A DNA stretch of 64,000 nucleotides. Source: Sphingobacteriales bacterium 46-32. GTDB lineage: Bacteria; Bacteroidota; Bacteroidia; Chitinophagales; Chitinophagaceae. The notes beneath the pieces were generated by a model that worked only from the letters and a program-made list of their open reading frames with translations, was not told the origin of the DNA and did no database searches. The translations under genes and the position numbers were made by a program. Below, piece after piece: positions 1 through 64,000 of the stretch. Positions within the stretch are counted from its first letter, which is position 1. Each line of letters opens with the position of its first letter. The stretch spans positions 1 through 64,000 of the forward strand of contig MKTY01000007.1 of the NCBI GenBank assembly GCA_001898485.1, written 5' to 3'.

Positions 1-116
1 ATAAGCCGGTACACAACTGGAATCAAACTCTGGCTCAGTTATCGATTATTTTTGGAGAAAGATTGAAATTAAGTATTTAAGTAAATGAGATCTGACACAG
101 TTTATGTAATACTACC
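1..116. repeat. Dispersed 116-bp repeat, copy 1
   Basis: Nearly the same sequence occurs at 10092-10208, with about eight substitutions and one single-base indel. The second copy sits directly beside a decayed RAYT transposase fragment, so this is probably an end or flank of the same mobile family. No reading frame is evident here. Confidence 0.85.
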
Positions 117-162
117 CCTTTCGCCCTCTTTATCATTTTAGTATTCTTTGTATTTGATTCCC

Positions 163-337
163 TAATTAGCACATCAGCACATTAGCATATCAACACATCC
201 TCTCAGCACTCTTTGCTTAATGATTATTCATTAAGTCCGGTCGCCTCCCTGTTTTCAGGGGGGCTTTTCAGTTTGACGGGAAGATTTAACGAAGGGGAAA
301 AATGTGCTAATGTGCTAATATGCTGATGTGTTAATGA
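163..337. repeat. Inverted AGCAYATY octamer tracts
   Basis: Positions 166-201 are a run of 8-bp units of the form AGCAYATY (for example AGCACATC, AGCATATC). Positions 301-337 hold the reverse-complement form (GTGCTAAT, ATGCTGAT). The two tracts face each other around a hairpin at 243-264. The same octamer family recurs at 3402-3445, 7150-7203, 11139-11184 and 12436-12612. Confidence 0.8.
243..268 (+). terminator. Rho-independent terminator
   Basis: Nine-pair stem (243-251 with 256-264, one G-T wobble), a TTTT loop and a TTTT run after it. It probably ends a gene lying to the left of the window. Confidence 0.7.
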
Positions 338-441
338 TTAAGATCGCCTTAATTGAACTGCTATTTACCTCCTACCTTCCTCCTTCTGTATTCCTCTTAC
401 TCACCACTTATTACTTAAAACGTATAACCCTCCTTTTGCCT

Positions 442-449
442 TACTTTTG
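442..449 (+). promoter_or_regulatory. Bacteroidota -7 element
   Basis: TACTTTTG matches TAnnTTTG, 21 bases before the ATG at 471. No clear TTG -33 element is visible. It supports placing the downstream start at 471 rather than at the in-frame TTG at 447, which lies inside this element. Confidence 0.55.
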
Positions 450-470
450 CAGCATCAACAACCTTGCTAT

Positions 471-1829
471 ATGGATATCAAAAACAACATATTAGAGACA
501 ATAGGAAATACGCCGCTCATTCGCCTCAATAAAGTTGCACGCGAGCTGCCGGCTACCGTACTGGCCAAAGTGGATTATTTCAATCCCGGCAATTCTATCA
601 AAGACCGGATGGCCCTCAAAATGGTGGAAGTGGCCGAGCAGGAAGGCAAACTTAAACCCGGTGGCACCATCATAGAATGTACCAGCGGTAATACCGGTAT
701 GGGCCTGGCCCTGGCTGCGGTAGTTAAGGGGTATAAATCCATTTTTGTAACCACCGATAAACAATCGAAGGAAAAAGCAGATATCCTGAAAGCTGTGGGC
801 GCCGAAGTAATCGTATGCCCCACAAATGTGATGCCCGATGACCCACGCAGCTATTACAGTGTGGCTAAACGCCTGGCAAAGGAAATTCCCAACAGCTATC
901 ATATGAACCAGTATGATAACCTGGCCAACCGGCTGGCTCATTACGAAACCACCGGCCCGGAGATATGGCGTCAAACAGACGGAAAGATCACTCACCTGGT
1001 ATGCACGGCAGGTACGGGGGGTACGGTAACCGGTACAGCCATGTATCTGAAAGAAAAGAATCCGGATATTCAGATATGGGCCATTGATGTTTACGGCAGC
1101 CTGCTCACTAAATATTTTAATACCGGTGAAATAGATATGAATGAAGTGCATCCTTATATCAGCGAAGGCTTCGGCGAAGATTTTGTACCCGAGAACTATG
1201 ATATGAGTGTAATAGATCATTTTGAGCAGGTGACAGACCGCGATGGAGCCATAATGGCCCGCCGCCTGGCACGTGAAGAAGGATTGTTTTGCGGATACAG
1301 TGCCGGAAGCTGCTTCCAGGGATTACTGCAGCTCAAAGACCGGTTAAAAAAAGATGATCTCGTTGTTTGCATTTTTCATGATCATGGCAGCCGCTATGTA
1401 GGCAAAATCTATAATGATCAGTGGATGATAGAGCGTGGCTTCCTGGATGTAAAGACCTTTAAAGATGTGGTTAGTGCACGCGGAGCCAAACGGCTTATTA
1501 CGGTAGAGTCCACACAAACCGTAGCCGAAGCCGTGGATCTGATGAAGAAATATGATATCGAACAGATTCCGGTGATGCAGCAAGGTGAATTGTCGGGCAC
1601 CATCAGCGAAAGCGGTCTCTTCCAGAAGATATTCGATAATCCTGCTATAAAAAATACAGCAGTCGGCGATGTCATAGAACCCCGCCTGCCACTGGTAGCC
1701 TTCGATACCCCGGTTGAAAAGCTCAGCACACTTATCAGCAGAGAGAATGGCGCAGTTTTGGCAAAGGATGAAGCTGGCAATTATCATATCATCACCAAGT
1801 ATGATGTACTGCAGGCATTGGGCCAGTAA
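471..1829 (+). CDS. Cystathionine beta-synthase-like PLP enzyme with CBS domains
   Basis: 452-aa PLP-dependent enzyme of the cysteine synthase/cystathionine beta-synthase family, expected to act in the cytoplasm in cysteine and homocysteine metabolism. The N-terminal fold-II core carries NPGNSIKDR with the likely Schiff-base lysine K44, a TSGNTG substrate/PLP loop and a glycine-rich TAGTGGT phosphate loop. The C-terminal 120 residues or so look like a pair of CBS domains, as in cystathionine beta-synthase, rather than the shorter cysteine synthase. ATG at 471 is preferred over an upstream TTG because the -7 promoter element overlaps that TTG. The gene stands alone, with repeats upstream and a hairpin downstream. 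Exact substrate (serine versus O-acetylserine) cannot be settled from sequence. Confidence 0.88.
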   Translation: MDIKNNILETIGNTPLIRLNKVARELPATVLAKVDYFNPGNSIKDRMALKMVEVAEQEGKLKPGGTIIECTSGNTGMGLALAAVVKGYKSIFVTTDKQSKEKADILKAVGAEVIVCPTNVMPDDPRSYYSVAKRLAKEIPNSYHMNQYDNLANRLAHYETTGPEIWRQTDGKITHLVCTAGTGGTVTGTAMYLKEKNPDIQIWAIDVYGSLLTKYFNTGEIDMNEVHPYISEGFGEDFVPENYDMSVIDHFEQVTDRDGAIMARRLAREEGLFCGYSAGSCFQGLLQLKDRLKKDDLVVCIFHDHGSRYVGKIYNDQWMIERGFLDVKTFKDVVSARGAKRLITVESTQTVAEAVDLMKKYDIEQIPVMQQGELSGTISESGLFQKIFDNPAIKNTAVGDVIEPRLPLVAFDTPVEKLSTLISRENGAVLAKDEAGNYHIITKYDVLQALGQ

Positions 1830-1977
1830 CAGCACACAATAAAGCGGAAACACCTATCTGCAGCAGGTATAAAACGTCTGTATAAGCAGGTATTCGTATT
1901 TCTACGATTTATTTCTGCGCTATAAACGCAAAAAACACGCGCCGGTTTACGATAAAAACACGGAAATACTGCGAAAA

Positions 1978-2003
1978 AAAATAGAGCAATTTTGCTCTAT
2001 TTT
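1978..2003. terminator. Bidirectional terminator-like hairpin
   Basis: Perfect 12-bp inverted repeat (AAAATAGAGCAA at 1978-1989, complement at 1992-2003) with A-rich and T-rich flanks. It lies 149 bases after the CBS-like gene and just before a promoter for the next leader. The 1830-1977 stretch shows nothing else. Confidence 0.6.
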
Positions 2004-2028
2004 GTTAACGGTCTACCAATTATTTTTG
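2001..2028 (+). promoter_or_regulatory. Candidate promoter of long leader
   Basis: TTTG at 2001-2004 and TATTTTTG (TAnnTTTG) at 2021-2028, with a 16-base spacer. It would start a transcript near 2035, which then runs through the motif array at 2124-2361. Confidence 0.5.
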
Positions 2029-2123
2029 TGTCAGAAGTTGATTGATTACTACATCAATCGTTGACATTCGAATCCAATCCTTGTAAATCCGAACAAACCG
2101 TCCAATAACCTATTAGAGAACCA

Positions 2124-2361
2124 AATCCTTCGAAAAACCAAACCGAATCACGATCGGAAAATCCAGTATCAGTCAACTTCTTCTTTTTTAAGAAGCCTAT
2201 TTGAAAAACCGTCCCGTTTAATATCCGAATCCTTTAGAAAACCCGACCATGACCTATTGAAAAACCAAAACAGGGAAATCCAAATCCGAAAAAACCAAAT
2301 TCATCCAATCCATTTCCTTGAAGAACTCCGAAAAGTCACCGTGTCCAAATCCATGAAAAGT
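2124..2361 (+). repeat. Degenerate leader motif array 1
   Basis: At least five good and two weaker copies of a motif close to AATCCTTTGAAAAACC start at 2124, 2196, 2228, 2253, 2283, 2314 and 2349, mostly 25-35 bases apart. The stretch is poor in G and rich in A and C, with no long ORF. The same motif family occurs on the minus strand at 13749-13927. It lies in the 5' leader of the BtuF-like gene or in a separate non-coding RNA. Confidence 0.65.
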
Positions 2362-2377
2362 ATTTAAGTCCGGAACC

Positions 2378-2423
2378 CCTCCTGCTAACATGTACCTCCC
2401 CTGGAGAGCCCGTTAGCAGGAGG
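2378..2423 (+). other. 12-bp perfect stem hairpin
   Basis: CCTCCTGCTAAC (2378-2389) and its exact complement (2412-2423) enclose a 22-base loop. A pyrimidine-rich tract follows at about 2438-2480, so it could be the 3' end of a non-coding RNA or a leader structure. No conserved cobalamin riboswitch core was seen, although the next gene resembles a B12-binding protein. Confidence 0.55.
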
Positions 2424-2518
2424 CGCGGTGATCTCGCAGTCTCATTCTCTTTTCTTTTTACTTTCTTTCCTTTTACTGCCTAACTTGCACTACCGCTATT
2501 TTATAGTCGGTTTTTTTT

Positions 2519-3313
2519 ATGCCTTTTTTTACCGATCAGACCGGTCGCTACATACAATTGCAGGCTCCAGCCCGTCGCATTGTATCGCTGGTGCCATCAC
2601 TCACCAATACCCTGCATCAACTGGGACTGGAAGATGAAGTGGTAGGCATCACCCGGTTTTGTGTGCATCCCGATAACTGGTACCGAACAAAAACCCGCAT
2701 TGGCGGCACTAAAGATGTACATATTGACCAGGTATTACAACTACAGCCAGACCTCGTACTTGCCAATAAGGAAGAAAATGTAAAAGAACAAATAGATACC
2801 CTGAATCTGCAGGTGCCTGTATGGACCAGCGATATCAGTAATATGGCTGATACGGTTCATATGATTCATGCCCTGGGACAACTTACCGGCAAAACAGCCG
2901 AAGCCATGCAGCTGGTATCGCGCATAGAAACCGCATTCGCTTCTTTACCTGCCCCTATCCGCCGTTACCGCAGTCTGTATCTCATCTGGCGTAATCCTTA
3001 TATGGCAGCCGGAGGTGATACATTTATACACCAGATGCTGCAGGCAGGCGGGTTTGACAATGTACTGGTCGATGAGACACGTTATCCATCGCTCAGCAGC
3101 GAACAAATACAGGAATTGCAGCCAGATTTGCTTTTTCTCTCCTCCGAGCCCTACCCTTTTAAAGCTATTCACGCCGAAGAACTGCAGCAGCTACTGCCAC
3201 AAACATGTATCCTTTTCGTCAATGGCGAAGTCTTTAGCTGGTATGGGGCGTCATTGCTGCATACACCGGACTATCTGATGCAATTGCAAAAGGATGTAAT
3301 AAGTTTTAAGTAA
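2519..3313 (+). CDS. BtuF-like helical-backbone metal receptor protein
   Basis: 264-aa protein of the periplasmic-binding family that binds cobalamin or iron chelates (BtuF/FecB type). The N-terminus has the family signature RIVSLVPSLTNTLHQLGL, then VVGITRFCVHP, and TKDVHIDQVLQLQPDLVLANKEEN, typical of the first lobe; the second lobe starts near residue 140. There is no signal peptide or lipobox, which is common for this Bacteroidota subfamily but odd for a transport receptor; it may be cytoplasmic. No permease or ATPase gene is adjacent. ATG at 2519 follows a T-rich stretch. The long upstream leader (2035-2518) is unusual and may regulate it. Ligand not identifiable from sequence. Confidence 0.75.
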   Translation: MPFFTDQTGRYIQLQAPARRIVSLVPSLTNTLHQLGLEDEVVGITRFCVHPDNWYRTKTRIGGTKDVHIDQVLQLQPDLVLANKEENVKEQIDTLNLQVPVWTSDISNMADTVHMIHALGQLTGKTAEAMQLVSRIETAFASLPAPIRRYRSLYLIWRNPYMAAGGDTFIHQMLQAGGFDNVLVDETRYPSLSSEQIQELQPDLLFLSSEPYPFKAIHAEELQQLLPQTCILFVNGEVFSWYGASLLHTPDYLMQLQKDVISFK

Positions 3314-3401
3314 TAAGTGGTAAGTAAGGAAGATGGCTGAAGCCGGAAGGTAACGGATATCAAATTCCAGAAAACATTAGCATACTGGTACATTTTCCCG
3401 C

Positions 3402-3445
3402 CAGTTCCATTAGCACATCAGCATATCAGCACACCAGCACATTAA
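3402..3445 (+). repeat. AGCAYATY octamer tract
   Basis: Units ATTAGCACATC, AGCATATC, AGCACACC and AGCACATT, ending 16 bases before the next start codon. The orientation matches the tracts upstream of the genes at 12383 (minus) and 12640 (plus). Confidence 0.75.
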
Positions 3446-3461
3446 TTCCGTAACTTCCATC

Positions 3462-4559
3462 ATGGACTCCCTGCAACCTGCTGATCCCAACGAAAGCGGC
3501 AAGCCTTCGCAACGCAAACCGATGTATCCCATACAAAGCGGCCTGCGTCAGTATCTCCGCCATCATGGACGCGAGGTAAAACTGCCGGTATCTTATAAAG
3601 ACCTGCTGCACTACACCTATTCGGTCCCTATATGTGACAAGGAAGGCAGGGATACCCTCTGGGAAAAAACGATCTACGACAAACGTGACTGGGATTACAT
3701 CCGTGAAGGACTGGTGAAAATTTATGCCATCCTCAAAACCGAAGGTGACTTTAGTTTTACCAGCCATCTCGATGTGGCCCGTATCGATTATTGCAGCTTT
3801 GGCAACTCCCACCCTTTCCGCATCCGTATCGTCAATAAATACAACGACAACTACGATCATTATTATATAAAAGTGGCCGATGCCTCCCGTATCTATGGAT
3901 TGGAACTGGAGCATATTCTCTCTCCTAACCGTATCACTTTTTTTACAGACGAGGGCACACTGGTAGAGGAACATATCCCCGGTGTACCCGGCGATGTTTT
4001 TATCACAGAATATTTAGCTGATCCGCGTACGAACCGCATCAGGCTGGCAAAGGAATTTGTAAAATTCAATGAACGCTGCTTTGTGCGCCTGCTGGGCGAT
4101 ATGCGCAGTTATAATTTTGTTGTCGATATCACCCCCGACATTGAAGATTACCAGTATCGCATCAGAGCTATTGATTTTGACCAGCAGAGTTATGAAGGAA
4201 GAAAAAACTTTTACCGTCCCCAGTTTTTTAAAGAGAATAATGCCTTTGTAGCATTATGTCTGCAGCACCTCAATCAGGAATCTATTTCACAATACCAGGC
4301 CGAAGAAAGAACACTTATTACATTCCGGCTGGCCAGCTCGCGATATCGTATCAAAGAGTTGCTCGATATCATGACACGCGAGCAGATATCTCCCCCAGAA
4401 AAAGTCATGCAGCTGAAAGAAGAACTTAATCTGCATTTTCATACTTCTATTTTCAGCCGATGCCAGTCGATGGGACAGGTCGTAAAACGGCAACTCAAAC
4501 ATACACTACAGAAAAACCTGCTGCTGGTACAGCGCAATCTCGGAAAAACGAACGATTGA
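3462..4559 (+). CDS. Conserved protein, possible kinase-like fold
   Basis: 365-aa cytoplasmic protein without signal peptide or membrane segments; I do not recognise a named family. Around residues 205-245 it has FVRLLGDMRSYNFVVD followed by IRAIDFDQQSYEG. This spacing resembles the catalytic loop (G-D-x-R-x-x-N) and the metal-binding D-F-D of protein-kinase-like and aminoglycoside-phosphotransferase enzymes, so a kinase-type fold is plausible but unproven. The C-terminal 90 residues are helical and basic. Start ATG at 3462 sits just after an octamer repeat. The downstream neighbour is aldolase, 250 bases away, so co-transcription is uncertain. Confidence 0.6.
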   Translation: MDSLQPADPNESGKPSQRKPMYPIQSGLRQYLRHHGREVKLPVSYKDLLHYTYSVPICDKEGRDTLWEKTIYDKRDWDYIREGLVKIYAILKTEGDFSFTSHLDVARIDYCSFGNSHPFRIRIVNKYNDNYDHYYIKVADASRIYGLELEHILSPNRITFFTDEGTLVEEHIPGVPGDVFITEYLADPRTNRIRLAKEFVKFNERCFVRLLGDMRSYNFVVDITPDIEDYQYRIRAIDFDQQSYEGRKNFYRPQFFKENNAFVALCLQHLNQESISQYQAEERTLITFRLASSRYRIKELLDIMTREQISPPEKVMQLKEELNLHFHTSIFSRCQSMGQVVKRQLKHTLQKNLLLVQRNLGKTND

Positions 4560-4809
4560 TCGGCCTCAATAGCGGTTTTGCTTAGTGGAAATAACTTATA
4601 TTAGCGCTCTTTTTAACGATTGCCTGCCTGAGAATACTGGTAGTAGCTCTGTTTTTTTGGATAGTAGCCGCTGTGGTCAGCAATAAACAAGACGGAAAAA
4701 TAACACTCCTCTGCTGCGTTTATACTGTATTCCCGCCTCACTGTTCAATAAGGATTCACTACCAGATCAATTGAATCAATTTCTATCATTAAAAGAACAA
4801 CTGCCTTAC

Positions 4810-5880
4810 ATGAAAAAGTACAAAGCCGGGGTGCTGTTTGGTGAAGAATTAGAAGCGCTCTACCAGGATGCAAAAAACAATCAGTTTGCTTTACCTGCCG
4901 TAAACACAATTGGTACCAATACCATCAATGCCACACTGGAAGCTGCTGCACGGGTCAACTCGCCGGTGATTATCCAGTTTTCGAACGGTGGCGCACAGTT
5001 CATTGCCGGAAAGGGCATGCCCAACGATCAGCTTCAGGCCAACATAGCGGGTGGTATTTCAGGCGCCCTGCATGTGCACAACGTAGCCAAATACTATGGC
5101 GTTCCCGTAGTACTCCATACCGATCATGCCGCACACAAATGGTTGCCCTGGATCAGCGGGTTACTGGATGCCGGTGAGCAGTTTTTCAAAGAAAAAAAGC
5201 AACCGCTTTTCAGTTCACATATGCTTGACCTGAGTGAAGAACCCATTCAGGAAAACATCAGCACTTCAGTAACCTATTACAAAAGAATGGCTCCACTCGG
5301 CATGAGCATTGAAATAGAACTGGGTGTCACGGGTGGTGAAGAAGATGGTGTAGACAACAGCGATGTAGAAAATTCAAAACTCTATACACAGCCCGAAGAT
5401 GTGGCTTACGCCTACAAAGAGCTGGGTCAGGTAGGCCGTTTATTCACCGTAGCTGCTGCTTTCGGTAACGTACACGGCGTATACAAACCCGGCAATGTGG
5501 AATTGCGTCCCGTCATCCTGCACAACAGCCAGGAGTACATTGCACGCGAATTCAATACAGCTGATAAAAAACCGGTTTACTTCGTATTTCATGGCGGCAG
5601 CGGCTCTCCGCAACACCAGATCCGTGAAGCAATCGGTTATGGTGCCATCAAAATGAATATTGACACCGATCTGCAATGGGCTTTCTGGGAAGGTGTCCTG
5701 GAAAACTATAAGAAAAATGAAGCTTACCTGCAGGGCCAACTCGGCAATCCTGAAGGAGAAGATAAGCCCAACAAAAAATACTACGACCCACGCGTATGGC
5801 TGCGTAAAGGTGAAGAAACCTTTATCAAACGTCTCGAAACAGCATTTGAAGACCTGAACTGTATTAACAGGAACAGCTAA
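4810..5880 (+). CDS. fbaA: Class II fructose-bisphosphate aldolase
   Basis: 356-aa zinc aldolase that splits fructose 1,6-bisphosphate into glyceraldehyde-3-phosphate and dihydroxyacetone phosphate in glycolysis, and works in reverse in gluconeogenesis. It contains FALPAVNTIGTNTINA, the zinc-binding VVLHTDHAAH, EIELGVTGGEEDG, and VFHGGSGS near the end, all hallmarks of the class II-A type; length matches the E. coli enzyme (about 359 aa). ATG at 4810 is preferred over an in-frame TTG at 4771, because MKKYKAGVLFGEEL aligns with the usual N-terminus. A strong terminator follows at 5911 and a class I aldolase gene comes next. Confidence 0.95.
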   Translation: MKKYKAGVLFGEELEALYQDAKNNQFALPAVNTIGTNTINATLEAAARVNSPVIIQFSNGGAQFIAGKGMPNDQLQANIAGGISGALHVHNVAKYYGVPVVLHTDHAAHKWLPWISGLLDAGEQFFKEKKQPLFSSHMLDLSEEPIQENISTSVTYYKRMAPLGMSIEIELGVTGGEEDGVDNSDVENSKLYTQPEDVAYAYKELGQVGRLFTVAAAFGNVHGVYKPGNVELRPVILHNSQEYIAREFNTADKKPVYFVFHGGSGSPQHQIREAIGYGAIKMNIDTDLQWAFWEGVLENYKKNEAYLQGQLGNPEGEDKPNKKYYDPRVWLRKGEETFIKRLETAFEDLNCINRNS

Positions 5881-5910
5881 AAGTTTAAGGGTATAAAGGT
5901 ATAAAGGTAT

Positions 5911-5955
5911 AAAGGGTTTAAAGGGCTGCATATGCTCTTTAAACCTTTTTTTTAT
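5911..5955 (+). terminator. Terminator after class II aldolase
   Basis: A long stem (5911-5926 with 5934-5949, including wobble pairs, core GGTTTAAAG) with a 7-base loop and a T-run. Short direct repeats (three GTATAAAG units before it, two TTTAAACTCTTTATAC units after it) surround it. Confidence 0.75.
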
Positions 5956-6029
5956 ACCCATATCTCTTTAAACTCTTTATACGATTTAAACTCTTTATAC
6001 TTTAGCCCTTTTCCTTCCACCTTTTCTTC

Positions 6030-6037
6030 TATCTTTG
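6030..6037 (+). promoter_or_regulatory. Bacteroidota -7 element before class I aldolase
   Basis: TATCTTTG matches TAnnTTTG, 37 bases before the ATG at 6074. No TTG -33 box is obvious. Together with the terminator at 5911 it suggests the two aldolase genes are transcribed separately. Confidence 0.5.
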
Positions 6038-6073
6038 CCTAACAACTGTTAGCTAAAATTTAAACCCTGTCAT

Positions 6074-7147
6074 ATGTCTACCCCTGCCATTCACCAATTA
6101 TTAGGCGATAAAGCAGCTTATTTGCTGGAGCATACATCGACCACAATCCGGAAAGAACAACTACACCTGCCCGGGCCGGATTTCCTGGAACGCATCTGGC
6201 TCCCCTCCGATCGTAATCCGCAGGTATTGCGTAATCTTCAGTCCATGTATGACCATGGCCGGCTGGGAGGCACGGGGTATCTCAGTATACTGCCGGTAGA
6301 CCAGGGTATCGAACACAGCGCGGGAGCATCATTTGCAAAAAATCCCATTTATTTTGACCCGGAAAACATCGTGAAACTGGCCATCGAAGGCGGTTGTAAT
6401 GCAGTTGCCACCACCTTTGGCGGATTGGGAATGCTGAGCCGGAAGTACGCGCATCGCATACCTTTTATTGTAAAAGTCAATCAGAACGAATTTCTGACCT
6501 ACCCCAATAAATTTGATCAGATCATGTTTGCCAGCATTAAAGCCAGCTGGAATCTTGGTGCCGCTGCTGTTGGCGCTACCATATATTTTGGTAGTGATGA
6601 AGCCACGCGTCAGATACAGGAAGTGAGCAAGGCTTTTGAAATGGCACATGAGCTGGGTATGGCCACCATACTCTGGTGTTATCTGCGCAACCCCGCCTTC
6701 AAAAAAGATGGCGTGGATTATCATCTTTCTGCCGACCTGAGCGGCCAGGCCAATCACCTGGGTGTAACGATAGAAGCCGATATCATCAAACAGAAACTGC
6801 CCGAAAACAATGGCGGATACAATGCACTCAACACAAAAGAATCTGCCTACGGCAAAAATGATAAACGCATTTATACCGAACTCACCTCTGACCACCCAAT
6901 CGATCTGTGCCGCTATCAGGTAGCCAACTGCTATATGGGACGCGCGGGACTCATCAATTCAGGGGGTGCTTCTTCGGGCGAAAGTGATCTGGCCGAAGCT
7001 GTAACCACAGCCGTAGTCAATAAACGCGCCGGCGGCATGGGCCTCATCAGCGGGCGCAAAGCCTTTCAGCGCCCCATGCAGGAAGGCGTGCAGATTCTGA
7101 ATGCGATACAGGATGTGTATCTGGATAAGACGATAACAATCGCGTAG
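6074..7147 (+). CDS. fbaB: Class I fructose-bisphosphate aldolase, DhnA/FbaB type
   Basis: 357-aa Schiff-base aldolase of the archaeal/bacterial DhnA family (E. coli FbaB about 350 aa), catalysing the same cleavage as the zinc enzyme encoded just upstream but without metal. The motif [15 protein letters not shown] near residue 75, [10 protein letters not shown], and the TIM-barrel strand TILWCYLRN are visible. The C-terminal [14 protein letters not shown] phosphate-binding segment and [12 protein letters not shown] are typical. The gene has its own -7 element. Having both aldolase classes adjacent suggests different metal or carbon conditions for each. An octamer repeat tract starts right after the stop codon. 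Confidence 0.93.
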
Positions 7148-7149
7148 GA

Positions 7150-7203
7150 AGATGTGCTAGTGCGTTGATGTGCGAGTGTGCTGATTTGCTGATTTGCTGA
7201 TGA
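7150..7203 (+). repeat. Octamer tract, GTGCTGAT orientation
   Basis: Degenerate run of GTGCTGAT/TTGCTGAT units immediately after the aldolase stop codon, in the orientation opposite to the tracts found in front of genes. Confidence 0.65.
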
Positions 7204-7570
7204 TATATAGAGCTTCTGCAATGAAAAAATGCAATAGTCAGGGATTGATCTTACAGGCAGAAAACTCTTTTAATTAATTAGAACTTATCTCAAAAGTACA
7301 TTTTGATGTGAATAGTTGATAAATAGTTCTTTGAATCAAGGAAAGGGAAAGCAAAACTTGTGTTATGGATTTAACCGTGACACAATGGGCAGAATCCTTC
7401 CGGTTATTAAAAAGCATGTTCTCGCCTTTCAACGAATGTGATATACATTAGATAAAATAAAAATTCTTTTTTTTCATAAGATTATTTTAATAACTCTACA
7501 GGCAAAGGAAGTTAAACAGCTGATTGATCGGAAAGACTGGGAAAAAGCGGCAGTTCTGCTACCAGTGGAG
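7204..7570. other. AT-rich intergenic stretch with possible gene scraps
   Basis: No convincing gene. A plus-strand frame at 7498-7588 reads QAKEVKQLIDRKDWEKAAVLLPVE with no proper start, and a 28-codon frame starts at 7364; both look like scraps of lost genes. The region marks the left edge of the AT-rich accessory patch. Confidence 0.35.
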
Positions 7571-8098
7571 TCACCGGTCAAACTTTGATTGTCGTAATAT
7601 CTCCAGCTGTTCCTTAATATGCTTTCGAATAACAGGATTGTCCGATTCACCCAATAAATCAATTTTTCTTCTCGAGTTTACCGAATTTATTTCACCCAAT
7701 GTAAAAATACATCTGCGGGCAAGGGCAAAAGTATCGTCATAGGAAAGATAATCCAACTTCAGTAAAGCCGTTTCGTACAGCGTTTCAATAACGACTGGAA
7801 CATCTAAAACGGGAAGTGCTCCGACAAGGCCCTCATGGCTAAAATGCCACTGTTCTTTTAAGAATTGACAAATCAAATGATAAAATTGATCCCAGGAAAA
7901 AATACTCAGATCAAAAACAGTCAAATCAAGAGCCTGTTCTAAAGAATCTGCATCTTTAGTGTCATAGATATTTTTCAAAACAGAATAGATATACTCCCGA
8001 TTATTAATTAACGGAACCGGATACTGCTTCAAAAACTCTTCCTTGGTTATTCTTCTAAAAAGAAGATCATCGAAAAGTTGTCGTTCCTCTTCATTCAT
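7571..8098 (-). CDS. Immunity-like helical repeat protein
   Basis: 175-aa acidic, soluble, mostly helical protein. The C-terminal half reads WHFSHEGLVGALPVLDVPVVIETLYETALLKLDY followed, after a short gap, by an ALARRCIFTLGEI segment and a last helix pair. This pattern, with a conserved WH-x-x-HE and HEAT-like helices, resembles immunity proteins of polymorphic toxin systems (Imm30-like is my best guess). No toxin gene is next to it, so it would be an orphan immunity gene protecting against toxins of rival strains. The ATG at 8098 is preferred over an upstream TTG at 8116. Base composition is clearly AT-richer than the aldolase region, which suggests transfer. A palindromic repeat lies just upstream. 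Confidence 0.55.
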   Translation of the reverse strand: MNEEERQLFDDLLFRRITKEEFLKQYPVPLINNREYIYSVLKNIYDTKDADSLEQALDLTVFDLSIFSWDQFYHLICQFLKEQWHFSHEGLVGALPVLDVPVVIETLYETALLKLDYLSYDDTFALARRCIFTLGEINSVNSRRKIDLLGESDNPVIRKHIKEQLEILRQSKFDR

Positions 8099-8121
8099 AT
8101 TTTTCTTTTTATGCAATTACT

Positions 8122-8157
8122 TTATGTTTAGCTACAAGCTAAGCATAACAATAAAAA
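8122..8157. repeat. Palindromic repeat copy 1
   Basis: Hairpin TTATGTTTAGCT / ACA / AGCTAAGCATAA (arms 8122-8133 and 8137-8148) followed by CAATAAAA. A near-identical copy lies at 9268-9302. The two copies differ by changes that keep G-C or G-T pairing, so the folded form seems to be under selection. A short match to the RAYT C-terminus (TACCACGAAGAACAG) follows at 8171. Confidence 0.75.
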
Positions 8158-8214
8158 AAAGGTTATTTTATACCACGAAGAACAGCGCTAATAGAGCCCA
8201 ACAACGAAAACCAA

Positions 8215-8859
8215 TTACACAATCTGAACTTTCTTTATTTCATTCTTAATTTTGATATTAAACTCATTACATTCCTCAACTGTTGGGGGAATCGACGAAT
8301 AAATGTAAGCAATACCGTCATTGAATTTCCATACTTTTTCAACATGTTTAGAAACTACTTCTGCAAACATATCTAAAGTAACATGAAACACTTCGTTACA
8401 CATGACACTAGAAATAAACATTATTGGATAAAATCGGGGAATAAATTTTCGATAATTCTTATTACGCGAAATTTCGAAGTCTTCATATAATAAGCTTTCC
8501 GGGGAAATTTGAGCGAAATAAGCATTAAATCCTGTAATATAATATTCAAATGTTTTATTGACCAAACCTCCATACTCATTTATTTTTGATCCAAACTCTA
8601 TATACACTCTATCATCCGAGGAATGGTGGTCATCCAGAAAATTTCTATACCTAAAAAAAAGCGTAAACTTAACCCCTTTTTGAGGAAGGTTTTTCAGCTC
8701 AATTATCGCAGTAGAATCTTCTCCGAAATCTAATTTTGGAAAAAAATTTTTATCAATTCTCCAATCTCCCCCATACATTGATAAAGCATCTATAAACTTC
8801 AGGTATTTTATTTCTGCCGGTTCACTTTCTAACGCAACCGAAGATATTTCAAAAATCAT
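8215..8859 (-). CDS. Unrecognised protein, possible immunity protein
   Basis: 214-aa soluble protein with no signal peptide or membrane helix. It has a beta-rich N-terminal half and a C-terminal half containing FIPRFYPIMFISSVMCNEVFHVTLDMFAEVV and IPPTVEECNEF. The overall look (aromatic-rich, single domain, among other orphan small genes) recalls Imm52-type immunity proteins, but I cannot confirm the family. ATG at 8859 is chosen; a GTG two codons upstream (8865) is possible. It lies between two palindromic repeats and is AT-rich. It is transcribed in the same direction as the gene at 7571-8098, with a 116-base gap that contains the first palindrome. Confidence 0.5.
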   Translation of the reverse strand: MIFEISSVALESEPAEIKYLKFIDALSMYGGDWRIDKNFFPKLDFGEDSTAIIELKNLPQKGVKFTLFFRYRNFLDDHHSSDDRVYIEFGSKINEYGGLVNKTFEYYITGFNAYFAQISPESLLYEDFEISRNKNYRKFIPRFYPIMFISSVMCNEVFHVTLDMFAEVVSKHVEKVWKFNDGIAYIYSSIPPTVEECNEFNIKIKNEIKKVQIV

Positions 8860-8989
8860 TTTCACTTATTTTCAAATAATTTATTTGTTTAAAAACTGCG
8901 GATGTTGAACTCTAACTGAAATATTATTGACCTGATCTTTTTTAGACAATTTTTGTACATCTTCCATGATCTTTTGATTAGAGCCCCCC

Positions 8990-9190
8990 CCGTTCTTCGT
9001 AGTATACTTATTCTAAAAAGATAATCCTGTTATACCTATCTTGGGAGGAACCTGGCCGGACGCTTACACCTATTCCACCACAGAAAAATCACAAAATAAA
9101 TAGCTGTCTGGTTCCTTATCTGATACACACTCTTATCAATGATTTTTACACAAAGAGCCAGCTTTCCTCCGGCGAACAACTCGTTTATCC
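8990..9190 (-). pseudogene. RAYT transposase fragment A
   Basis: Read on the minus strand, about 9075-9160 gives VKIIDKSVYQIRNQTAIYFV, which matches the N-terminal region of the more complete remnant at 10642-11025. At 8991-9004 the complement of the C-terminal motif (TACTACGAAGAAC) is present. The middle of the gene, including the HUH active site, is missing. It is a decayed copy of a REP-associated tyrosine transposase. Confidence 0.65.
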
Positions 9191-9267
9191 ATCACAAAAA
9201 AAAGCTTTTTTTTAACGGTAAAATCCCTGTAAAAATACCTTTTAAACCAACAGCCCTTAAACCGAAG

Positions 9268-9302
9268 TTATGCTTAGCTACAAGCTAGGCATAACAATAA
9301 AA
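9268..9302. repeat. Palindromic repeat copy 2
   Basis: TTATGCTTAGCT / ACA / AGCTAGGCATAA (arms 9268-9279 and 9283-9294, extended by a G-C pair), followed by CAATAAAA. It is a near copy of 8122-8157. A RAYT C-terminus-like stretch (CTACGGAGAACAGG) follows at about 9321. Confidence 0.75.
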
Positions 9303-9411
9303 GCACAGAGTTTTTGCAAACTACGGAGAACAGGGGCTTACCACAAAATGAAAACAGGAGGCCACTTAACCTGTAGTTACTGTTTTTAAGCATTTCAACA
9401 CAACTTTGTTT

Positions 9412-9789
9412 TTACCACTCTAAATGGGTATTTGCATATTTCAACGGTTCTGTATACTCAATTTCTAAGTCTGTTAAAATCGATAGTGCCAGCGATCTTA
9501 TCGGCAAGATCGATCCTACATCAATTAGTTTTCTATGCCATCCACTTTCATATAGCTTTATAAACAAGCTTCTTAATTCAGCCATTTTTGAAACGGTTCT
9601 CTCTGGAACCTCAAGACCATTAGATATTTTGGCCAAAAATTCCGGTTTAAAGAGCACATCAACATTCCCTTCAATTTCTTCTGTAAAATCCACTAACTGT
9701 TCCTTATTATATTCGGTTAAATCGGAAGCTAATATGAAAAGTATGTAAGTTATTAATTCCACATTATATTTAATTGTCGACTCATGCAT
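9412..9789 (-). CDS. Small orphan protein in accessory patch
   Basis: 125-aa soluble, mostly helical protein of unknown function. It has no signal peptide, no membrane helix and no recognisable catalytic motif. The middle contains PERTVSKMAELRSLFIKLYES and the end is rich in leucine and isoleucine. Its size, single-domain look, AT-rich composition and position between RAYT fragments and palindromes suggest another cassette-like accessory gene, possibly an immunity or antitoxin-type protein, but that is inference from context. ATG at 9789 is the only good start. The flanking 8866-9411 and 9790-10224 stretches contain only transposase debris and repeats. Confidence 0.5.
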   Translation of the reverse strand: MHESTIKYNVELITYILFILASDLTEYNKEQLVDFTEEIEGNVDVLFKPEFLAKISNGLEVPERTVSKMAELRSLFIKLYESGWHRKLIDVGSILPIRSLALSILTDLEIEYTEPLKYANTHLEW

Positions 9790-9949
9790 GACTATAGGTA
9801 TTTTTAATTATTCTTAAAGTTGCCCCTCTCATCGTTCTTCGTAGTATGCGTACTCTAAAAAACTGCTATGCTTCGTTTGCAACGATGCATCTGTTCAAAC
9901 TATCAGACACTTCATCAGCTAAAAACCAAATCCAATAAACCACATTTTT

Positions 9950-10075
9950 TTGAAAAATAGTAATCTTTGTAAGGTTTACTTGAAAATTTCTCTAAATCGC
10001 GCAACAAGCCTCTTAGATCATTCTTCTTTGCAGAAAGGATAAGATGAAGGTGATTGCTTATTATGCACCAGCAAT
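9950..10075 (-). pseudogene. RAYT transposase fragment B with HUH motif
   Basis: On the minus strand the stretch near 10010-10075 reads LYCWCIISNHLHLILSAK, the HUH metal-binding active site of REP-associated transposases, then NDLRGLLRDLEKFSSKPYK. The frame then decays and both gene ends are missing. The C-terminal motif complement lies further on at 9833-9845. The dispersed 116-bp repeat abuts the 5' side. Confidence 0.7.
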
Positions 10076-10091
10076 ATAACCGGCAAGTGGA

Positions 10092-10208
10092 ATAAGCCGG
10101 TACACAACTGGAATTAAACGCTGGCTCAGTTATAAATTATTTTTTGGAAAAAGATTGAAATTAAGTGTTTAAGTAAATGAGAGCTGACACAGTTAATGTA
10201 ATACTACC
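10092..10208. repeat. Dispersed 116-bp repeat, copy 2
   Basis: About 92 percent identical by eye to window positions 1-116. It lies between a RAYT fragment and the lipoprotein gene at 10225-10623. Confidence 0.85.
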
Positions 10209-10224
10209 GTCTATGCCGTCAAAC

Positions 10225-10623
10225 TTAAAATCTAGCAAAAGGGACTTTTTTTAGAAATAAACTATCCGTTGGCCTTTTGATACTTACAAAATTTACCAGG
10301 CTATCATTAAGTAAGAGTATCTTGTAATCAAGGAACGAAATCGTAATGAGCGAATCATTAACAATGGCCCATTTATGATAATTCTTTACATCTGGATTTG
10401 AGCTTATAATTTTAAATTTATTGTCAAAAAAATATATTTCATCGTAGCTATTATTTTTATTGAATCTATAATATCTCAAAGAAGAATCTCTTCTCACAGA
10501 GCCATGTTGGATCACATGCCATATGTCTAATTCTGTGTTGACTAATTTTTTTTCTATCCGATTACTACATGAAAGCAATAACAAAATAGGAATAGACCTA
10601 ATTGATTTAGTTAGAATTTTCAT
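10225..10623 (-). CDS. Small lipoprotein of unknown function
   Basis: 132-aa predicted lipoprotein. The N-terminus MKILTKSIRSIPILLLLSCS gives a type II signal peptide with the lipidated cysteine at residue 19. The mature part is beta-rich with repeated short strands (YYRFNKNNSYDEIYFFDNKF, later DSLITISFLDYKILLLNDSLV), similar in style to small Bacteroidota lipoproteins that describe no known domain. It is AT-rich, fits the accessory patch, and has transposase debris on both sides. ATG at 10623. Confidence 0.6.
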   Translation of the reverse strand: MKILTKSIRSIPILLLLSCSNRIEKKLVNTELDIWHVIQHGSVRRDSSLRYYRFNKNNSYDEIYFFDNKFKIISSNPDVKNYHKWAIVNDSLITISFLDYKILLLNDSLVNFVSIKRPTDSLFLKKVPFARF

Positions 10624-10641
10624 CTTTTTAAGATTGAGATT

Positions 10642-11025
10642 TTATTGATCCTCCATTTTTGACCACTTATCCATTTCTTTTAACACAAAACCAGCATTCC
10701 TTCGGCAAACAACTCGTTTATCCAACAATAAAAGTGTTTTATTAACGGTATGATTGCAGTAAAAAATACCAAACCAGGGAGAACAGGGATTGTTTTGCCC
10801 ACTGTTCTTCGTAGTATTCTTTGCAGAAAGAATGAGATGAAGATGATTGCTCATTACGCACCAGCAATGCAGCAGGAGTCCTTTGTTTTCCTGGCAGAAT
10901 CTAATACTATCCAGTACAATATCCCGATACATCTTTCGGGTAAAGACATCGATCCATTCTACCACAGAAAAAGTCACAAAATGAATAGCTGCCTGGTTCC
11001 TTATCTGACACCCACTCTTATCCAT
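10642..11025 (-). pseudogene. RAYT transposase remnant C
   Basis: The longest of the transposase remnants. From 11025 it reads MDKSGCQIRNQAAIHFVTFSV, then VFTRKMYRDIVLDSIRFCQE and CWCVMSNHLHLILSAKN, which is the N-terminal half of an IS200-like Y1 transposase with the HUH motif NHLHL. The central and catalytic-tyrosine part is deleted; after about 10820 it jumps to the C-terminal motif (complement at 10803-10816), followed by unrelated sequence shared with the fragment near 9170. No active copy is in the window, so these elements can move only if a full transposase exists elsewhere. Confidence 0.75.
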
Positions 11026-11138
11026 GATATTTACACAAAAAATCAGCATTACATCCTCCCACATCAAAAAGAGGACTTGCCAGATCAAATACTGAGTTTT
11101 ACAAATTATTTGACTTCCCAATCTGTGATCCTGTTTGT

Positions 11139-11184
11139 CATCAGCACACCAGCATATCAGCATATCATCACATTAGCATACTAC
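11139..11184. repeat. AGCAYATY octamer tract
   Basis: CATCAGCACACCAGCATATC and further units, ending three bases before the stop codon of the minus-strand gene at 11187. Relative to that gene it is a 3' tract in the GTGCTGAT sense. Confidence 0.7.
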
Positions 11185-11186
11185 CG

Positions 11187-12383
11187 CTACAGTTTCACTT
11201 TCACTCCCACCCTTCCGAGCAGTCCTGCAATCGCAATCATGAGCAGTGAAAATGCTAGCGATTTTATAAGACCTATTGTGCCTGTAAGAAGAATGGCCGG
11301 CAGACCTACACCCAGTACCGGTATAAGCGCATAGGCATAATAAGGCATCAGGTAGCAAAGAAGTGTTTGCGTACCAGCGGGACGCATAAATGCCCACCAG
11401 TTGATCTGTTTGCGGTCGGTAATCCAGTACACCAGTGCAAATACGCCGGTGGTGATGCCGCTGCAGATAAGCACCCAGGCCGGCGTGGCCCTGATCTTGG
11501 AAATGCCCCAGGCCGGTCTCAGCGCGAAGCCGGCAAGAATCAGTAATACCGCTATGGTAAGTATAATAGCAATGAGTTTTCCCTGCTCCTTTTTTTCCGT
11601 ATAAGACAGGAGTATTGTCGTTAACAATACCCCGCCCAGTACCAGGGCCGGCATGGCCCCGCCACCGAGTGGCGATAAGAGGGTTTCCCACCAGGGCAAT
11701 GCGGAAAGAAGGCCACTATGTCCGAGAACACAATTTATCAGGAAAAACAACCAGGCACCCAGCAATATCCATGACCGCCGGCGCAACAGCACATATATGA
11801 CCGCACTCACCAGGTAAGCCCAACCGATCAACCCAAGGATTCCCCACCAGTGCGTTTCAAATCCCCTCAGCGATGGCGCTTCACCACTTCTGAAACGCCA
11901 GGCCAGCCAACCCAGCACAGCAACACTCAAGAGCCGCAATGATAATTTAAGCCAGACCGGAACAGATGCGGGCCAGCTGTTCCAGATCAGGATAAAGCAG
12001 GTACAGCAAATCGAATTCCATGCACCGCGCGACAGACCAGTGGCAGCCGGATTAATATTTTCACCGTTTACAAGAAAGAGTCCCATGACCAGCAGGGCCA
12101 GCGAGCGCCCTGCTATATGCCAGAGTAAATCCGCAACAGAATCTCCCTTGCTGATGCGATGGCGAATGGCAAGAGGTATTGACATACCTACAATAAAAAG
12201 AAATGCCGGAAAGACTGTATCAGCAAGCCCCATTCCATCTTCCTGTGCCTGGGTATGCTCCAGCCAGCCGGGAATACTGCGGAGTGACCAGAGGTCATTT
12301 ACAAAGATCATCAGCAACATGGTAAGTGCACGGAGCGCATCGACCGAGGCCCAGCGTATTGCAGGTGAAGGAGATTGATTCAT
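11187..12383 (-). CDS. DUF5009/NagX-like membrane acyltransferase homologue
   Basis: 398-aa integral membrane protein with about ten or eleven hydrophobic helices. The N-terminus reads RWASVDALRALTMLLMIFVND and DTVFPAFLFIVGMSIPLAIRHR, the signature of the COG4299/DUF5009 group related to heparan-alpha-glucosaminide N-acetyltransferase, which acetylates sugars across a membrane. Activity in this subgroup is not established. The gene is divergent from the Pr6Pr gene, and their 5' leaders contain matching octamer repeats. Base composition returns to that of the core genome here. Confidence 0.8.
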   Translation of the reverse strand: MNQSPSPAIRWASVDALRALTMLLMIFVNDLWSLRSIPGWLEHTQAQEDGMGLADTVFPAFLFIVGMSIPLAIRHRISKGDSVADLLWHIAGRSLALLVMGLFLVNGENINPAATGLSRGAWNSICCTCFILIWNSWPASVPVWLKLSLRLLSVAVLGWLAWRFRSGEAPSLRGFETHWWGILGLIGWAYLVSAVIYVLLRRRSWILLGAWLFFLINCVLGHSGLLSALPWWETLLSPLGGGAMPALVLGGVLLTTILLSYTEKKEQGKLIAIILTIAVLLILAGFALRPAWGISKIRATPAWVLICSGITTGVFALVYWITDRKQINWWAFMRPAGTQTLLCYLMPYYAYALIPVLGVGLPAILLTGTIGLIKSLAFSLLMIAIAGLLGRVGVKVKL

Positions 12384-12435
12384 ACCAGATAGAGTAACTG
12401 CAAGCAGGATTTTGTAATGAATAAATGTAAGAAAA

Positions 12436-12612
12436 ATGTGCTGATGTGCTGATGTGCTAATTTGCTGATGTGCTGATGAATTTGAAGATTTGAAAATTTG
12501 AGGATTTGAAGATGGTGAGATTGGATGTGCTGAAGTGGAAATGTGCTAATGAATTACAAAACAAGGCTCCTGTCTTATGCCTCTTCTCATTAGCACATCA
12601 GCACATCATCCT
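12436..12612. repeat. Inverted octamer repeats between divergent genes
   Basis: ATGTGCTGATGTGCTAAT at 12444-12461 and its exact reverse complement at 12589-12606 form an 18-bp inverted repeat. Each arm therefore presents AGCACATC units in the sense strand of the gene next to it. Between them lie ATTTGAAGATTTGAAA-type short tandem units at 12479-12513. Confidence 0.8.
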
Positions 12613-12639
12613 TTCCTTTCTTATCTTTAACAATCTCTC

Positions 12640-13275
12640 ATGCGCTCCCGTTACTACATAATTTTGATTGCCCTGCTTGCCTGGGCCGGATTGATCATAC
12701 AGCAATATCTGTTGCTGGCAGGCATACCCGGCAATGGGCTTACAGCATGGCAGGCTGTGGGTCGCTTCCTGTTATTTTTTACTATCCTCAGCAACATGCT
12801 GGTAGCAATCAGCTGCACAGCAATCGTGTTGAAACCAGCAGGTGCAGCAGGCCGGTTTTTTGAGAAAAGCAGTACACAAACGGCTATATGCCTTTACATA
12901 CTGGTAGTGGGATTGGTATACAATACTATTCTGCGCGCCTTGTGGAAACCAGCAGGACTTCAACTTGTAGCAGATAACCTGCTGCATGTAATTGTACCTG
13001 CTGCATATTTTATATACTGGTTATTGCAGGTAAACGGAAAAGGGCTGAGATGGCAGCAGCTACCGGGTTGGCTGATCTATCCCGCATTATACCTGGGCTA
13101 TGCCCTGCTGCGTGGAAAACTGGAGGGCCTATATGCTTATCCGTTTATAAATCCTACCCTAAACAGCTGGCAGCAGGTGGGTATAAACTGTGTGGGGATG
13201 CTCTTATTATTTGTACTGCTGGGAGCAGTACTGATTGCCATAAAAAAATGGCAGGGCCATAAGGCTGCTGCCTGA
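12640..13275 (+). CDS. Pr6Pr-family membrane protein
   Basis: 211-aa integral membrane protein with about six transmembrane helices, matching in length and pattern the Pr6Pr family (FAR-17a/AIG1-like). Typical features are a helix with FFTILSNMLVAISC, the segment YNTILRALWKPAG, and DNLLHVIVPAAYFIYWLL, where the conserved histidine falls in a membrane helix. Function in bacteria is not established; eukaryotic relatives hydrolyse fatty-acid esters of hydroxy fatty acids. The stop codon is five bases from the stop of the convergent gene at 13281. Confidence 0.78.
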   Translation: MRSRYYIILIALLAWAGLIIQQYLLLAGIPGNGLTAWQAVGRFLLFFTILSNMLVAISCTAIVLKPAGAAGRFFEKSSTQTAICLYILVVGLVYNTILRALWKPAGLQLVADNLLHVIVPAAYFIYWLLQVNGKGLRWQQLPGWLIYPALYLGYALLRGKLEGLYAYPFINPTLNSWQQVGINCVGMLLLFVLLGAVLIAIKKWQGHKAAA

Positions 13276-13280
13276 AAAAT

Positions 13281-13703
13281 TTAATGAAAAAGACGGCCCG
13301 ATTGCGGGAAACTGAATGCAACGGTAGTCTGTTTCTTTCGCTGACTGGTTACATCGAGGAAACCACCCAATTCGCGGGCAGCCGGTTTCCAGCGTTGTAA
13401 ACCTTCGTCAATAGCACCATAGTCCGGACTGTTGTTGTCGCGTACATGTACCAGTACCACATCGCTATAGATTTTTGCGGAAATGCTTACACAGCCTCCC
13501 TGTGCATGCTCCAGTACTACCTGCAGCAGTTTACCCAACAGATGACGGATTCCGCCAGCATTGTTGCGAACCATCACACTCGCCGGAATGTGATTACAGA
13601 CCTTTACCGCTGGCTCCTGTATGGCTGCGGCATGCTCGCTTAACCATTCAGTTACCCAGGTGTTCAGACAAATTTCTGCAGGGCAGTGTACGGATTCTTT
13701 CAT
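13281..13703 (-). CDS. Stand-alone GHKL (histidine-kinase-type) ATPase-like domain
   Basis: 140-aa soluble protein that aligns by eye with the HATPase domain of sensor kinases: an N-box-like helix HLLGKLLQVVLEHAQGG, then ISAKIYSDVVLVHVRDNNSP in the place of the G1 box, LGGFLDVTS as G2, and TTVAFSFP as the last strand. The asparagines usually found in the N-box are replaced, so ATP binding may be weak or lost. There is no phosphoacceptor histidine domain, membrane segment or receiver. Such a protein could be a partner or inhibitor in a signalling pathway. It has a long leader with a periodic motif (13749-13927), shared with the leader at 2.1-2.4 kb. Confidence 0.6.
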   Translation of the reverse strand: MKESVHCPAEICLNTWVTEWLSEHAAAIQEPAVKVCNHIPASVMVRNNAGGIRHLLGKLLQVVLEHAQGGCVSISAKIYSDVVLVHVRDNNSPDYGAIDEGLQRWKPAARELGGFLDVTSQRKKQTTVAFSFPQSGRLFH

Positions 13704-13748
13704 GAGTACGGTTTGTTTTCGGTGGCGGTAGCCAGGGTACGGATTGTT

Positions 13749-13927
13749 GGTTTTCTCAGGATCTGGATTCGGAATTCAAAGGACGGTGGATTGTCGGTTT
13801 TTCACAGGATCAGGAATCAGGGTTCAAAGGATTTGGATTACCATTTCAAAGGATTGGATTTACAGTTTCATTGGTTTTTCAGTTCAATCTTTTCAGTGGT
13901 ACGGATCAGTGGCGGTTTTCAAAGGAA
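13749..13927 (-). repeat. Degenerate leader motif array 2
   Basis: Seven copies of a motif close to ATCCTTTGAAAAACC on the minus strand, starting in plus coordinates at 13749, 13771, 13796, 13820, 13841, 13873 and 13914, so most are 21-25 bases apart. The array fills the 5' leader of the GHKL-like gene (ATG at 13703). Upstream of it, minus-strand TTTCTTTGTGTCA near 13949 resembles the TATTTTTGTGTCA before array 1. The array is G-poor on the transcribed sense. Confidence 0.65.
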
Positions 13928-14117
13928 TCAGATTAGCTGCGCTGATGACACAAAGAAACGATTGTGCAGAGCCGAAAAAAATAGTCCAAATGCTGAACCT
14001 CGGGTAGAGCTTCTTTGCCCCTTCCTGTAGCCTATCCACTACAGGGCGGCAATAAAACCCCTAGTACCTTAAAAAGAGTTTTAAAACCCAGCTTTATCAC
14101 ATTCAGTGCCACTGCTT

Positions 14118-14125
14118 TATATTTG
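14118..14125 (+). promoter_or_regulatory. Bacteroidota -7 element before bestrophin gene
   Basis: TATATTTG, a perfect TAnnTTTG, 17 bases ahead of the ATG at 14142. No clear -33 TTG. Confidence 0.55.
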
Positions 14126-14141
14126 ACAAAAGATTGCATTT

Positions 14142-15029
14142 ATGATCTCCTACAATACCAAAGACTGGTTTGGTTTTATCTTTCGGTTTCATAAGGCCGA
14201 CACGGTGCGCAAGCTGGCCCCGCTAATCGTGGCCATTTGTGTGTATTCTGCACTCATTGCCTATCTCGAACTCAAATACTGGAAACTATCTTCTGACAAT
14301 TTTGTACGCAATATTCCGGTCATGCACTCCCTGCTTGGTTTTGCCATTTCCATGTTGCTGGTATTCCGTACCAATACGGCTTACGACCGCTGGTGGGAAG
14401 GCCGTAAATTGTGGGGTGCTCTTGTCAACAACAGCCGCAATCTGGCCCTGAAATTAAAAGCCATCTTACCCGAATCGGAAATAGCACAACGATCATTTTT
14501 CCGGAAGATCATACCAGCCTATGCCAATGCCCTGCACCAGCACCTGCGAAGAGAAGAAACACGCATTGAGTTGTTTGAAGATGAGGAGCACAAACATGTT
14601 TTCAGCAAGATCGATACGGCCAAACATGTACCCAATCAAATGGCCCTGCTCATGTATCAGCATATTCATCAGCTACATCAGCAGGGTAAAATCAGCGGAG
14701 AGCAACTGATCTTCCTCAATGGCGAACTGCAATCATTTACTGATATCTGCGGGGCCTGCGAACGGATAAAAAACACCCCCATTCCTTTTTCTTACAGCGT
14801 ATTTATCAAAAAATTCATCTTCGTTTATGTAATGACCCTTCCCTTTGGGTATGTCTTTCAATTGGGCTATTGGGTGATCCCTGTTGTAGCATTCATTTTT
14901 TATGTGCTGGCCAGTCTTGAGCTGATTGCTGAAGAAATTGAAGACCCCTTTGGAGGTGATGAGAATGATGTACCCACTGATAAAATCGCTCAGAACATAC
15001 AACGGAATGTAGCGGATATTCTATCCTGA
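14142..15029 (+). CDS. Bestrophin-family ion channel
   Basis: 295-aa membrane protein of the bestrophin (UPF0187) family, which forms pentameric anion- or cation-selective channels in the inner membrane. The N-terminal membrane segment is followed by the family hallmark FRTNTAYDRWWEGRKLWGALVNNSRN near residues 75-100. A second pair of helices (KKFIFVYVMTLPFGYVFQLGYWVIPVVAFIFYVLASLELIAEEIEDPFG) includes the conserved IEDPFG end motif. Length is typical. It has its own -7 promoter element and a short gap to the small lipoprotein gene downstream. Confidence 0.92.
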   Translation: MISYNTKDWFGFIFRFHKADTVRKLAPLIVAICVYSALIAYLELKYWKLSSDNFVRNIPVMHSLLGFAISMLLVFRTNTAYDRWWEGRKLWGALVNNSRNLALKLKAILPESEIAQRSFFRKIIPAYANALHQHLRREETRIELFEDEEHKHVFSKIDTAKHVPNQMALLMYQHIHQLHQQGKISGEQLIFLNGELQSFTDICGACERIKNTPIPFSYSVFIKKFIFVYVMTLPFGYVFQLGYWVIPVVAFIFYVLASLELIAEEIEDPFGGDENDVPTDKIAQNIQRNVADILS

Positions 15030-15077
15030 GCTGTTGTTGACTTTCTGGCAAATTGAAATCATTTAATTTATCTGATC

Positions 15078-15635
15078 ATGCGTTGTTCCGTTATCTTTTT
15101 TCTGCTGATACTGCTTGCTGGCTGCAAGTCGTATCAGTTGGTCAGTATTACCGGCTATGCGCAGGAATGTAAAGCCGGTGCCGGGGTAAGCACAATAGAA
15201 CCAGTAGCGTTTTATTTTCTCAACAAAGTTGATTCTTGGGAAGACAGCTTAAACGGGCGGCAAATTACAGTAACCGGCCGGCTCAAAACGAAAATTCATA
15301 CGGCTTCTTCCGACGGAGTAATAAGGCAGGAAATGACCGGTACATCACTTACGCTGTTATCCCCCCACTGGAAACTGACACCCGCGCTCATTTCCATATC
15401 TGGTAAAACAATCAATCAGTTTGGTCAGCCAGCTATCCGCAACCATAGCGATAGTATCATCTATTTTATCCGGCAACAACAACCCTGGTCAGTTGCGCAG
15501 TTAGATCAGTCAGTTAAATTATCCGGGGAACTGTTTATCGAACCGAATATGCCGGTAAATATCCCCGGCAGAAATTATCCGGAAATAATTGAATCGTATC
15601 GAAGCATCAGATTATGGACAACACCAGACCTGTAA
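15078..15635 (+). CDS. Small lipoprotein
   Basis: 185-aa predicted lipoprotein: MRCSVIFFLLILLAGCKS gives a type II signal peptide with lipobox LAGC (Cys16). The mature part has strands such as LNGRQITVTGRLKTKIH and VKLSGELFIEP that could form an OB-like barrel, though no family is recognised. It starts 48 bases after the bestrophin gene and its last 22 bases overlap the next reading frame, so the genes are probably co-transcribed. Confidence 0.65.
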   Translation: MRCSVIFFLLILLAGCKSYQLVSITGYAQECKAGAGVSTIEPVAFYFLNKVDSWEDSLNGRQITVTGRLKTKIHTASSDGVIRQEMTGTSLTLLSPHWKLTPALISISGKTINQFGQPAIRNHSDSIIYFIRQQQPWSVAQLDQSVKLSGELFIEPNMPVNIPGRNYPEIIESYRSIRLWTTPDL

Positions 15636-15958
15636 ATACCGAGCCGAAAACATTTCACTTTTTTTACCTGGAAATCGCTTTACGAAAAAAGAAAGACTCA
15701 AATATTTACGCTTTCGAAAATGTATCGCATATACCAACCAGCAAGCTCATTGAAGTTTTCAATATTGACCTAAAAAAAGACCCGCAAATCCTGGAAGGAT
15801 ATATCCTAACGAAACGGATTTACAAGAGGCATAAAAAGTATATTGAAAAGAATCTTATCCCTATTAATCTAAAGGTTTTTGAGTATTGCCTGCGGCAATA
15901 CAGCGCCGATGATTATAGTTCTATTCGAAAAATGTATAAAGAAGCCTTAATGGAATAA
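15614..15958 (+). CDS. Small basic protein of unknown function
   Basis: 114-aa soluble protein rich in lysine and tyrosine, overlapping the 3' end of the lipoprotein gene by 22 bases. Segments such as IYAFENVSHIPTSKLIEVFN and LKVFEYCLRQYSADDYSSIR are helical; no known motif is seen. The start ATG at 15614 fits translational coupling to the gene upstream. A GC-rich hairpin 40 bases after the stop may be its terminator. Confidence 0.5.
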   Translation: MDNTRPVNTEPKTFHFFYLEIALRKKKDSNIYAFENVSHIPTSKLIEVFNIDLKKDPQILEGYILTKRIYKRHKKYIEKNLIPINLKVFEYCLRQYSADDYSSIRKMYKEALME

Positions 15959-15997
15959 TTCAATCTATTTCACAGAGCAATTGATTTCCATAACACC

Positions 15998-16019
15998 GCA
16001 CCGCCAGGCAGGGCGGTGC
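15998..16019 (+). terminator. Possible terminator hairpin
   Basis: Perfect 8-bp stem (GCACCGCC at 15998-16005, complement at 16012-16019) with a 6-base loop, but no T-run follows. Confidence 0.4.
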
Positions 16020-16047
16020 TAATGCCCCTCTAACGTCAACTATTTGC

Positions 16048-16781
16048 CTACACCGGCCCGCATCGCAATGCGGACCTACAGTTTTCTTAACCTTCTGCCT
16101 TCTGCCTTCCACCCTGCCCGCATCGCAATGCGGCCTACAGTCTTCTTAACCTTCTGCCTTCTGCCATGCCCGCATCGCATAGCGGGCCTACGGTTTTCTT
16201 AACCTTCTGACTTTTGCCATCCACCAGGTCCGCATCGCAATGCGGGCCTACGGTTTTCTTAACCTTCTGCCTTTTGCCATCCTCCCTGCCCGCATCGCAA
16301 TGCGGGCCTACAGTTTTCTTAACCTTCCACCTTTTGCCATGCACCCTGCCCGCATCGCAATGCGGCCTACAGTTTTCTTAACCTTCTGCCTTTTGCCATC
16401 CTCCATGCCCGCATCGCAATGCGGGCCTACAGTTTTCTTAACCTTCTGCCTTTTGCCATGCACCAGGCCCGCATCGCAATGCGGGCCTACGGTTTTCTTA
16501 ACCTTCCACCTTTTGCATCCACCCTGCCCGCATCGCAATGCGGGCCTACAGTTTTCTTAACCTTCTGCCTTTTGCCTTCCACCAGGCCCGCATCACAATG
16601 CGGGCCTACAGTTTTGTTAACCTTCTACCTTTTGCCATCCTCCTGGCCCGCATCGCAATGCGGCCTACAGTTTTCTTAACCTTCTGCCTTTTGCCATGCA
16701 CCCTGCCCGCATCGCAATGCGGCCTACAGTTTTCTTAACCTTCTGCCTTCCACCAGGCCCGCATCGCAATGCGGGCCTACG
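16048..16781. repeat. 13-copy hairpin-bearing tandem repeat
   Basis: About 13 tandem units of 52-60 bp. Each begins with the palindrome GCCCGCATCGCAATGCGGGC (8-bp stem, CGCA loop, with small variants that sometimes lose one G), then CTACAGTTTTCTTAACC and a pyrimidine-rich spacer ending in variants of TTTTGCCATCCACC. Spacers are near-identical, so it is not a CRISPR. Several short frames can be read through it on both strands, but they are only translations of the repeat. It fills the gap between the small protein gene and the S9 peptidase gene. Confidence 0.95.
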
Positions 16782-16799
16782 ACCATTTACCTTTTACCT

Positions 16800-16868
16800 T
16801 CTACCTTTTACCATCCACCTTACTCACTACTTATAACTCAAAACTTATTACCTAAAACTTATAACTTA
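16800..16868 (+). repeat. CTTACTCACTACTTATAAC-type intergenic tract
   Basis: A run of CTTACTCACTACTTATAAC, CTTATTACC and CTTATAACTTA units directly before the peptidase gene. A closely similar tract (CTTACTCACCACTTATTAC) precedes the gene at 471 (positions 397-424), and its complement follows the gene ending at 3313. Confidence 0.55.
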
Positions 16869-16886
16869 GAGCCAAACAACGCATAC

Positions 16887-19295
16887 ATGAGAAAAGCCGT
16901 TTCGTTTTGCTCACTGCTACTTACTACAGCAGTAGCAACGGCCCAGCAACCACTGGCGCCGCTTACTGTAGAAAAAATCATGCGCGATCCGAAATGGATC
17001 GGCAGCTCCCCTTCAGGTATTCAATGGGCACAGGATGCCAAAAGCTTTTATTTCGACTGGAATCCCGATGCAGCACCCGACGATTCGGTGTATGTATGGC
17101 AGACCAACCGTACTCAACCCGTTAAAACAAGTGCCGCAGACCGCGAAAATTTCTTATCAGCCAATGCTGTTGTGTATAACCAGGAGCGCTCGGCAATGGT
17201 TTACAGTAAAAATGGGGATATATTTTACAAAGACCTAAAAAACAATACTATCCGCCGCATTACACAAACGGTAGAGACGGAAAGTGGCCCACAGTTTTCA
17301 TTTCAGCAGAAAAAGATCGCTTACCGCCGCGATCAGAACCTCTACGCCTGGGATATCAAAACCGGCGAAACCCTGCAACTCACCAACGTACGCTCAGGTA
17401 CAGCCGGACCGACTGGTCCGGGCGGAGGTCGCTCAGGTGCCGGTGGTGCCGGCGGCAGCAATTCAGAGAGTGAACAGGAGGCCTGGCTGAAAAAAGATCA
17501 GCTGCTCTATTTCGATGTATTACGCAGCCGGAAAGATAAACGAGAACAGGCTGCGGATGCCCGAAAAGCAGCACCCAAAGAACCTGAACTGCGCAGCATC
17601 CCCCTGCAGGACCGTAGCCTCATGGGTCTCAACTTAAGTCCCGATGGACGTTTTGTGACCTATTCACTTTATAAAGCCCCAACAGGTGTCAAAAACACCA
17701 TCGTACCCAATTATGTAACCGAATCGGGGTTTACTGTTGACATTCCTGCCCGCAGCAAAGTAGGTGCACCAGAAGGTAGCTACTCATTCTTCCTGTATGA
17801 TCGTGAAAAGGACACCATCTACTCAATTAAATCAGATTCGCTCGCCGGCATTCGCGATCTGCCCGATTATGTAAAAGATTATCCGGCACAGGCAGAGCAA
17901 CGTAAAAAAAAGAATGAACTGCGTAATGTGCGTTTCGGCAATACATACTGGTCACCCAACAGCAGCTATGCACTGGTCGAAATCCGGTCTACCGACAATA
18001 AAGACCGCTGGATCATTTTACTGGACCCCGCCACGTCGCGCTACCAGCTACTGAGCCGTCAGCGCGATGAAGCCTGGATCGGAGGCCCCGGCATGTTTGG
18101 CAGCATCGGCTGGATAAATGATACGCAGTGCTGGTACCAGTCAGAAGAAACCGGCTATTCGCATATATATATTCATGATATAAAAACCGGAACCCGCCGT
18201 GCACTTACTGCCGGCAAATGGGAAGTACAGCAAGCCCGTTTATCAAATGATAAAAAGTTTTTCTACATCAGCAGCAACGAAGTACATCCCGGAGAGCAGC
18301 ATTATTATAAAGTGTCTATTGCCGATGGACGCCGTCAGCAGCTGACCTCTATGACCGGTGCCAATCAGGTAAGCCTCTCCCCCGATGAGAAATACCTCGC
18401 CTACCTGTACTCTTCACCCACACATCCATGGGAGTTGTATGTACAGGAAAACAAAGCCGGCGCCAAAGCACAGCAGATAACGGATAAAGCCGAGTCGGCC
18501 GAGTTTCGCTCTTATGCCTGGCGGCAACCGGATGTAATCAGTTTCAAAGCGGCTGATGGCGCAGAGGTTTATGCCCGGGTGTATAAACCGGCCAATCCGC
18601 ATCCCAATAAGCCAGCTGTTTTATTTGTACATGGTGCAGGCTACCTGCAGAATGCCCACAAATGGTGGAGCAGTTATTTCCGCGAATTCATGTTCAACAA
18701 TATGCTGGCCGATAACGGCTATTATGTAATGGATATAGATTACCGCGGCAGTGCGGGTTATGGCCGCGACTGGCGTACCGGCATCTATCGCCATATGGGT
18801 GGCAAAGACCTGAGCGACCATGTAGACGCGGTGAAGTACCTGCAATCGACCTATGGCGTAAACCCCGCGCATATTGGTGTGTATGGTGGCTCGTACGGGG
18901 GCTTTATTACCCTGATGGCTCTGTTTACCGAACCGGATGTATTTGCTGCCGGTGCAGCCCTCCGCCCCGTTACCGACTGGGCACAATACAATCATGGATA
19001 TACCTCCAATATCCTCAACGAACCATTTACCGACAGCCTGGCTTACCGCCGCAGCAGTCCGCTCTATTTTGCCGATGGCCTGAAAGGCAATTTGCTTATC
19101 TGCCATGGCATGGTAGATGTGAATGTACATTATCAGGATGCAGTAAAACTGGCACAGCGGCTGATCGAACTGGGTAAAGACAACTGGGAGCTGGCCTCCT
19201 ACCCAATGGAAGATCATGGTTTTGTGGAGCCCAGCAGCTGGACGGATGAATACAAACGGATTTTCAAACTTTTTGAACGTGTATTAAAGAAGTAA
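16887..19295 (+). CDS. Secreted S9 prolyl oligopeptidase / DPP-IV-like peptidase
   Basis: 802-aa serine peptidase of family S9, probably periplasmic, cleaving oligopeptides often after proline. A Sec signal peptide ends near TTAVATAQQ (residue 20). The N-terminal beta-propeller runs to about residue 530 and includes a glycine-rich low-complexity insert around 172-203. The C-terminal alpha/beta hydrolase domain has the nucleophile motif GVYGGSYGGF (Ser near 670), an aspartate in the HGMVDVNVHYQD segment and the histidine in MEDHGF near 775. It precedes a thioredoxin-domain protein by 55 bases, so the two may be co-transcribed. Substrate not known. Confidence 0.9.
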   Translation: MRKAVSFCSLLLTTAVATAQQPLAPLTVEKIMRDPKWIGSSPSGIQWAQDAKSFYFDWNPDAAPDDSVYVWQTNRTQPVKTSAADRENFLSANAVVYNQERSAMVYSKNGDIFYKDLKNNTIRRITQTVETESGPQFSFQQKKIAYRRDQNLYAWDIKTGETLQLTNVRSGTAGPTGPGGGRSGAGGAGGSNSESEQEAWLKKDQLLYFDVLRSRKDKREQAADARKAAPKEPELRSIPLQDRSLMGLNLSPDGRFVTYSLYKAPTGVKNTIVPNYVTESGFTVDIPARSKVGAPEGSYSFFLYDREKDTIYSIKSDSLAGIRDLPDYVKDYPAQAEQRKKKNELRNVRFGNTYWSPNSSYALVEIRSTDNKDRWIILLDPATSRYQLLSRQRDEAWIGGPGMFGSIGWINDTQCWYQSEETGYSHIYIHDIKTGTRRALTAGKWEVQQARLSNDKKFFYISSNEVHPGEQHYYKVSIADGRRQQLTSMTGANQVSLSPDEKYLAYLYSSPTHPWELYVQENKAGAKAQQITDKAESAEFRSYAWRQPDVISFKAADGAEVYARVYKPANPHPNKPAVLFVHGAGYLQNAHKWWSSYFREFMFNNMLADNGYYVMDIDYRGSAGYGRDWRTGIYRHMGGKDLSDHVDAVKYLQSTYGVNPAHIGVYGGSYGGFITLMALFTEPDVFAAGAALRPVTDWAQYNHGYTSNILNEPFTDSLAYRRSSPLYFADGLKGNLLICHGMVDVNVHYQDAVKLAQRLIELGKDNWELASYPMEDHGFVEPSSWTDEYKRIFKLFERVLKK

Positions 19296-19350
19296 CACTT
19301 AACTTCACGGACCCCCTTATTCCTAATTTCATCACCTAAACCAAATAGCA

Positions 19351-21282
19351 ATGAATCACAAAAAATGGATGTTGCTGCTGGCAGCAAGCTGGTCGCTAAC
19401 AGCCTGGGGCCAGGACAATCTGGAAATCAGCCCCGAAAAACCAAAACCCGGTGATGTAATCACCATCACCTACACACCCGGCGGCGATCTGGCCGGCTCC
19501 ATCCTGCCTGTAGAAGGCGTCGTTTACCAGGTAACTAAAAAAGGTAACAAAGCAGATGATGTTGTATTACAACGCAAGAATGGGAAATGGGTAGGATCGG
19601 TCACTACCGATACAGCCGCCAATTTCCTGTACTTCGGCTTTTCGATCGAGAAAAAATATGATAACAATGGCGGCAATGGTTATACTACTGCCCTCTACGA
19701 AAACGGCAAACCCCGCAAAGGCGCTTACATTTCCGAATCAAACTTTTATCAGTACGCAGGCAGTTCTGTAGGCGTGGAAGCTGATTATGTAAAAGCCAAA
19801 TCATCAATCGAAAAAGAGTTTGAACTGAATCCAGACAGCAAAAAGGAATATGCATACCCTTATGCACGGGTGCAGGTTCAGCTTAAGAAAGAAGATGCGA
19901 TGAAGATCTATCAGAAAGAGATCGAAAGCATCCTTAAAGAAGGACTTAAAACAGAAAGCGATTATTCTAACCTGGAAACTTTTTACCAGGTAGCCCGCCT
20001 GCCCGAACAGGCCAAGCTGATCAACAGCATGCGCAAGGAAAAATTCCCCGATGGCTCCTGGAAGGTGCAGGATCTCGTAAGCCGTTACCTTTCTGAAAAA
20101 GATATGACCAAAAAGAAAGAACTGCTCAACGAGTTTGTTAAGAACGTAGAAAGCGGTGATGAAAAATGGCAGGTTTACAAGGCCAACCTCAATTCTTACC
20201 GCGGAGTAATTCCCCGCTCCTACATCTCTCAGAAAAAATGGGACGAATTCAAAACAGCCGTAGCGGAATCAGGTATTACCAATAAAACCGACCTGGCTTC
20301 CATGTATAACAGCGCTGCCTGGGAAATGCAGAAAAACGGCGAAAACCTGCCCCTGGCCGAAGAGTTTACAGAAATGGCCACCAGTTATGCCAAAGAAAAC
20401 TGGAAAAACCCACAGGACCCCAAACCTGATTATATGACAGGTAAGCAATGGGCAAAAAATAACGAGATGATGTATGCCATGTATGCAGATACCTATGGCA
20501 TGGTTATGTATCGCAACGGCAAATACAAAAAAGGGTTAGCAGTAGCGAAAGAAGCAGCACTGGGTATTAATAAAGGCGAAGATGCCGATCAAAACAACAC
20601 CTATGCGCTGCTGGCCGAAAAGGCATTGCCCCAAAAGCAATATGTAAAAGAGCTGGAGCAGTTTGTTAAAAACGGAAAATCCACTTCTGAAGTAAAAGAA
20701 ATCCTGCAACGCGCCTATACCAAAAGCAAAAAATCGGAAGCCGGCTTCGAAGATTACTATGTAGCTCTTCAGAAAGAAGGGCATGAAAAAATGCTGGCTG
20801 AGCTGCGCAAGTCAATGCTTGATGAAGTCGCTCCTTCGTTTGCGCTCTACAACCTCGATGGCAAAAAGACAGATATTGCTGACCTGAAAGGTAAAGTGGT
20901 GGTAGTAGACTTCTGGGCTACCTGGTGCGGCCCCTGTATTGCCTCTTTCCCCGGCATGCAAAAAGCTGTTGCCAAATACAAAGACAATCCCAATGTGAAA
21001 TTCATCTTTGTTGACACCTGGGAGCGCGTAGACGATAAGAAAAAGAATGCCGCAGACTTTGTGGCTCAAAAGAAATACGATTTCGACGTATGGCTCGATG
21101 ATGAAGACAAGGTGGTATCATCCTTTAAAGTAGATGGTATCCCCACCAAGTTTGTACTGGACCCTGCCGGAAAGATCCGTTTCAAAACCGTTGGTTTCGA
21201 TGGCAGTGATGACAAGCTGGTACAGGAGCTTTCGGCGATGATCGAAATGGCCGGCAATGCCTCCGAAAAGAAAGGATTCTAA
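19351..21282 (+). CDS. TlpA-family thioredoxin-domain protein, long form
   Basis: 643-aa exported protein with a signal peptide cut near SLTAWGQ (residue 21). The first 490 residues are a lysine-rich, largely helical region resembling repeat folds; a TlpA/AhpC-type thioredoxin domain starts near 495, with the active site WCGPC (Cys526 and Cys529) and a cis-proline in GIPTKFVL. It should reduce or isomerise disulfides in the periplasm. Bacteroidota have many such fusions, often near secreted enzymes, and here it follows a secreted peptidase. A strong terminator lies at 21302. Confidence 0.87.
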
Positions 21283-21301
21283 GACCATTCTTTCGTATAA
21301 T

Positions 21302-21345
21302 AAAAGCCTGCCTGGCAGCCATCCGGCCCAGGCAGGCTTTTTTCA
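21302..21345 (+). terminator. Strong Rho-independent terminator
   Basis: 14-bp perfect stem (AAAAGCCTGCCTGG at 21302-21315, complement at 21328-21341), a 12-base loop and a T-run. It separates the TlpA-like gene from accD. Confidence 0.88.
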
Positions 21346-21427
21346 TGCCCCTGCCCCGGAACGGGGTCCAGACACAAGGGGCTAAACAGCTAACAATCAG
21401 CATTTCAGATGAATACCCGGATGCAGA

Positions 21428-21456
21428 TTGTAAACTGTCAACAATCCCTATATTTG
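21428..21456 (+). promoter_or_regulatory. accD promoter
   Basis: TTG at 21428-21430, an 18-base spacer and TATATTTG (perfect TAnnTTTG) at 21449-21456, 18 bases before the ATG at 21475. It is the best promoter match in the window. Confidence 0.7.
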
Positions 21457-21474
21457 TACCCTAACAAATCATGT

Positions 21475-22389
21475 ATGGCAAAACAAGTCGAGGATTTTGA
21501 CGCAAACCTGGCTGGCGAAGAAGGGAAAACCGAGGAGACGAAAACCAGCTGGTTTAAGCGGATCAAGACCGGCATTAACACAAAGACTTCCGAAAAAAAA
21601 GAAACTCCCGAAGGGCTCTGGACCAAATGCCCCGAATGCAATTATATCTGTACCATGAATGAGCTGCGCGAGCATCTTTTTGTATGCCCCAAATGCAGCT
21701 ATCACCACCGCATCAACAGCGAAGAATACTATGCCATCATTTTCGACGAAGGACAGTATACGGAGCTTTTTGACAATATCCGCAGCAAGGATTTCCTGGG
21801 ATTTACCGATCTCAAGCCTTATAAAAAACGGCTGGAAGACATCTGGAGTAAAACCAACCTCAAAGACTCTATGCGTGTGGCAACAGGTAATGTGAATGGT
21901 CAGCCGATTGTAATTGCCTGTATGGACTTTGAATTTATTGGTGGCTCACTGGGCAGTGTTATGGGCGAAAAATTTGCCCGCGCCGTAGATTACTGTATTG
22001 AACACAGGATGCCCTATATGGTCATCAGCAAAAGTGGTGGCGCCCGGATGATGGAAAGCGCCTTCTCGCTCATGCAGCTGGCCAAAACAAGTGGTAAACT
22101 GTCGCAGCTCAGCGATGCCCGCCTCCCCTACATTTCCTTCCTTACCGATCCGACCTTTGGCGGCATCTCGGCCTCCTTTGGCATGCTGGGCGACCTCAAC
22201 ATCGCCGAACCTGGCGCCCTCATCGGCTTTGCCGGTCCACGTGTAATTAAGGAAACAATTAAAAAAGATCTGCCCGAAGGATTCCAGCGCAGCGAATTTC
22301 TGCTTGAGCATGGCTTCCTCGACTTTATTGTACCCCGTACCGAACTCCGGGAAAAACTGTCGCAGGTTCTCCGTCTTTTCGCCAATTAA
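21475..22389 (+). CDS. accD: Acetyl-CoA carboxylase carboxyltransferase beta subunit
   Basis: 304-aa beta subunit of the carboxyltransferase that moves the carboxyl group from carboxybiotin to acetyl-CoA, giving malonyl-CoA for fatty-acid synthesis. A four-cysteine zinc ribbon is present (CPECNYIC and CPKC near residues 52-77), followed by the crotonase-type core with SKSGGARMMES and DPTFGGISASF. The frame can be read from a TTG at 21409, but ATG at 21475 follows the promoter correctly and matches the usual N-terminus with TSWFKRIKTGI. The alpha subunit gene is not in the window. Confidence 0.95.
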   Translation: MAKQVEDFDANLAGEEGKTEETKTSWFKRIKTGINTKTSEKKETPEGLWTKCPECNYICTMNELREHLFVCPKCSYHHRINSEEYYAIIFDEGQYTELFDNIRSKDFLGFTDLKPYKKRLEDIWSKTNLKDSMRVATGNVNGQPIVIACMDFEFIGGSLGSVMGEKFARAVDYCIEHRMPYMVISKSGGARMMESAFSLMQLAKTSGKLSQLSDARLPYISFLTDPTFGGISASFGMLGDLNIAEPGALIGFAGPRVIKETIKKDLPEGFQRSEFLLEHGFLDFIVPRTELREKLSQVLRLFAN

Positions 22390-22404
22390 CGCAATAACTA
22401 TATC

Positions 22405-22451
22405 AATGGCGTATAGATACATGGCCCGCAGCTGTGCATCTATACGCCATT
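22405..22451 (+). terminator. Terminator between accD and smpB
   Basis: 14-bp perfect stem (AATGGCGTATAGAT at 22405-22418, complement at 22438-22451) with a 19-base loop. The T-run is weak, so it may act instead as an mRNA-protecting structure. Confidence 0.65.
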
Positions 22452-22509
22452 AAATCGTACCTTGCACCCTGTTTTCCTGTTTTTTACAAAGGAACTTTCA
22501 GCCAATTTC

Positions 22510-22947
22510 ATGTCGGATATCAGAAACAGAGCAGCTTATCATGAATACTTCATAGACGCAAAATATGAAGCAGGTATGGTATTGCTGGGTACGGAAGTAA
22601 AATCGATTCGCGGTGGCAAGGTAAGTTTCAACGACAGCTACTGCCTGATCCATAAAGGTGAAGTATGGGTCAAATCCCTGCATATTGCCGAATACTCACA
22701 TGGCAATATCAACAATCACGATCCGGTACGCGACCGCAAACTCCTTCTGCAAAAAAGAGAGATCAGCCGCATCGAAGCCAAACTGAAAGAAAAGGGTTAT
22801 ACATTGATTCCGTTGCGTATCTTTTTTACCGATAAAAACCTGGTTAAAATAGAAATCGGTTTGGCCAAGGGTAAAAAACTGCATGACAAACGAGATACAC
22901 TTCGCCAGAAAGATGCCGAACGGGAAATGAAACGCTATCTTAAATAA
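22510..22947 (+). CDS. smpB: SsrA-binding protein
   Basis: 145-aa RNA-binding protein that partners with tmRNA to rescue stalled ribosomes. Hallmarks seen are NRAAYHEYFIDAKYEAGMVLLGTEVKSIRGGKV, DSYC, and the basic C-terminal tail GLAKGKKLHDKRDTLRQKDAEREM that enters the ribosomal decoding centre. ATG at 22510 matches the family N-terminus; the upstream in-frame extension to 22462 is not needed. The tmRNA gene itself was not found in the window. Confidence 0.95.
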   Translation: MSDIRNRAAYHEYFIDAKYEAGMVLLGTEVKSIRGGKVSFNDSYCLIHKGEVWVKSLHIAEYSHGNINNHDPVRDRKLLLQKREISRIEAKLKEKGYTLIPLRIFFTDKNLVKIEIGLAKGKKLHDKRDTLRQKDAEREMKRYLK

Positions 22948-22992
22948 GGGCATTGCCCGCCAAAACAAGCATGGTTTTTGACAGCTAAGCGC

Positions 22993-23916
22993 ATGATAAA
23001 AAACTTACTGGTGGCCGGCTTCCTGATCCTGGCCTTCAATGCATCCGCCCAATCGGTCTTTGGCTACTGGTATGGTTTTGCCAACGTCAAAAGCAATAAT
23101 GCCGCCAACAACTACCTCGTTGAAATGATCCTGCAGCCTGAAAAGAATCATGTAAAGGGCGTACTTAACTATTATTTCAAAAACACCTTCCGCAGCCTGC
23201 AGGTAAAAGGCAACTACGATGCCAATACCCGCCAGCTCAGCCTCTACGATATCCCCGTAACCTACCACGCCTCCGTCACCAATATGGAGATCGACTGCAT
23301 CATGAATCTGCAGGCCAGCCTGCGGGTAGCCCGCGCCGGCTCCAACCTGGTAGGACGTTTTGTAAGCCTTCCCGATTACAAATACACCTGTGTTGATATC
23401 AATTTCAATCTCACACTCGATAAAGACAGCAAACAAGACTCTGTACTGAAAGCTATCCGGGAGTATAAAGAAACCTACCAGGTATGGCAACCCAGTATTG
23501 CCGATACACAGACTGCAGTTACCGTCATTCAACGTAAAGTGGTGAATTATGTAGTGGAAAATCAGTTTAAAGAAAGAGAAACCGTGCTGGCCCAGGAAAT
23601 CGAAGTCAACAGCGACTCGCTGCAGGTAGATTTTTATGATAATGGTGAAGTAGACGGCGACTCAATCTCAGTCTTCTTCAACAACCAGCTGCTGGCTTTT
23701 TCTCAAAAACTCAGTACCCGCTCCATTCATTTCAACCTGGTTCTGGACAGTGCCCGGGCATACAATGAGCTAACCATGTTTGCCGACAACCTGGGCTCCA
23801 TTCCGCCCAATACAGCTCTTATGATTGTAACAGACGGCAACAAACAATACCAGATCAGGCTCAGCAGTAACCTACAAAAAAACGCCAGCGTTCGGATCAG
23901 GCGAAAGAAGAACTAA
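22993..23916 (+). CDS. Secreted protein of unknown function
   Basis: 307-aa exported protein with a signal peptide (MIKNLLVAGFLILAFNASAQ). The N-terminal half looks like a beta-barrel lipocalin-style fold (FGYWYGFANV, LQVKGNYDANTRQLSLYD). The C-terminal 100 residues (LQVDFYDNGEVDGDSISVFFNNQLL to IRLSSNLQKNASVRIRR) form a beta-sandwich found at the end of many Bacteroidota secreted proteins. No catalytic motif is recognised. ATG at 22993 is preferred to the TTG at 22978. The start is 45 bases after smpB, so co-transcription is possible. Confidence 0.7.
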   Translation: MIKNLLVAGFLILAFNASAQSVFGYWYGFANVKSNNAANNYLVEMILQPEKNHVKGVLNYYFKNTFRSLQVKGNYDANTRQLSLYDIPVTYHASVTNMEIDCIMNLQASLRVARAGSNLVGRFVSLPDYKYTCVDINFNLTLDKDSKQDSVLKAIREYKETYQVWQPSIADTQTAVTVIQRKVVNYVVENQFKERETVLAQEIEVNSDSLQVDFYDNGEVDGDSISVFFNNQLLAFSQKLSTRSIHFNLVLDSARAYNELTMFADNLGSIPPNTALMIVTDGNKQYQIRLSSNLQKNASVRIRRKKN

Positions 23917-24028
23917 TTACAGCGGAAAAAGAAAACCGGCCTCTCACCACAGCGGATAAATAAAAAGAATACGCTATGGAAAAACAGCTTATCTGCATCA
24001 CAGCAATTTACCAGTAAAGCCTTTCTGC

Positions 24029-25474
24029 ATGCGCCGGAGTATTCTCATCCCCCTGCTGTCAGTAATCATCTCAATAGCCTGCTCGCAGACCGATAAGCAC
24101 AGCAACGATACCATCCTCCCTTCATCCGTCAAAGACTCCATCGTTTTTATTATTGACGACAGCAGCGACACTCCACCCAGCAATAGTTATAATATCAACC
24201 TGTATTACCACGACACCCTGGGGTATGGACATCCTTTTACCATTTTTAACAGGCAGACCGCTATTTTTTTAAATGCTCCCAGTTTTTTTATCAGGGCCGA
24301 TGACTGGCAGACTCCTTTTTTGGTATACCCCGGGGAGCATATCCATATCCGCTATTCAAAAACCGGCGATATATACATGTATGTAAAAGGAAATGCGCAA
24401 CGGTCGGCTGAACTGAACTTTTTCCAAAAACTGATCAGAGAAACCAATAACCTGTCGTATGCCTTCAAATCAATGCCCTACCTGTCAGCAGTATCAACAA
24501 AAGACAGCCTGGCAGGTGCTGAAAAAAAGATTAACGCCATTCTTCTGCAACGAATGAATATGCTACAGCAGGAAAGCAATGATTTGAGCAATCGTTTTTC
24601 GCAGATTGCAACCAATGCCATCCGCAGTGCTGCTTTATATGACAACCTGGTTTTATACTGGAACAACCGCTCACTGCTGGGCAGTAAGGAATTGCAGGAA
24701 AAGATAACCGGTCAGCTAACCAATATCAATGCCCTACGGTTTCAGCCATTTATTTTCAATACAAAACTGCTTGGCGCCTATTCCAGTGCATTATTAACCG
24801 GAAGCCCGCATTACCTGATAAATGACAGTAGCAGTGTGTTAAAGATGTACCGGGCCATACAGATGCATATGACAGGCCCGGGAAAAGATTTTCTCCTCAC
24901 CCGGCTCTTGCTGGACGCTTATAACAAAGCCATTCCCATTGCACCTAAAACACTTCAGGAGTACTACACTGTTTGTGAAAATGAGGTATACCGGAACCTA
25001 ATTAGCGCCCGGCTCACCGAAGCCGATGCCATATCTGCCGATAAGAAAAACGGCAACAATCTGAGAGCTGGTGACGGTAAAACCATCGAAGACCTGTATG
25101 ATGTTATGGCCAGGCACAAAGGCCGGTTAATATTGATCGATTTCTGGGCCAGCTGGTGTATTCCCTGCAGAGCAGAAATGCCTTATGCCGCCGTGCTGAA
25201 AGAAAAATACCGCGAAAAACCCGTTTCATTCCTCTATATCTCTATTGACGAAGACACCGAAAACTGGTTAAAGGCAGCGGCGCATGAAAAACTCGACAAA
25301 AACAACAGCTATCTGCTCCTCCATCGCGACAATGCTCCTTTTGCTAAGCAATACGGCATAAGTTCAATACCCCGGTACATGTTATTTGACAAAGAAGGGA
25401 AAGTGTTGATGGCCGATGCGCCACGCCCGAGTGATACCGCACTCATCAACGCGATCGATCGTTTCTTAAAATAA
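24029..25474 (+). CDS. TlpA-type thioredoxin-domain lipoprotein
   Basis: 481-aa predicted lipoprotein with a type II signal (IPLLSVIISIACSQ, lipidated Cys18). The N-terminal part contains a small beta domain and a helical middle (residues about 120-340), and the C-terminal TlpA/thioredoxin domain has the active site WCIPC (Cys377 and Cys380) and the cis-proline loop SSIPRYMLF. It is expected to sit in the periplasm, anchored to a membrane, as a thiol-disulfide oxidoreductase. It is the second such protein within 5 kb. A bidirectional terminator follows the stop. Confidence 0.85.
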   Translation: MRRSILIPLLSVIISIACSQTDKHSNDTILPSSVKDSIVFIIDDSSDTPPSNSYNINLYYHDTLGYGHPFTIFNRQTAIFLNAPSFFIRADDWQTPFLVYPGEHIHIRYSKTGDIYMYVKGNAQRSAELNFFQKLIRETNNLSYAFKSMPYLSAVSTKDSLAGAEKKINAILLQRMNMLQQESNDLSNRFSQIATNAIRSAALYDNLVLYWNNRSLLGSKELQEKITGQLTNINALRFQPFIFNTKLLGAYSSALLTGSPHYLINDSSSVLKMYRAIQMHMTGPGKDFLLTRLLLDAYNKAIPIAPKTLQEYYTVCENEVYRNLISARLTEADAISADKKNGNNLRAGDGKTIEDLYDVMARHKGRLILIDFWASWCIPCRAEMPYAAVLKEKYREKPVSFLYISIDEDTENWLKAAAHEKLDKNNSYLLLHRDNAPFAKQYGISSIPRYMLFDKEGKVLMADAPRPSDTALINAIDRFLK

Positions 25475-25478
25475 AAAA

Positions 25479-25500
25479 ACTGGCGGAGTATTCCGCCAGT
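25479..25500. terminator. Bidirectional terminator
   Basis: 9-bp perfect stem (ACTGGCGGA at 25479-25487, complement at 25492-25500) with a GTAT loop and an A-run before it. It serves the converging lipoprotein gene and the topoisomerase gene on the minus strand. Confidence 0.8.
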
Positions 25501-25523
25501 TGATATCGCAGTTTTTATTTCAA

Positions 25524-28046
25524 TTATTCAAACAGCCCCGGCTGGTTATCTTCTTCCTCTTTTGGTTTTACCCATTCCATCTGCAGGCTCTTGCTGAAAT
25601 CGGCCAGTTTGGTACCTACCGCTTTCCAGCCCATCACCTCGGTGAGGCGGGCTATCTTGAACTTGGCCTTACGTACCTGGTCGCCACGGCCCGTTTGCAC
25701 AGCCAGTATCGGCTCATTGGCAGTAGATACTGCTTCGAGGTAGTTGCCATCACCTTCTTTGATAAATAGGAAGCGGTTCTTTAAAGTGGTGGTTTCTATT
25801 TTGAACCGCTTAACGTTGAACTGCAGATTTTTCTTATCGAGATATACTGCAGAAATCACTTTCTCGGGATTAAACTTCTCGATAAGCAATATTTTCTCTG
25901 CATCGAGACGTTGCGTAAGTTCCTGGTCAGTGATTTCATAATACCCATCGGAGTACATGATAAGAATCCGGTCCTCCGCTTCAAAACTACCCAGCAATAC
26001 GCCTTTACCATCGGCGTTAAGACGGCCAAATTTATCATCAAACCAAAGCTGACGTCCGCTGAGCGTGGCCCGTCCGGCTTCCTTGAACTTCACGGAACGG
26101 ATCGAGTACTTGGTAACCTGGTTGCCCATGCTGCTGCGGCCTTTGATGCCGAGTTCTTCAAAGTAAAAATCAAACTCCTTGATACGGGCAGCCGCCGAAG
26201 GGCTAAGCGTAATTTTTACAACCTCCGCTTCTCCATTGGCGTTTACCGTCAGGTAATTCACCTTGCTCTTATCATCGCCCTTGGTGAGGTCGTATTCTTT
26301 ATCGCGCGTCACACCGGTTACATTAAACCGTTTGGCAAAGCTAATGCCCGACTTGCCATCGGTATAGATCATGTTATAAGTAGTGCGCTCATCATTTTTC
26401 TGAAATACAGCTGCATGTAAAATGTCTTTACCAATAAACACTTTATCCTGCACCTTCACCACTTTCATGATGCCCCGTTTGGTAATGGCAATGATATCAT
26501 CCAGATCCGAACATTCAAACAGGAATTCATCTTTCTTCAAACCTGTGCCGATAAAACCTTCTTCGCGGTTGATATAAAGTTTGGTATTGGCGATCACCAC
26601 ATTTTTGGCTTCGATGATCTCAAACTGTTTAATCTCTGTTTTACGCTCACGGCCCTTACCATATTTCTTGAGAAGGTTTTCATAATAAGCCACGGCATAA
26701 TCAATGAGGTTGGCCAGATCATGTTTTACCTGTTTAATCTCTCCTTCGAGGCCTTTGATCTGCGCATTCAGCTCATCGATATCCAGCCTATAGATACGCC
26801 GTACAGGCTTTTCGGTCAGTTTCAGGATATCTTCGCGGGTAATATCGCGTTTGAGTTGTTTTTTGAAGGGCACGAAAGCCTTATCAATGGCCTCAATTAC
26901 TTTTTCCCAGCTATCGTGCTTTTTCTCCAGTTCCTTATAAATCTTTTCTTCAAAGAATATTTTTTCGAGTGAGGTGTAATGCCATTTCTCCTGCAGTTCG
27001 GCCAGTTTGATCCTCAGTTCCTGTTCAAGCAGGTTCTTAGTATTATCGGCCGAAATACGGAGCAGATCCTGCACGCTGATAAATTGCGGTTTCATGTCCA
27101 CAATCACGCAGGCATTGGGCGAAATGCTGATTTCGCAGTCGGTAAATTTATAGAGTGCATCAATGGTAATATCAGGTGAAATACCGGGTGCCAGGTCGAT
27201 CAGTATCTCTACATTGGCTGCCGTGGTATCGGTTACCTTTTTGATTTTGATCTTACCCTGGTCATTGGCTTTCACAATGCTCTCCATCAGCTGTGTAGTA
27301 GTAACGCCATAGGGTACGGTGCGGATGGCCAGTGTTTTTTTATCTACTTCTTCAATATGCGCCCGCACTTTTACTTTACCGCCGCGTTTACCCTGATTAT
27401 AATCAGCCACGTCGATCATACCGCCTGTCTGAAAATCGGGAAACAGTTCAAACTTGCGGCCGCGCAGGCATTTGATGGAAGCATCGATCAGCTCGCAGAA
27501 GTTATGCGGCAATATTTTGGTGGAGAGGCCTACCGCAATCCCATCTGCACCCTGGGCCAGCAGCAGGGGAAATTTCATAGGCAGGGTTACGGGCTCATTT
27601 TTACGGCCATCGTAACTAAGCTGCCATTGCGTGGTCTTGGCATTGAATGCCACATCAAGGGCAAATTTGCTGAGACGCGCTTCTATGTAACGGGCAGCGG
27701 CTGCGTCATCGCCTGTACGCACATCTCCCCAGTTACCCTGGGTATCGATCAGCAGGTCTTTTTGTCCCATGTTCACCAGGGCATCGCCGATACTGGCATC
27801 GCCGTGCGGGTGATACTGCATCGCCTGTCCGATGATATTGGCCACCTTGTTATAGCGGCCATCATCCATTTCCTTCATGGCATGCAGGATACGGCGTTGC
27901 ACGGGTTTTAATCCATCTTCTACAGCAGGTACGGCGCGTTCCAGGATTACATAGGATGCATAATCGAGAAACCAGGTTTTATACTGGCCATGCAATCCGG
28001 AGTCATTATTCGTGATCTCAAAAAGTTTATTCTTAGCGGCACTCAT
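25524..28046 (-). CDS. parC: DNA topoisomerase IV subunit A
   Basis: 840-aa type IIA topoisomerase A subunit that cuts and rejoins DNA to unlink daughter chromosomes. The catalytic tyrosine is in AAARYIEARLS (Tyr120), and the quinolone-region motif HPHGDASIGDALV is at 79-91. A coiled-coil/tower region lies around 370-470, and a C-terminal beta-pinwheel from about 500 lacks a recognisable GyrA box, which favours topoisomerase IV over gyrase. The tail is acidic (KEEEDNQPGLFE). It is last in the minus-strand operon parE, DUF1835 gene, parC. Confidence 0.93.
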   Translation of the reverse strand: MSAAKNKLFEITNNDSGLHGQYKTWFLDYASYVILERAVPAVEDGLKPVQRRILHAMKEMDDGRYNKVANIIGQAMQYHPHGDASIGDALVNMGQKDLLIDTQGNWGDVRTGDDAAAARYIEARLSKFALDVAFNAKTTQWQLSYDGRKNEPVTLPMKFPLLLAQGADGIAVGLSTKILPHNFCELIDASIKCLRGRKFELFPDFQTGGMIDVADYNQGKRGGKVKVRAHIEEVDKKTLAIRTVPYGVTTTQLMESIVKANDQGKIKIKKVTDTTAANVEILIDLAPGISPDITIDALYKFTDCEISISPNACVIVDMKPQFISVQDLLRISADNTKNLLEQELRIKLAELQEKWHYTSLEKIFFEEKIYKELEKKHDSWEKVIEAIDKAFVPFKKQLKRDITREDILKLTEKPVRRIYRLDIDELNAQIKGLEGEIKQVKHDLANLIDYAVAYYENLLKKYGKGRERKTEIKQFEIIEAKNVVIANTKLYINREEGFIGTGLKKDEFLFECSDLDDIIAITKRGIMKVVKVQDKVFIGKDILHAAVFQKNDERTTYNMIYTDGKSGISFAKRFNVTGVTRDKEYDLTKGDDKSKVNYLTVNANGEAEVVKITLSPSAAARIKEFDFYFEELGIKGRSSMGNQVTKYSIRSVKFKEAGRATLSGRQLWFDDKFGRLNADGKGVLLGSFEAEDRILIMYSDGYYEITDQELTQRLDAEKILLIEKFNPEKVISAVYLDKKNLQFNVKRFKIETTTLKNRFLFIKEGDGNYLEAVSTANEPILAVQTGRGDQVRKAKFKIARLTEVMGWKAVGTKLADFSKSLQMEWVKPKEEEDNQPGLFE

Positions 28047-28091
28047 ATATTAGTCAAACTAAAATCCAGATTTTTCAAAATAGTTCGTTGA

Positions 28092-28943
28092 TCAGGCTTT
28101 TGCTTCTTCGGCTGCTGCCGATTCGGTCTTGTTGCTGCCAGCCAGGCGGATATCAAAATCCTTCCAGGTTTTACCGGTATCTCCTGTTACTTCGAGGCGA
28201 CCGTTTTTAATCAGCTCTTTCATGCGCCACATCAGAAACACATCACCGGTTTTTATTTTCATCCGGTTGAGTGTATTGGTCAGCACACGGGTAGCTTTTT
28301 GCCAGTCAGCCGTCACATTCTTTACAAGCTCGGCATCATAAAAATCTTCTCCTTTGCCGGCGATCTTTTTCCCGCCTTCCAGCATACGCACGGTGGCATT
28401 TTCTTCCACAAGTTTTTTCCATTCATCGGGATCCACTTCAAATTCGCTCAATGTAATCGGCCGGCAGAGTATACGTGCCTTGATCAGTTCTTTGGGTTGT
28501 ATCTCATGCAGCCAGGAGGGATAAAACAATTGTCCTTTTTCATTGATAAAAGGCAGGTTGTTCATGTACAGGATCATTACCCGGCCCTGAAAGGCACGCA
28601 ATTGAGGCATGAGCCAGTAATAACCACATACGTCATGCTGGTTCTGCCCCATCCATATCCAGATCTGTTCATCCGGATTTTCAGTAAGGCGGTCTATCAG
28701 CTGTTGTACGGTCTTGCGGTCATCGATTTCGCTGGTAATGGCTGGATCGTATGGTGAATTTTCCAGCAATCCCATCCACCAGCCTTTACGGGCTGCCCAG
28801 CCTTCATCGGTATCCAGTGCTGTAAGCGGACCTACAGCAAAATCGTCGCGGATCTGCCATACATCGCCAGCCAGTGTGGGCTCAAGTTCTCCCACCTTCT
28901 GCATCAGTTCAATTTCACTTTCGTTAAATACGATATGGATCAT
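28092..28943 (-). CDS. DUF1835-domain protein
   Basis: 283-aa soluble protein. The start MIHIVFNESEIELMQKV, then WQIRDDFAVGPL and IWIWMGQNQHDVCGYYWLMPQL are features of DUF1835 proteins; the later part (residues about 150-250) resembles the DUF3658 helical domain. Function is unknown. It lies between parE and parC, 41 bases after one and 45 before the other, so it is very likely translated from the same mRNA as topoisomerase IV. Confidence 0.78.
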   Translation of the reverse strand: MIHIVFNESEIELMQKVGELEPTLAGDVWQIRDDFAVGPLTALDTDEGWAARKGWWMGLLENSPYDPAITSEIDDRKTVQQLIDRLTENPDEQIWIWMGQNQHDVCGYYWLMPQLRAFQGRVMILYMNNLPFINEKGQLFYPSWLHEIQPKELIKARILCRPITLSEFEVDPDEWKKLVEENATVRMLEGGKKIAGKGEDFYDAELVKNVTADWQKATRVLTNTLNRMKIKTGDVFLMWRMKELIKNGRLEVTGDTGKTWKDFDIRLAGSNKTESAAAEEAKA

Positions 28944-28984
28944 ACGTTATTTAAAATTGTAGTTGTAGTTAGGGTTCAATTCGA

Positions 28985-30892
28985 TCAGGAAGCAACGGCT
29001 TCTTCTGTTTCCACCTTATCCATTTCCACACGCAGGTTATCAATAATAAACTCCTGGCGGTCCATGGTGTTTTTGCCCATATAGTATTCGAGCAATTGCT
29101 GAATATGATCGCCTTCTTCCACACGCATCAGTTGTTTGCGCATATCGGCACCAATAAACTGGGCAAACTCATCGGGACTGATTTCACCCAAACCTTTAAA
29201 GCGGGTGATCTCGGGTTTGGCTCCCAGTTTTTTGATAGCCGCCTGCTTTTCCTGCTCATCAAAACAATAGATCGTTTCCTGTTTATTCCGTACGCGGAAT
29301 AATGGCGTCTCCAGTACGTACACCTTCTCATGTTTTACGAGGTCGGGAAAGAACTGAAGGAAAAATGTCATCAGCAGCAGACGGATGTGCATCCCGTCCA
29401 CATCGGCATCGGTGGCGATTACGATATTATTGAAACGCAATCCATCCATACCTTCTTCAATATTAAGGGCATGCTGCAGCAGGTTGAATTCTTCATTTTC
29501 ATACACTACTTTTTTGGTCAGTCCATAACAGTTCAGCGGTTTACCCCGCAGACTGAATACGGCCTGCGTATCCACACTGCGTGCCTTGGTAATAGAGCCA
29601 CTGGCACTATCACCTTCTGTGATGAAGATGGTGGTATCCTGCAGCTTTGACAGAAACTCTTCTTTGCCTTTGGCCGGCGGTTCATCGTTGAGGTGATACC
29701 GGCAGTCGCGCAGTTTACGGTTGTGCAGGTTCGCTTTTTTGGCGCGCTCATTAGCCAGTTTTTTAATACCGGCCATTTCCTTACGCTCACGTTCACTTTG
29801 TTCAATACGCTTTTTAAGCGCATCGGCCACCGTTGGATTTTTATGCAGGTAATTATCCAGCTCCTTACCCAGAAAGTCGGCCATAAACTGCCGCATGCTG
29901 GGACCGTTTACATCTACGTTCAGCGAGCCGAGTTTGGTCTTGGTTTGCGATTCAAAAACCGGTTCCACCACACGTACCGAAACCGCAGCTACAATACCCG
30001 TACGGATATCAGACGCATCGTAATCTTTTTTGAAAAACTCACGTATGGTTTTCACAAAGGCTTCGCGGAAGGCCTGCTGGTGTGTACCGCCCTGTGTAGT
30101 ATGCTGGCCGTTTACAAAGCTGTAGATATCCTCACCATAGTCATTATTGTGCGTGATAGCTACTTCTACATCGTTGCCGGAAAGATGGATGATCGGATAC
30201 CGGATCTCATCGGCATTCGATTTGCGCTGCAGCAGATCCAGCAGACCATTTTTACTCACATAGGTCTTGCCATTAAAAATAATCTTGAGCCCGGCGTTGA
30301 GAAAGCAATAGTTCCAGATCTGGTTTTCGAGAAATTCCGGGTGAAATTTGAAGTTTCTGAAAACAGTATCATCCGGAATAAAAGTTACACGTGTACCATT
30401 TGATTCATCGCTTTTAACTTCTTTGTGCTCTTTAACGAGAACGCCTCTTTCAAACTCGGCTGTTTTTTCTTTTCCTTCCCGTACAGAGGTTACTCTAAAG
30501 TAATTACTCAAGGCATTTACTGCTTTGGTACCCACACCGTTCAGACCTACTGACTTCTGAAAAGCCTTGCTGTCATATTTAGCACCTGTGTTGATCTTGC
30601 TCACTACATCCACCACCTTGCCCAGGGGTATACCGCGGCCATAGTCACGTATAACTACTTCGCGGCCTTCAATACTCAATTCGATCACCTTACCATGGCC
30701 CATGGTAAATTCATCGATACAGTTATCCAGCACCTCTTTTACCAGTACATAAATACCATCGTCGGGCGAGGAGCCATCGCCCAGTTTACCGATGTACATA
30801 CCCGGACGCAGCCGGATATGCTCTTTCCAGTCAAGTGATTTAATACTGTCTTCGTTGTACTCAAACAGGTTCGTGTCCTTTTCTTTCGCCAT
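28985..30892 (-). CDS. parE: DNA topoisomerase IV subunit B
   Basis: 635-aa GHKL ATPase subunit of topoisomerase IV. The ATP site has [21 protein letters not shown], and [14 protein letters not shown]; the Toprim domain shows TEGDSASGS and [10 protein letters not shown]. The reading frame extends upstream to 30973, but ATG at 30892 ([18 protein letters not shown]) matches the family and leaves a leader of about 70 bases after a -7 element at 30971-30978. It is the first gene of the operon with the DUF1835 gene and parC. Confidence 0.94.
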
Positions 30893-30970
30893 GATGTCCA
30901 ATAGTTTTCCTAGATAGTTCCAATGCCTTACTGCTACTCTTCCGAGAGGATACGGGCATTCGCAATCGGG

Positions 30971-31030
30971 CAAATATACCGAAACAGACAGCCCCTGCCG
31001 AATTTGGAGTTATACACGGGATGTGGATAA
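30971..31030 (-). promoter_or_regulatory. parE promoter element with two DnaA-box-like sites
   Basis: On the minus strand TATATTTG (TAnnTTTG) lies at 30971-30978. Further upstream are TTATACACG at 31010-31018 (one base off the DnaA box) and TGTGGATAA at 31022-31030 (perfect DnaA box on the minus strand). A role for DnaA in controlling parE is inference only. Confidence 0.4.
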
Positions 31031-31095
31031 AAAACAGGGTAATTTTTGGGCCGAATCGGCTTCGTTTTAAATTGATTATCAGAGCTTAGCAAATC

Positions 31096-32562
31096 ATGAC
31101 GGAGCTACTTATTCAGGTCAGCGGCCTGCACTGGCAGAGACAAACGGTGCCAGTTCTGAACGGTATTGACTGGCAACTGCAGAGGGGGCAGCACTGGGTT
31201 ATTATGGGTGCATCCGGCGCGGGCAAATCCGTTTTTTGCCAGATCCTGGCCGGGCAATTGCAGGCTGGTGGCCGCATTGGATACGGTACCGGCCAGCATG
31301 GCCGCCCGCTGCAGATAGCATGGGTGCCTCAGCAGCATCAGTTCAGCAACAGAAGTCATATCCAGACTTTTTACTATCAGCAGCGTTTCAACTCATCTGA
31401 TGCAGCAGACAGCCTCACCATCCGGGAATATCTGCAGTTGGATACAGCAGATCGGCTATGTCATGAACTGTTGCAGCAATTACAGTTGCAGCACCTGGCA
31501 GATCAGCCGCTCATTCAGTTATCAAATGGCGAAAATAAACGGCTTCAACTCGTAGGGGCGCTGCGAAGGCAACCGGATATCATCATCCTTGACAGTCCGT
31601 TTACCGGGCTGGATGCGGCAGGACGCAAGTTGCTCGATGAAGTGATGAGCCACTGGGCACAACAGGGTGTGCACTGGATCGTAGTGACAGAACCCGGCCG
31701 TTTGCCCGCCTGCACTACCCATATTGCGCTGCTTGAAAATGGCCTGTTTGCCTTTGCCGGACCAGCCGTAGAATGGCAGCAACACACTCATCATGCAATA
31801 ACCGTCTCCCCTTCCCCCCTGCCCCCTTTACCTTCAAACTTACCCCAGCAGCCTGCATTCAATTATGTCGTGCAAATGCGGCATGTGACGGTAAAATACG
31901 AAAACCGTATTGTCTTAAACGACATCAACTGGGAAGTGGCACGGGGTGAGCGCTGGAGCATATCAGGTCCCAATGGCGCGGGCAAATCCACCCTGCTCAG
32001 CCTGATCGCTGCAGATAATCCGCAGGCATATGCCAACGAAATCTATTTGTTTGATCAGCGCCGGGGCAGTGGCGAAAGCATCTGGGATATCAAGAAAAAG
32101 ATTGGCTTCGTGTCTCCTGAACTGCACCTGTATTTTGACCGTGGCATGCGGGTGGCTGATGTGGTAGCTTCGGGCCTTTTTGATACGATCGGGTTGTTTA
32201 GAATACTACAGCCAGCCCAGGAGCAATGGGTACAGCAATGGCTCAGGTGGATGGAATTGCATACCTGGGCCAACAGTCCCCTGTTTCAACTGCCGCTCGG
32301 TTTGCAGCGCATGGTATTGCTGGCACGGGCATTTGTGAAACTACCACCATTGCTCATACTCGATGAACCATGCCAGGGGCTTGACAGCGTACAGTCTGCC
32401 CGCATCAAAGCCTGGATAGAACATATCTGCGCACAGTACCCTGTCAGCTTATTGTATGTGACGCATTACCCCGAAGAAATGCCTGCGTGCATTACACGTC
32501 ATCTTCAACTGCAGCAGGGGCAGGCGCAGGAGTGGCAGCCGCCGGTTTCTCAGCACGGGTAG
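31096..32562 (+). CDS. ModF-like tandem ABC ATPase
   Basis: 488-aa cytoplasmic protein with two ABC ATPase domains in one chain and no membrane helices, like E. coli ModF (about 490 aa). Domain 1 has Walker A GASGAGKSV, signature LSNGENKR and Walker B IIILDSPFTGLD. Domain 2 has Walker A GPNGAGKST and Walker B LLILDEPCQGLD but an abnormal signature (LPLGLQR), so it may be asymmetric. No permease is adjacent. Its last 71 bases overlap the converging ggpPS-like gene. Confidence 0.83.
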   Translation: MTELLIQVSGLHWQRQTVPVLNGIDWQLQRGQHWVIMGASGAGKSVFCQILAGQLQAGGRIGYGTGQHGRPLQIAWVPQQHQFSNRSHIQTFYYQQRFNSSDAADSLTIREYLQLDTADRLCHELLQQLQLQHLADQPLIQLSNGENKRLQLVGALRRQPDIIILDSPFTGLDAAGRKLLDEVMSHWAQQGVHWIVVTEPGRLPACTTHIALLENGLFAFAGPAVEWQQHTHHAITVSPSPLPPLPSNLPQQPAFNYVVQMRHVTVKYENRIVLNDINWEVARGERWSISGPNGAGKSTLLSLIAADNPQAYANEIYLFDQRRGSGESIWDIKKKIGFVSPELHLYFDRGMRVADVVASGLFDTIGLFRILQPAQEQWVQQWLRWMELHTWANSPLFQLPLGLQRMVLLARAFVKLPPLLILDEPCQGLDSVQSARIKAWIEHICAQYPVSLLYVTHYPEEMPACITRHLQLQQGQAQEWQPPVSQHG

Positions 32563-34783
32563 CCATAACGGCCTGCAGAAATTCGGAGGCCCAGTAATGA
32601 ATATCAAAATGACTGACCTCTTCATAAAGGCGCTCCATACGCCGGATACGCTCCTCTTCATTCATCTGCAGGGCCTGTATAAGGCATGATTGCAGCGAAG
32701 CCATATCGTAAGGGTTCGTAAGTACGGCATAGGGAAATTCCACGGCAGCCCCGGCAAACTCGGAAAGAATCAGCACCCCTTTCTTTTCCTGCTGCCCCTG
32801 TGCGGCTATATATTCTTTGGCGACAAGATTGAGTCCATCGCGCAGCGGAGTGATCCAGGCAATGTCGGCCACAGCATAATAGACCAGTATTTCATCAAAG
32901 GGAACACTACGGAAAAAGACTCGTAGTGGTGTCCAGTCGAGCTTCGCATAGCGGCCATTGATGCGCCCAACGGCCTGCTCCAGTTCCAGTCGCATGCTGT
33001 CGTATATCTTCATGCCTTCTGCCGGAGGGGTACAGATATTAATCAATTCCACTTTGCCGTGGTATTCCGGATGGGCTTCCAGAAAAGCTTCATAAGCCAG
33101 GATTTTTTCCAGCGGTCCTTTCACATAGTCCAGCCGTTCTGCACTAAGGATCATTTTCTTTCCATTCATCTCCCGGCGCATTTCCGCGATCTTTTGTGTC
33201 ACCGCCGGCTTATGCAAATGCTCCCGGATATATTCCACATCAATCCCTACCGGATTTGCACCCAGGCGAATGGTTCGCTGACCGCACTCCAGCGCCGTAG
33301 TCATCCGGTCTACACCAATCGCAGCACTATAGGTCAAAAACCGCGGGGCACAATTCGCCGTTTCCCTGATACGACTGGGGAAAAGACTGTTGACCACATC
33401 CACAAAATTCTCTACATACCGTGGAATATGAAATCCGATATAATCGCATTGCAGCAGGCTGCCGATGATCTCACGCCGCCAGGGCAGGATGTTGAATGTA
33501 TTGGCAGCCGGGAAAGCTGTATGATGAAAAAAAGCAATCGTCAGATCGGGACGCAACTGGCGGAGCATCCCCGGTACCAGCCACAGGTTGTAATCATGAA
33601 TCCAGACAATAGCCCCTGCATCGGCCTGCAGGGCTGCCTTCTCTGCAAACCGCTGATTGATCTCTACAAAATGTTCCCAGTGATCATGATTGAATTTCAC
33701 CTTATCCACAAAGGCAAAAATTGTCGGCCAGAAAGCTTCTTTCGAAAATGATTTATAAAACACTTCAACTTCCTCGCGGATGAGACCGATCCGTGAGGCC
33801 ATGAGGTTGGGATACTTTTCTTTGTCAATATAAATATTCCGGAGCTGCTCACCGGGCGTATTCACTTCTTCCCAGGCAATCCATACACCGGCGCGGCCAT
33901 TGGCAAAAAATCCCTGCAAAGTGGGTAAGATTCCATTGGGGCTGCGTGGAGGTACCCGCTGTATCTCGCCATCGGTCTCTATTTTTTCATAGGGAAAACG
34001 ATGATACATCATCACCAGTTGAGGTGGTCCCTGATTTTCTTCTTTTATGATCTCTTCTGCTTTTACCGGGTATTTGCCTACAAAATCGTGAAACCAGCTC
34101 ATCGCCTCAAGAATACCTCCGGCGCCGGCACTGCGGGCATAGTATACCTGTTTCATACCTTTAATCGCTTTTACCAGCGATGCTTCGGCATTACCAACCA
34201 CTACTCCTTTAAAGCCACAGTTATACATGGCCAGGTCATTGAGGGTGTCACCTGCTACGAGTACTTCGCCTTCATCAACACCCAGATAACTGATCAGCTG
34301 CTGCAGAGAACTTCCTTTATTGACACCCTGAGGCAGCACATCGAGAAATTTACCGGCCGAATAGATTACATCACATTCCAGTACGGCTACCGACTCCCGC
34401 ACATTTTCAATCACTGTTTCGCTGGCGGTGAAAAAAGAACACCGCCTTTGCTGCGGTACTTCCTGATAATTGAGTTCACTCAGATGAGACAATGTTTCTT
34501 CTATACGCAGCCGACCCGGCCATTTTTGTTCAATCGATCCCTGCAGCGGTTCGATCGGCTCCAGGGTATGCCCATTTACGATCGTGGCTCCTACATCGCA
34601 GATAATATAATCGGGATTGGGAATAATCGGGTCATTCAAAATAGATAAAACAGATTCTAACCCGCGACCGGTCACAAATACCAGTTGAATATCGTCGCGT
34701 TCCCGGATGAGCCGGTACAGTGTTTGTTTATGCAGGCTTTTTCCTCCCAGAAAAGTGCCATCGAGATCCGTTGCCAATAACAT
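32492..34783 (-). CDS. Glucosylglycerol-phosphate synthase/phosphatase fusion
   Basis: 763-aa two-domain enzyme. Residues 1-235 are a HAD phosphatase of the sucrose-phosphatase-like type: DLDGTFLGG (motif I), FVTGRG (II) and VAGDTLNDLAMY (IV). Residues about 250-745 are a GT20 glycosyltransferase, with VMMYHRFPYE, SPNGILPTLQGFF, WIHDYNLWLVP and AERLDYVKGP. This phosphatase-first order is that of bifunctional GgpPS enzymes, which make the osmolyte glucosylglycerol from ADP-glucose and glycerol-3-phosphate; trehalose enzymes usually have the transferase first. A trehalose role cannot be excluded. The C-terminus is an alanine/proline tail. It overlaps the converging ABC gene by 71 bases. Confidence 0.72.
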   Translation of the reverse strand: MLLATDLDGTFLGGKSLHKQTLYRLIRERDDIQLVFVTGRGLESVLSILNDPIIPNPDYIICDVGATIVNGHTLEPIEPLQGSIEQKWPGRLRIEETLSHLSELNYQEVPQQRRCSFFTASETVIENVRESVAVLECDVIYSAGKFLDVLPQGVNKGSSLQQLISYLGVDEGEVLVAGDTLNDLAMYNCGFKGVVVGNAEASLVKAIKGMKQVYYARSAGAGGILEAMSWFHDFVGKYPVKAEEIIKEENQGPPQLVMMYHRFPYEKIETDGEIQRVPPRSPNGILPTLQGFFANGRAGVWIAWEEVNTPGEQLRNIYIDKEKYPNLMASRIGLIREEVEVFYKSFSKEAFWPTIFAFVDKVKFNHDHWEHFVEINQRFAEKAALQADAGAIVWIHDYNLWLVPGMLRQLRPDLTIAFFHHTAFPAANTFNILPWRREIIGSLLQCDYIGFHIPRYVENFVDVVNSLFPSRIRETANCAPRFLTYSAAIGVDRMTTALECGQRTIRLGANPVGIDVEYIREHLHKPAVTQKIAEMRREMNGKKMILSAERLDYVKGPLEKILAYEAFLEAHPEYHGKVELINICTPPAEGMKIYDSMRLELEQAVGRINGRYAKLDWTPLRVFFRSVPFDEILVYYAVADIAWITPLRDGLNLVAKEYIAAQGQQEKKGVLILSEFAGAAVEFPYAVLTNPYDMASLQSCLIQALQMNEEERIRRMERLYEEVSHFDIHYWASEFLQAVMATRAEKPAAATPAPAPAAVEDDV

Positions 34784-35100
34784 GACTTTCCGTTTTTAGC
34801 GTGAGTGCAATATTGCAAACGGCTTCGGGCGCGGGGATACTAAGAAATGTCTTTTACGACAATACAGATATGATGTAACCAAACAAAGGCCTGCTTTCTA
34901 TCGAAAAGAAAGGCAAAAGCCCGATGACCATTATCAGCCTTACGGAGCAGATGTCAATTATCCGCCTCCAGCCTGGTCACCCCCCTTTTTTGAAGCACGC
35001 ACAAAACTAGGTGGGTGAACCAAGCAGAAGATTAAGCTGATATTAAAATACCATTAGAATGGATTTTGCACGGCAACAGTGCCTGAATATCAACTTACCA

Positions 35101-35272
35101 GACTGTGTGACAGCTCCCCGGACTGTGTGACACAGTCCGGGGCGACTGTTGAAAACAGACCGGGGGAGGCGTCATTCTAACTCGACCACAGAGTTGATGG
35201 TATGTGTGACACAATATCCATGGTATGTGTCACATAATATCCGTGGTCTGTGTGACACAGACCACGGATATT
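35101..35272. repeat. Cluster of five TGTGTGACA dyads
   Basis: Five copies of a TGTGTGACACA-like core: a partial one at 35104-35112, one in a 27-base near-perfect palindrome at 35116-35142, two in 23-base direct repeats at about 35199-35244, and one in a 37-base palindrome at 35236-35272 whose last bases include the stop of the TPR gene. The last could serve as its terminator. The rest of 34784-35270 shows no gene. Confidence 0.8.
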
Positions 35273-36935
35273 ATTTACTTCCATTGCCATCGGCGGATTG
35301 GGTACCGCGACCGGCTTCAATATTTTTTTCCAGTATTTCGATGTACTTACGCGCCTGGTCATTGGCCGGATCCACTTCCAGCAGTTTTTCAAAATAGGTA
35401 ACCGCTTCGGGATAATCCTTTTCCGTGTTGGTTTCATAACTGGCCAGGTAGGCATAAGCTTCGGTGAGCCATTTTTTATCTGATGCGCTCATGGAATCTT
35501 TATTAATCTTCTCGATCAGCTGCAGATAATGGGGTACCGCCAGCCCCTGCTCCATTGCTGTATCGATAGCGGCATTACTCCGTGCACGCCAGTAATAACC
35601 ATAACCCTGCTCGGGATATTTGCTGGTGTAAATGGAAAAAGCAGAATCGGCCTGCATAAAATCCTGTGCTTTATAAGCGGTAAGTCCCCAGTTAAACAAA
35701 GCGACATTGCTGGCGCGGGGGTCAGCCAGATAAGCTTTACCCATCCAGTTAGCTTCGGCAGCCAGGTCACTGGCCTGGTGTGCCAGACCTGCCAGGCGGC
35801 GGAAATAAACCACCATGGCACTCGAATCGGTGGTACGATCGGCGGCAGCAGCGAGGTATTTCATAGCTGAATCTGTTTGCCCGCCCTGTGCGGCATATAG
35901 CAGACCCATGGTTTCAAAATCTTTCACTACATAATTGCTGTCAACTTCGCGGGCGAAATAATTTTTCATGTAATCAAGCGCCTTGCTGCTATCCTGGCGG
36001 GCCTGGTAGGAATAGGCAACCAGTTTATACATACGCGGCTTTACATCGCTGCCTTCACTCGCTATCAGCACATCGGCTTTTTGTATGGCAGAATCATACT
36101 GATTGGTGAGATACAACAGATCTACATAATCATACTGCTGCTGCAGTGAAGCATCCGCATTGGCCAGGTATTGAAGAAAATATTCTTTAGCCCTTGCTGG
36201 ATCCTTATAGAGATAATGATTGTACAGTGCATACTGAGCCGGCGCATAACCGGCATCTGCGGCAACTGCCTGCTGAAAATAATCCAGGTAAACATCTTCA
36301 TTTTTCTGGGTTACAAAAATGCGTCCCAGTTCATGATAAGCTGCTGCTGCATTTTTATTTTTATCAATTGCTTCCCGGAAAGCCTGGAATGCTTCGGTGC
36401 CTTTATGCAGTTTTCTATAAGCCCTGCCCTGGCGTATATAGTGACCGGCATTTTTCTTATCACGCTTGACAGCTTTTTCCAGTATCTGAAGAGCATACGT
36501 TGCATCACCTGGCATCAATTCCACATGCCAGTCGGCAATTTTTCCAATAAGATCAGCATCCTTTTCGCGGGTAGAGGCCAGCGCTTTATCAAAATCAGCC
36601 TGTGCCTCGGCCAGTTTACCCTGCTTCAGCAAAACTCCTCCGCGGGCAACGAGTGCTGCCGGCTCATCTGCAATAGACGCCGGCAAAGTAGCCAGGCTCG
36701 CTACGGCTTTTGCACTATCCCCGTTAAACAGGAAGGCACGTGTCAATCCCAGCCACGCATCTGCATCACTGGCATCTTTTTTCAATATCTCCTGAAATAC
36801 GTTGACTGCACTTTGGTACCGTTCATAGGCAATCAACTCTTCTCCTTCTTTAACCGACTGAGCCATAGCCGGTGAAAGCAGGAGACTGCTACCTATCAGC
36901 GTCATTAACCTTTTTGCTTGTTTTATCATATACAT
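35271..36935 (-). CDS. Exported TPR-repeat protein
   Basis: 554-aa protein with a signal peptide (KRLMTLIGSSLLLSPAMAQ) and about a dozen tetratricopeptide-like helix pairs, such as YERYQSAVNVFQEILKKDAS and YPEAVTYFEKLLEVDPAN. TPR arrays act as protein-binding scaffolds; this one would sit in the periplasm. ATG at 36935 (MYMIKQ) is chosen (36929 is also possible) because a longer frame to 37037 would overlap the upstream universal stress gene. It starts 23 bases after that gene and is likely co-transcribed. Confidence 0.83.
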   Translation of the reverse strand: MYMIKQAKRLMTLIGSSLLLSPAMAQSVKEGEELIAYERYQSAVNVFQEILKKDASDADAWLGLTRAFLFNGDSAKAVASLATLPASIADEPAALVARGGVLLKQGKLAEAQADFDKALASTREKDADLIGKIADWHVELMPGDATYALQILEKAVKRDKKNAGHYIRQGRAYRKLHKGTEAFQAFREAIDKNKNAAAAYHELGRIFVTQKNEDVYLDYFQQAVAADAGYAPAQYALYNHYLYKDPARAKEYFLQYLANADASLQQQYDYVDLLYLTNQYDSAIQKADVLIASEGSDVKPRMYKLVAYSYQARQDSSKALDYMKNYFAREVDSNYVVKDFETMGLLYAAQGGQTDSAMKYLAAAADRTTDSSAMVVYFRRLAGLAHQASDLAAEANWMGKAYLADPRASNVALFNWGLTAYKAQDFMQADSAFSIYTSKYPEQGYGYYWRARSNAAIDTAMEQGLAVPHYLQLIEKINKDSMSASDKKWLTEAYAYLASYETNTEKDYPEAVTYFEKLLEVDPANDQARKYIEILEKNIEAGRGTQSADGNGSK

Positions 36936-36957
36936 CTGTTGTTTTGGATAAAAAATA

Positions 36958-37818
36958 TCAGGCCGGATCAAGGGCCAGCACCTGCGTACGCGAACTGGCC
37001 GGCAACAGATCTGATATCTGTTGTTTTGTCCAGCCACTCACCGTTGTTTCCGTTCCTGAGTTTACAATAAGCATATCTGCTCCCACTTTATTACAATATT
37101 TGAGCAGCGTTCGGGCTTTATTATTTCCCTGCAGCACTTCATACGCTACGGGATAAGGCCAGTGGGTTTTCAGTAGTCTGAAAGCATTGAAAAGTGATTG
37201 CCGGCCGGGGCCATCATCACGATCTGTTTCTTCTACAGACACCAGTCTCACCTGCATTTTTGATTTGCGCCGCAAAGCCTCGAGCATAGCAAGTTTACGT
37301 GCAGAAGAATGGGCACCGATACAAACAACGACTGTACGTATTTCATTATTCAATGACCCCGGCTTGGCTGTCAGCACAGCCACTCCAGAAGCTGCGGCAA
37401 CGCGTGCAGGGATCACAGTATGCAGAAAAGGGAAAATGCGGGTTCCGCCTTTTTTACCAATTATAATCAGGTCGGCTTCACGTGTCATGGCACAACGCAC
37501 AATCGACTCCTGCACCGGCTCACCGAAAATAAGTTCCGTACGCACACTCAGTGCCGGATGCTGCTCCTCTATCGCAAGCTTCAATACCTGCAGTTTATCT
37601 ACCAGCACCTGCCTGTCGGCATTAACCTGCTGACGCGAATAACCTTTTACATAGCAATGGATACTCTGCACCATACCGGGCAGCAGGATACGCTGCACAT
37701 GCAGTAATGTAATGCGGCAACTGCTCAACTGCACGAGGTCAACAGCGCGGGCAATTGCCACTTCAGTATTTACGCTGAAATCGACTGGTATCAAAATATG
37801 ACTAAAGCCAGTGGCCAT
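36958..37818 (-). CDS. Universal stress protein, two-domain
   Basis: 286-aa cytoplasmic protein with two UspA-type domains. The first starts ILIPVDFSVNTEVAIARAVDL and has DLIIIGKKGGTRIFPFLHTVIPARVA, close to the nucleotide-binding loop. The second (from about 160) starts TVVVCIG and lacks a clear ATP-binding loop. Such proteins help survival under starvation or oxidative stress. It is the first gene in a minus-strand pair with the TPR protein and is divergent from the response regulator gene, 120-140 bases away. Confidence 0.85.
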   Translation of the reverse strand: MATGFSHILIPVDFSVNTEVAIARAVDLVQLSSCRITLLHVQRILLPGMVQSIHCYVKGYSRQQVNADRQVLVDKLQVLKLAIEEQHPALSVRTELIFGEPVQESIVRCAMTREADLIIIGKKGGTRIFPFLHTVIPARVAAASGVAVLTAKPGSLNNEIRTVVVCIGAHSSARKLAMLEALRRKSKMQVRLVSVEETDRDDGPGRQSLFNAFRLLKTHWPYPVAYEVLQGNNKARTLLKYCNKVGADMLIVNSGTETTVSGWTKQQISDLLPASSRTQVLALDPA

Positions 37819-37962
37819 GTGCTAAAAATGACTCCTCTCTCTTAAACATCCATTAATCATGAATTAAAAAAATATTAGAATCCTGGAACTACCTGCATTT
37901 TCAACCGGCCAGAATAATCGTACCTTGCCACTTAGCATTACTTGTTCACCAAAATGGCACAC

Positions 37963-38655
37963 ATGGATCCAATCCGGATATTACTGGTAGAAGATGAAGC
38001 ACGTATAGCCGATACGTTGCGTCAGGGACTTACTGAAAATGGTTACGATGTGGAAGTGGCATATGATGGCCAGATCGGATATCGTTTATTTCAAAATGGC
38101 GATTTCGGACTGGTGGTACTGGATATCAATCTGCCTGGCATCAATGGATATGAGCTCTGCAAACTGGTACGGGCGGCCAATGCCCGGATACCCGTGATCA
38201 TGCTCACCGCACTCAGTACACTTGACGATAAAATTGAAGGCTACGATGCCGGCGCCGACGACTATATCATCAAACCCTTCGAGTTTCGCGAATTGCTGAT
38301 GAAGATCCGGGTACTGCTGCGCAGAAGTAGTGACCCCAATACGCCGGTAGGCAACCTGCTTCGGGCAGGCGACCTGGTTATGAACCTCGACAACAAGGAG
38401 GTAAAACGTAATGACATACTGATCAATCTGACTGCCAAGGAATTTCAATTGCTCGAATACCTGCTGCGCAACAAAAACCGGGTGGTATCGCGGGCCGATA
38501 TTGCCGTCAATGTTTGGGACATCGATTTCGATACCAATACCAATATCATTGATGTATACATCAACTATGTGCGAAATAAAGTAGATAAGCCCTTTGCCGA
38601 TAAACTTATTCATACACAGGTAGGCATGGGCTATATGCTGAAAGAAAATAGCTAG
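37963..38655 (+). CDS. OmpR-family response regulator
   Basis: About 230-aa DNA-binding regulator. The receiver domain (residues 1-120) has LLVEDEARIADTL, the phosphoacceptor aspartate in LVVLDINLPG (Asp54 from this start), the conserved threonine/lysine in MLTALSTLDD and IIKPFEFREL. The C-terminal winged helix (from about 130) has the typical LTAKEFQLLEYLLRN and VDVYINYVRNKVDKPF-like features. ATG at 37954 (MAHMDPIRI) is an alternative start. The sensor kinase gene begins two bases after its stop, so the two are a two-component system. Confidence 0.92.
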   Translation: MDPIRILLVEDEARIADTLRQGLTENGYDVEVAYDGQIGYRLFQNGDFGLVVLDINLPGINGYELCKLVRAANARIPVIMLTALSTLDDKIEGYDAGADDYIIKPFEFRELLMKIRVLLRRSSDPNTPVGNLLRAGDLVMNLDNKEVKRNDILINLTAKEFQLLEYLLRNKNRVVSRADIAVNVWDIDFDTNTNIIDVYINYVRNKVDKPFADKLIHTQVGMGYMLKENS

Positions 38656-38657
38656 TC

Positions 38658-40040
38658 ATGCCCATTCGTTTCCGCATTACGCTCCTGTTTACTGCTGCCG
38701 TATTTGTCATTCTCGGCATCGTGTGCCTGGGCATTTATTATTTTTCTGCCAGTAACCGCGAGGCCGGAATCCGCAAACGCCTTACTAACCGGGCCACCAC
38801 TATTTCGCGGCTGCTGGCGCAGTCCGAAATATTTGACCGCGACCTGATTCGCCGTATAGACTCCTCTACATCACTCACGCTTCAAAACAAAACGGTACAG
38901 GCTTACAACAGCCATGGCCGTAAAATCTATTCGTACAGCGACCTGCCGCATGATACGATTCATGTCAGCAACGAGGTACAGGCGCAGGCAAGGCAAAAGG
39001 GATCGTTGTTTTACAAAGAAAAGGGCAAGGAAGTCGTAGCCTTTGCCAACAGCAAGTATCCCGAAGGACCCGTAGTGGTCTGTGGCGCAGTAGATGCGGA
39101 AGGGCTCAACAACCTGGCCCGGCTTCGCAGCATCCTGCTAACCAGTTTTATCTGCGGCACTCTTATTTCACTGATGGTAGGCTGGATATTTTCCCGCCGT
39201 CTGCTGCGACCCATTCGTCAGATCACCGCTGATGTAACTGATATCTCCGCTTACAATCTCGACCGGCGTATACAGACCGGACACAATAGAGATGAATGGT
39301 ATCAGCTGTCTGCCACCCTCAACGAATTGCTCGACCGGCTCAAGGAAAGTTTTGAACTGCAACGCCGGTTTATCTCCAATGCCTCGCATGAGCTGTCTAC
39401 TCCCCTTACACTTATCTCCAGCCAGCTGGAAGTATCCCTGCAGCGCAACCGTACCGACGAGGAATACCGGAAGATCATGTATACCGTTTTGCAGGATGTG
39501 CATCACATGAACAATCTGGTACAAACACTTTTGCAGTTTGCTACAGCGGCTGGCAATCCCGGCGGACTCAATATTGACCTGGTACGAATCGATGAGGTAC
39601 TGATGCAACTGCCCGGTGAAATTCATAAACAGGATAATCAGTTTCATATCAGCCTGCAGTTTGGTCCTCTTCCCGAAGAAGAAGACCGCCTGCTGGTGCT
39701 GGGTAACCAGGAACTGCTCTTTACCGCCATCCGCAATATTGCCACCAATGGCTGCAAATACTCCAACGATAACCGTGCGGATGTAAGCCTGGAGGTAACC
39801 GACAAATGGTTTATTATCCGCATCAGCGATAAAGGCGTGGGTATGGATGAAAAAGAGCTGAGCAATATTTTTCAGCCGTTTTATCGTATCAATGATGCGC
39901 ATGAAGCAAAAGGCTTTGGACTGGGACTTTCGCTGGCCCATCGCATTATTAAATTACATAAAGGCAATATCAGCGTCGTATCTGCTCCCGGTACAGGATC
40001 TACATTTACCATAGAATTACCCGTTGCCCGCCCGCTCTAA
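38658..40040 (+). CDS. Membrane sensor histidine kinase
   Basis: 460-aa partner of the response regulator encoded directly upstream. Two membrane helices (residues about 7-28 and 160-182) enclose a short periplasmic sensor. A HAMP domain follows, then the phosphoacceptor in FISNASHELSTPLTLI (His244), and the ATP-binding domain with NQELLFTAIRNIATNGCKYS (N-box), ISDKGVGMDE (G1) and GFGLGLSLAHRI (G2). The signal sensed is unknown; the adjacent MscS channel, universal stress and osmolyte genes hint at envelope or osmotic stress, but that is inference. Confidence 0.92.
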   Translation: MPIRFRITLLFTAAVFVILGIVCLGIYYFSASNREAGIRKRLTNRATTISRLLAQSEIFDRDLIRRIDSSTSLTLQNKTVQAYNSHGRKIYSYSDLPHDTIHVSNEVQAQARQKGSLFYKEKGKEVVAFANSKYPEGPVVVCGAVDAEGLNNLARLRSILLTSFICGTLISLMVGWIFSRRLLRPIRQITADVTDISAYNLDRRIQTGHNRDEWYQLSATLNELLDRLKESFELQRRFISNASHELSTPLTLISSQLEVSLQRNRTDEEYRKIMYTVLQDVHHMNNLVQTLLQFATAAGNPGGLNIDLVRIDEVLMQLPGEIHKQDNQFHISLQFGPLPEEEDRLLVLGNQELLFTAIRNIATNGCKYSNDNRADVSLEVTDKWFIIRISDKGVGMDEKELSNIFQPFYRINDAHEAKGFGLGLSLAHRIIKLHKGNISVVSAPGTGSTFTIELPVARPL

Positions 40041-40129
40041 GGTTATTTTAATAAGAGCTTAAGGTCTCCATAATATCCTGCACGGAAATTTGCAGCGTCA
40101 ACTATCGCGCTTAACCTAAACAAAATCCT

Positions 40130-41206
40130 ATGGAACGATACTGGGATACGCTCTTCTGGGGTAATACGCTTCGCGACTGGACAATCACGCTGGCAATCGT
40201 AACGGGTGGCTTTTTGTTATTAAGAATCATTCGTCTCATCGTATTAAAACGATTGCAGGCCTGGAGCAGCCGTACGGCAACCGGTTTCGACGATTTCCTC
40301 ATCCGTCTCTTTAAACGATCAGTAATGCCTCTGCTTTATCTGGGCGTGTTTAATGCCGGCATTGGATATCTGAATCTACCCACCCGGGCTACACAGATTA
40401 TACAGACTGCCTCACTGGTAGTAGTCGTATTCTTTGTCATACGTATGGTGAGCGATCTGCTTGGGTATGCATTTCAGCGTTTTGCCGGCAACGCTTCGCA
40501 CGATCCGGCACAGGCCAAACAGGCACGCGGCATCCTGCTGATCATAAAAGTAGTACTCTGGGTCATCGGGTTTATTTTCCTGATAGATAATCTTGGCTAC
40601 GATATCACCACCATTGTCACCGGCCTCGGCATCGGAGGTATTGCGATTGCACTGGCGGCTCAAACCATCCTGGGCGATCTCTTCAGCTACCTTGTTATCT
40701 TTTTTGACAAACCCTTTGAAACAGGTGATTTTGTAATTACCGGCAGCCACTCCGGAATTGTAGAATATATCGGCATCAAAACAACCCGCCTGCGTACGCT
40801 GAGCGGCGAGCAACTAATCGTTTCCAATACCGATCTCACCAACTCCCGGGTTCAGAATTTCAAACGGATGGAGCGGCGCCGTGTACTTTTTCCGATCCGT
40901 GTCACTTACACTACCGGAGCAGCTCAACTGCGTCGTATACCCGGCATGGTAAAAGATATCGTAACGGCGATACCCGAAACCCAGTTTGACCGCACTCACC
41001 TGGCCGTACTGGCCGAGTCGTGCATCCAGTTCGAAATCGTGTACTATGTGCTGAGTGCCGATTATGTCAAATTCATGAACATCCAGGAGGCTGTATGCCT
41101 GGGCATTTATGAAGCCTTTGAGCGCGAAGGCATCGAGTTTGCCTTTCCCACCCAGAAATTGCTGTGGGAAAACACCGCCGCTTCACAGCCGGTGCATCCT
41201 TCTTAA
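40130..41206 (+). CDS. MscS-family mechanosensitive channel
   Basis: 358-aa inner-membrane protein. Four or five hydrophobic helices fill residues 15-185; the pore helix and MscS beta domain are marked by TIVTGLGIGGIAIALAAQTILGDLFSYLVIFFDKPFETGDFV and LIVSNTDLTNSRVQNFKRME. Such channels open under membrane tension and release solutes during osmotic downshock. It follows the kinase gene by 90 bases. A hairpin and T-run at 41244 come after the stop. Confidence 0.92.
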   Translation: MERYWDTLFWGNTLRDWTITLAIVTGGFLLLRIIRLIVLKRLQAWSSRTATGFDDFLIRLFKRSVMPLLYLGVFNAGIGYLNLPTRATQIIQTASLVVVVFFVIRMVSDLLGYAFQRFAGNASHDPAQAKQARGILLIIKVVLWVIGFIFLIDNLGYDITTIVTGLGIGGIAIALAAQTILGDLFSYLVIFFDKPFETGDFVITGSHSGIVEYIGIKTTRLRTLSGEQLIVSNTDLTNSRVQNFKRMERRRVLFPIRVTYTTGAAQLRRIPGMVKDIVTAIPETQFDRTHLAVLAESCIQFEIVYYVLSADYVKFMNIQEAVCLGIYEAFEREGIEFAFPTQKLLWENTAASQPVHPS

Positions 41207-41235
41207 AAAACAGGCGGTCTGTTTCACAAAAACAT

Positions 41236-41269
41236 TATTTTTGCAGCCCCGGTTTCATCCGGGGCTTTT
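41236..41269 (+). promoter_or_regulatory. tRNA promoter element plus hairpin
   Basis: TATTTTTG (TAnnTTTG) at 41236-41243, immediately followed by a GCCCCGG/CCGGGGC hairpin with a T-run (41245-41270). The hairpin can act as the MscS terminator, and the -7 element would start the tRNA transcript within the hairpin's 5' arm. Confidence 0.5.
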
Positions 41270-41271
41270 TT

Positions 41272-41344
<73 letters not shown>

Positions 41345-41347
41345 CTG

Positions 41348-41380
41348 AGGGCACAATGTTCTTTCATTGTGCCCTTCTTA
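41348..41380 (+). terminator. tRNA terminator
   Basis: 11-bp perfect stem (AGGGCACAATG at 41348-41358, complement at 41365-41375), a 6-base loop and a T-rich tail. Confidence 0.85.
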
Positions 41381-41501
41381 TTTTGTACCACACCCTTCTT
41401 TTCATCCGGAAGCCATAACAGCTGTGCATCATTGCGCACGGATTCCGGAGTCAGCGGTTTACTGATAAAACAGTAACTTGAATTCCCACATTACAGGCTA
41501 T

Positions 41502-44231
41502 ATGAAAAAAATATATTTTCTCTTCCTCCACATCTTTACCTGCGTTTCTTTCGCCCTGGCACAAGTGCAGGTACAAAATCTAAGTACCGAAAACCGGAGC
41601 AATCCGATTGGCCTCGATGTGCCCAAACCTCATTTTAGCTGGCAACTTGTTTCCGCCAAACGTAATGTGCTGCAAACCGCCTATGAAATAAGAGTTGCAA
41701 CTGATTCCAGAGAACTTATCCGTGGTAAAAAAACATGGAGCACCGGCAAGGTCATTTCTGATCAGTCAATCCTGATAGCTTATAATGGAACACCTCTCCG
41801 CTCCGGCACACGCTATTACTGGCAGGTGCGGGTTTGGGACAATTCAGGCCAGGCTTCTGCCTGGAGTGAACCAGCCTTTTGGCAGATGGGGCTGCTAAAC
41901 CCGACTGACTGGAAAGCCAGCTGGATTGTACCCGGCTTTGAAGAAGACAGTCTTAGGGCCTCTCCCCTGTTTCGTAAAGAATTCACTGGTAAAAAAAAGA
42001 TCAGAACAGCGACTGCTTATATTACTGCACACGGCCTCTACGAAGCAAGCATCAATGGGAAGAAGACCGGAGATGCCTTTCTCACACCTGGCTGGACAAG
42101 CTATAAGAAACGCCTGCAATACCAGGCGTATGATGTAACGGATCTCGTAAAAAAAGGGGACAATGCCATAGCTGTAACCCTTGCCAGCGGCTGGTATCGT
42201 GGCAACCTGGTATGGGAAGAACAAAAGAACATCTACGGTAAAGATATCGCGCTGTTATTTCAGCTGGACATTACCTATACCGACGGAACTACTGAAAGTA
42301 TCATATCTGACGAAACCTGGAAGTCTTCTACCGGAGCTATCCGCTATTCGGAGATTTATCATGGAGAAACAATAGACGCCCGGCAGGAGAAGACCGGATG
42401 GACCGCCGCCGGCTATAATGATCAGGAATGGAGTAAGGCCAAACAAGCCGATTTTCCCAAAGACATCCTGATTGCTACGCACAATGAACCCGTCAAAAAG
42501 CACGAAACCTTTAAACCCGTACGTATTTTTAAAACACCCAGCGGCGAGCAGGTGATTGATTTTGGACAAAACCTGGTCGGTTGGGTCGTACTCAAAGCAA
42601 ATGGAAAAGCGGGTGACAGCATCCTTGTTTCCCATGCAGAAGTGCTGGATAAAGCTGGAAATTTTTACACAGCAAATCTCCGGAGAGCAAAAGCACAGGA
42701 TGCCTATATTTTAAACGGAGACGGAGAAGAAACTTTTGAGCCTCATTTTACCTGGCATGGCTTCCGCTTCATTAAAGTGGAAGGATACCCCGGCGAATTA
42801 AAGCCGGAAAACTTTACAGCCGTAGCGCTGTACTCCGACATGAAGCCTACCGGCAGCTTTACCTCCTCCAATCCACTCATCAACCAGCTGCAGCATAATA
42901 TTGAATGGGGCTTAAAAGGTAATTTTCTCGACGTTCCGACCGATTGCCCGCAAAGAGATGAACGCCTGGGATGGACTGGCGATGCACAGGTATTTTTCCG
43001 TACAGCTTCCTTTTTAATGGACGTTGACAATTTTTTCAACAAATGGATGAAAGATCTGGCCGCAGATCAGTTCTCCAATGGCAGTGTACCTCATATAATC
43101 CCGAATGTGCTGGGCAACGACGGTGGCAGTGCCGGCTGGGCCGATGCATCTACGATCATACCCTGGAATATGTACCTGGCCTATGGAGATAAAAGAATAC
43201 TGGAAAACCAATACCCCTCTATGAAGGCGTGGGTAGACTTCATGACCAGCCAAAGCACCAATTATCTCTGGAATAAAGGAGGTCACTTCGGCGACTGGTT
43301 GTTTTACAGCATCACCGATGATGTGGATGGCAGATCAGCCATTACCGACAAATACCTGATTGCGCAATGCTTTTATAGCTACTCTGCTCAATTGCTGATC
43401 AGGGCAGCCAGTGTACTGGGTAAATCTGACGATGTTGTTACCTACTCCAATCTTCTGATTAAGATCAAAGATGCTTTTATAAATGAATACACCACAGCAA
43501 ACGGAGCTACCGTAAGTAATACACAAACTTCGTATGTACTGGCCCTGCATTTTGATATGTTGCCTGAAGCCTTGCGGCAACAGGCGGCAGACAGGCTGGT
43601 GAAAAATATCAACCAATACGGCACACACCTGACGACCGGCTTTCTGGGCACCCCCTATCTCTGCCATGTGCTCAGTCGTTTCGGACACACAGATGTGGCC
43701 TATAACCTTCTCTTACAGGAAAGCTACCCCTCCTGGTTATACCCGGTAAAAATGGGCGCTACTACCATCTGGGAGCGCTGGGATGGCATGAAGCCAGATA
43801 GCAGTTTCCAAAATGCAGGCATGAATTCGTTCAATCACTATGCCTATGGCGCCATTGGCGACTGGATGTACCGGGTAATAGCGGGGCTTGATACCGAAGA
43901 AGAAAGCGTTGGATACAAAAAAAGCACCATTAAGCCACATATCGGCAAAGGACTTACCCAGGCAGCAGCCAGCTATCTTACGCGTTACGGAAAATTGTCT
44001 GCCAGTTGGAAAATTGATAGCAATAAATTACTGCTGGATATAGAAATCCCTGTCAATACAACAGCTACTGTTTATATACCGGCTACAGATGCCGGCGAAG
44101 TAACGGAGAACGGAAAGGCTTTAAGTGCATCCAAAGATATCCGGATAGCAGGCAGGGAAAAAGAATATGTGGTGCTAAAAGTAGGCTCTGGCTCGTACCA
44201 TTTCAGCGCCCCCTGGAATGCACCGAAATAA
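41502..44231 (+). CDS. Secreted alpha-L-rhamnosidase, GH78
   Basis: 909-aa exported glycoside hydrolase that removes terminal alpha-L-rhamnose from plant or microbial glycans. A signal peptide (KKIYFLFLHIFTCVSFALAQ) precedes a fibronectin-like domain (SNPIGLDVPKPHFSWQL), jelly-roll domains (ASINGKKTGDAFLTPGWTSY, VIDFGQNLVGWV), and the (alpha/alpha)6 catalytic domain with the family motif DVPTDCPQRDERLGWTGDAQ near residue 490. A C-terminal beta-sandwich ends the protein. ATG at 41502 is preferred over TTG at 41478. No SusCD pair or other polysaccharide-use genes are adjacent. Confidence 0.93.
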   Translation: MKKIYFLFLHIFTCVSFALAQVQVQNLSTENRSNPIGLDVPKPHFSWQLVSAKRNVLQTAYEIRVATDSRELIRGKKTWSTGKVISDQSILIAYNGTPLRSGTRYYWQVRVWDNSGQASAWSEPAFWQMGLLNPTDWKASWIVPGFEEDSLRASPLFRKEFTGKKKIRTATAYITAHGLYEASINGKKTGDAFLTPGWTSYKKRLQYQAYDVTDLVKKGDNAIAVTLASGWYRGNLVWEEQKNIYGKDIALLFQLDITYTDGTTESIISDETWKSSTGAIRYSEIYHGETIDARQEKTGWTAAGYNDQEWSKAKQADFPKDILIATHNEPVKKHETFKPVRIFKTPSGEQVIDFGQNLVGWVVLKANGKAGDSILVSHAEVLDKAGNFYTANLRRAKAQDAYILNGDGEETFEPHFTWHGFRFIKVEGYPGELKPENFTAVALYSDMKPTGSFTSSNPLINQLQHNIEWGLKGNFLDVPTDCPQRDERLGWTGDAQVFFRTASFLMDVDNFFNKWMKDLAADQFSNGSVPHIIPNVLGNDGGSAGWADASTIIPWNMYLAYGDKRILENQYPSMKAWVDFMTSQSTNYLWNKGGHFGDWLFYSITDDVDGRSAITDKYLIAQCFYSYSAQLLIRAASVLGKSDDVVTYSNLLIKIKDAFINEYTTANGATVSNTQTSYVLALHFDMLPEALRQQAADRLVKNINQYGTHLTTGFLGTPYLCHVLSRFGHTDVAYNLLLQESYPSWLYPVKMGATTIWERWDGMKPDSSFQNAGMNSFNHYAYGAIGDWMYRVIAGLDTEEESVGYKKSTIKPHIGKGLTQAAASYLTRYGKLSASWKIDSNKLLLDIEIPVNTTATVYIPATDAGEVTENGKALSASKDIRIAGREKEYVVLKVGSGSYHFSAPWNAPK

Positions 44232-44427
44232 ATACCGGTATAAACAACCTGGACATATTCCGATCCGAAGGAAACAATCCGATATTCATCGATACTATTT
44301 CTTTTGCAGCATCCGCCTGGGGGCGGGAAGTGCATTTCATAATGTATCACAAAAAGATTCCGGGAAACTTATTAACACCCCCGCGAGCTACCAAAGAGTT
44401 CGAACTTTGACCACAGGATCACAGAGG

Positions 44428-44466
44428 CGCCAGGTGAAGACAAATGATTTCACCAGGCGTTGTTTT
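44428..44466 (+). terminator. Terminator after rhamnosidase region
   Basis: Stem CGCCAGGTGAA (44428-44438) with TTCACCAGGCG (44449-44459), one A-A mismatch, and a T-run after it. Confidence 0.75.
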
Positions 44467-44774
44467 TTATAAGACAGAATGCACTCTCCCTCCTCACTCA
44501 CCGCTCCTTAAGCCGGAGTAACTATTTGATCGGCACACATCGCACTTAACACGAATCGTCTTGCTTGTATCCGTATGCGTTGAGAACGCCTTCTTCTCCT
44601 TTCTATAGTTGCCCGCCGGATAACGGTAATGATATAACTACTGTCCCCGACCAGCAAAATCAGGTGTTTTTCACGTTTAATGTCCGGGATTTATACTTTT
44701 TGATTTTTATTATTATCTTTTACGCCAATAGCTTCCCTTTCATGCTGCTATTGTAAAAACAACCTTATCCCGTC
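44467..44774 (+). other. Intergenic stretch before sbcD
   Basis: No gene or recognised RNA. It is AT-rich towards the 3' side. No perfect TAnnTTTG is seen close to the sbcD start, though the promoter must lie here. Confidence 0.5.
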
Positions 44775-46025
44775 ATGAAAATTCTTCATACTGCCGACTG
44801 GCATCTGGGTCAGCTATTCTATGAGTATGACCGTACCTACGAACACCAGCATTTCCTGAATTGGATGAGGGGAACACTCTCCAGCGAAAACATAGAGGCC
44901 TTACTAATAAGCGGTGATATCTTCGACCTGTCAAACCCTTCGGCTGCATCCATTAAAATGTTTTACACCTTCCTCAACCAGACGGTGAAAGACAATCCAG
45001 ATCTGCAAATAATTATCACTGCCGGCAATCACGATTCGGCGGCAAGACTGGAATCTCCCAAACCCCTGCTGGAATCATCCAACATACATATTATTGGTCT
45101 TGTAGAAAAAAAAGAAGATGGCAGCTTCGATTATGAAAAACTCATCATCCCATTAAAAGATAGACAGGGAGTGACTAAAGCATGGTGTATGGCAGTTCCC
45201 TTTTTACGCATGGGCGACTATCCTGTTATTACTGAAGCAGAAAATCCGTATACAGCTGGCGTTTCCGCATTTTATGCCGGGGCTTACGACTACACCTGTG
45301 CTAAAAAATCTGCCAACCAGGCCATCATTTGTATGGGCCACCTGCATGCCCAGCAAACCGACATGACCGATGTAGACAAATCCGTAGAACGTGCCATCAT
45401 GGGTGGTGTGGAATGTATTGGTGCAACGGCTTTCCATGAAGATATCCGCTATGTGGCCCTGGGGCATATCCACAAAGCCCAGCGCATTGGTGGTAAAGAA
45501 CATATCCGCTACTGCGGTAGCCCTATCCCCATGTCGTTTTCGGAACTGAATTACAAGCACCAGGTAATTGTGTTCGACCTGCAAGAACAAGGCATCAGCA
45601 ATTTGAAAACCATCGAAGTACCCGTGTCGGTACCCTTAAAAAGAGTACCCTCGGTACACAGCACACTTGCCGAGGTAACGAATGCATTACAGCAATTACC
45701 TGTTGCGGGTACCGTTCATCTGCCAGCCCCATATCTCGAAGTGCGGGTGTTGCTCGATGGACCAGAACCTGGGTTGCGGCATAAAATAGAAACCGCCCTA
45801 AGCGGCAAACATGTGCGCCTGGCTAAAATTGATGTTAAATACCCAGCCGCCAATAGCACCGACAGCCGGACAGCAACTGTCACCGAAGAAAGCATTCGTG
45901 AACTACAGCCCGCCGATGTATTGGAACAGGTGTATCAATCGCGCTACCACACTACGGTTCCCGCAGAACTACTACAATTATTTAACCAGGTGATCCAGGA
46001 GGTGGCCCAAACCGAAGCCGAATGA
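44775..46025 (+). CDS. sbcD: Nuclease SbcCD subunit D
   Basis: 416-aa Mre11-type nuclease subunit. The metallophosphoesterase motifs are all present: DWHLGQ, SGDIFDLSNPS, AGNHDS, MGHLHA and LGHIHKAQ. With SbcC it cuts hairpins and protein-blocked DNA ends during repair and replication. Its stop overlaps the start of sbcC by four bases (ATGA), so the two are translationally coupled. The location directly beside a defence island may be more than chance, since SbcCD also limits phage and plasmid DNA. Confidence 0.93.
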   Translation: MKILHTADWHLGQLFYEYDRTYEHQHFLNWMRGTLSSENIEALLISGDIFDLSNPSAASIKMFYTFLNQTVKDNPDLQIIITAGNHDSAARLESPKPLLESSNIHIIGLVEKKEDGSFDYEKLIIPLKDRQGVTKAWCMAVPFLRMGDYPVITEAENPYTAGVSAFYAGAYDYTCAKKSANQAIICMGHLHAQQTDMTDVDKSVERAIMGGVECIGATAFHEDIRYVALGHIHKAQRIGGKEHIRYCGSPIPMSFSELNYKHQVIVFDLQEQGISNLKTIEVPVSVPLKRVPSVHSTLAEVTNALQQLPVAGTVHLPAPYLEVRVLLDGPEPGLRHKIETALSGKHVRLAKIDVKYPAANSTDSRTATVTEESIRELQPADVLEQVYQSRYHTTVPAELLQLFNQVIQEVAQTEAE

Positions 46026-49000
46026 GAATCCTGGGTATCCGCATAAAAAATCTCGCCTCGCTCGAAGGCTTTACTGAAATTGATTTCACAAAGGAGCCTT
46101 TGTCCTCAGCAGGCATCTTTGCTATTACTGGTCCTACCGGCGCGGGTAAATCCACCATACTCGATGCGCTCTGCCTGGCGCTGTATGGTAAAACACCCCG
46201 TTACAAACAAGGGCAGGAAGCTGGCATCGATATTATAGATGTACAAGGTACTACCATCAACCAGGGCGATCAACGGGGCATTCTGCGCGATGGTGCCGGA
46301 GAAGGCTTTGCCGAGGTAGATTTTATAGGTACCGATGGGCAAGTACATACTGCCTCCTGGCGAGTAAGGCGGGCCAGGGACAAAGCCGATGGCGCTTTAC
46401 GGCCCGATTCCATTCAGCTGATCAACAAACTATCAGGCGTTGTTTTTTCGGGAAAAAAGAAAGAAACCGCCGATGAAATAGAACGCCTTGTAGGCTTGAA
46501 CTTCGAACAATTCAACCGCTCTGTATTACTGGCCCAGGGCGACTTTACAGCATTTTTAAAAGCAGCCAAAGATGAGAAATCAGCTCTTTTGGAAAAGCTT
46601 ACGGGAACCCGTATTTATTCTGAAATATCCAGGCAGATATTTGCTAATTACAGTAAGGAAAAACGGGAGCTGGAAGACCTTAACCTGGAACGGGAAGGCA
46701 TTGCCACATTGACACCAGAAGAGCTGGAAGCGCTGGAGCGGCAGAAAACAACTATGGAACAAAGCATAGCCATACAAGAAAAAGAAGCAACACTTTTAAA
46801 TAAGGAAATGGACTGGCATGCTCAGCTTACATTATTGCAAACCGGTCTCGGCGCAGCAAAAAGTGCACAAGAGCAAGCCATTGAAGCCAGGAAAAATGCC
46901 GCAGGCCGTGAGCAGGAATTAAAGCAGGTAGAACAAGTGCAGCCTACCCGTACCTGGGTAGATGGACAGCAGGCGGCTGAAAAGCAAGGGGCCGAAAAGG
47001 CAGCAACGTTGCATCACTTACAAACAATGCTTGACAGCCTGCAACAGCAGCTGGAAATAGTAGACAAGCAACTACAAACTGCCCATGAATCCGCCGTTGC
47101 CGCTATTCAACAACAGGAACTAGCCGTACCACTTTTAGAAGAAGCTAGGGCATTGGATGTACAGATTAAAGAAAAAGCAGAACAGGCACAACAGGCCGCA
47201 ACAGAAGCAAAGGCAGTTGAGGCTACCCATCAGCAACTGGAGCAACAATTACAGGAACAGCAGCAACAATCCGGGCAGTTACTGGCTTCTATTACGCAAT
47301 TGCAGCAATGGAAAGCAGACAATAGTACCCGGCAGCCCATTGCCGAAAATCATGGCCTCATCAGCGCAAAACTCGGTGATGCGCAGGCCCTGCTGGATGC
47401 TGCACAATCGTTGTTGCCGGAGCTGGAACGTACACAAACCGCTATAGCCGAAGCAAAACAGTCAAAAGCTGACCTGGAAGCAACATCCGTAACTATTGCA
47501 CAACAATTACAGGCAGAAAAGGAACTGCATACCGCAGCATCGCAGGCATTGGCAGGCATACCTGTTGCAACTGCAGAAAAAGAAAAAACAGCTACCGACT
47601 CCCGCATCGAAGACCTGGTTGCGGCCGAAGCACATTGGAAAATAATATCCCACAGCCAGGCAGACCTTCATACAGTAAAGCAACAACTGGCTGGCAATAA
47701 AAACGAATTAAACAATAAAACACCATTACTGGTACAGGCCTCGGGACAATTGGTGGTGGCTGCCGCAGAGCGGGATGCATCGCTCCGCATGTTGAATAAA
47801 GCACGCCTGGCTGCTGCTGAAAATGTGGCATCCCTGCGCTCACAGTTACTACCCGATGAACCCTGCCCCGTTTGTGGCAGCACAGCGCATCCCTATGTTA
47901 CCGAACAGCCTCAATTGAATCATGTGCTGGCGGAGCTGGAAGCGGCACACCAGCAAAATGATAAAGCATATACCTCCTACCTGCAAACAGAAAGTAGTCT
48001 GCAGGAAACGATAAAACGGCTAACAGAAACCATCGCCTTGCAGGAGCAGGAAACAAGTGTAAAGAAAACTGTACTTGCAGCACATCAAAAAACCTGGGAA
48101 AGCTTTCTCATCTATCCCCATGCTGCTGAAATACCCGATGAGCAAAAAGCAGCCTGGCTGGCACAGCAACTACAGGATGCGAGGGCACAACAAAAAACCC
48201 TGCAACAGCAAATGCAGTTATACACTGCAAAAAAACAGGAGCTGGATGCACTGCAGCAAAAAATAAGTGCTCTGGAACGGCAGCAGCACGAAAACAGCAA
48301 TGCCGTAAAAGACACAGACCGGCGCCTGCAATCCCTGCAGGATCAAGCGGCGCAATACCATAAGGAAGAGCAGCACCACAACCAGGCGTTGGCTACTATA
48401 GAGCAAAGCTTGTCTGCTTACTTTACCGCACCCGGGTGGTTTACGCATTGGAAAAATGATGCTGCGGCATTCGTGCAGCACATTAGTAAATTCGCCGAAC
48501 AATGGAAAGCTACTGTTCAAAAGCTGGAAGAAGACTCCCGGCAGCATAGCGTATTAACGGCAACACTCGAAGCCACAAAGAGCCAGCTACAAAACACTTC
48601 AGTGGAAGTACAAAAGAAGCAAGCCGCACTCAGCGCTGTGAAAGAACAACAGGATACCCTTACGCAAAAGCGAAAAGCCATCTTTAACGGCGAGGCTGCC
48701 GCAACTATAGAGCAGCATTTAAAACAAGCTGTAACAGCAGCACAGCAGGCGGTGGACAAAATAAAGGCTGACAGGGAGCTGTTGCAAACAAGCCTTACCC
48801 GTACCACCACACAAAAAGAACAAGCTGAAAAGGATATACTGTTGTTGCAACAACAAGCCGAAACTTTCCATCAAAAAATACGGGACTGGCTGACTACATT
48901 CAATAGCCGCAATGCATCGGCATTAGATGAAGAGCGATTATCGCAATTGCTGGCATATAGCAGCGACTGGATAGAAACAGAACGTACCGCATTAAGAGCG

Positions 49001-49756
49001 ATAGCCGATGCCATTACACAGGCGGAATCCGTATTACAGGAACGTACCACGCAACTGCAGCGGCATGAACAGCAACGGCTTTCTGAGCGAAGTGCCGAAG
49101 CGTTAAACGAATTACTGAACACCGTAAAAACAAACCTGCAACAACAGGTACAACAAAAGAACGAGATCGGTTTCCAGCTACAACAGGACCTGGCCAACAA
49201 ACAAAAGATAGGCGACCTGCTGGGCATGATTGAAGCCAAAGCGCTTATCACCGAAAACTGGGCAAGGCTCAACGACATCATTGGCTCCGCAGATGGCAAA
49301 AAGTTCCGGCTCATAGCGCAGGAATATACGCTGGATGTATTGCTCAGCTATGCCAATATACACCTGGGCATGCTCAGCAACCGATACCTGCTGCAGCGCA
49401 TCCCCAACACCCTGGGCCTGCAGGTGATAGATCAGGACATGGGCAATGAAGTGCGTACCGTGTTCTCTCTTTCGGGTGGTGAATCGTTCCTGGCTTCGCT
49501 GGCGCTGGCATTGGGGCTGTCCTCGCTGTCCAGCAGCCGCATGCAGGTAGAGTCGTTGTTTATTGATGAAGGCTTTGGCTCCCTCGACCCTGCTACGCTG
49601 AATATTGCGATGGATGCGCTGGAACGCCTGCAAAACCAGGGGCGTAAGGTGGGTGTGATCTCCCACGTGCAGGAAATGACGGAGAGGATACCGGTGCAGA
49701 TAAAGGTGAGTAAGCAGCAGAGTGGCAAGAGCAAGGTGGAGTTGGTGGGCGTGTAA
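46022..49756 (+). CDS. sbcC: Nuclease SbcCD subunit C
   Basis: 1244-aa Rad50-type ATPase. Walker A is GPTGAGKSTILDAL near residue 38. Long, glutamine- and alanine-rich coiled coils fill both arms, and the zinc-hook motif PCPVCGSTAHPY is near 615. The C-terminal lobe has the ABC signature SLSGGESFLASLALALGLS and Walker B ESLFIDEGFGSLDP. It uses ATP to control the SbcD nuclease. A Bacteroidota intergenic repeat lies 48 bases after the stop, where the inserted defence module begins. Confidence 0.94.
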   Translation: MRILGIRIKNLASLEGFTEIDFTKEPLSSAGIFAITGPTGAGKSTILDALCLALYGKTPRYKQGQEAGIDIIDVQGTTINQGDQRGILRDGAGEGFAEVDFIGTDGQVHTASWRVRRARDKADGALRPDSIQLINKLSGVVFSGKKKETADEIERLVGLNFEQFNRSVLLAQGDFTAFLKAAKDEKSALLEKLTGTRIYSEISRQIFANYSKEKRELEDLNLEREGIATLTPEELEALERQKTTMEQSIAIQEKEATLLNKEMDWHAQLTLLQTGLGAAKSAQEQAIEARKNAAGREQELKQVEQVQPTRTWVDGQQAAEKQGAEKAATLHHLQTMLDSLQQQLEIVDKQLQTAHESAVAAIQQQELAVPLLEEARALDVQIKEKAEQAQQAATEAKAVEATHQQLEQQLQEQQQQSGQLLASITQLQQWKADNSTRQPIAENHGLISAKLGDAQALLDAAQSLLPELERTQTAIAEAKQSKADLEATSVTIAQQLQAEKELHTAASQALAGIPVATAEKEKTATDSRIEDLVAAEAHWKIISHSQADLHTVKQQLAGNKNELNNKTPLLVQASGQLVVAAAERDASLRMLNKARLAAAENVASLRSQLLPDEPCPVCGSTAHPYVTEQPQLNHVLAELEAAHQQNDKAYTSYLQTESSLQETIKRLTETIALQEQETSVKKTVLAAHQKTWESFLIYPHAAEIPDEQKAAWLAQQLQDARAQQKTLQQQMQLYTAKKQELDALQQKISALERQQHENSNAVKDTDRRLQSLQDQAAQYHKEEQHHNQALATIEQSLSAYFTAPGWFTHWKNDAAAFVQHISKFAEQWKATVQKLEEDSRQHSVLTATLEATKSQLQNTSVEVQKKQAALSAVKEQQDTLTQKRKAIFNGEAAATIEQHLKQAVTAAQQAVDKIKADRELLQTSLTRTTTQKEQAEKDILLLQQQAETFHQKIRDWLTTFNSRNASALDEERLSQLLAYSSDWIETERTALRAIADAITQAESVLQERTTQLQRHEQQRLSERSAEALNELLNTVKTNLQQQVQQKNEIGFQLQQDLANKQKIGDLLGMIEAKALITENWARLNDIIGSADGKKFRLIAQEYTLDVLLSYANIHLGMLSNRYLLQRIPNTLGLQVIDQDMGNEVRTVFSLSGGESFLASLALALGLSSLSSSRMQVESLFIDEGFGSLDPATLNIAMDALERLQNQGRKVGVISHVQEMTERIPVQIKVSKQQSGKSKVELVGV

Positions 49757-49803
49757 AAAACAGACAATGAAGTATAACAACAATAAAAACAAAAAATATT
49801 TAG

Positions 49804-49887
49804 GTGGCGTGCCCCTTCGGGTCGGGCTATCCGCTGCAAGTCCTCGCTGCGCTGCGGGCTTTCCGTTGCTATCCCTCACGCAGAGTG
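49804..49887 (+). repeat. Bacteroidota intergenic repeat, left copy
   Basis: GGCGTGCCCCTTCGGGTCGG followed by GCTATCCGCTGCAAGTCCTC, GGGCTTTCCG and TATCCCTCACGC. An inverted, longer copy lies at 56961-57092. The two enclose the ABC-system and Kiwa genes. Confidence 0.8.
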
Positions 49888-49936
49888 TTGAAAAATTGAC
49901 AAAACCTCGTTTAAATGAATAAAATATAGATAATAG

Positions 49937-51808
49937 ATGTTAGCCAAACTACGATTAGACCAAACCAAAAAATATGAACAGGCACTTGCTACCTACGAAA
50001 TTTCGTGTATGCTGGTTGATTTTGTCTTAGGCCGCAAACATTATTTGCGGATAGGTTCAGAACAAGGTGGTATATCAAAATGGGATGATATAGTGATTGA
50101 AAAAGAACGGAATTCACAGATTCATATTCAAGTTAAAAGACAAACCTCAGGAGACTTTGGTAGTGATTTAGATGAATGCAATAGAAATGAATATAAAAAG
50201 GGGGATCGATTAGGTCAAAAACGCGACTTGTCACCTTTGGACGAAACCTTGAAAAGCTTGGCGGATTGGTTTGAAGACGTTGATATAACTACTATGTCTC
50301 CTAAAAGAGAGTTCTGGATTGAATTACCAGAACTAACTACGAAAATAAAGAAGGGGCTTCGCATAAAAGACTTAAAAGATTTATGTGATGTGCATATAAA
50401 GTCGGCTGTCACTACTGCTGCTGGTTTACAGGCTTTGGCTGATGCAGATGAAAATATCAAAAATTGCTTTGTGTGGCTTAAAAGCTGGTGTGATTTTAAA
50501 GATTGGGAACATATTTTAAATGTCTTTCAATTTCTCAAAGTCAAAAACTCCGGAATGGAGTCTGATATCGAAAGTAAAACTGAGAATAGGCTTACTGACA
50601 TATTTGTTTCAGATAAGGTGAAAGAAGTAAGATCCAGAATTACTGCCTATACTAATGAAAATACTACTTTTTCAGGAGCCATTGGGCCTCGCAATCTATT
50701 ATTTGAGCTAAAAGAATTTATTCGCTCGGATATTAATTTTTGGACACAATATGATGACAATGGTTCGCAATGGAATATATGCGGTACGCAGGATTTAGAA
50801 TTCAACTCCCAGATAGAACGATCTAGCGTCATTGTCCCGAAGCTATGGAATAATACACTTCTTAATCATTTAAAAGTAAATGCAACCTATAAGCCGAATT
50901 GCAAATTGTCTGAAAGTCTGATGCGGATAGCAATTCATCAAAGCGGCGGCAAAATGTCGTATTTCACTGGTAAGGCTGATTGGGAACATCATTTAAAGTC
51001 AAAGATTGGGAACACCCTGGGGCTTTCAGACAATGATACATCAGGTCTCAACATAATAGAAAACAATGAACGCTTTCTTTCAGCCGAAATCAGGCCACTG
51101 GTTGGTATTGCTGATCAAGAAACAGATGCAGAGGAATTGAATAAAAATATGCTTTTAATTACTTGGCAAGCTATAAAAACTAAAATGGCTGATAAGATAA
51201 GGTTACTCAATACGAATCATTCCAGCGAGCTTAGGGATGCTATGGATAACCGTTGGCGAATCTGGGTGCCCCAATTTGATGACTCACCTGAAAAACAAAG
51301 AGCCCTTTTTAGAAAAATGCTTCATCCTAATGCAGAGGGGAAGGAAATAAATAGTGATATACGGATAGGCTCCAAAACTGTAGGTATACTTACAGACGGG
51401 TTGTGGCTGTTGCTGATTGCTTCGGTTTGCCTAGATAATGACGGTAAAGGTGATTGGAATAATATGGCCGGTATATACAATGCCAATACCATTGCATTAC
51501 AATATTGGAGTGGGCTATTTGATGATAAAAAAGGCGTGAAAGAAGTAATCGAAAATTGCAAAGAAGTTATCGGAATGGAACACGCCGATTTATTGATATT
51601 TTCCAAGGTGCAGGCTTCTCATAGCGAGGTATTGGGGTTGAAAATTGATGAACCTGTTCAAAAGGAAAATACGCTGGCTGAAGGCAAACAATTAAAAATG
51701 TTAATGACATATAATATTCATCTACGCCAGTTAATTAATAAGGGAGAGATCAAAGGTATAAGCGACTATCTAAAAAATATGCTAATAAAAAAAGAAGAAA
51801 TTGCATGA
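49937..51808 (+). CDS. ABC-3C-type defence protein with PD-(D/E)xK-like nuclease domain
   Basis: 623-aa soluble protein. The first 75 residues carry SEQGGISKWDDIVIEKERN and IHIQVKRQTSGDFG, an E...DD...QVK arrangement of the restriction-endonuclease fold, as in DUF4297-type dsDNA nucleases. The rest is helical, with a long middle region of unknown fold. It begins a three-gene operon with a small protein (4-base overlap) and an SMC-like ATPase, the layout of predicted ABC-three-component conflict systems, in which this protein would be the effector. It is AT-rich compared with sbcC, which suggests horizontal transfer. Family assignment rests on motif and gene order only. Confidence 0.65.
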   Translation: MLAKLRLDQTKKYEQALATYEISCMLVDFVLGRKHYLRIGSEQGGISKWDDIVIEKERNSQIHIQVKRQTSGDFGSDLDECNRNEYKKGDRLGQKRDLSPLDETLKSLADWFEDVDITTMSPKREFWIELPELTTKIKKGLRIKDLKDLCDVHIKSAVTTAAGLQALADADENIKNCFVWLKSWCDFKDWEHILNVFQFLKVKNSGMESDIESKTENRLTDIFVSDKVKEVRSRITAYTNENTTFSGAIGPRNLLFELKEFIRSDINFWTQYDDNGSQWNICGTQDLEFNSQIERSSVIVPKLWNNTLLNHLKVNATYKPNCKLSESLMRIAIHQSGGKMSYFTGKADWEHHLKSKIGNTLGLSDNDTSGLNIIENNERFLSAEIRPLVGIADQETDAEELNKNMLLITWQAIKTKMADKIRLLNTNHSSELRDAMDNRWRIWVPQFDDSPEKQRALFRKMLHPNAEGKEINSDIRIGSKTVGILTDGLWLLLIASVCLDNDGKGDWNNMAGIYNANTIALQYWSGLFDDKKGVKEVIENCKEVIGMEHADLLIFSKVQASHSEVLGLKIDEPVQKENTLAEGKQLKMLMTYNIHLRQLINKGEIKGISDYLKNMLIKKEEIA

Positions 51809-52416
51809 AAATTGAAGAGCTAAATACATTTATTGAAAGCCACATAGAAGGACGCTTTCAAAGAGAAACTGACCCTAGTGTAGCAAATCAGTTTTTGGGA
51901 TTTGACACAAACCAAATAGGCAAAAAAGAAGTATTCCGCCTTCAGCGAATCACAAAAAATGGCAATCGCCATAACTGGAAGACATTACTTATGGTTGAAT
52001 TAAAGGACAAGGAAGATATTCAATCAGCATTACAATGGTCTGCTACAGTAAAGGATGCTCTGCTTGATCCTGAAACCGCTGATCTGTATCTGTTGATCCT
52101 ATTTGACAGCAACGATATCGACATTTCCATTGATGAATGTTATAGCATTGAATCTTCTGAAAAGTACTGCAGGAAATATATACAGAGGCCGGGGCAAGCA
52201 GCCCATGAGTTAATCGACAGGACTTTTTTAAGCAAATTGGAAGATACCCAGTTACAGGATGATGCCGTAGATCCAATTAATACAGCTATGGCTGCTACGG
52301 CAGAAAAACACCTTTGGTTCACTGTGGAGGAACAAAAAAAATGGCGTGCTGCATTATTGTCTAATGAAACAGGTAATGAATTAATAGAATCTCTTTTTCC
52401 TGAAATAAAAAATTAA
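51805..52416 (+). CDS. ABC-3C-type middle component
   Basis: 203-aa soluble, acidic protein. It starts inside the last codons of the nuclease gene (ATGA overlap) and ends two bases before the ATPase gene, so the three are one translational unit. Segments WKTLLMVELKDKEDIQSALQWSA and TADLYLLILFDSNDIDI form an alternating helix-strand pattern; the end, VEEQKKWRAALLSNETGNELIESLF, is helical. By size and position it matches the middle component of ABC-three-component systems, thought to link ATPase and effector. Confidence 0.6.
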   Translation: MKIEELNTFIESHIEGRFQRETDPSVANQFLGFDTNQIGKKEVFRLQRITKNGNRHNWKTLLMVELKDKEDIQSALQWSATVKDALLDPETADLYLLILFDSNDIDISIDECYSIESSEKYCRKYIQRPGQAAHELIDRTFLSKLEDTQLQDDAVDPINTAMAATAEKHLWFTVEEQKKWRAALLSNETGNELIESLFPEIKN

Positions 52417-52418
52417 AA

Positions 52419-55376
52419 ATGATTCATCTAAATCACATAAACATTCGAAATGCAAGGCGATTTGGGGAAAATGTCGATATTGACTTTGGTAAAGGAGCAA
52501 CCATTTTACTGGCCCCTAATGGGACTGGAAAGACAACCGTTTTTGAAGCGATTGAATTAGCACTGACAGGGAAGTTGGACAGAGTTGGAGAACCTCCGAA
52601 TGCTTTGGTCAGAGATCAGCAATCAGGCTTAGATATTCAGCTGAAATTTAGTAATGACCTAATATGTCAAGTTGCTTACCAATTGAATAAAGATCTTATA
52701 TTAAACGGTGATCACGATAAATTGTTTGGAGACAAAATTGACTCCATTCCCTATCTTTTAAGATTAACTCATCTGCTTGAACAGCGCGGAAAAGATTGGT
52801 TTGTTGGAGCGGAAGAAAATGATGCCGGTTCTCGCTTGGATAAATTGTCGATTGGCAGAGAATTGAATCATATTTTGGCCAAAAAACAGAGTATTACAGG
52901 TGCTCTTACCAAAGAACAAAAAAGGCTAGAGGATAAATTATCCAAGTCAAAGGAAATATTGGATGAATTTAAGGCCCTGCTTGCTCGGCAAAGCCAGTTC
53001 CAATCGAATGCTGAGCGTATTCCATTGTCCGAAATCATTTCACAGCTCAATAATACATGTAAGAATGCTAAGCTCGATATTAAAGCGAAGGCAGAAGATA
53101 ACGTGGATTCAGTGGCGGCATTTTTCGAGCAGATTAAATCAGCCGTCAATCAGCTAATAAGCAACAATTTATTGACAGCGAATCAGTATGCCGAATTGGA
53201 CAGCCTTATCCAATTATACTCTGATAACTTAAAAATATTAGAAACAAAAGCCAAGGAGCAAGACAATAATAACGTTGCCTTATCTGAAAAGGAAAAATCT
53301 AGATTAAATGGTCAGAAATCCTTTGACAGAGCTAATGAACAACTGCAAAATCGGGAAGCCCAATTGGATAAGTTGAAAGAAATCAGGAACTTATTTTCTG
53401 AAAGAGACATAACGATTAATGAGATAACAAATTTAAGAAAAGAGATAAATAAACAAGAAGAAATTCGAAAAAGGGATTTAGAGGATTTAAGAAAAATAGA
53501 AGATGTAATAGAAAAAACAAACAAGATTTTTGATAACTATCGATTTATAGATAATGATATTGAGAAGAACGAAAATGAAAAGTCTCTTACAGCAAAACTC
53601 TGGGAGCTTCAAAAAAAGTGGGAGCAGACTTCATCAAACATTAAAGAAATCCAAGAGGTAAAAATACCCTCGATTGAAAAAGATAAAATATTTTTAGAAG
53701 GAGCATTACTTGCTTTAAATGAAAGCTTGGCGAATGCCACTGCGGTTCGTAAGGAAAAAGAAAGGGTGTTGAAATCGTTAAGGCAAGCTTCGGGAGATAT
53801 ACAACAGGCGGTAAGTACCATTGCTTCTAATATTTCTGATGCCGCTACAGATTGTCCCGTATGTGAGGCAAAGTATAATCCAGGAGAGCTAAAGGATAGA
53901 ATAACAAGTGCCTTGAATAAGATCAATCCACTTATATCGATAGCCGTAGAGGAAGAAAGCGTAGCAATAAAAACCGAGGCCGACATTAAAAAAACGCTTG
54001 ATGAAAATAAGAGTGCCCTGGATAAAGCAAATGCTGATTTACAAGCACAAAGAAATTTGTTGACAGAATATACTGATACTCAGGAAAAGATCATAATTCC
54101 CAATTTTCCTAATTGCAAAAGCTCAGTTGAAGCAGCGAGATTCCTTGAAGAAAAAGAAAAAAATGCAAATAAAGCCATTGAAGCCCTTATTCAACGTAAA
54201 GGCAGCCTGGAGCAGAAACCAACTGAAGAATCACTGAACGAATCAAAGCTTCGAAAAGCAGAGTTAGAGAGATTAAACACTATTCACGAAGGGAAAATCA
54301 AAGCCTCAAATATCACTCTTTTGAACAAAGAGCAATCACTCAATGATTTAATGCCCAAAATTGAAAATGAATCGATCGAGAAGGTTAACGCAGATATTAC
54401 ATCAATACAAAATTCGGTAGATGAAATTAAAAATCGGGTTCGGGAATTAACACTTTCAAAAGAGACTCTTGAAAAAGAGATTAAAGAGCTAAAAAACCAG
54501 ATAATCGAATGCACTGAATTTATTGCAAAGGTAAAAAGCCAACAGGACGGTATCCAAAATAAATGGAGCAGTGCCAGGCTAGAGAATTATCCTGTCAAAG
54601 ATAGGTTAGATGAAGCGAAGAAATCACTTTCTGAAAGTCAGAATAATTTAAATGCAGTAAAGAGTGAATTAGAGAAGATTGACCAGGAAATTTCTCGGTG
54701 GCGTAGTGCGGAAAGCTATTTAAAGGTGGTAGAAGAAATCAAGACCAAAATTGCCCCTGACAGTGAAGAGGTTTATTTGGAGCGGCTAAACAGCCAAGTA
54801 ATCTCAGATGAGGCTTTAGTTAAGGATTTTGTCCTAAAACATAAAACCTTTACTGATTTTTTTGCAAATGCGAAAAAGGAACAAGACACAATACACAAGC
54901 ACATTACAGCAATTAATCCATCGTGGACAAAACTACTGAAACGGATTGTAGTTGATTCCAGATTTTCCGATGGCGAACTTTTAAGCAGTGGCACATACAG
55001 AAATAGAACTTATGCCAATATTAAAACTGCACTTCATAATAATCCCGTTGATGTTATCCGTATAGCCAGCGAGGCTCAATTAACCGACTTGCAACTCACG
55101 TTTATGCTGGCAATGGCTAAAAAACACCAATGGACACCTTGGAAAGCTTTATTGCTAGATGATCCCACTCAACACCATGACTTGGTACATGCATCTGCTG
55201 TATTTGATGTGCTTCGTGATTATATAATCGATATGGATTTTCAGATAATGATGAGTACGCATGATTCTACCCAAGCCAATTTTTTTTATCGCAAGTTGCA
55301 AAATGATGGCATAGATGCAAAAATTTACAGGCTAAATGCTGCTAGGAATGGCGTTATAGCAGAGAGATTAAAATGA
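52419..55376 (+). CDS. SMC/Rad50-like ATPase of ABC-3C-type system
   Basis: 985-aa ATPase with Walker A LLAPNGTGKTTVFEAIELAL near residue 30, two long coiled-coil arms, a central zinc-hook-like motif CPVCEAKYNPGEL near 478, and a C-terminal lobe with Walker B ALLLDDPTQHHDLVHASAVFDVL near 905, ending with the STHDSTQANFFYRKL (H-loop) segment. It is related in architecture to RecF/RecN/SbcC proteins but smaller than SbcC, and is probably the sensor or motor of the system, detecting foreign DNA structure. It is the last gene of the three-gene operon; Kiwa genes follow after 83 bases. Confidence 0.8.
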   Translation: MIHLNHINIRNARRFGENVDIDFGKGATILLAPNGTGKTTVFEAIELALTGKLDRVGEPPNALVRDQQSGLDIQLKFSNDLICQVAYQLNKDLILNGDHDKLFGDKIDSIPYLLRLTHLLEQRGKDWFVGAEENDAGSRLDKLSIGRELNHILAKKQSITGALTKEQKRLEDKLSKSKEILDEFKALLARQSQFQSNAERIPLSEIISQLNNTCKNAKLDIKAKAEDNVDSVAAFFEQIKSAVNQLISNNLLTANQYAELDSLIQLYSDNLKILETKAKEQDNNNVALSEKEKSRLNGQKSFDRANEQLQNREAQLDKLKEIRNLFSERDITINEITNLRKEINKQEEIRKRDLEDLRKIEDVIEKTNKIFDNYRFIDNDIEKNENEKSLTAKLWELQKKWEQTSSNIKEIQEVKIPSIEKDKIFLEGALLALNESLANATAVRKEKERVLKSLRQASGDIQQAVSTIASNISDAATDCPVCEAKYNPGELKDRITSALNKINPLISIAVEEESVAIKTEADIKKTLDENKSALDKANADLQAQRNLLTEYTDTQEKIIIPNFPNCKSSVEAARFLEEKEKNANKAIEALIQRKGSLEQKPTEESLNESKLRKAELERLNTIHEGKIKASNITLLNKEQSLNDLMPKIENESIEKVNADITSIQNSVDEIKNRVRELTLSKETLEKEIKELKNQIIECTEFIAKVKSQQDGIQNKWSSARLENYPVKDRLDEAKKSLSESQNNLNAVKSELEKIDQEISRWRSAESYLKVVEEIKTKIAPDSEEVYLERLNSQVISDEALVKDFVLKHKTFTDFFANAKKEQDTIHKHITAINPSWTKLLKRIVVDSRFSDGELLSSGTYRNRTYANIKTALHNNPVDVIRIASEAQLTDLQLTFMLAMAKKHQWTPWKALLLDDPTQHHDLVHASAVFDVLRDYIIDMDFQIMMSTHDSTQANFFYRKLQNDGIDAKIYRLNAARNGVIAERLK

Positions 55377-55459
55377 TTTAAAAAAGAGGGCTTTTCGAAT
55401 TTAGTACTAAAAGAAAGAGGGTATAGCTAGCTTAGTCAATTTTTAACACTGAGAAAAAT

Positions 55460-56020
55460 ATGAATATTATCAATCTATTGTTCAGGTTGTTTTTAACCTT
55501 TAATGCTACTTCATTGATTTTGGTAGTTTATTTGGTTAAAGAAAAAATAGTAATAAACAGCTGGTTGTCTTGTTTTTTAAATATGTCATATTGGTGTTCT
55601 TATCTACTGTATTTAGCTATTCCTGTTTTGTTGACATTTTTCAGTCTATTACTATCTAATAAGCTGGCCGATGACAGCATTGAAGCAGAAAGGAACCAGC
55701 CTGTAATAAAGGAAGTAGAACAAGCTAATAATGCCTATTTACCAAGTTACCTAGGATACTTTTTTGTCGCTTTAAGTGTGCCTCATTGCGACACATTGAT
55801 TTTCGTTTTTATAATTCTGTTTCTTTTCACTTTCCTGTCACAGACACTTTACTTTAATCCTTTGTTTTTAGTTTTTGGTTATCATTTTTACTATGTAACT
55901 ACTGAAACGAACATCAAAATATTCGTGATTTCAAAACGAAACCTGAAAAACCCCAAGGGATTAGGTTTCCCAAATTTGAAACGAATCAATGACTTTACAT
56001 TCATCGATAAAAACAAATAA
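55460..56020 (+). CDS. kwaA: Kiwa antiphage protein KwaA
   Basis: 186-aa membrane protein with four hydrophobic helices: residues about 5-26, 40-66, 95-112 and 113-145. It has the KwaA-like segments ANNAYLPSYLGYFFVALS and LSQTLYFNPLFLVFGYHFYYVTT and the soluble end LKRINDFTFIDK. KwaA is the inner-membrane sensor of phage attack in Kiwa defence and works with KwaB, whose gene begins four bases later. The assignment rests on recognised sequence pattern plus gene order. The gene is AT-rich like the ABC system before it. Confidence 0.82.
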   Translation: MNIINLLFRLFLTFNATSLILVVYLVKEKIVINSWLSCFLNMSYWCSYLLYLAIPVLLTFFSLLLSNKLADDSIEAERNQPVIKEVEQANNAYLPSYLGYFFVALSVPHCDTLIFVFIILFLFTFLSQTLYFNPLFLVFGYHFYYVTTETNIKIFVISKRNLKNPKGLGFPNLKRINDFTFIDKNK

Positions 56021-56024
56021 AAGT

Positions 56025-56843
56025 ATGAATCACCTTTTAGCAAAAACGAAAGGCCGAAATGGAGACTTTTTTAAAGTAATTTCAAACAGACAGATTTTTG
56101 ATATTCCTGATGACCTAAATAATGGAATTGAGTATAACTCCGATTATAAGCTCGAAGATGACGAATGGTTTGCAATCACTGAGTTTTCTGAAAAGGAATA
56201 CTGCCTTGATTTTTTAATGACAAGATTTGTATCAACAGATTACAACCAGCTTTCAAGAGCGGGGTATCATAATATAGATTACTTAGTCGCTTATCAATCC
56301 GGAGTCTATTGCTTTCAAAAGTTACACCCAAGTCAGTTTATTAGAAAAAGATATTTTTCAATTTCGGACCAACCCGATTTAGAAAATACTCCAATCATTA
56401 TAATTAACCAAATTCCTGATGCGATTTATGTACGTGAGGAAGACACACTATACTTTAGAAAGTTACCTGCAATAACAACCATATTTAAGGGTATTTATGA
56501 ACTTTATAAAGAAGCAACACAAGAAGAGACTGAAGCTTTTCTGGAAAATAATTTCGTAAATCTAATTGATGATTTTAGCGCAGATACGGTAAAAAAAGCA
56601 AATAGAAAGCGTATTGCAATGGCTCAGGCAACGCTACAAAATTTTAACCGACGGGAGAAGAAGCAAATATTTAGCTACATCAGAGAATATTGTGCAGACC
56701 TGGAATTTGATGAAGACGCAGAGAACTTTTCAATATCAAATGAGGAGGATTTGAAGAAACTACTTTATGGTATTGAACAGCGCTACTATACGACAAAAGT
56801 AGGTAATGAAAAGCGATTAGCTAACTCCGTTATACCAGTCTAA
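56025..56843 (+). CDS. kwaB: Kiwa antiphage protein KwaB
   Basis: 272-aa soluble DUF4868-type protein. Seen are NQIPDAIYVREEDTLYFRKLPAITTIFKGIYELYKEAT, then EETEAFLENNFVNL and the positively charged KKANRKRIAMAQATL, typical of KwaB. KwaB binds DNA and blocks phage replication and late transcription after KwaA senses infection. The frame extends upstream to ATG 55989 inside kwaA, but ATG at 56025 (MNHLLAKTKGR) is four bases after the kwaA stop and is the likely start. The cargo ends soon after, at an inverted repeat. Confidence 0.82.
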   Translation: MNHLLAKTKGRNGDFFKVISNRQIFDIPDDLNNGIEYNSDYKLEDDEWFAITEFSEKEYCLDFLMTRFVSTDYNQLSRAGYHNIDYLVAYQSGVYCFQKLHPSQFIRKRYFSISDQPDLENTPIIIINQIPDAIYVREEDTLYFRKLPAITTIFKGIYELYKEATQEETEAFLENNFVNLIDDFSADTVKKANRKRIAMAQATLQNFNRREKKQIFSYIREYCADLEFDEDAENFSISNEEDLKKLLYGIEQRYYTTKVGNEKRLANSVIPV

Positions 56844-56960
56844 TATCAAGACTGAATAAACATTAACATAAAAGGTAAGACTGCTTAGCTCGATAATAAA
56901 ATTCTTCTTATACCGTAATGTTAAAATGCTTATTCAAACTAAGGTATTTATCGACACCTC

Positions 56961-57092
56961 CCGCGTGATGGATAGCAGCGGAAAGCCCACAGCGAGGTAC
57001 GAGCGAGGATTTGGAGCGAATAGCCCGACCCCTGCCAGCAGTATTTTGTAGTTCTTTGATAAATGTAAAACGGGCAGGGGGCACGCCCTGGT
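56961..57092 (-). repeat. Bacteroidota intergenic repeat, right inverted copy
   Basis: Read on the minus strand it gives GGGCGTGCCCCCTGCCCG, a variable 35-base stretch, GGCAGGGGTCGGGCTAT, and later GGGCTTTCCGCTGCTATCC and ATCACGC. It is the same family as the left copy at 49804-49887, in the opposite orientation. The inner CCCTGCC/GGCAGGG arms can form a hairpin that the left copy lacks. Confidence 0.8.
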
Positions 57093-57099
57093 AAAGAAA

Positions 57100-57530
57100 C
57101 TATTTCTTTTCAATCAACTTCTCCAGCTTGTCGATCATTTCCTTTTGTTGTTGCAGCATACGTTCGTATAACTCCGCCATTTTATCAAGGGGATTGAAAG
57201 TTGGTGTGTTGTTTATAATGCTTGCAAATTGTGGACTGGAATGGTCGTGATTGTTGAAAGTATTTGAAATGACGTTTATCGCAGCTTCCTCATCAAAATT
57301 CTGGAAAGCCTCAACAGGTATTTTTAATACCGCAGAAATTTGTTGCAACAGGGGCGCATCAATAGTTTCCTTTTGCTCCAGCAGCGATACTTTTTGCTGG
57401 TTCCAGTCGTCGCCCAGGTCTGCAGCCAGTGCATCCTGCTTGATGCCCAGCATTTCGCGGAAGCGTTTAATCCCGATAGTTCGGGACGTCCTTCGTGTAT
57501 CCTACTGGGTGTAGTAGCAGCATGTGTCAT
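57100..57530 (-). pseudogene. XRE-family helix-turn-helix regulator, frameshifted
   Basis: A minus-strand HTH gene split into two frames. The 5' part (ATG at 57530) reads MTHAATTPSRIHEGR; then CCCGAACTATCGGG (57472-57485) interrupts, and the protein continues in another frame as IKRFREMLGIKQDALAADLG, DDWNQQKVSLLEQKE and so on to a coiled-coil tail (LDKMAELYERMLQQQKEMIDKLEK). The 14-base insert is a hairpin (TCCCGA/TCGGGA). Removing it joins EGR directly to IKRFRE in frame. The intact gene would have encoded a regulator of about 135-140 aa, divergent from the Wadjet operon. Confidence 0.78.
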
Positions 57531-57672
57531 AGCAGCAAATTTTCTATGTAAATAACCAGCAGGCGTTATTACAAACGATTATGAAAATATGCCTACTTAT
57601 GATTAAATTTTTACTTGTAAAACATTTTACCAGGCTATTCATAGCCTGCCCGGTCACCTAAAAGTTGTAAAT

Positions 57673-59139
57673 ATGACCTTCGAATCCCTCCTCCAGCAAT
57701 TTAAAACGGCCCGGCCCCTGCTACTGTTGCGGGCAAGGAATGCGCCATTTATCATCTCCTTCCTGCACAAAGTATTTGCCGATGCCCATACCACCACTAT
57801 TGCTAATAGCGAGCTACGTAGCAAGCTGGAAGGGTATATGGAAGACCTGTCTTACGAAGAAAAGGACGAAGAGCTCGATGCCACTACCCTCTTCGACGAC
57901 TTTGCCCTGAGGGCCGCCCAATACATCGACAAATGGAGCAACAGCGGCTACCTGCGTAAATATCCGGGCGACGATGGCGAAGACCTGCATGAGCTCACAC
58001 CCGATACCATCAAAGTACTGAAATGGCTGGAAGACCTGGCCCCACGCGAACATATAGGCACCAACAGCCGGTTTAAAGATATATTTTTTAAACTGCAAAA
58101 GATGGTGGAACAAACCAACGAAGACCCTGAAGCCCGCATAGAAGAACTGCAAAAAAAGAAATGGGAAATAGAAAATGAGATCAACCTCATCAAAATGGGC
58201 AAAAAACCCAACGTGTTTGATGAAACGGAAATTAAAGAGCAGTTCTACGACCTCAATAAAATGGCCCGCGAGCTGCTGGCAGATTTTTCGGAAGTGGAGC
58301 AAAACTTTGAGCAGATACGTAAGGACATACAACGAAAATATACCGAACGTGACATAGCCAAAGGCACCCTGCTGGTATTTGCGCTGGATGCGCTGGACGA
58401 CATAGATCAAAAGCCGCAGGGAAAAAGCTTTAAAGCCTTTTGGGAATTTTTAATGAACGAGAATCGGCAACAGGAGTTTAGCGCACTTACCGAGCGGCTA
58501 TACCAGATGCTGGCCGAAAACAATATTGACTACAATAACGACAAATTCCTGAAAAACCTGAAACGTTACCTGCACGTATCCGGGCGTAAAGTAATTGATG
58601 CCAACAAAAAACTAAGCGAAAAAATAAGCCGTGTACTCTCCGAAAAAAACCTGCTGGAGCGCAGAAGGGCCATGGAACTGATTGGCGACATACGGCAAAT
58701 GGCTTTTGACCTTATGGACACTAAAATAAAAGAGGAGCAGTTTATTACCATTGAAGACGAGCCGGCCATTAACCTTTTCGATCGCTGGCAACCCGGCGAA
58801 GAGCGGGATATGGCTACTGCGGTATTGTTTCCCGACAGCAGCATCGGCGAAGAAGAGGAAGTGGACTTTACAGCCCTGTTTGACCAGTTTACCATTGATA
58901 AAAAAAAGCTGCAACAGCGTATAGAACAAATGCTGGAAACAAGAGACCAGGCAACGTTAAAAGAGATCGTAGATACTTATGGCATAGAGAACGGCCTGAG
59001 CGAAGTGGTGGGTTACTTTTCGTTGGCCACCGAGAGCAGCCACCACATTATTATAGAGGAAGCCCGAGAGCCGATACTGGTGGGCGACCGGTGGGTAAAC
59101 GTGCCCATGATTATTTATACAAAACCAAATGTACACTGA
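57673..59139 (+). CDS. jetA: Wadjet protein JetA (DUF3375)
   Basis: 488-aa kleisin-like subunit of the type I Wadjet anti-plasmid complex, matching MukF in role. The start MTFESLLQQFKTARPLLLLRARNAPFIISFLHKVF and the following ANSELRSKLEGYMEDL match DUF3375. A coiled-coil linker lies at residues about 150-215, followed by helical segments and a C-terminal winged-helix-like part. It is the first gene of jetABCD and overlaps or abuts jetB. Base composition is nearer to core than the ABC/Kiwa block. The regulator divergent from it is broken. Confidence 0.9.
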   Translation: MTFESLLQQFKTARPLLLLRARNAPFIISFLHKVFADAHTTTIANSELRSKLEGYMEDLSYEEKDEELDATTLFDDFALRAAQYIDKWSNSGYLRKYPGDDGEDLHELTPDTIKVLKWLEDLAPREHIGTNSRFKDIFFKLQKMVEQTNEDPEARIEELQKKKWEIENEINLIKMGKKPNVFDETEIKEQFYDLNKMARELLADFSEVEQNFEQIRKDIQRKYTERDIAKGTLLVFALDALDDIDQKPQGKSFKAFWEFLMNENRQQEFSALTERLYQMLAENNIDYNNDKFLKNLKRYLHVSGRKVIDANKKLSEKISRVLSEKNLLERRRAMELIGDIRQMAFDLMDTKIKEEQFITIEDEPAINLFDRWQPGEERDMATAVLFPDSSIGEEEEVDFTALFDQFTIDKKKLQQRIEQMLETRDQATLKEIVDTYGIENGLSEVVGYFSLATESSHHIIIEEAREPILVGDRWVNVPMIIYTKPNVH

Positions 59140-59140
59140 T

Positions 59141-59740
59141 ATGGAACCGAAAATGCAAAGGGCGCCCTACGCTGCCGCTATTATTAAACTGCTGCAGGGA
59201 CCGGTGTATGCCGATGATAAAAACACCTGGCGTGAAATACTTGGCTGGCAATCGGCCATACAGGAATACTTTGGCAAAATAGGACTACAGCTAACCATTA
59301 CCGAGCAAGATGGCTTTGCCCGGGTGCTGCAGCCAGAAGCAGCCGAGGATGAAGAGCAACCCTTGCCCCGCCTGATGAAAAAGCAGGCACTAAACTACGA
59401 GGCCACCCTGCTGGCTGTAATGCTACGGGAAGGCTTGGAAGAATTTGATGTACGCAGCGATGGCACCAAATACTTTCTGACACAAAAAGAGATCAAAGAA
59501 CGCATTGAACTGTTTTACAAAGAGCAAACCAATAAAAGTAAGCTGTGGCGCGACCTGTCCAAACCCATTACCGCCCTGCTCAGCATCGGTATCCTCAAGC
59601 TCAACCGCGAAGATGCGGCTAACAAAGACAACAACCAGTACGAAGTAAAACGTATTGTAAAAGCATTCATCAGCAACGAAAAGCTGGAAGAAATAAAACA
59701 AAAGCTCGCCAACTATGTCCACACTATTCAGCAACAATAA
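59141..59740 (+). CDS. jetB: Wadjet protein JetB (DUF4194)
   Basis: 199-aa MukE-like subunit of the Wadjet complex that binds the kleisin JetA. The DUF4194 pattern is visible: YAAAIIKLLQGPVYADDKNTWREILGWQSAIQEYFGKIGLQL near the start and LNYEATLLAVMLREGLEEF in the middle. ATG at 59141 (MEPKMQRAPYAA) is one base after the jetA stop; an ATG at 59129 inside jetA gives four more residues and is also possible. Its 3' end overlaps jetC by 26 bases. Confidence 0.88.
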   Translation: MEPKMQRAPYAAAIIKLLQGPVYADDKNTWREILGWQSAIQEYFGKIGLQLTITEQDGFARVLQPEAAEDEEQPLPRLMKKQALNYEATLLAVMLREGLEEFDVRSDGTKYFLTQKEIKERIELFYKEQTNKSKLWRDLSKPITALLSIGILKLNREDAANKDNNQYEVKRIVKAFISNEKLEEIKQKLANYVHTIQQQ

Positions 59741-62700
59741 TACAGACAATGGCTACAGGCTGCGATACCTCGAAATATTCAATTGGGGCACATTCAACGG
59801 TAAAGTGCACAAACTACAGCCCAATGGGCGCACCTCGTTGCTTACCGGTGCTAACGGCAGCGGCAAAACGACGCTGATCGATGCGCTGCTCACCATACTG
59901 GTACCCACCGGCAAACGGTTTTACAACCAATCATCGGGGGCCGAATCGAAAAAAGAGCGGGATGAGAACTCTTACTTCTGGGGCTACTATGGCAAAACTT
60001 TTTCCGAGCTGGAAGACAAATCAAAAACCGAGCAATTGCGGCAAAAAGCCGATAACCCTTACTCCGTGCTGCTGGCTTGTTTTCAAAACTCGGGTACACA
60101 ACATACCATATCGCTGGTTCAGGTAAGGTGGTACAACAATGGTGGGTTGCAAAAAGTATTCATCATAGCCCCCTACCTGCTCAACATCGATGACCATTTT
60201 GGGAAAGACCATTTTGATTTTCGGGGTGATTGGAAAAAGAAACTTAAAAACCAGTTTCCCAAAACAGAACTCTACAACAGCTTTAAAGAATATGCTGCCC
60301 ACTTTAGCGAAACCTTTGGGTTAAAAGATAAAGCCTTGTCGCTCTTTAGCCAAACGGTGGGTATTAAAGTACTGGGCGATCTGACCAACTTTATCCGGCA
60401 GGAAATGCTGGAAGAATCCGATGCCGAAGAGCAATTTAAAAACCTGCATGAGCATTACAGCGACCTGCTGGTCAGCCATAAAGCCATACAGAAAGATGAA
60501 AAACAACTGGAGCTGCTTACACCCATTATTACCCATAAAGAAACGCTGTATGCCCAGCGCAGCGGTAAAGCCCAGCTCGATTTTGTGGAAGAACAAATGC
60601 CCTTCTATCTCAATAAAACAGAGTATGAGCTGCTGGCCGCACATATCAGCCAGACAGAGCGGGACGCCACAGTCGCCCGGGAAGAAGAGCGACTTGCCAC
60701 AGAAAAAATAAAGGCCCTGGAGCAGGAAAAAGATCAACTGACCACTCAAAAGGCCGCCCTCAACATAGATCACCAGGTAACCCTACTAAACAAGGATGTA
60801 GCGACTGAGACGGGCAAAAAAAATGACAAGTCTGCCGCGTATAATATATATGAAACCACCTGTAAGCAATTGAATCTGGACATGCCTGGAGACAGCAATG
60901 AATTTAACGAAAACTATAATCAGGCGAAGACGCTAAGTGCAAACCTGCCCAAAGAACTGGAAACGCTTTTGGATCAAAAAACGAGATGGAAAATTGAACA
61001 GGAAAGCACAGAGCAAAATATTAAAGATTTACAACAGCAAATTAACTCGCTAATGGAGCGGAAAAACCGCATTCCCGATGAACTCGTACAGGTCAGGAAA
61101 CGCCTGACGGAACTGCTGGACATAACAGAAGCTGAGCTTCCTTTTGCCGGAGAGCTGATAAAGGTATTGCCGGCAGAACAAAAGTGGGAAGATGCTATTG
61201 AGCGACTGTTACATAATTTTTCCATGCAATTACTGGTACCCGAAAAATTTATAAAGTCCGTCAATTATTTTATCTATAACAATGACATGCGCACCAAACT
61301 GGTGTACCAGAAAGTAGAGCAGAAAAGGGTGCAGCCACTCCGATGGCCCACGGATGAAGATGACCTGGTTAATAAACTCGAATTCAAAGAATCGGGTTTT
61401 AAGGACTGGATAGAAACTGCCTTGCTGGAACGATTCAACTATTACTGTACCGATGACCTGGAAGTGTTTTACGGATCCCAAAAAGCCATTACCTCCAATG
61501 GACTAATGCGGAATGTAAACCGCCATGAAAAAGATGACCGTCCCGGCAAATGGCATAAAGGAAAATACCGCCTGGGATGGGATAACCGCGAAACCATAAA
61601 ATACCTGCAACAAGAGAAAAAGCAGGAAGAATCAAACTATGAGCATCTTGGCGGTAAAATCAGGCAAATAAACCCACGGATAGACGCCATTAATAAAACC
61701 ATACATGCTGTCACCAACATACTCCGCTATCAAACCTACGACGAGATAGATTGGCAGCGGCATGCGGAAAAAATAGTATCGTTGAACAAACAGATAGATG
61801 AACTGAAAAAATCATCGCAGGCTTACGAGATCATAGTTGGGCAGATAAAGGAAGTAGAAGCAGGACTAAATTCGGAACGTGACAAGAGAGACGAGCTAAT
61901 AGGGAAAATAAAAACACTTGAGCGAGAGTATAATGATAAAAACGCCAGATTGCTAAACCTGGATTTTGAAGCACTAACCGATGCCGGTACACAGGCTATC
62001 CAAGTATTTATGCAGGAGGAAAAAATGGACATCAGTAACGAGCAAAGCCTGGCTGCGTTTGAAACGATAATGCGGCAAATTGCCGGCAGGTTGAAAGCGA
62101 GACAGAAAGCTGCTACTGAAGCCGTCAATCAACTGGAGCAAAAGATTATAAAAGACATGGCGGCTTTTGTACACCCTGAGGAGAAAATAATACGAGAGTT
62201 TCCAAGCTGGCAGGGCGATGTGATCAATATCAGCGCTGATCTTAAAAGCATAGAGGATATTGAAGAACTCTACAACACTATACAAACGCAGCGCCTGGTA
62301 GAGCATAAAAAAAGGTTCCGCGAATACATGGATAAAAGCATGCTGGACGCCCTTACCAGTTATCGCACCTGGCTGGACAATGAGCTGGATAAGATCAAGG
62401 ATATGATTGACGAGCTGAACGTTCCTTTAAAGAAAATCACGTTCAACCGAAATCCCGACACCTACCTGCAACTGGAATACCGCCCGTTACGCGGTGAAAA
62501 CGAAATCAATATCTTCCGCAGGCAACTCAGCGCAGCCATACCCAATGCGTTGGACTTTGCTACGCAGCAGGATGACAACTACAGGGAACAGGTATTTGAG
62601 AAAATAAAAAATCTCGTTACCGAACTGCAAAAAGAAGAAGCCTGGCGCAGGAAGGTAAGCGACGTACGCAACTGGCTCAGCTTTGGCGCAAGAGAATACT

Positions 62701-63110
62701 CTATGGCGGAAAACAGGGCGGAGCAATACCACGACAACACGGCCAGCTATTCGGGTGGACAAAAGGCACAGTTCACCTATGCCATCCTGGGAGCAGCCAT
62801 TGCACACCAATTTGGTATCTTTCAGCAGGGACGGCAGCACAAAAGCCTCCGCTTTATAACAGTAGACGAGGCCTTCAGTAAGCTAGATCCTGAGAAAAGT
62901 CGTTTCTTAATGGAGTTTTGTGAACAGCTCAACCTGCAAATACTGGTAGTAACTCCATTGGACAAAATAAATATTGCAGAACCCTATATTCATGCCGTGC
63001 ATTTTGTGGAGATTAAAAACAAGAAAAACTCTGTGCTGCATAACCTTACGATGGAACAATACTATAAGCAAAAAGAAAACTTTAAACAAGTAACGGAAGA
63101 AACAGAATGA
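59715..63110 (+). CDS. jetC: Wadjet SMC-like ATPase JetC
   Basis: 1131-aa MukB-like ATPase that extrudes DNA loops in the Wadjet complex. Walker A is LLTGANGSGKTTLIDALLTIL near residue 45, long coiled-coil arms cover about 280-470 and 640-880, and the C-terminal lobe has the ABC signature YSGGQKAQFTYAILGAAI and Walker B ITVDEAFSKLDPEKSRF. With JetAB it probes DNA size and topology so that small plasmid circles are cut by JetD. The stop overlaps the start of jetD (ATGA). Confidence 0.93.
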   Translation: MSTLFSNNNTDNGYRLRYLEIFNWGTFNGKVHKLQPNGRTSLLTGANGSGKTTLIDALLTILVPTGKRFYNQSSGAESKKERDENSYFWGYYGKTFSELEDKSKTEQLRQKADNPYSVLLACFQNSGTQHTISLVQVRWYNNGGLQKVFIIAPYLLNIDDHFGKDHFDFRGDWKKKLKNQFPKTELYNSFKEYAAHFSETFGLKDKALSLFSQTVGIKVLGDLTNFIRQEMLEESDAEEQFKNLHEHYSDLLVSHKAIQKDEKQLELLTPIITHKETLYAQRSGKAQLDFVEEQMPFYLNKTEYELLAAHISQTERDATVAREEERLATEKIKALEQEKDQLTTQKAALNIDHQVTLLNKDVATETGKKNDKSAAYNIYETTCKQLNLDMPGDSNEFNENYNQAKTLSANLPKELETLLDQKTRWKIEQESTEQNIKDLQQQINSLMERKNRIPDELVQVRKRLTELLDITEAELPFAGELIKVLPAEQKWEDAIERLLHNFSMQLLVPEKFIKSVNYFIYNNDMRTKLVYQKVEQKRVQPLRWPTDEDDLVNKLEFKESGFKDWIETALLERFNYYCTDDLEVFYGSQKAITSNGLMRNVNRHEKDDRPGKWHKGKYRLGWDNRETIKYLQQEKKQEESNYEHLGGKIRQINPRIDAINKTIHAVTNILRYQTYDEIDWQRHAEKIVSLNKQIDELKKSSQAYEIIVGQIKEVEAGLNSERDKRDELIGKIKTLEREYNDKNARLLNLDFEALTDAGTQAIQVFMQEEKMDISNEQSLAAFETIMRQIAGRLKARQKAATEAVNQLEQKIIKDMAAFVHPEEKIIREFPSWQGDVINISADLKSIEDIEELYNTIQTQRLVEHKKRFREYMDKSMLDALTSYRTWLDNELDKIKDMIDELNVPLKKITFNRNPDTYLQLEYRPLRGENEINIFRRQLSAAIPNALDFATQQDDNYREQVFEKIKNLVTELQKEEAWRRKVSDVRNWLSFGAREYSMAENRAEQYHDNTASYSGGQKAQFTYAILGAAIAHQFGIFQQGRQHKSLRFITVDEAFSKLDPEKSRFLMEFCEQLNLQILVVTPLDKINIAEPYIHAVHFVEIKNKKNSVLHNLTMEQYYKQKENFKQVTEETE

Positions 63111-64000
63111 TAACGCCACAGGAACTTCTGGATAAATCGGACAAACACTTCTTTAAAATAGCAGGTGCTGTATTAAAGGATGAAAATCCTTTTCCCCTGG
63201 TGATCCCATCCGACAAAAAGATACAAGACACTGGTTTTAATAACCTGCAAAGTGCCCTCATACCACTTTATAATCACTCAAAAGACAAAAAAGGTAAGGG
63301 ATACACCATAGCATGGAAAACAAAAAACATACAAGGTTCTCAACAGAAAATTCCCGCTAAAATATATTATGAAACCCTGGAAGACTACCTCTTTTTTACG
63401 AAGCGTGAAAAAGACTTTTCGAAAATAAAAGGAGTGTACGAACTAATTGCGACTTCCTTTCCACTCAATGCCGCCTGGGCAAAAGAAGAACCTGCTTTTC
63501 TTTTAACCTACGCAGCCATCATGCCCGACCTGCTAAAAGTGGTCCGTTATTTCTTTGACCATACGCCTCCCCATCAGCTTTACTTACGTGAGTTGCCGAT
63601 ACAGGTACACACAAAGTTTATTGAGGATAATACGAAGCCCTTAAAGAAGATGCTGGATATAATGTTACCTGCCGACAAGATCAACTTTGAAGAAAAAGAC
63701 TTCTTCGGTCGGTATCAGGTAAAACGGCCCAATATCTATACGCAGGTCAGGGTACTGGATGATGCACTAAAATCTACGTTGGGCTACCATGAACTGGCGC
63801 TTACCATTGATGATGCCGCCTTGCTCACCTGGCAGCCAGAAAAGGTATTTATCATTGAGAATGGAGCTTGTTTTCGGTCCTTTCCTAAAATAAAAAGCAG
63901 CGTGGCCATTTTTGGGGAAGGCTTTAAAAGCCGCGTCAACAAATATATTCCCTGGCTGGCCGATTGTGAGCTCTATTGCTGGTTTGATATGGATGCCGCT
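63107..64000 (+). CDS. jetD: Wadjet nuclease JetD (DUF3322/DUF2220), partial
   Basis: The first 298 codons of the plasmid-cleaving subunit; the gene runs off the right edge. It begins MITPQELLDKSDKHFFKIAG and reads in frame to the window end. The DUF3322 part occupies residues about 1-190. The Toprim-like nuclease part starts with FIIENGACFRSFPKIKSSVAIFGEGFK, whose glutamate in IENG and aspartates in WFDMDA near the edge fit the topoisomerase VI-like active site. The start overlaps the jetC stop by four bases. Family members are usually about 400 aa, so about 100 residues are missing. Confidence 0.88.
   Translation, partial: MITPQELLDKSDKHFFKIAGAVLKDENPFPLVIPSDKKIQDTGFNNLQSALIPLYNHSKDKKGKGYTIAWKTKNIQGSQQKIPAKIYYETLEDYLFFTKREKDFSKIKGVYELIATSFPLNAAWAKEEPAFLLTYAAIMPDLLKVVRYFFDHTPPHQLYLRELPIQVHTKFIEDNTKPLKKMLDIMLPADKINFEEKDFFGRYQVKRPNIYTQVRVLDDALKSTLGYHELALTIDDAALLTWQPEKVFIIENGACFRSFPKIKSSVAIFGEGFKSRVNKYIPWLADCELYCWFDMDAA

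Follow-up and report, generated by a model that had tools for sequence, protein, structure and literature searches.

The window analysed here, a 64-kb stretch of DNA, carries a complete type I Wadjet system in which jetA, jetB, jetC and jetD follow one another in order, all of them open (Table 1). Divergent from this operon, across a gap of 142 bp, lies a broken gene for a small HTH protein, which we call the regulator. A second defence-like cassette adjoins Wadjet at positions 51805-56843 and comprises an ABC-3C MComp1 protein, an SMC-like ATPase of 985 aa that matches LmuB, and an ORF of 284 aa for which Pfam gave no match.

Table 1. Features of the regulator-Wadjet locus (window coordinates).
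Feature	Position	Strand	Basis
Disrupted gene of a small XRE-type HTH protein (PADLOC HTH_VI)	57100..57530	-	ORFs, homologous loci, HTH_VI E 4.6e-5
Residual open frame of 117 aa, starting at an internal ATG, without nearly all of HTH helix 1	57100..57453	-	
16-nt palindrome TCCCGA-N4-TCGGGA, whose 14-nt core (57472-57485) replaces the Asn codon of the scored relatives	57471..57486	.	
5' coding piece of 15 codons, MTHAATTPSRIHEGR, original frame kept	57486..57530	-	
Intergenic region common to the broken gene and jetA; inverted repeats form a putative operator	57531..57672	.	
Inverted repeats within 57531..57672: TTTTAC/GTAAAA and CAGGCTAT/ATAGCCTG	57609-57622 and 57631-57648		
jetA (DUF3375)	57673..59139	+	JetA1 E 2.4e-138
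jetB (DUF4194, MukE-like)	59129..59740	+	JetB1 E 1.2e-60
jetC (MukB-like SMC ATPase)	59715..63110	+	JetC1 1050 bits
jetD, crossing the window end; 379 aa, complete in the contig	63107..64000	+	JetD1 E 1.4e-115

An earlier sequence-only reading had the HTH gene interrupted at 57472-57485 by CCCGAACTATCGGG (minus-strand reading), and both the sequence and the ORFs agree that the frame is lost there. These 14 bases lie within a perfect palindrome, TCCCGAACTATCGGGA, with a stem of 6 bp and a loop of 4 nt. Translation from the ATG at 57530 gives MTHAATTPSRIHEGR, then departs from the family frame and ends at 68 aa in total; the remainder of the protein is open in a different frame, from the ATG at 57453. 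The same reading held that removal of the 14 bases would restore exactly an intact family member, which is wrong by one residue: the restored protein would lack an Asn that is present in 95 of 95 other homolog stretches. Since all scored relatives have this codon, the change is a replacement (three bases out, 14 in, net +11) rather than a clean insertion, and it falls in helix 1 of the DNA-binding domain. The notion of a short palindrome inserted into coding sequence therefore holds in that a palindrome disrupts the frame, but not in its simplest form, as an invariant codon was replaced. At the level of sequence, then, the regulator site displays codon replacement and frame loss; the truncated product is probably non-functional, and the break is probably recent.

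Homologs of the regulator are common in Bacteroidota, with a match at E <= 0.001 in 93 of 294 Chitinophagaceae genomes. A scan of named genomes was cut to the best 80 of 502 loci, and 114 fetched loci (duplicates and the window's own locus included) had a match. By motif search, an Asn codon was found between GR and [IV]KR in all 95 other distinct homolog stretches (54 AAT, 41 AAC), the search demanding the downstream KR motif, so that homologs broken there would escape it. Asn was also invariant in 51 of 51 aligned homologs, taken from the 75 that passed a simple ORF test. In the alignment with intact homologs, which had been proposed as a check, it is the window site that lacks the codon. 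Intact relatives measure 133-140 aa (seven aligned). Among the 80 named homologs the ORF test scored 75 as intact; L108 was intact but longer, and L038, L056, L089 and L109 had a broken or atypical N-terminus. L109 (Gynurincola), L089 and L056 are regulator homologs additional to those discussed below.

A structure model of the homolog L040 (mean pLDDT 72.9, per-block values of 85-91 for residues 11-70) indicates that intact relatives have an XRE-type multi-helix DNA-binding domain, with predicted helix 1 at residues 13-24, the Asn at residue 16 and the internal Met at residue 23. The window's own gene does not encode a complete HTH domain, its frame being lost in helix 1. Foldseek matched the model to the 434 repressor and C.BclI in the PDB with probability 1.00 and E-values of 0.0035-0.007, none of them reaching 0.001 (best 0.0035). 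The predicted fold accordingly resembles 434/lambda repressors and the C proteins of restriction-modification systems, with E-values that are weak, from 0.0035. What the regulator shares with XRE/lambda-repressor-like proteins, C proteins and HTH_VI is this predicted multi-helix domain and the HTH_VI profile match; it differs from them by a predicted extra C-terminal helix (L040 residues 109-136). A PDB sequence search with L040 gave no match, NCBIfam has no family for the regulator, and the truncated ORF, the one form of the regulator run against Pfam, had no match there.

The regulator might nevertheless still work, either from the start at ATG 57453 or through ribosomal frameshifting at the hairpin, and indeed the 117-aa frame is open and resembles relatives, and dN/dS between two broken copies (see below) is less than 1. 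We find this improbable. The internal ATG lies past nine invariant residues, H12 to E22, and as the internal Met corresponds to residue 23 of L040, whose helix 1 is predicted to span residues 13-24, an internal start would delete nearly all of helix 1 along with these residues. Homologs sharing the insertion and using a programmed frameshift, which would have told against the sequence-only reading, were not encountered: the palindrome occupies the Asn site in none of the 95 other homolog stretches, which makes a conserved programmed frameshift unlikely. By eye, no slippery context was seen at the hairpin, and a recent break accounts equally well for dN/dS below 1.

The second broken copy belongs to Gynurincola endophyticus (L038), the only other organism with Wadjet beside a homolog within the fetched flanks, which for the 80 named loci reached no further than about 3 kb. 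Its Wadjet proteins are close to those of the window (JetA 90% and JetC 85% identical), and its regulator is broken by two TGA codons in the N-terminal stretch that matches the window's break region; the hairpin is absent from this orthologous locus. When the two broken copies are compared, dN/dS comes to 0.35 for the whole frame and to 0.20 for the 62 aligned codons at its start (10 synonymous and 8 nonsynonymous changes), both from small counts, whereas the comparison with the intact homolog of genome G119 gives 0.025, at saturated dS. The value of 0.20 suggests selection during part of the time since the broken copies split, and both losses may be recent. As the ratio for the intact homolog is much smaller than that for the two broken copies, constraint may equally have been relaxed following an older break.

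These observations bear on the proposal of the sequence-only reading that the regulator repressed Wadjet, so that its loss deregulates the operon. In its favour, the divergent layout, across 142 bp in the window, is kept in Gynurincola, the regulator model is akin to phage repressors and restriction-modification C proteins, and Wadjet-linked copies have been broken independently in two of two cases as opposed to three broken or atypical copies among 79 others (Fisher p 0.003, in a post hoc comparison that comprises two cases and ignores kinship). On the other hand, regulator homologs adjoin many unrelated genes. Their upstream neighbours included one JetA among 61 scanned (of 80; 25 of 52 PADLOC families listed). 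For 50 downstream neighbours the 25 families listed, out of 371, included AriA (four matches), Septu PtuA (three) and restriction subunits (two). Nor was a shared operator found: the pattern TTTAC-N0-8-GTAAA, chosen from the window, stood in the upstream region of 3 of 81 loci (the window's among them) and in 1 of 80 control regions. Moreover, loss of the regulator fits equally well with a regulator that is not needed at Wadjet, or with an activator. Given such diverse neighbours, repression of Wadjet is a guess, and one that we hold to be possible yet somewhat doubtful. Regulators of the BrxR/WYL type are likewise co-located with defence systems, Wadjet included, but as described in PMC9122601 they carry a WYL domain and belong to a different protein family from the window regulator. 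Because the regulator was lost in parallel beside Wadjet in Gynurincola, a simple experiment on its part in Wadjet control would be worthwhile.

We now turn to the hairpin. TCCCGA-N4-TCGGGA has a single site in the 64-kb window and none in 100 shuffles of it, and the predicted fold energy of the hairpin as single-stranded DNA is -6.2 kcal/mol (z -2.15; equalled by 6 of 200 shuffles). The genome as a whole holds 32 copies against 2 for the reversed control pattern. This search had been put forward to find the hairpin at other gene positions; inspection of the surroundings of all 32 copies located 30 of the 31 others in decayed copies of tRNA genes rather than in protein genes. The degenerate tRNA-gene copies that hold these 30 hairpins are often tandem, and most adjoin an intact tRNA gene; besides the regulator site, the one exception is a chance match in the gene for SprA. 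Examples are seven copies of a 123-bp hairpin-bearing unit downstream of tRNA-Met and 4.4 copies of a 108-bp unit downstream of tRNA-Phe, while a pair of Asp-type copies lies some 5 kb from the tRNA-Asp gene.

Comparison of hairpin flanks with tRNA genes reveals what the hairpin has displaced. A script assigned 26 sites by matching their flanks to a tRNA gene, allowing up to 3 mismatches over 22 flanking bases, and four were assigned by eye; one further own-genome pairing, with 6 mismatches, was left out. At the 26 script-paired sites the loss amounts to 3 nt in 17, 4 nt in seven (six of them in one array) and 8 nt in two, although these are not independent events, representing about a dozen tRNA sites, and the script, run with 33 tRNA genes from this genome and G051, favours a 3-base gap among equal matches. 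At the 17 sites of 3-base loss, GAC, GTC, GAT, ATC, GCC or GTT is replaced by the 16-mer. Because the search uses exact arms, it misses decayed copies and in part presupposes that the arms are constant. As far as the sequences go, the motif is thus in excess in this genome and replaces few bases, most often three, in tRNA-gene copies.

Other repeats accompany these arrays. In a tRNA-Ala copy (L126, 3195-3301), seven 13-nt TCCCGA...TCG units are followed by one full hairpin, a run that could stem from 3-for-16 swaps occurring repeatedly or simply from tandem duplication. Other GC-rich hairpins, such as CCCGCC-N-GGCGGG, replace D-arm or anticodon-arm sequence in tRNA copies of L122, L120, L126 and L118 (by eye), and the genome has 21 matches to CCCGCC-N1-6-GGCGGG but 0 to its control. 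The window itself contains, at 16058-16778, another type of hairpin-bearing repeat, with tandem units of about 60 bp that each include the hairpin GCCCGCAT-CGCA-ATGCGGGC or a trimmed form of it.

In light of this family, we consider it probable that the regulator gene was hit by a dispersed micro-palindrome, which replaced about three bases and inactivated the DNA-binding domain. In such an event a family member of 16 nt, with arms TCCCGA/TCGGGA and a variable 4-nt loop, would have reached the fourth codon of helix 1 and displaced some three bases, the invariant Asn codon, and the net gain of 11 would have shifted the frame and thereby inactivated the domain. The net change of +11 differs from the +13 (3 out, 16 in) of the commonest tRNA-copy site, and the regulator site fits the 3-for-16 rule only if the outer T and A of the palindrome are flank or were lost; for this reason it is not proved that the mechanism here was that of the tRNA sites.

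Alternatively, slippage during replication or a template switch could have created the palindrome on the spot, its likeness to the family being a coincidence or the outcome of a shared mutational bias. Alignment with the G119 homolog lends itself to this reading, as the ancestral AAC falls in the hairpin loop and leaves gains of 4 and 7 nt, and so does the variation of loops, of which none is common to G051 and the window genome in four of eight tRNA site groups. However, the exact 6-nt arms are those of a motif in excess both in this genome (32 versus 2) and in 100 genomes of the family (350 versus 15), and the 95 scored homolog stretches show a plain Asn codon at the site. We therefore think formation in place unlikely, and descent of the regulator hairpin from the dispersed family the better inference. 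Far less likely still is a sequencing or assembly error: although there is a single assembly, and two other hairpin copies lie within 100 bases of contig ends, the error would have had to delete a conserved codon and produce, without a single mismatch, the motif that the genome has elsewhere, deep inside a 146-kb contig.

Open frames over hairpins were present at 10 of the 13 loci examined, and following up three of them (SprA, TilS and PabB) yielded no second protein gene broken by a hairpin. An in-frame insertion in SprA (L123) was rejected, because its nearest relatives have a PPDTTG-like sequence of equal length, and this copy is thus the chance match, 1 of 32, mentioned above. The TilS copy, in genome G057, is largely ordinary sequence, in which APEV aligns with SPEV at the extreme end of solved TilS, where the alignment stops, residues beyond being outside its coverage. 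The PabB copy lies by a 2-residue gap within a poorly aligned stretch.

On a wider scale, TCCCGA-N4-TCGGGA turns up at least once in 162 of the 294 genomes of the family and in 219 of the 395 of the phylum; in the many genomes with one or two matches these may be due to chance. The first 100 of the 294 family genomes (G000-G099) together have 350 matches as against 15 for controls, with at least five in 13 genomes and none in 50, and the distribution of the motif across Bacteroidota is patchy. Two genomes of the same genus as the window's differ, with 24 matches in G051 and 2 in G137, and the low number in G137 weighs against the arrival of the regulator hairpin from a dispersed family. In G051 the hairpins sit at tRNA sites identical to those of the window genome, and at least one loop is shared in four of the eight site groups; in an unshared case, an Arg copy, the loop reads AATT in one and TGCT in the other (window genome and G051 compared). 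In G057, 26 of 60 copies were examined: many lie within other short repeats, no hairpin of the tRNA-copy type was noted by eye, and in repeats of the GCAAAGAC or CACAGAGA kind GAC or GTC is often missing (by eye, uncounted).

A bolder and tentative idea, to which we give rather low credence, is that TCCCGA-N4-TCGGGA is a still-spreading micro-element of Bacteroidota with an insertion chemistry of its own, in which about three target bases would be exchanged for a 16-nt palindrome with fixed arms and a variable loop. Its preferred targets would be T-arms and D-loops in tRNA gene duplicates, with an occasional hit in a protein gene such as the regulator; small GIY-YIG nucleases, whose genes lie among hairpin-bearing tRNA copies, could contribute to the machinery, or the hairpin could protect these copies from them. 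Across the first 100 of the 294 family genomes, PF01541 (GIY-YIG) matches and hairpin counts correlate with a Spearman coefficient of 0.49, which ignores kinship and genome size. In the window genome, all five PF01541 matches outside long frames (504 and 613 aa) are in hairpin-bearing tRNA arrays. As a driver, however, a GIY-YIG nuclease was set aside, given that most hairpin arrays are without such a gene and that 31 hairpins go with just 2 matches in G248, but a single hairpin with 18 matches in G283; with these clear exceptions the correlation is a lead only. At L122 3124-4384 (C19, about 258623-259883), four small GIY-YIG ORF copies, one of them short, occur among two hairpin-bearing tRNA-Pro copies.

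How does the hairpin compare with known palindromic elements? The Rickettsia element RPE-1 is about 100-150 bp long and usually keeps the reading frame; the window hairpin differs from such elements in being 16 nt long and, at net +11, out of frame. What they have in common is a palindrome inside a coding gene, Rickettsia palindromic elements being described as occurring within coding genes (PMC3733652). The nearest described relatives in kind are the CGTC-tagged REPs, short dispersed palindromes present in many bacteria, also in Bacteroidetes, some of them inside genes (Di Nocera et al., 2013, PMC3733652). As presented there, CGTC REPs have a 4-base tag, stems of 8-9 bp that start with AT pairs and a CCA-like tail, and apparently lack a dedicated transposase (PMC3733652). 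Our hairpin is like CGTC- and GTAG-tagged REPs in being short, dispersed and in one instance within a gene, as some of those are (PMC3733652), but it has no CGTC tag, a 6-bp TCCCGA/TCGGGA stem and no constant tail, and the bases beside the 16-mer are host sequence that differs between sites. Likewise, no constant tag of the kind seen in GTAG REPs with RAYT was seen by eye beside the 32 genome copies. In open-licence papers we recognised no description of this hairpin or of the tRNA-copy arrays, though one may be in print.

Taken together, the locus provides a concrete case of a defence-island regulator gene that a 16-nt palindrome has disrupted, and illustrates that very short repeats can switch off genes. 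Because intact tRNA genes in this genome preserve the empty sites, one can put the replacement rule, with 3 out and 16 in as the commonest case, to the test. Should the family prove mobile, it would rank among the smallest mobile DNA units and call for an as yet undescribed mechanism.
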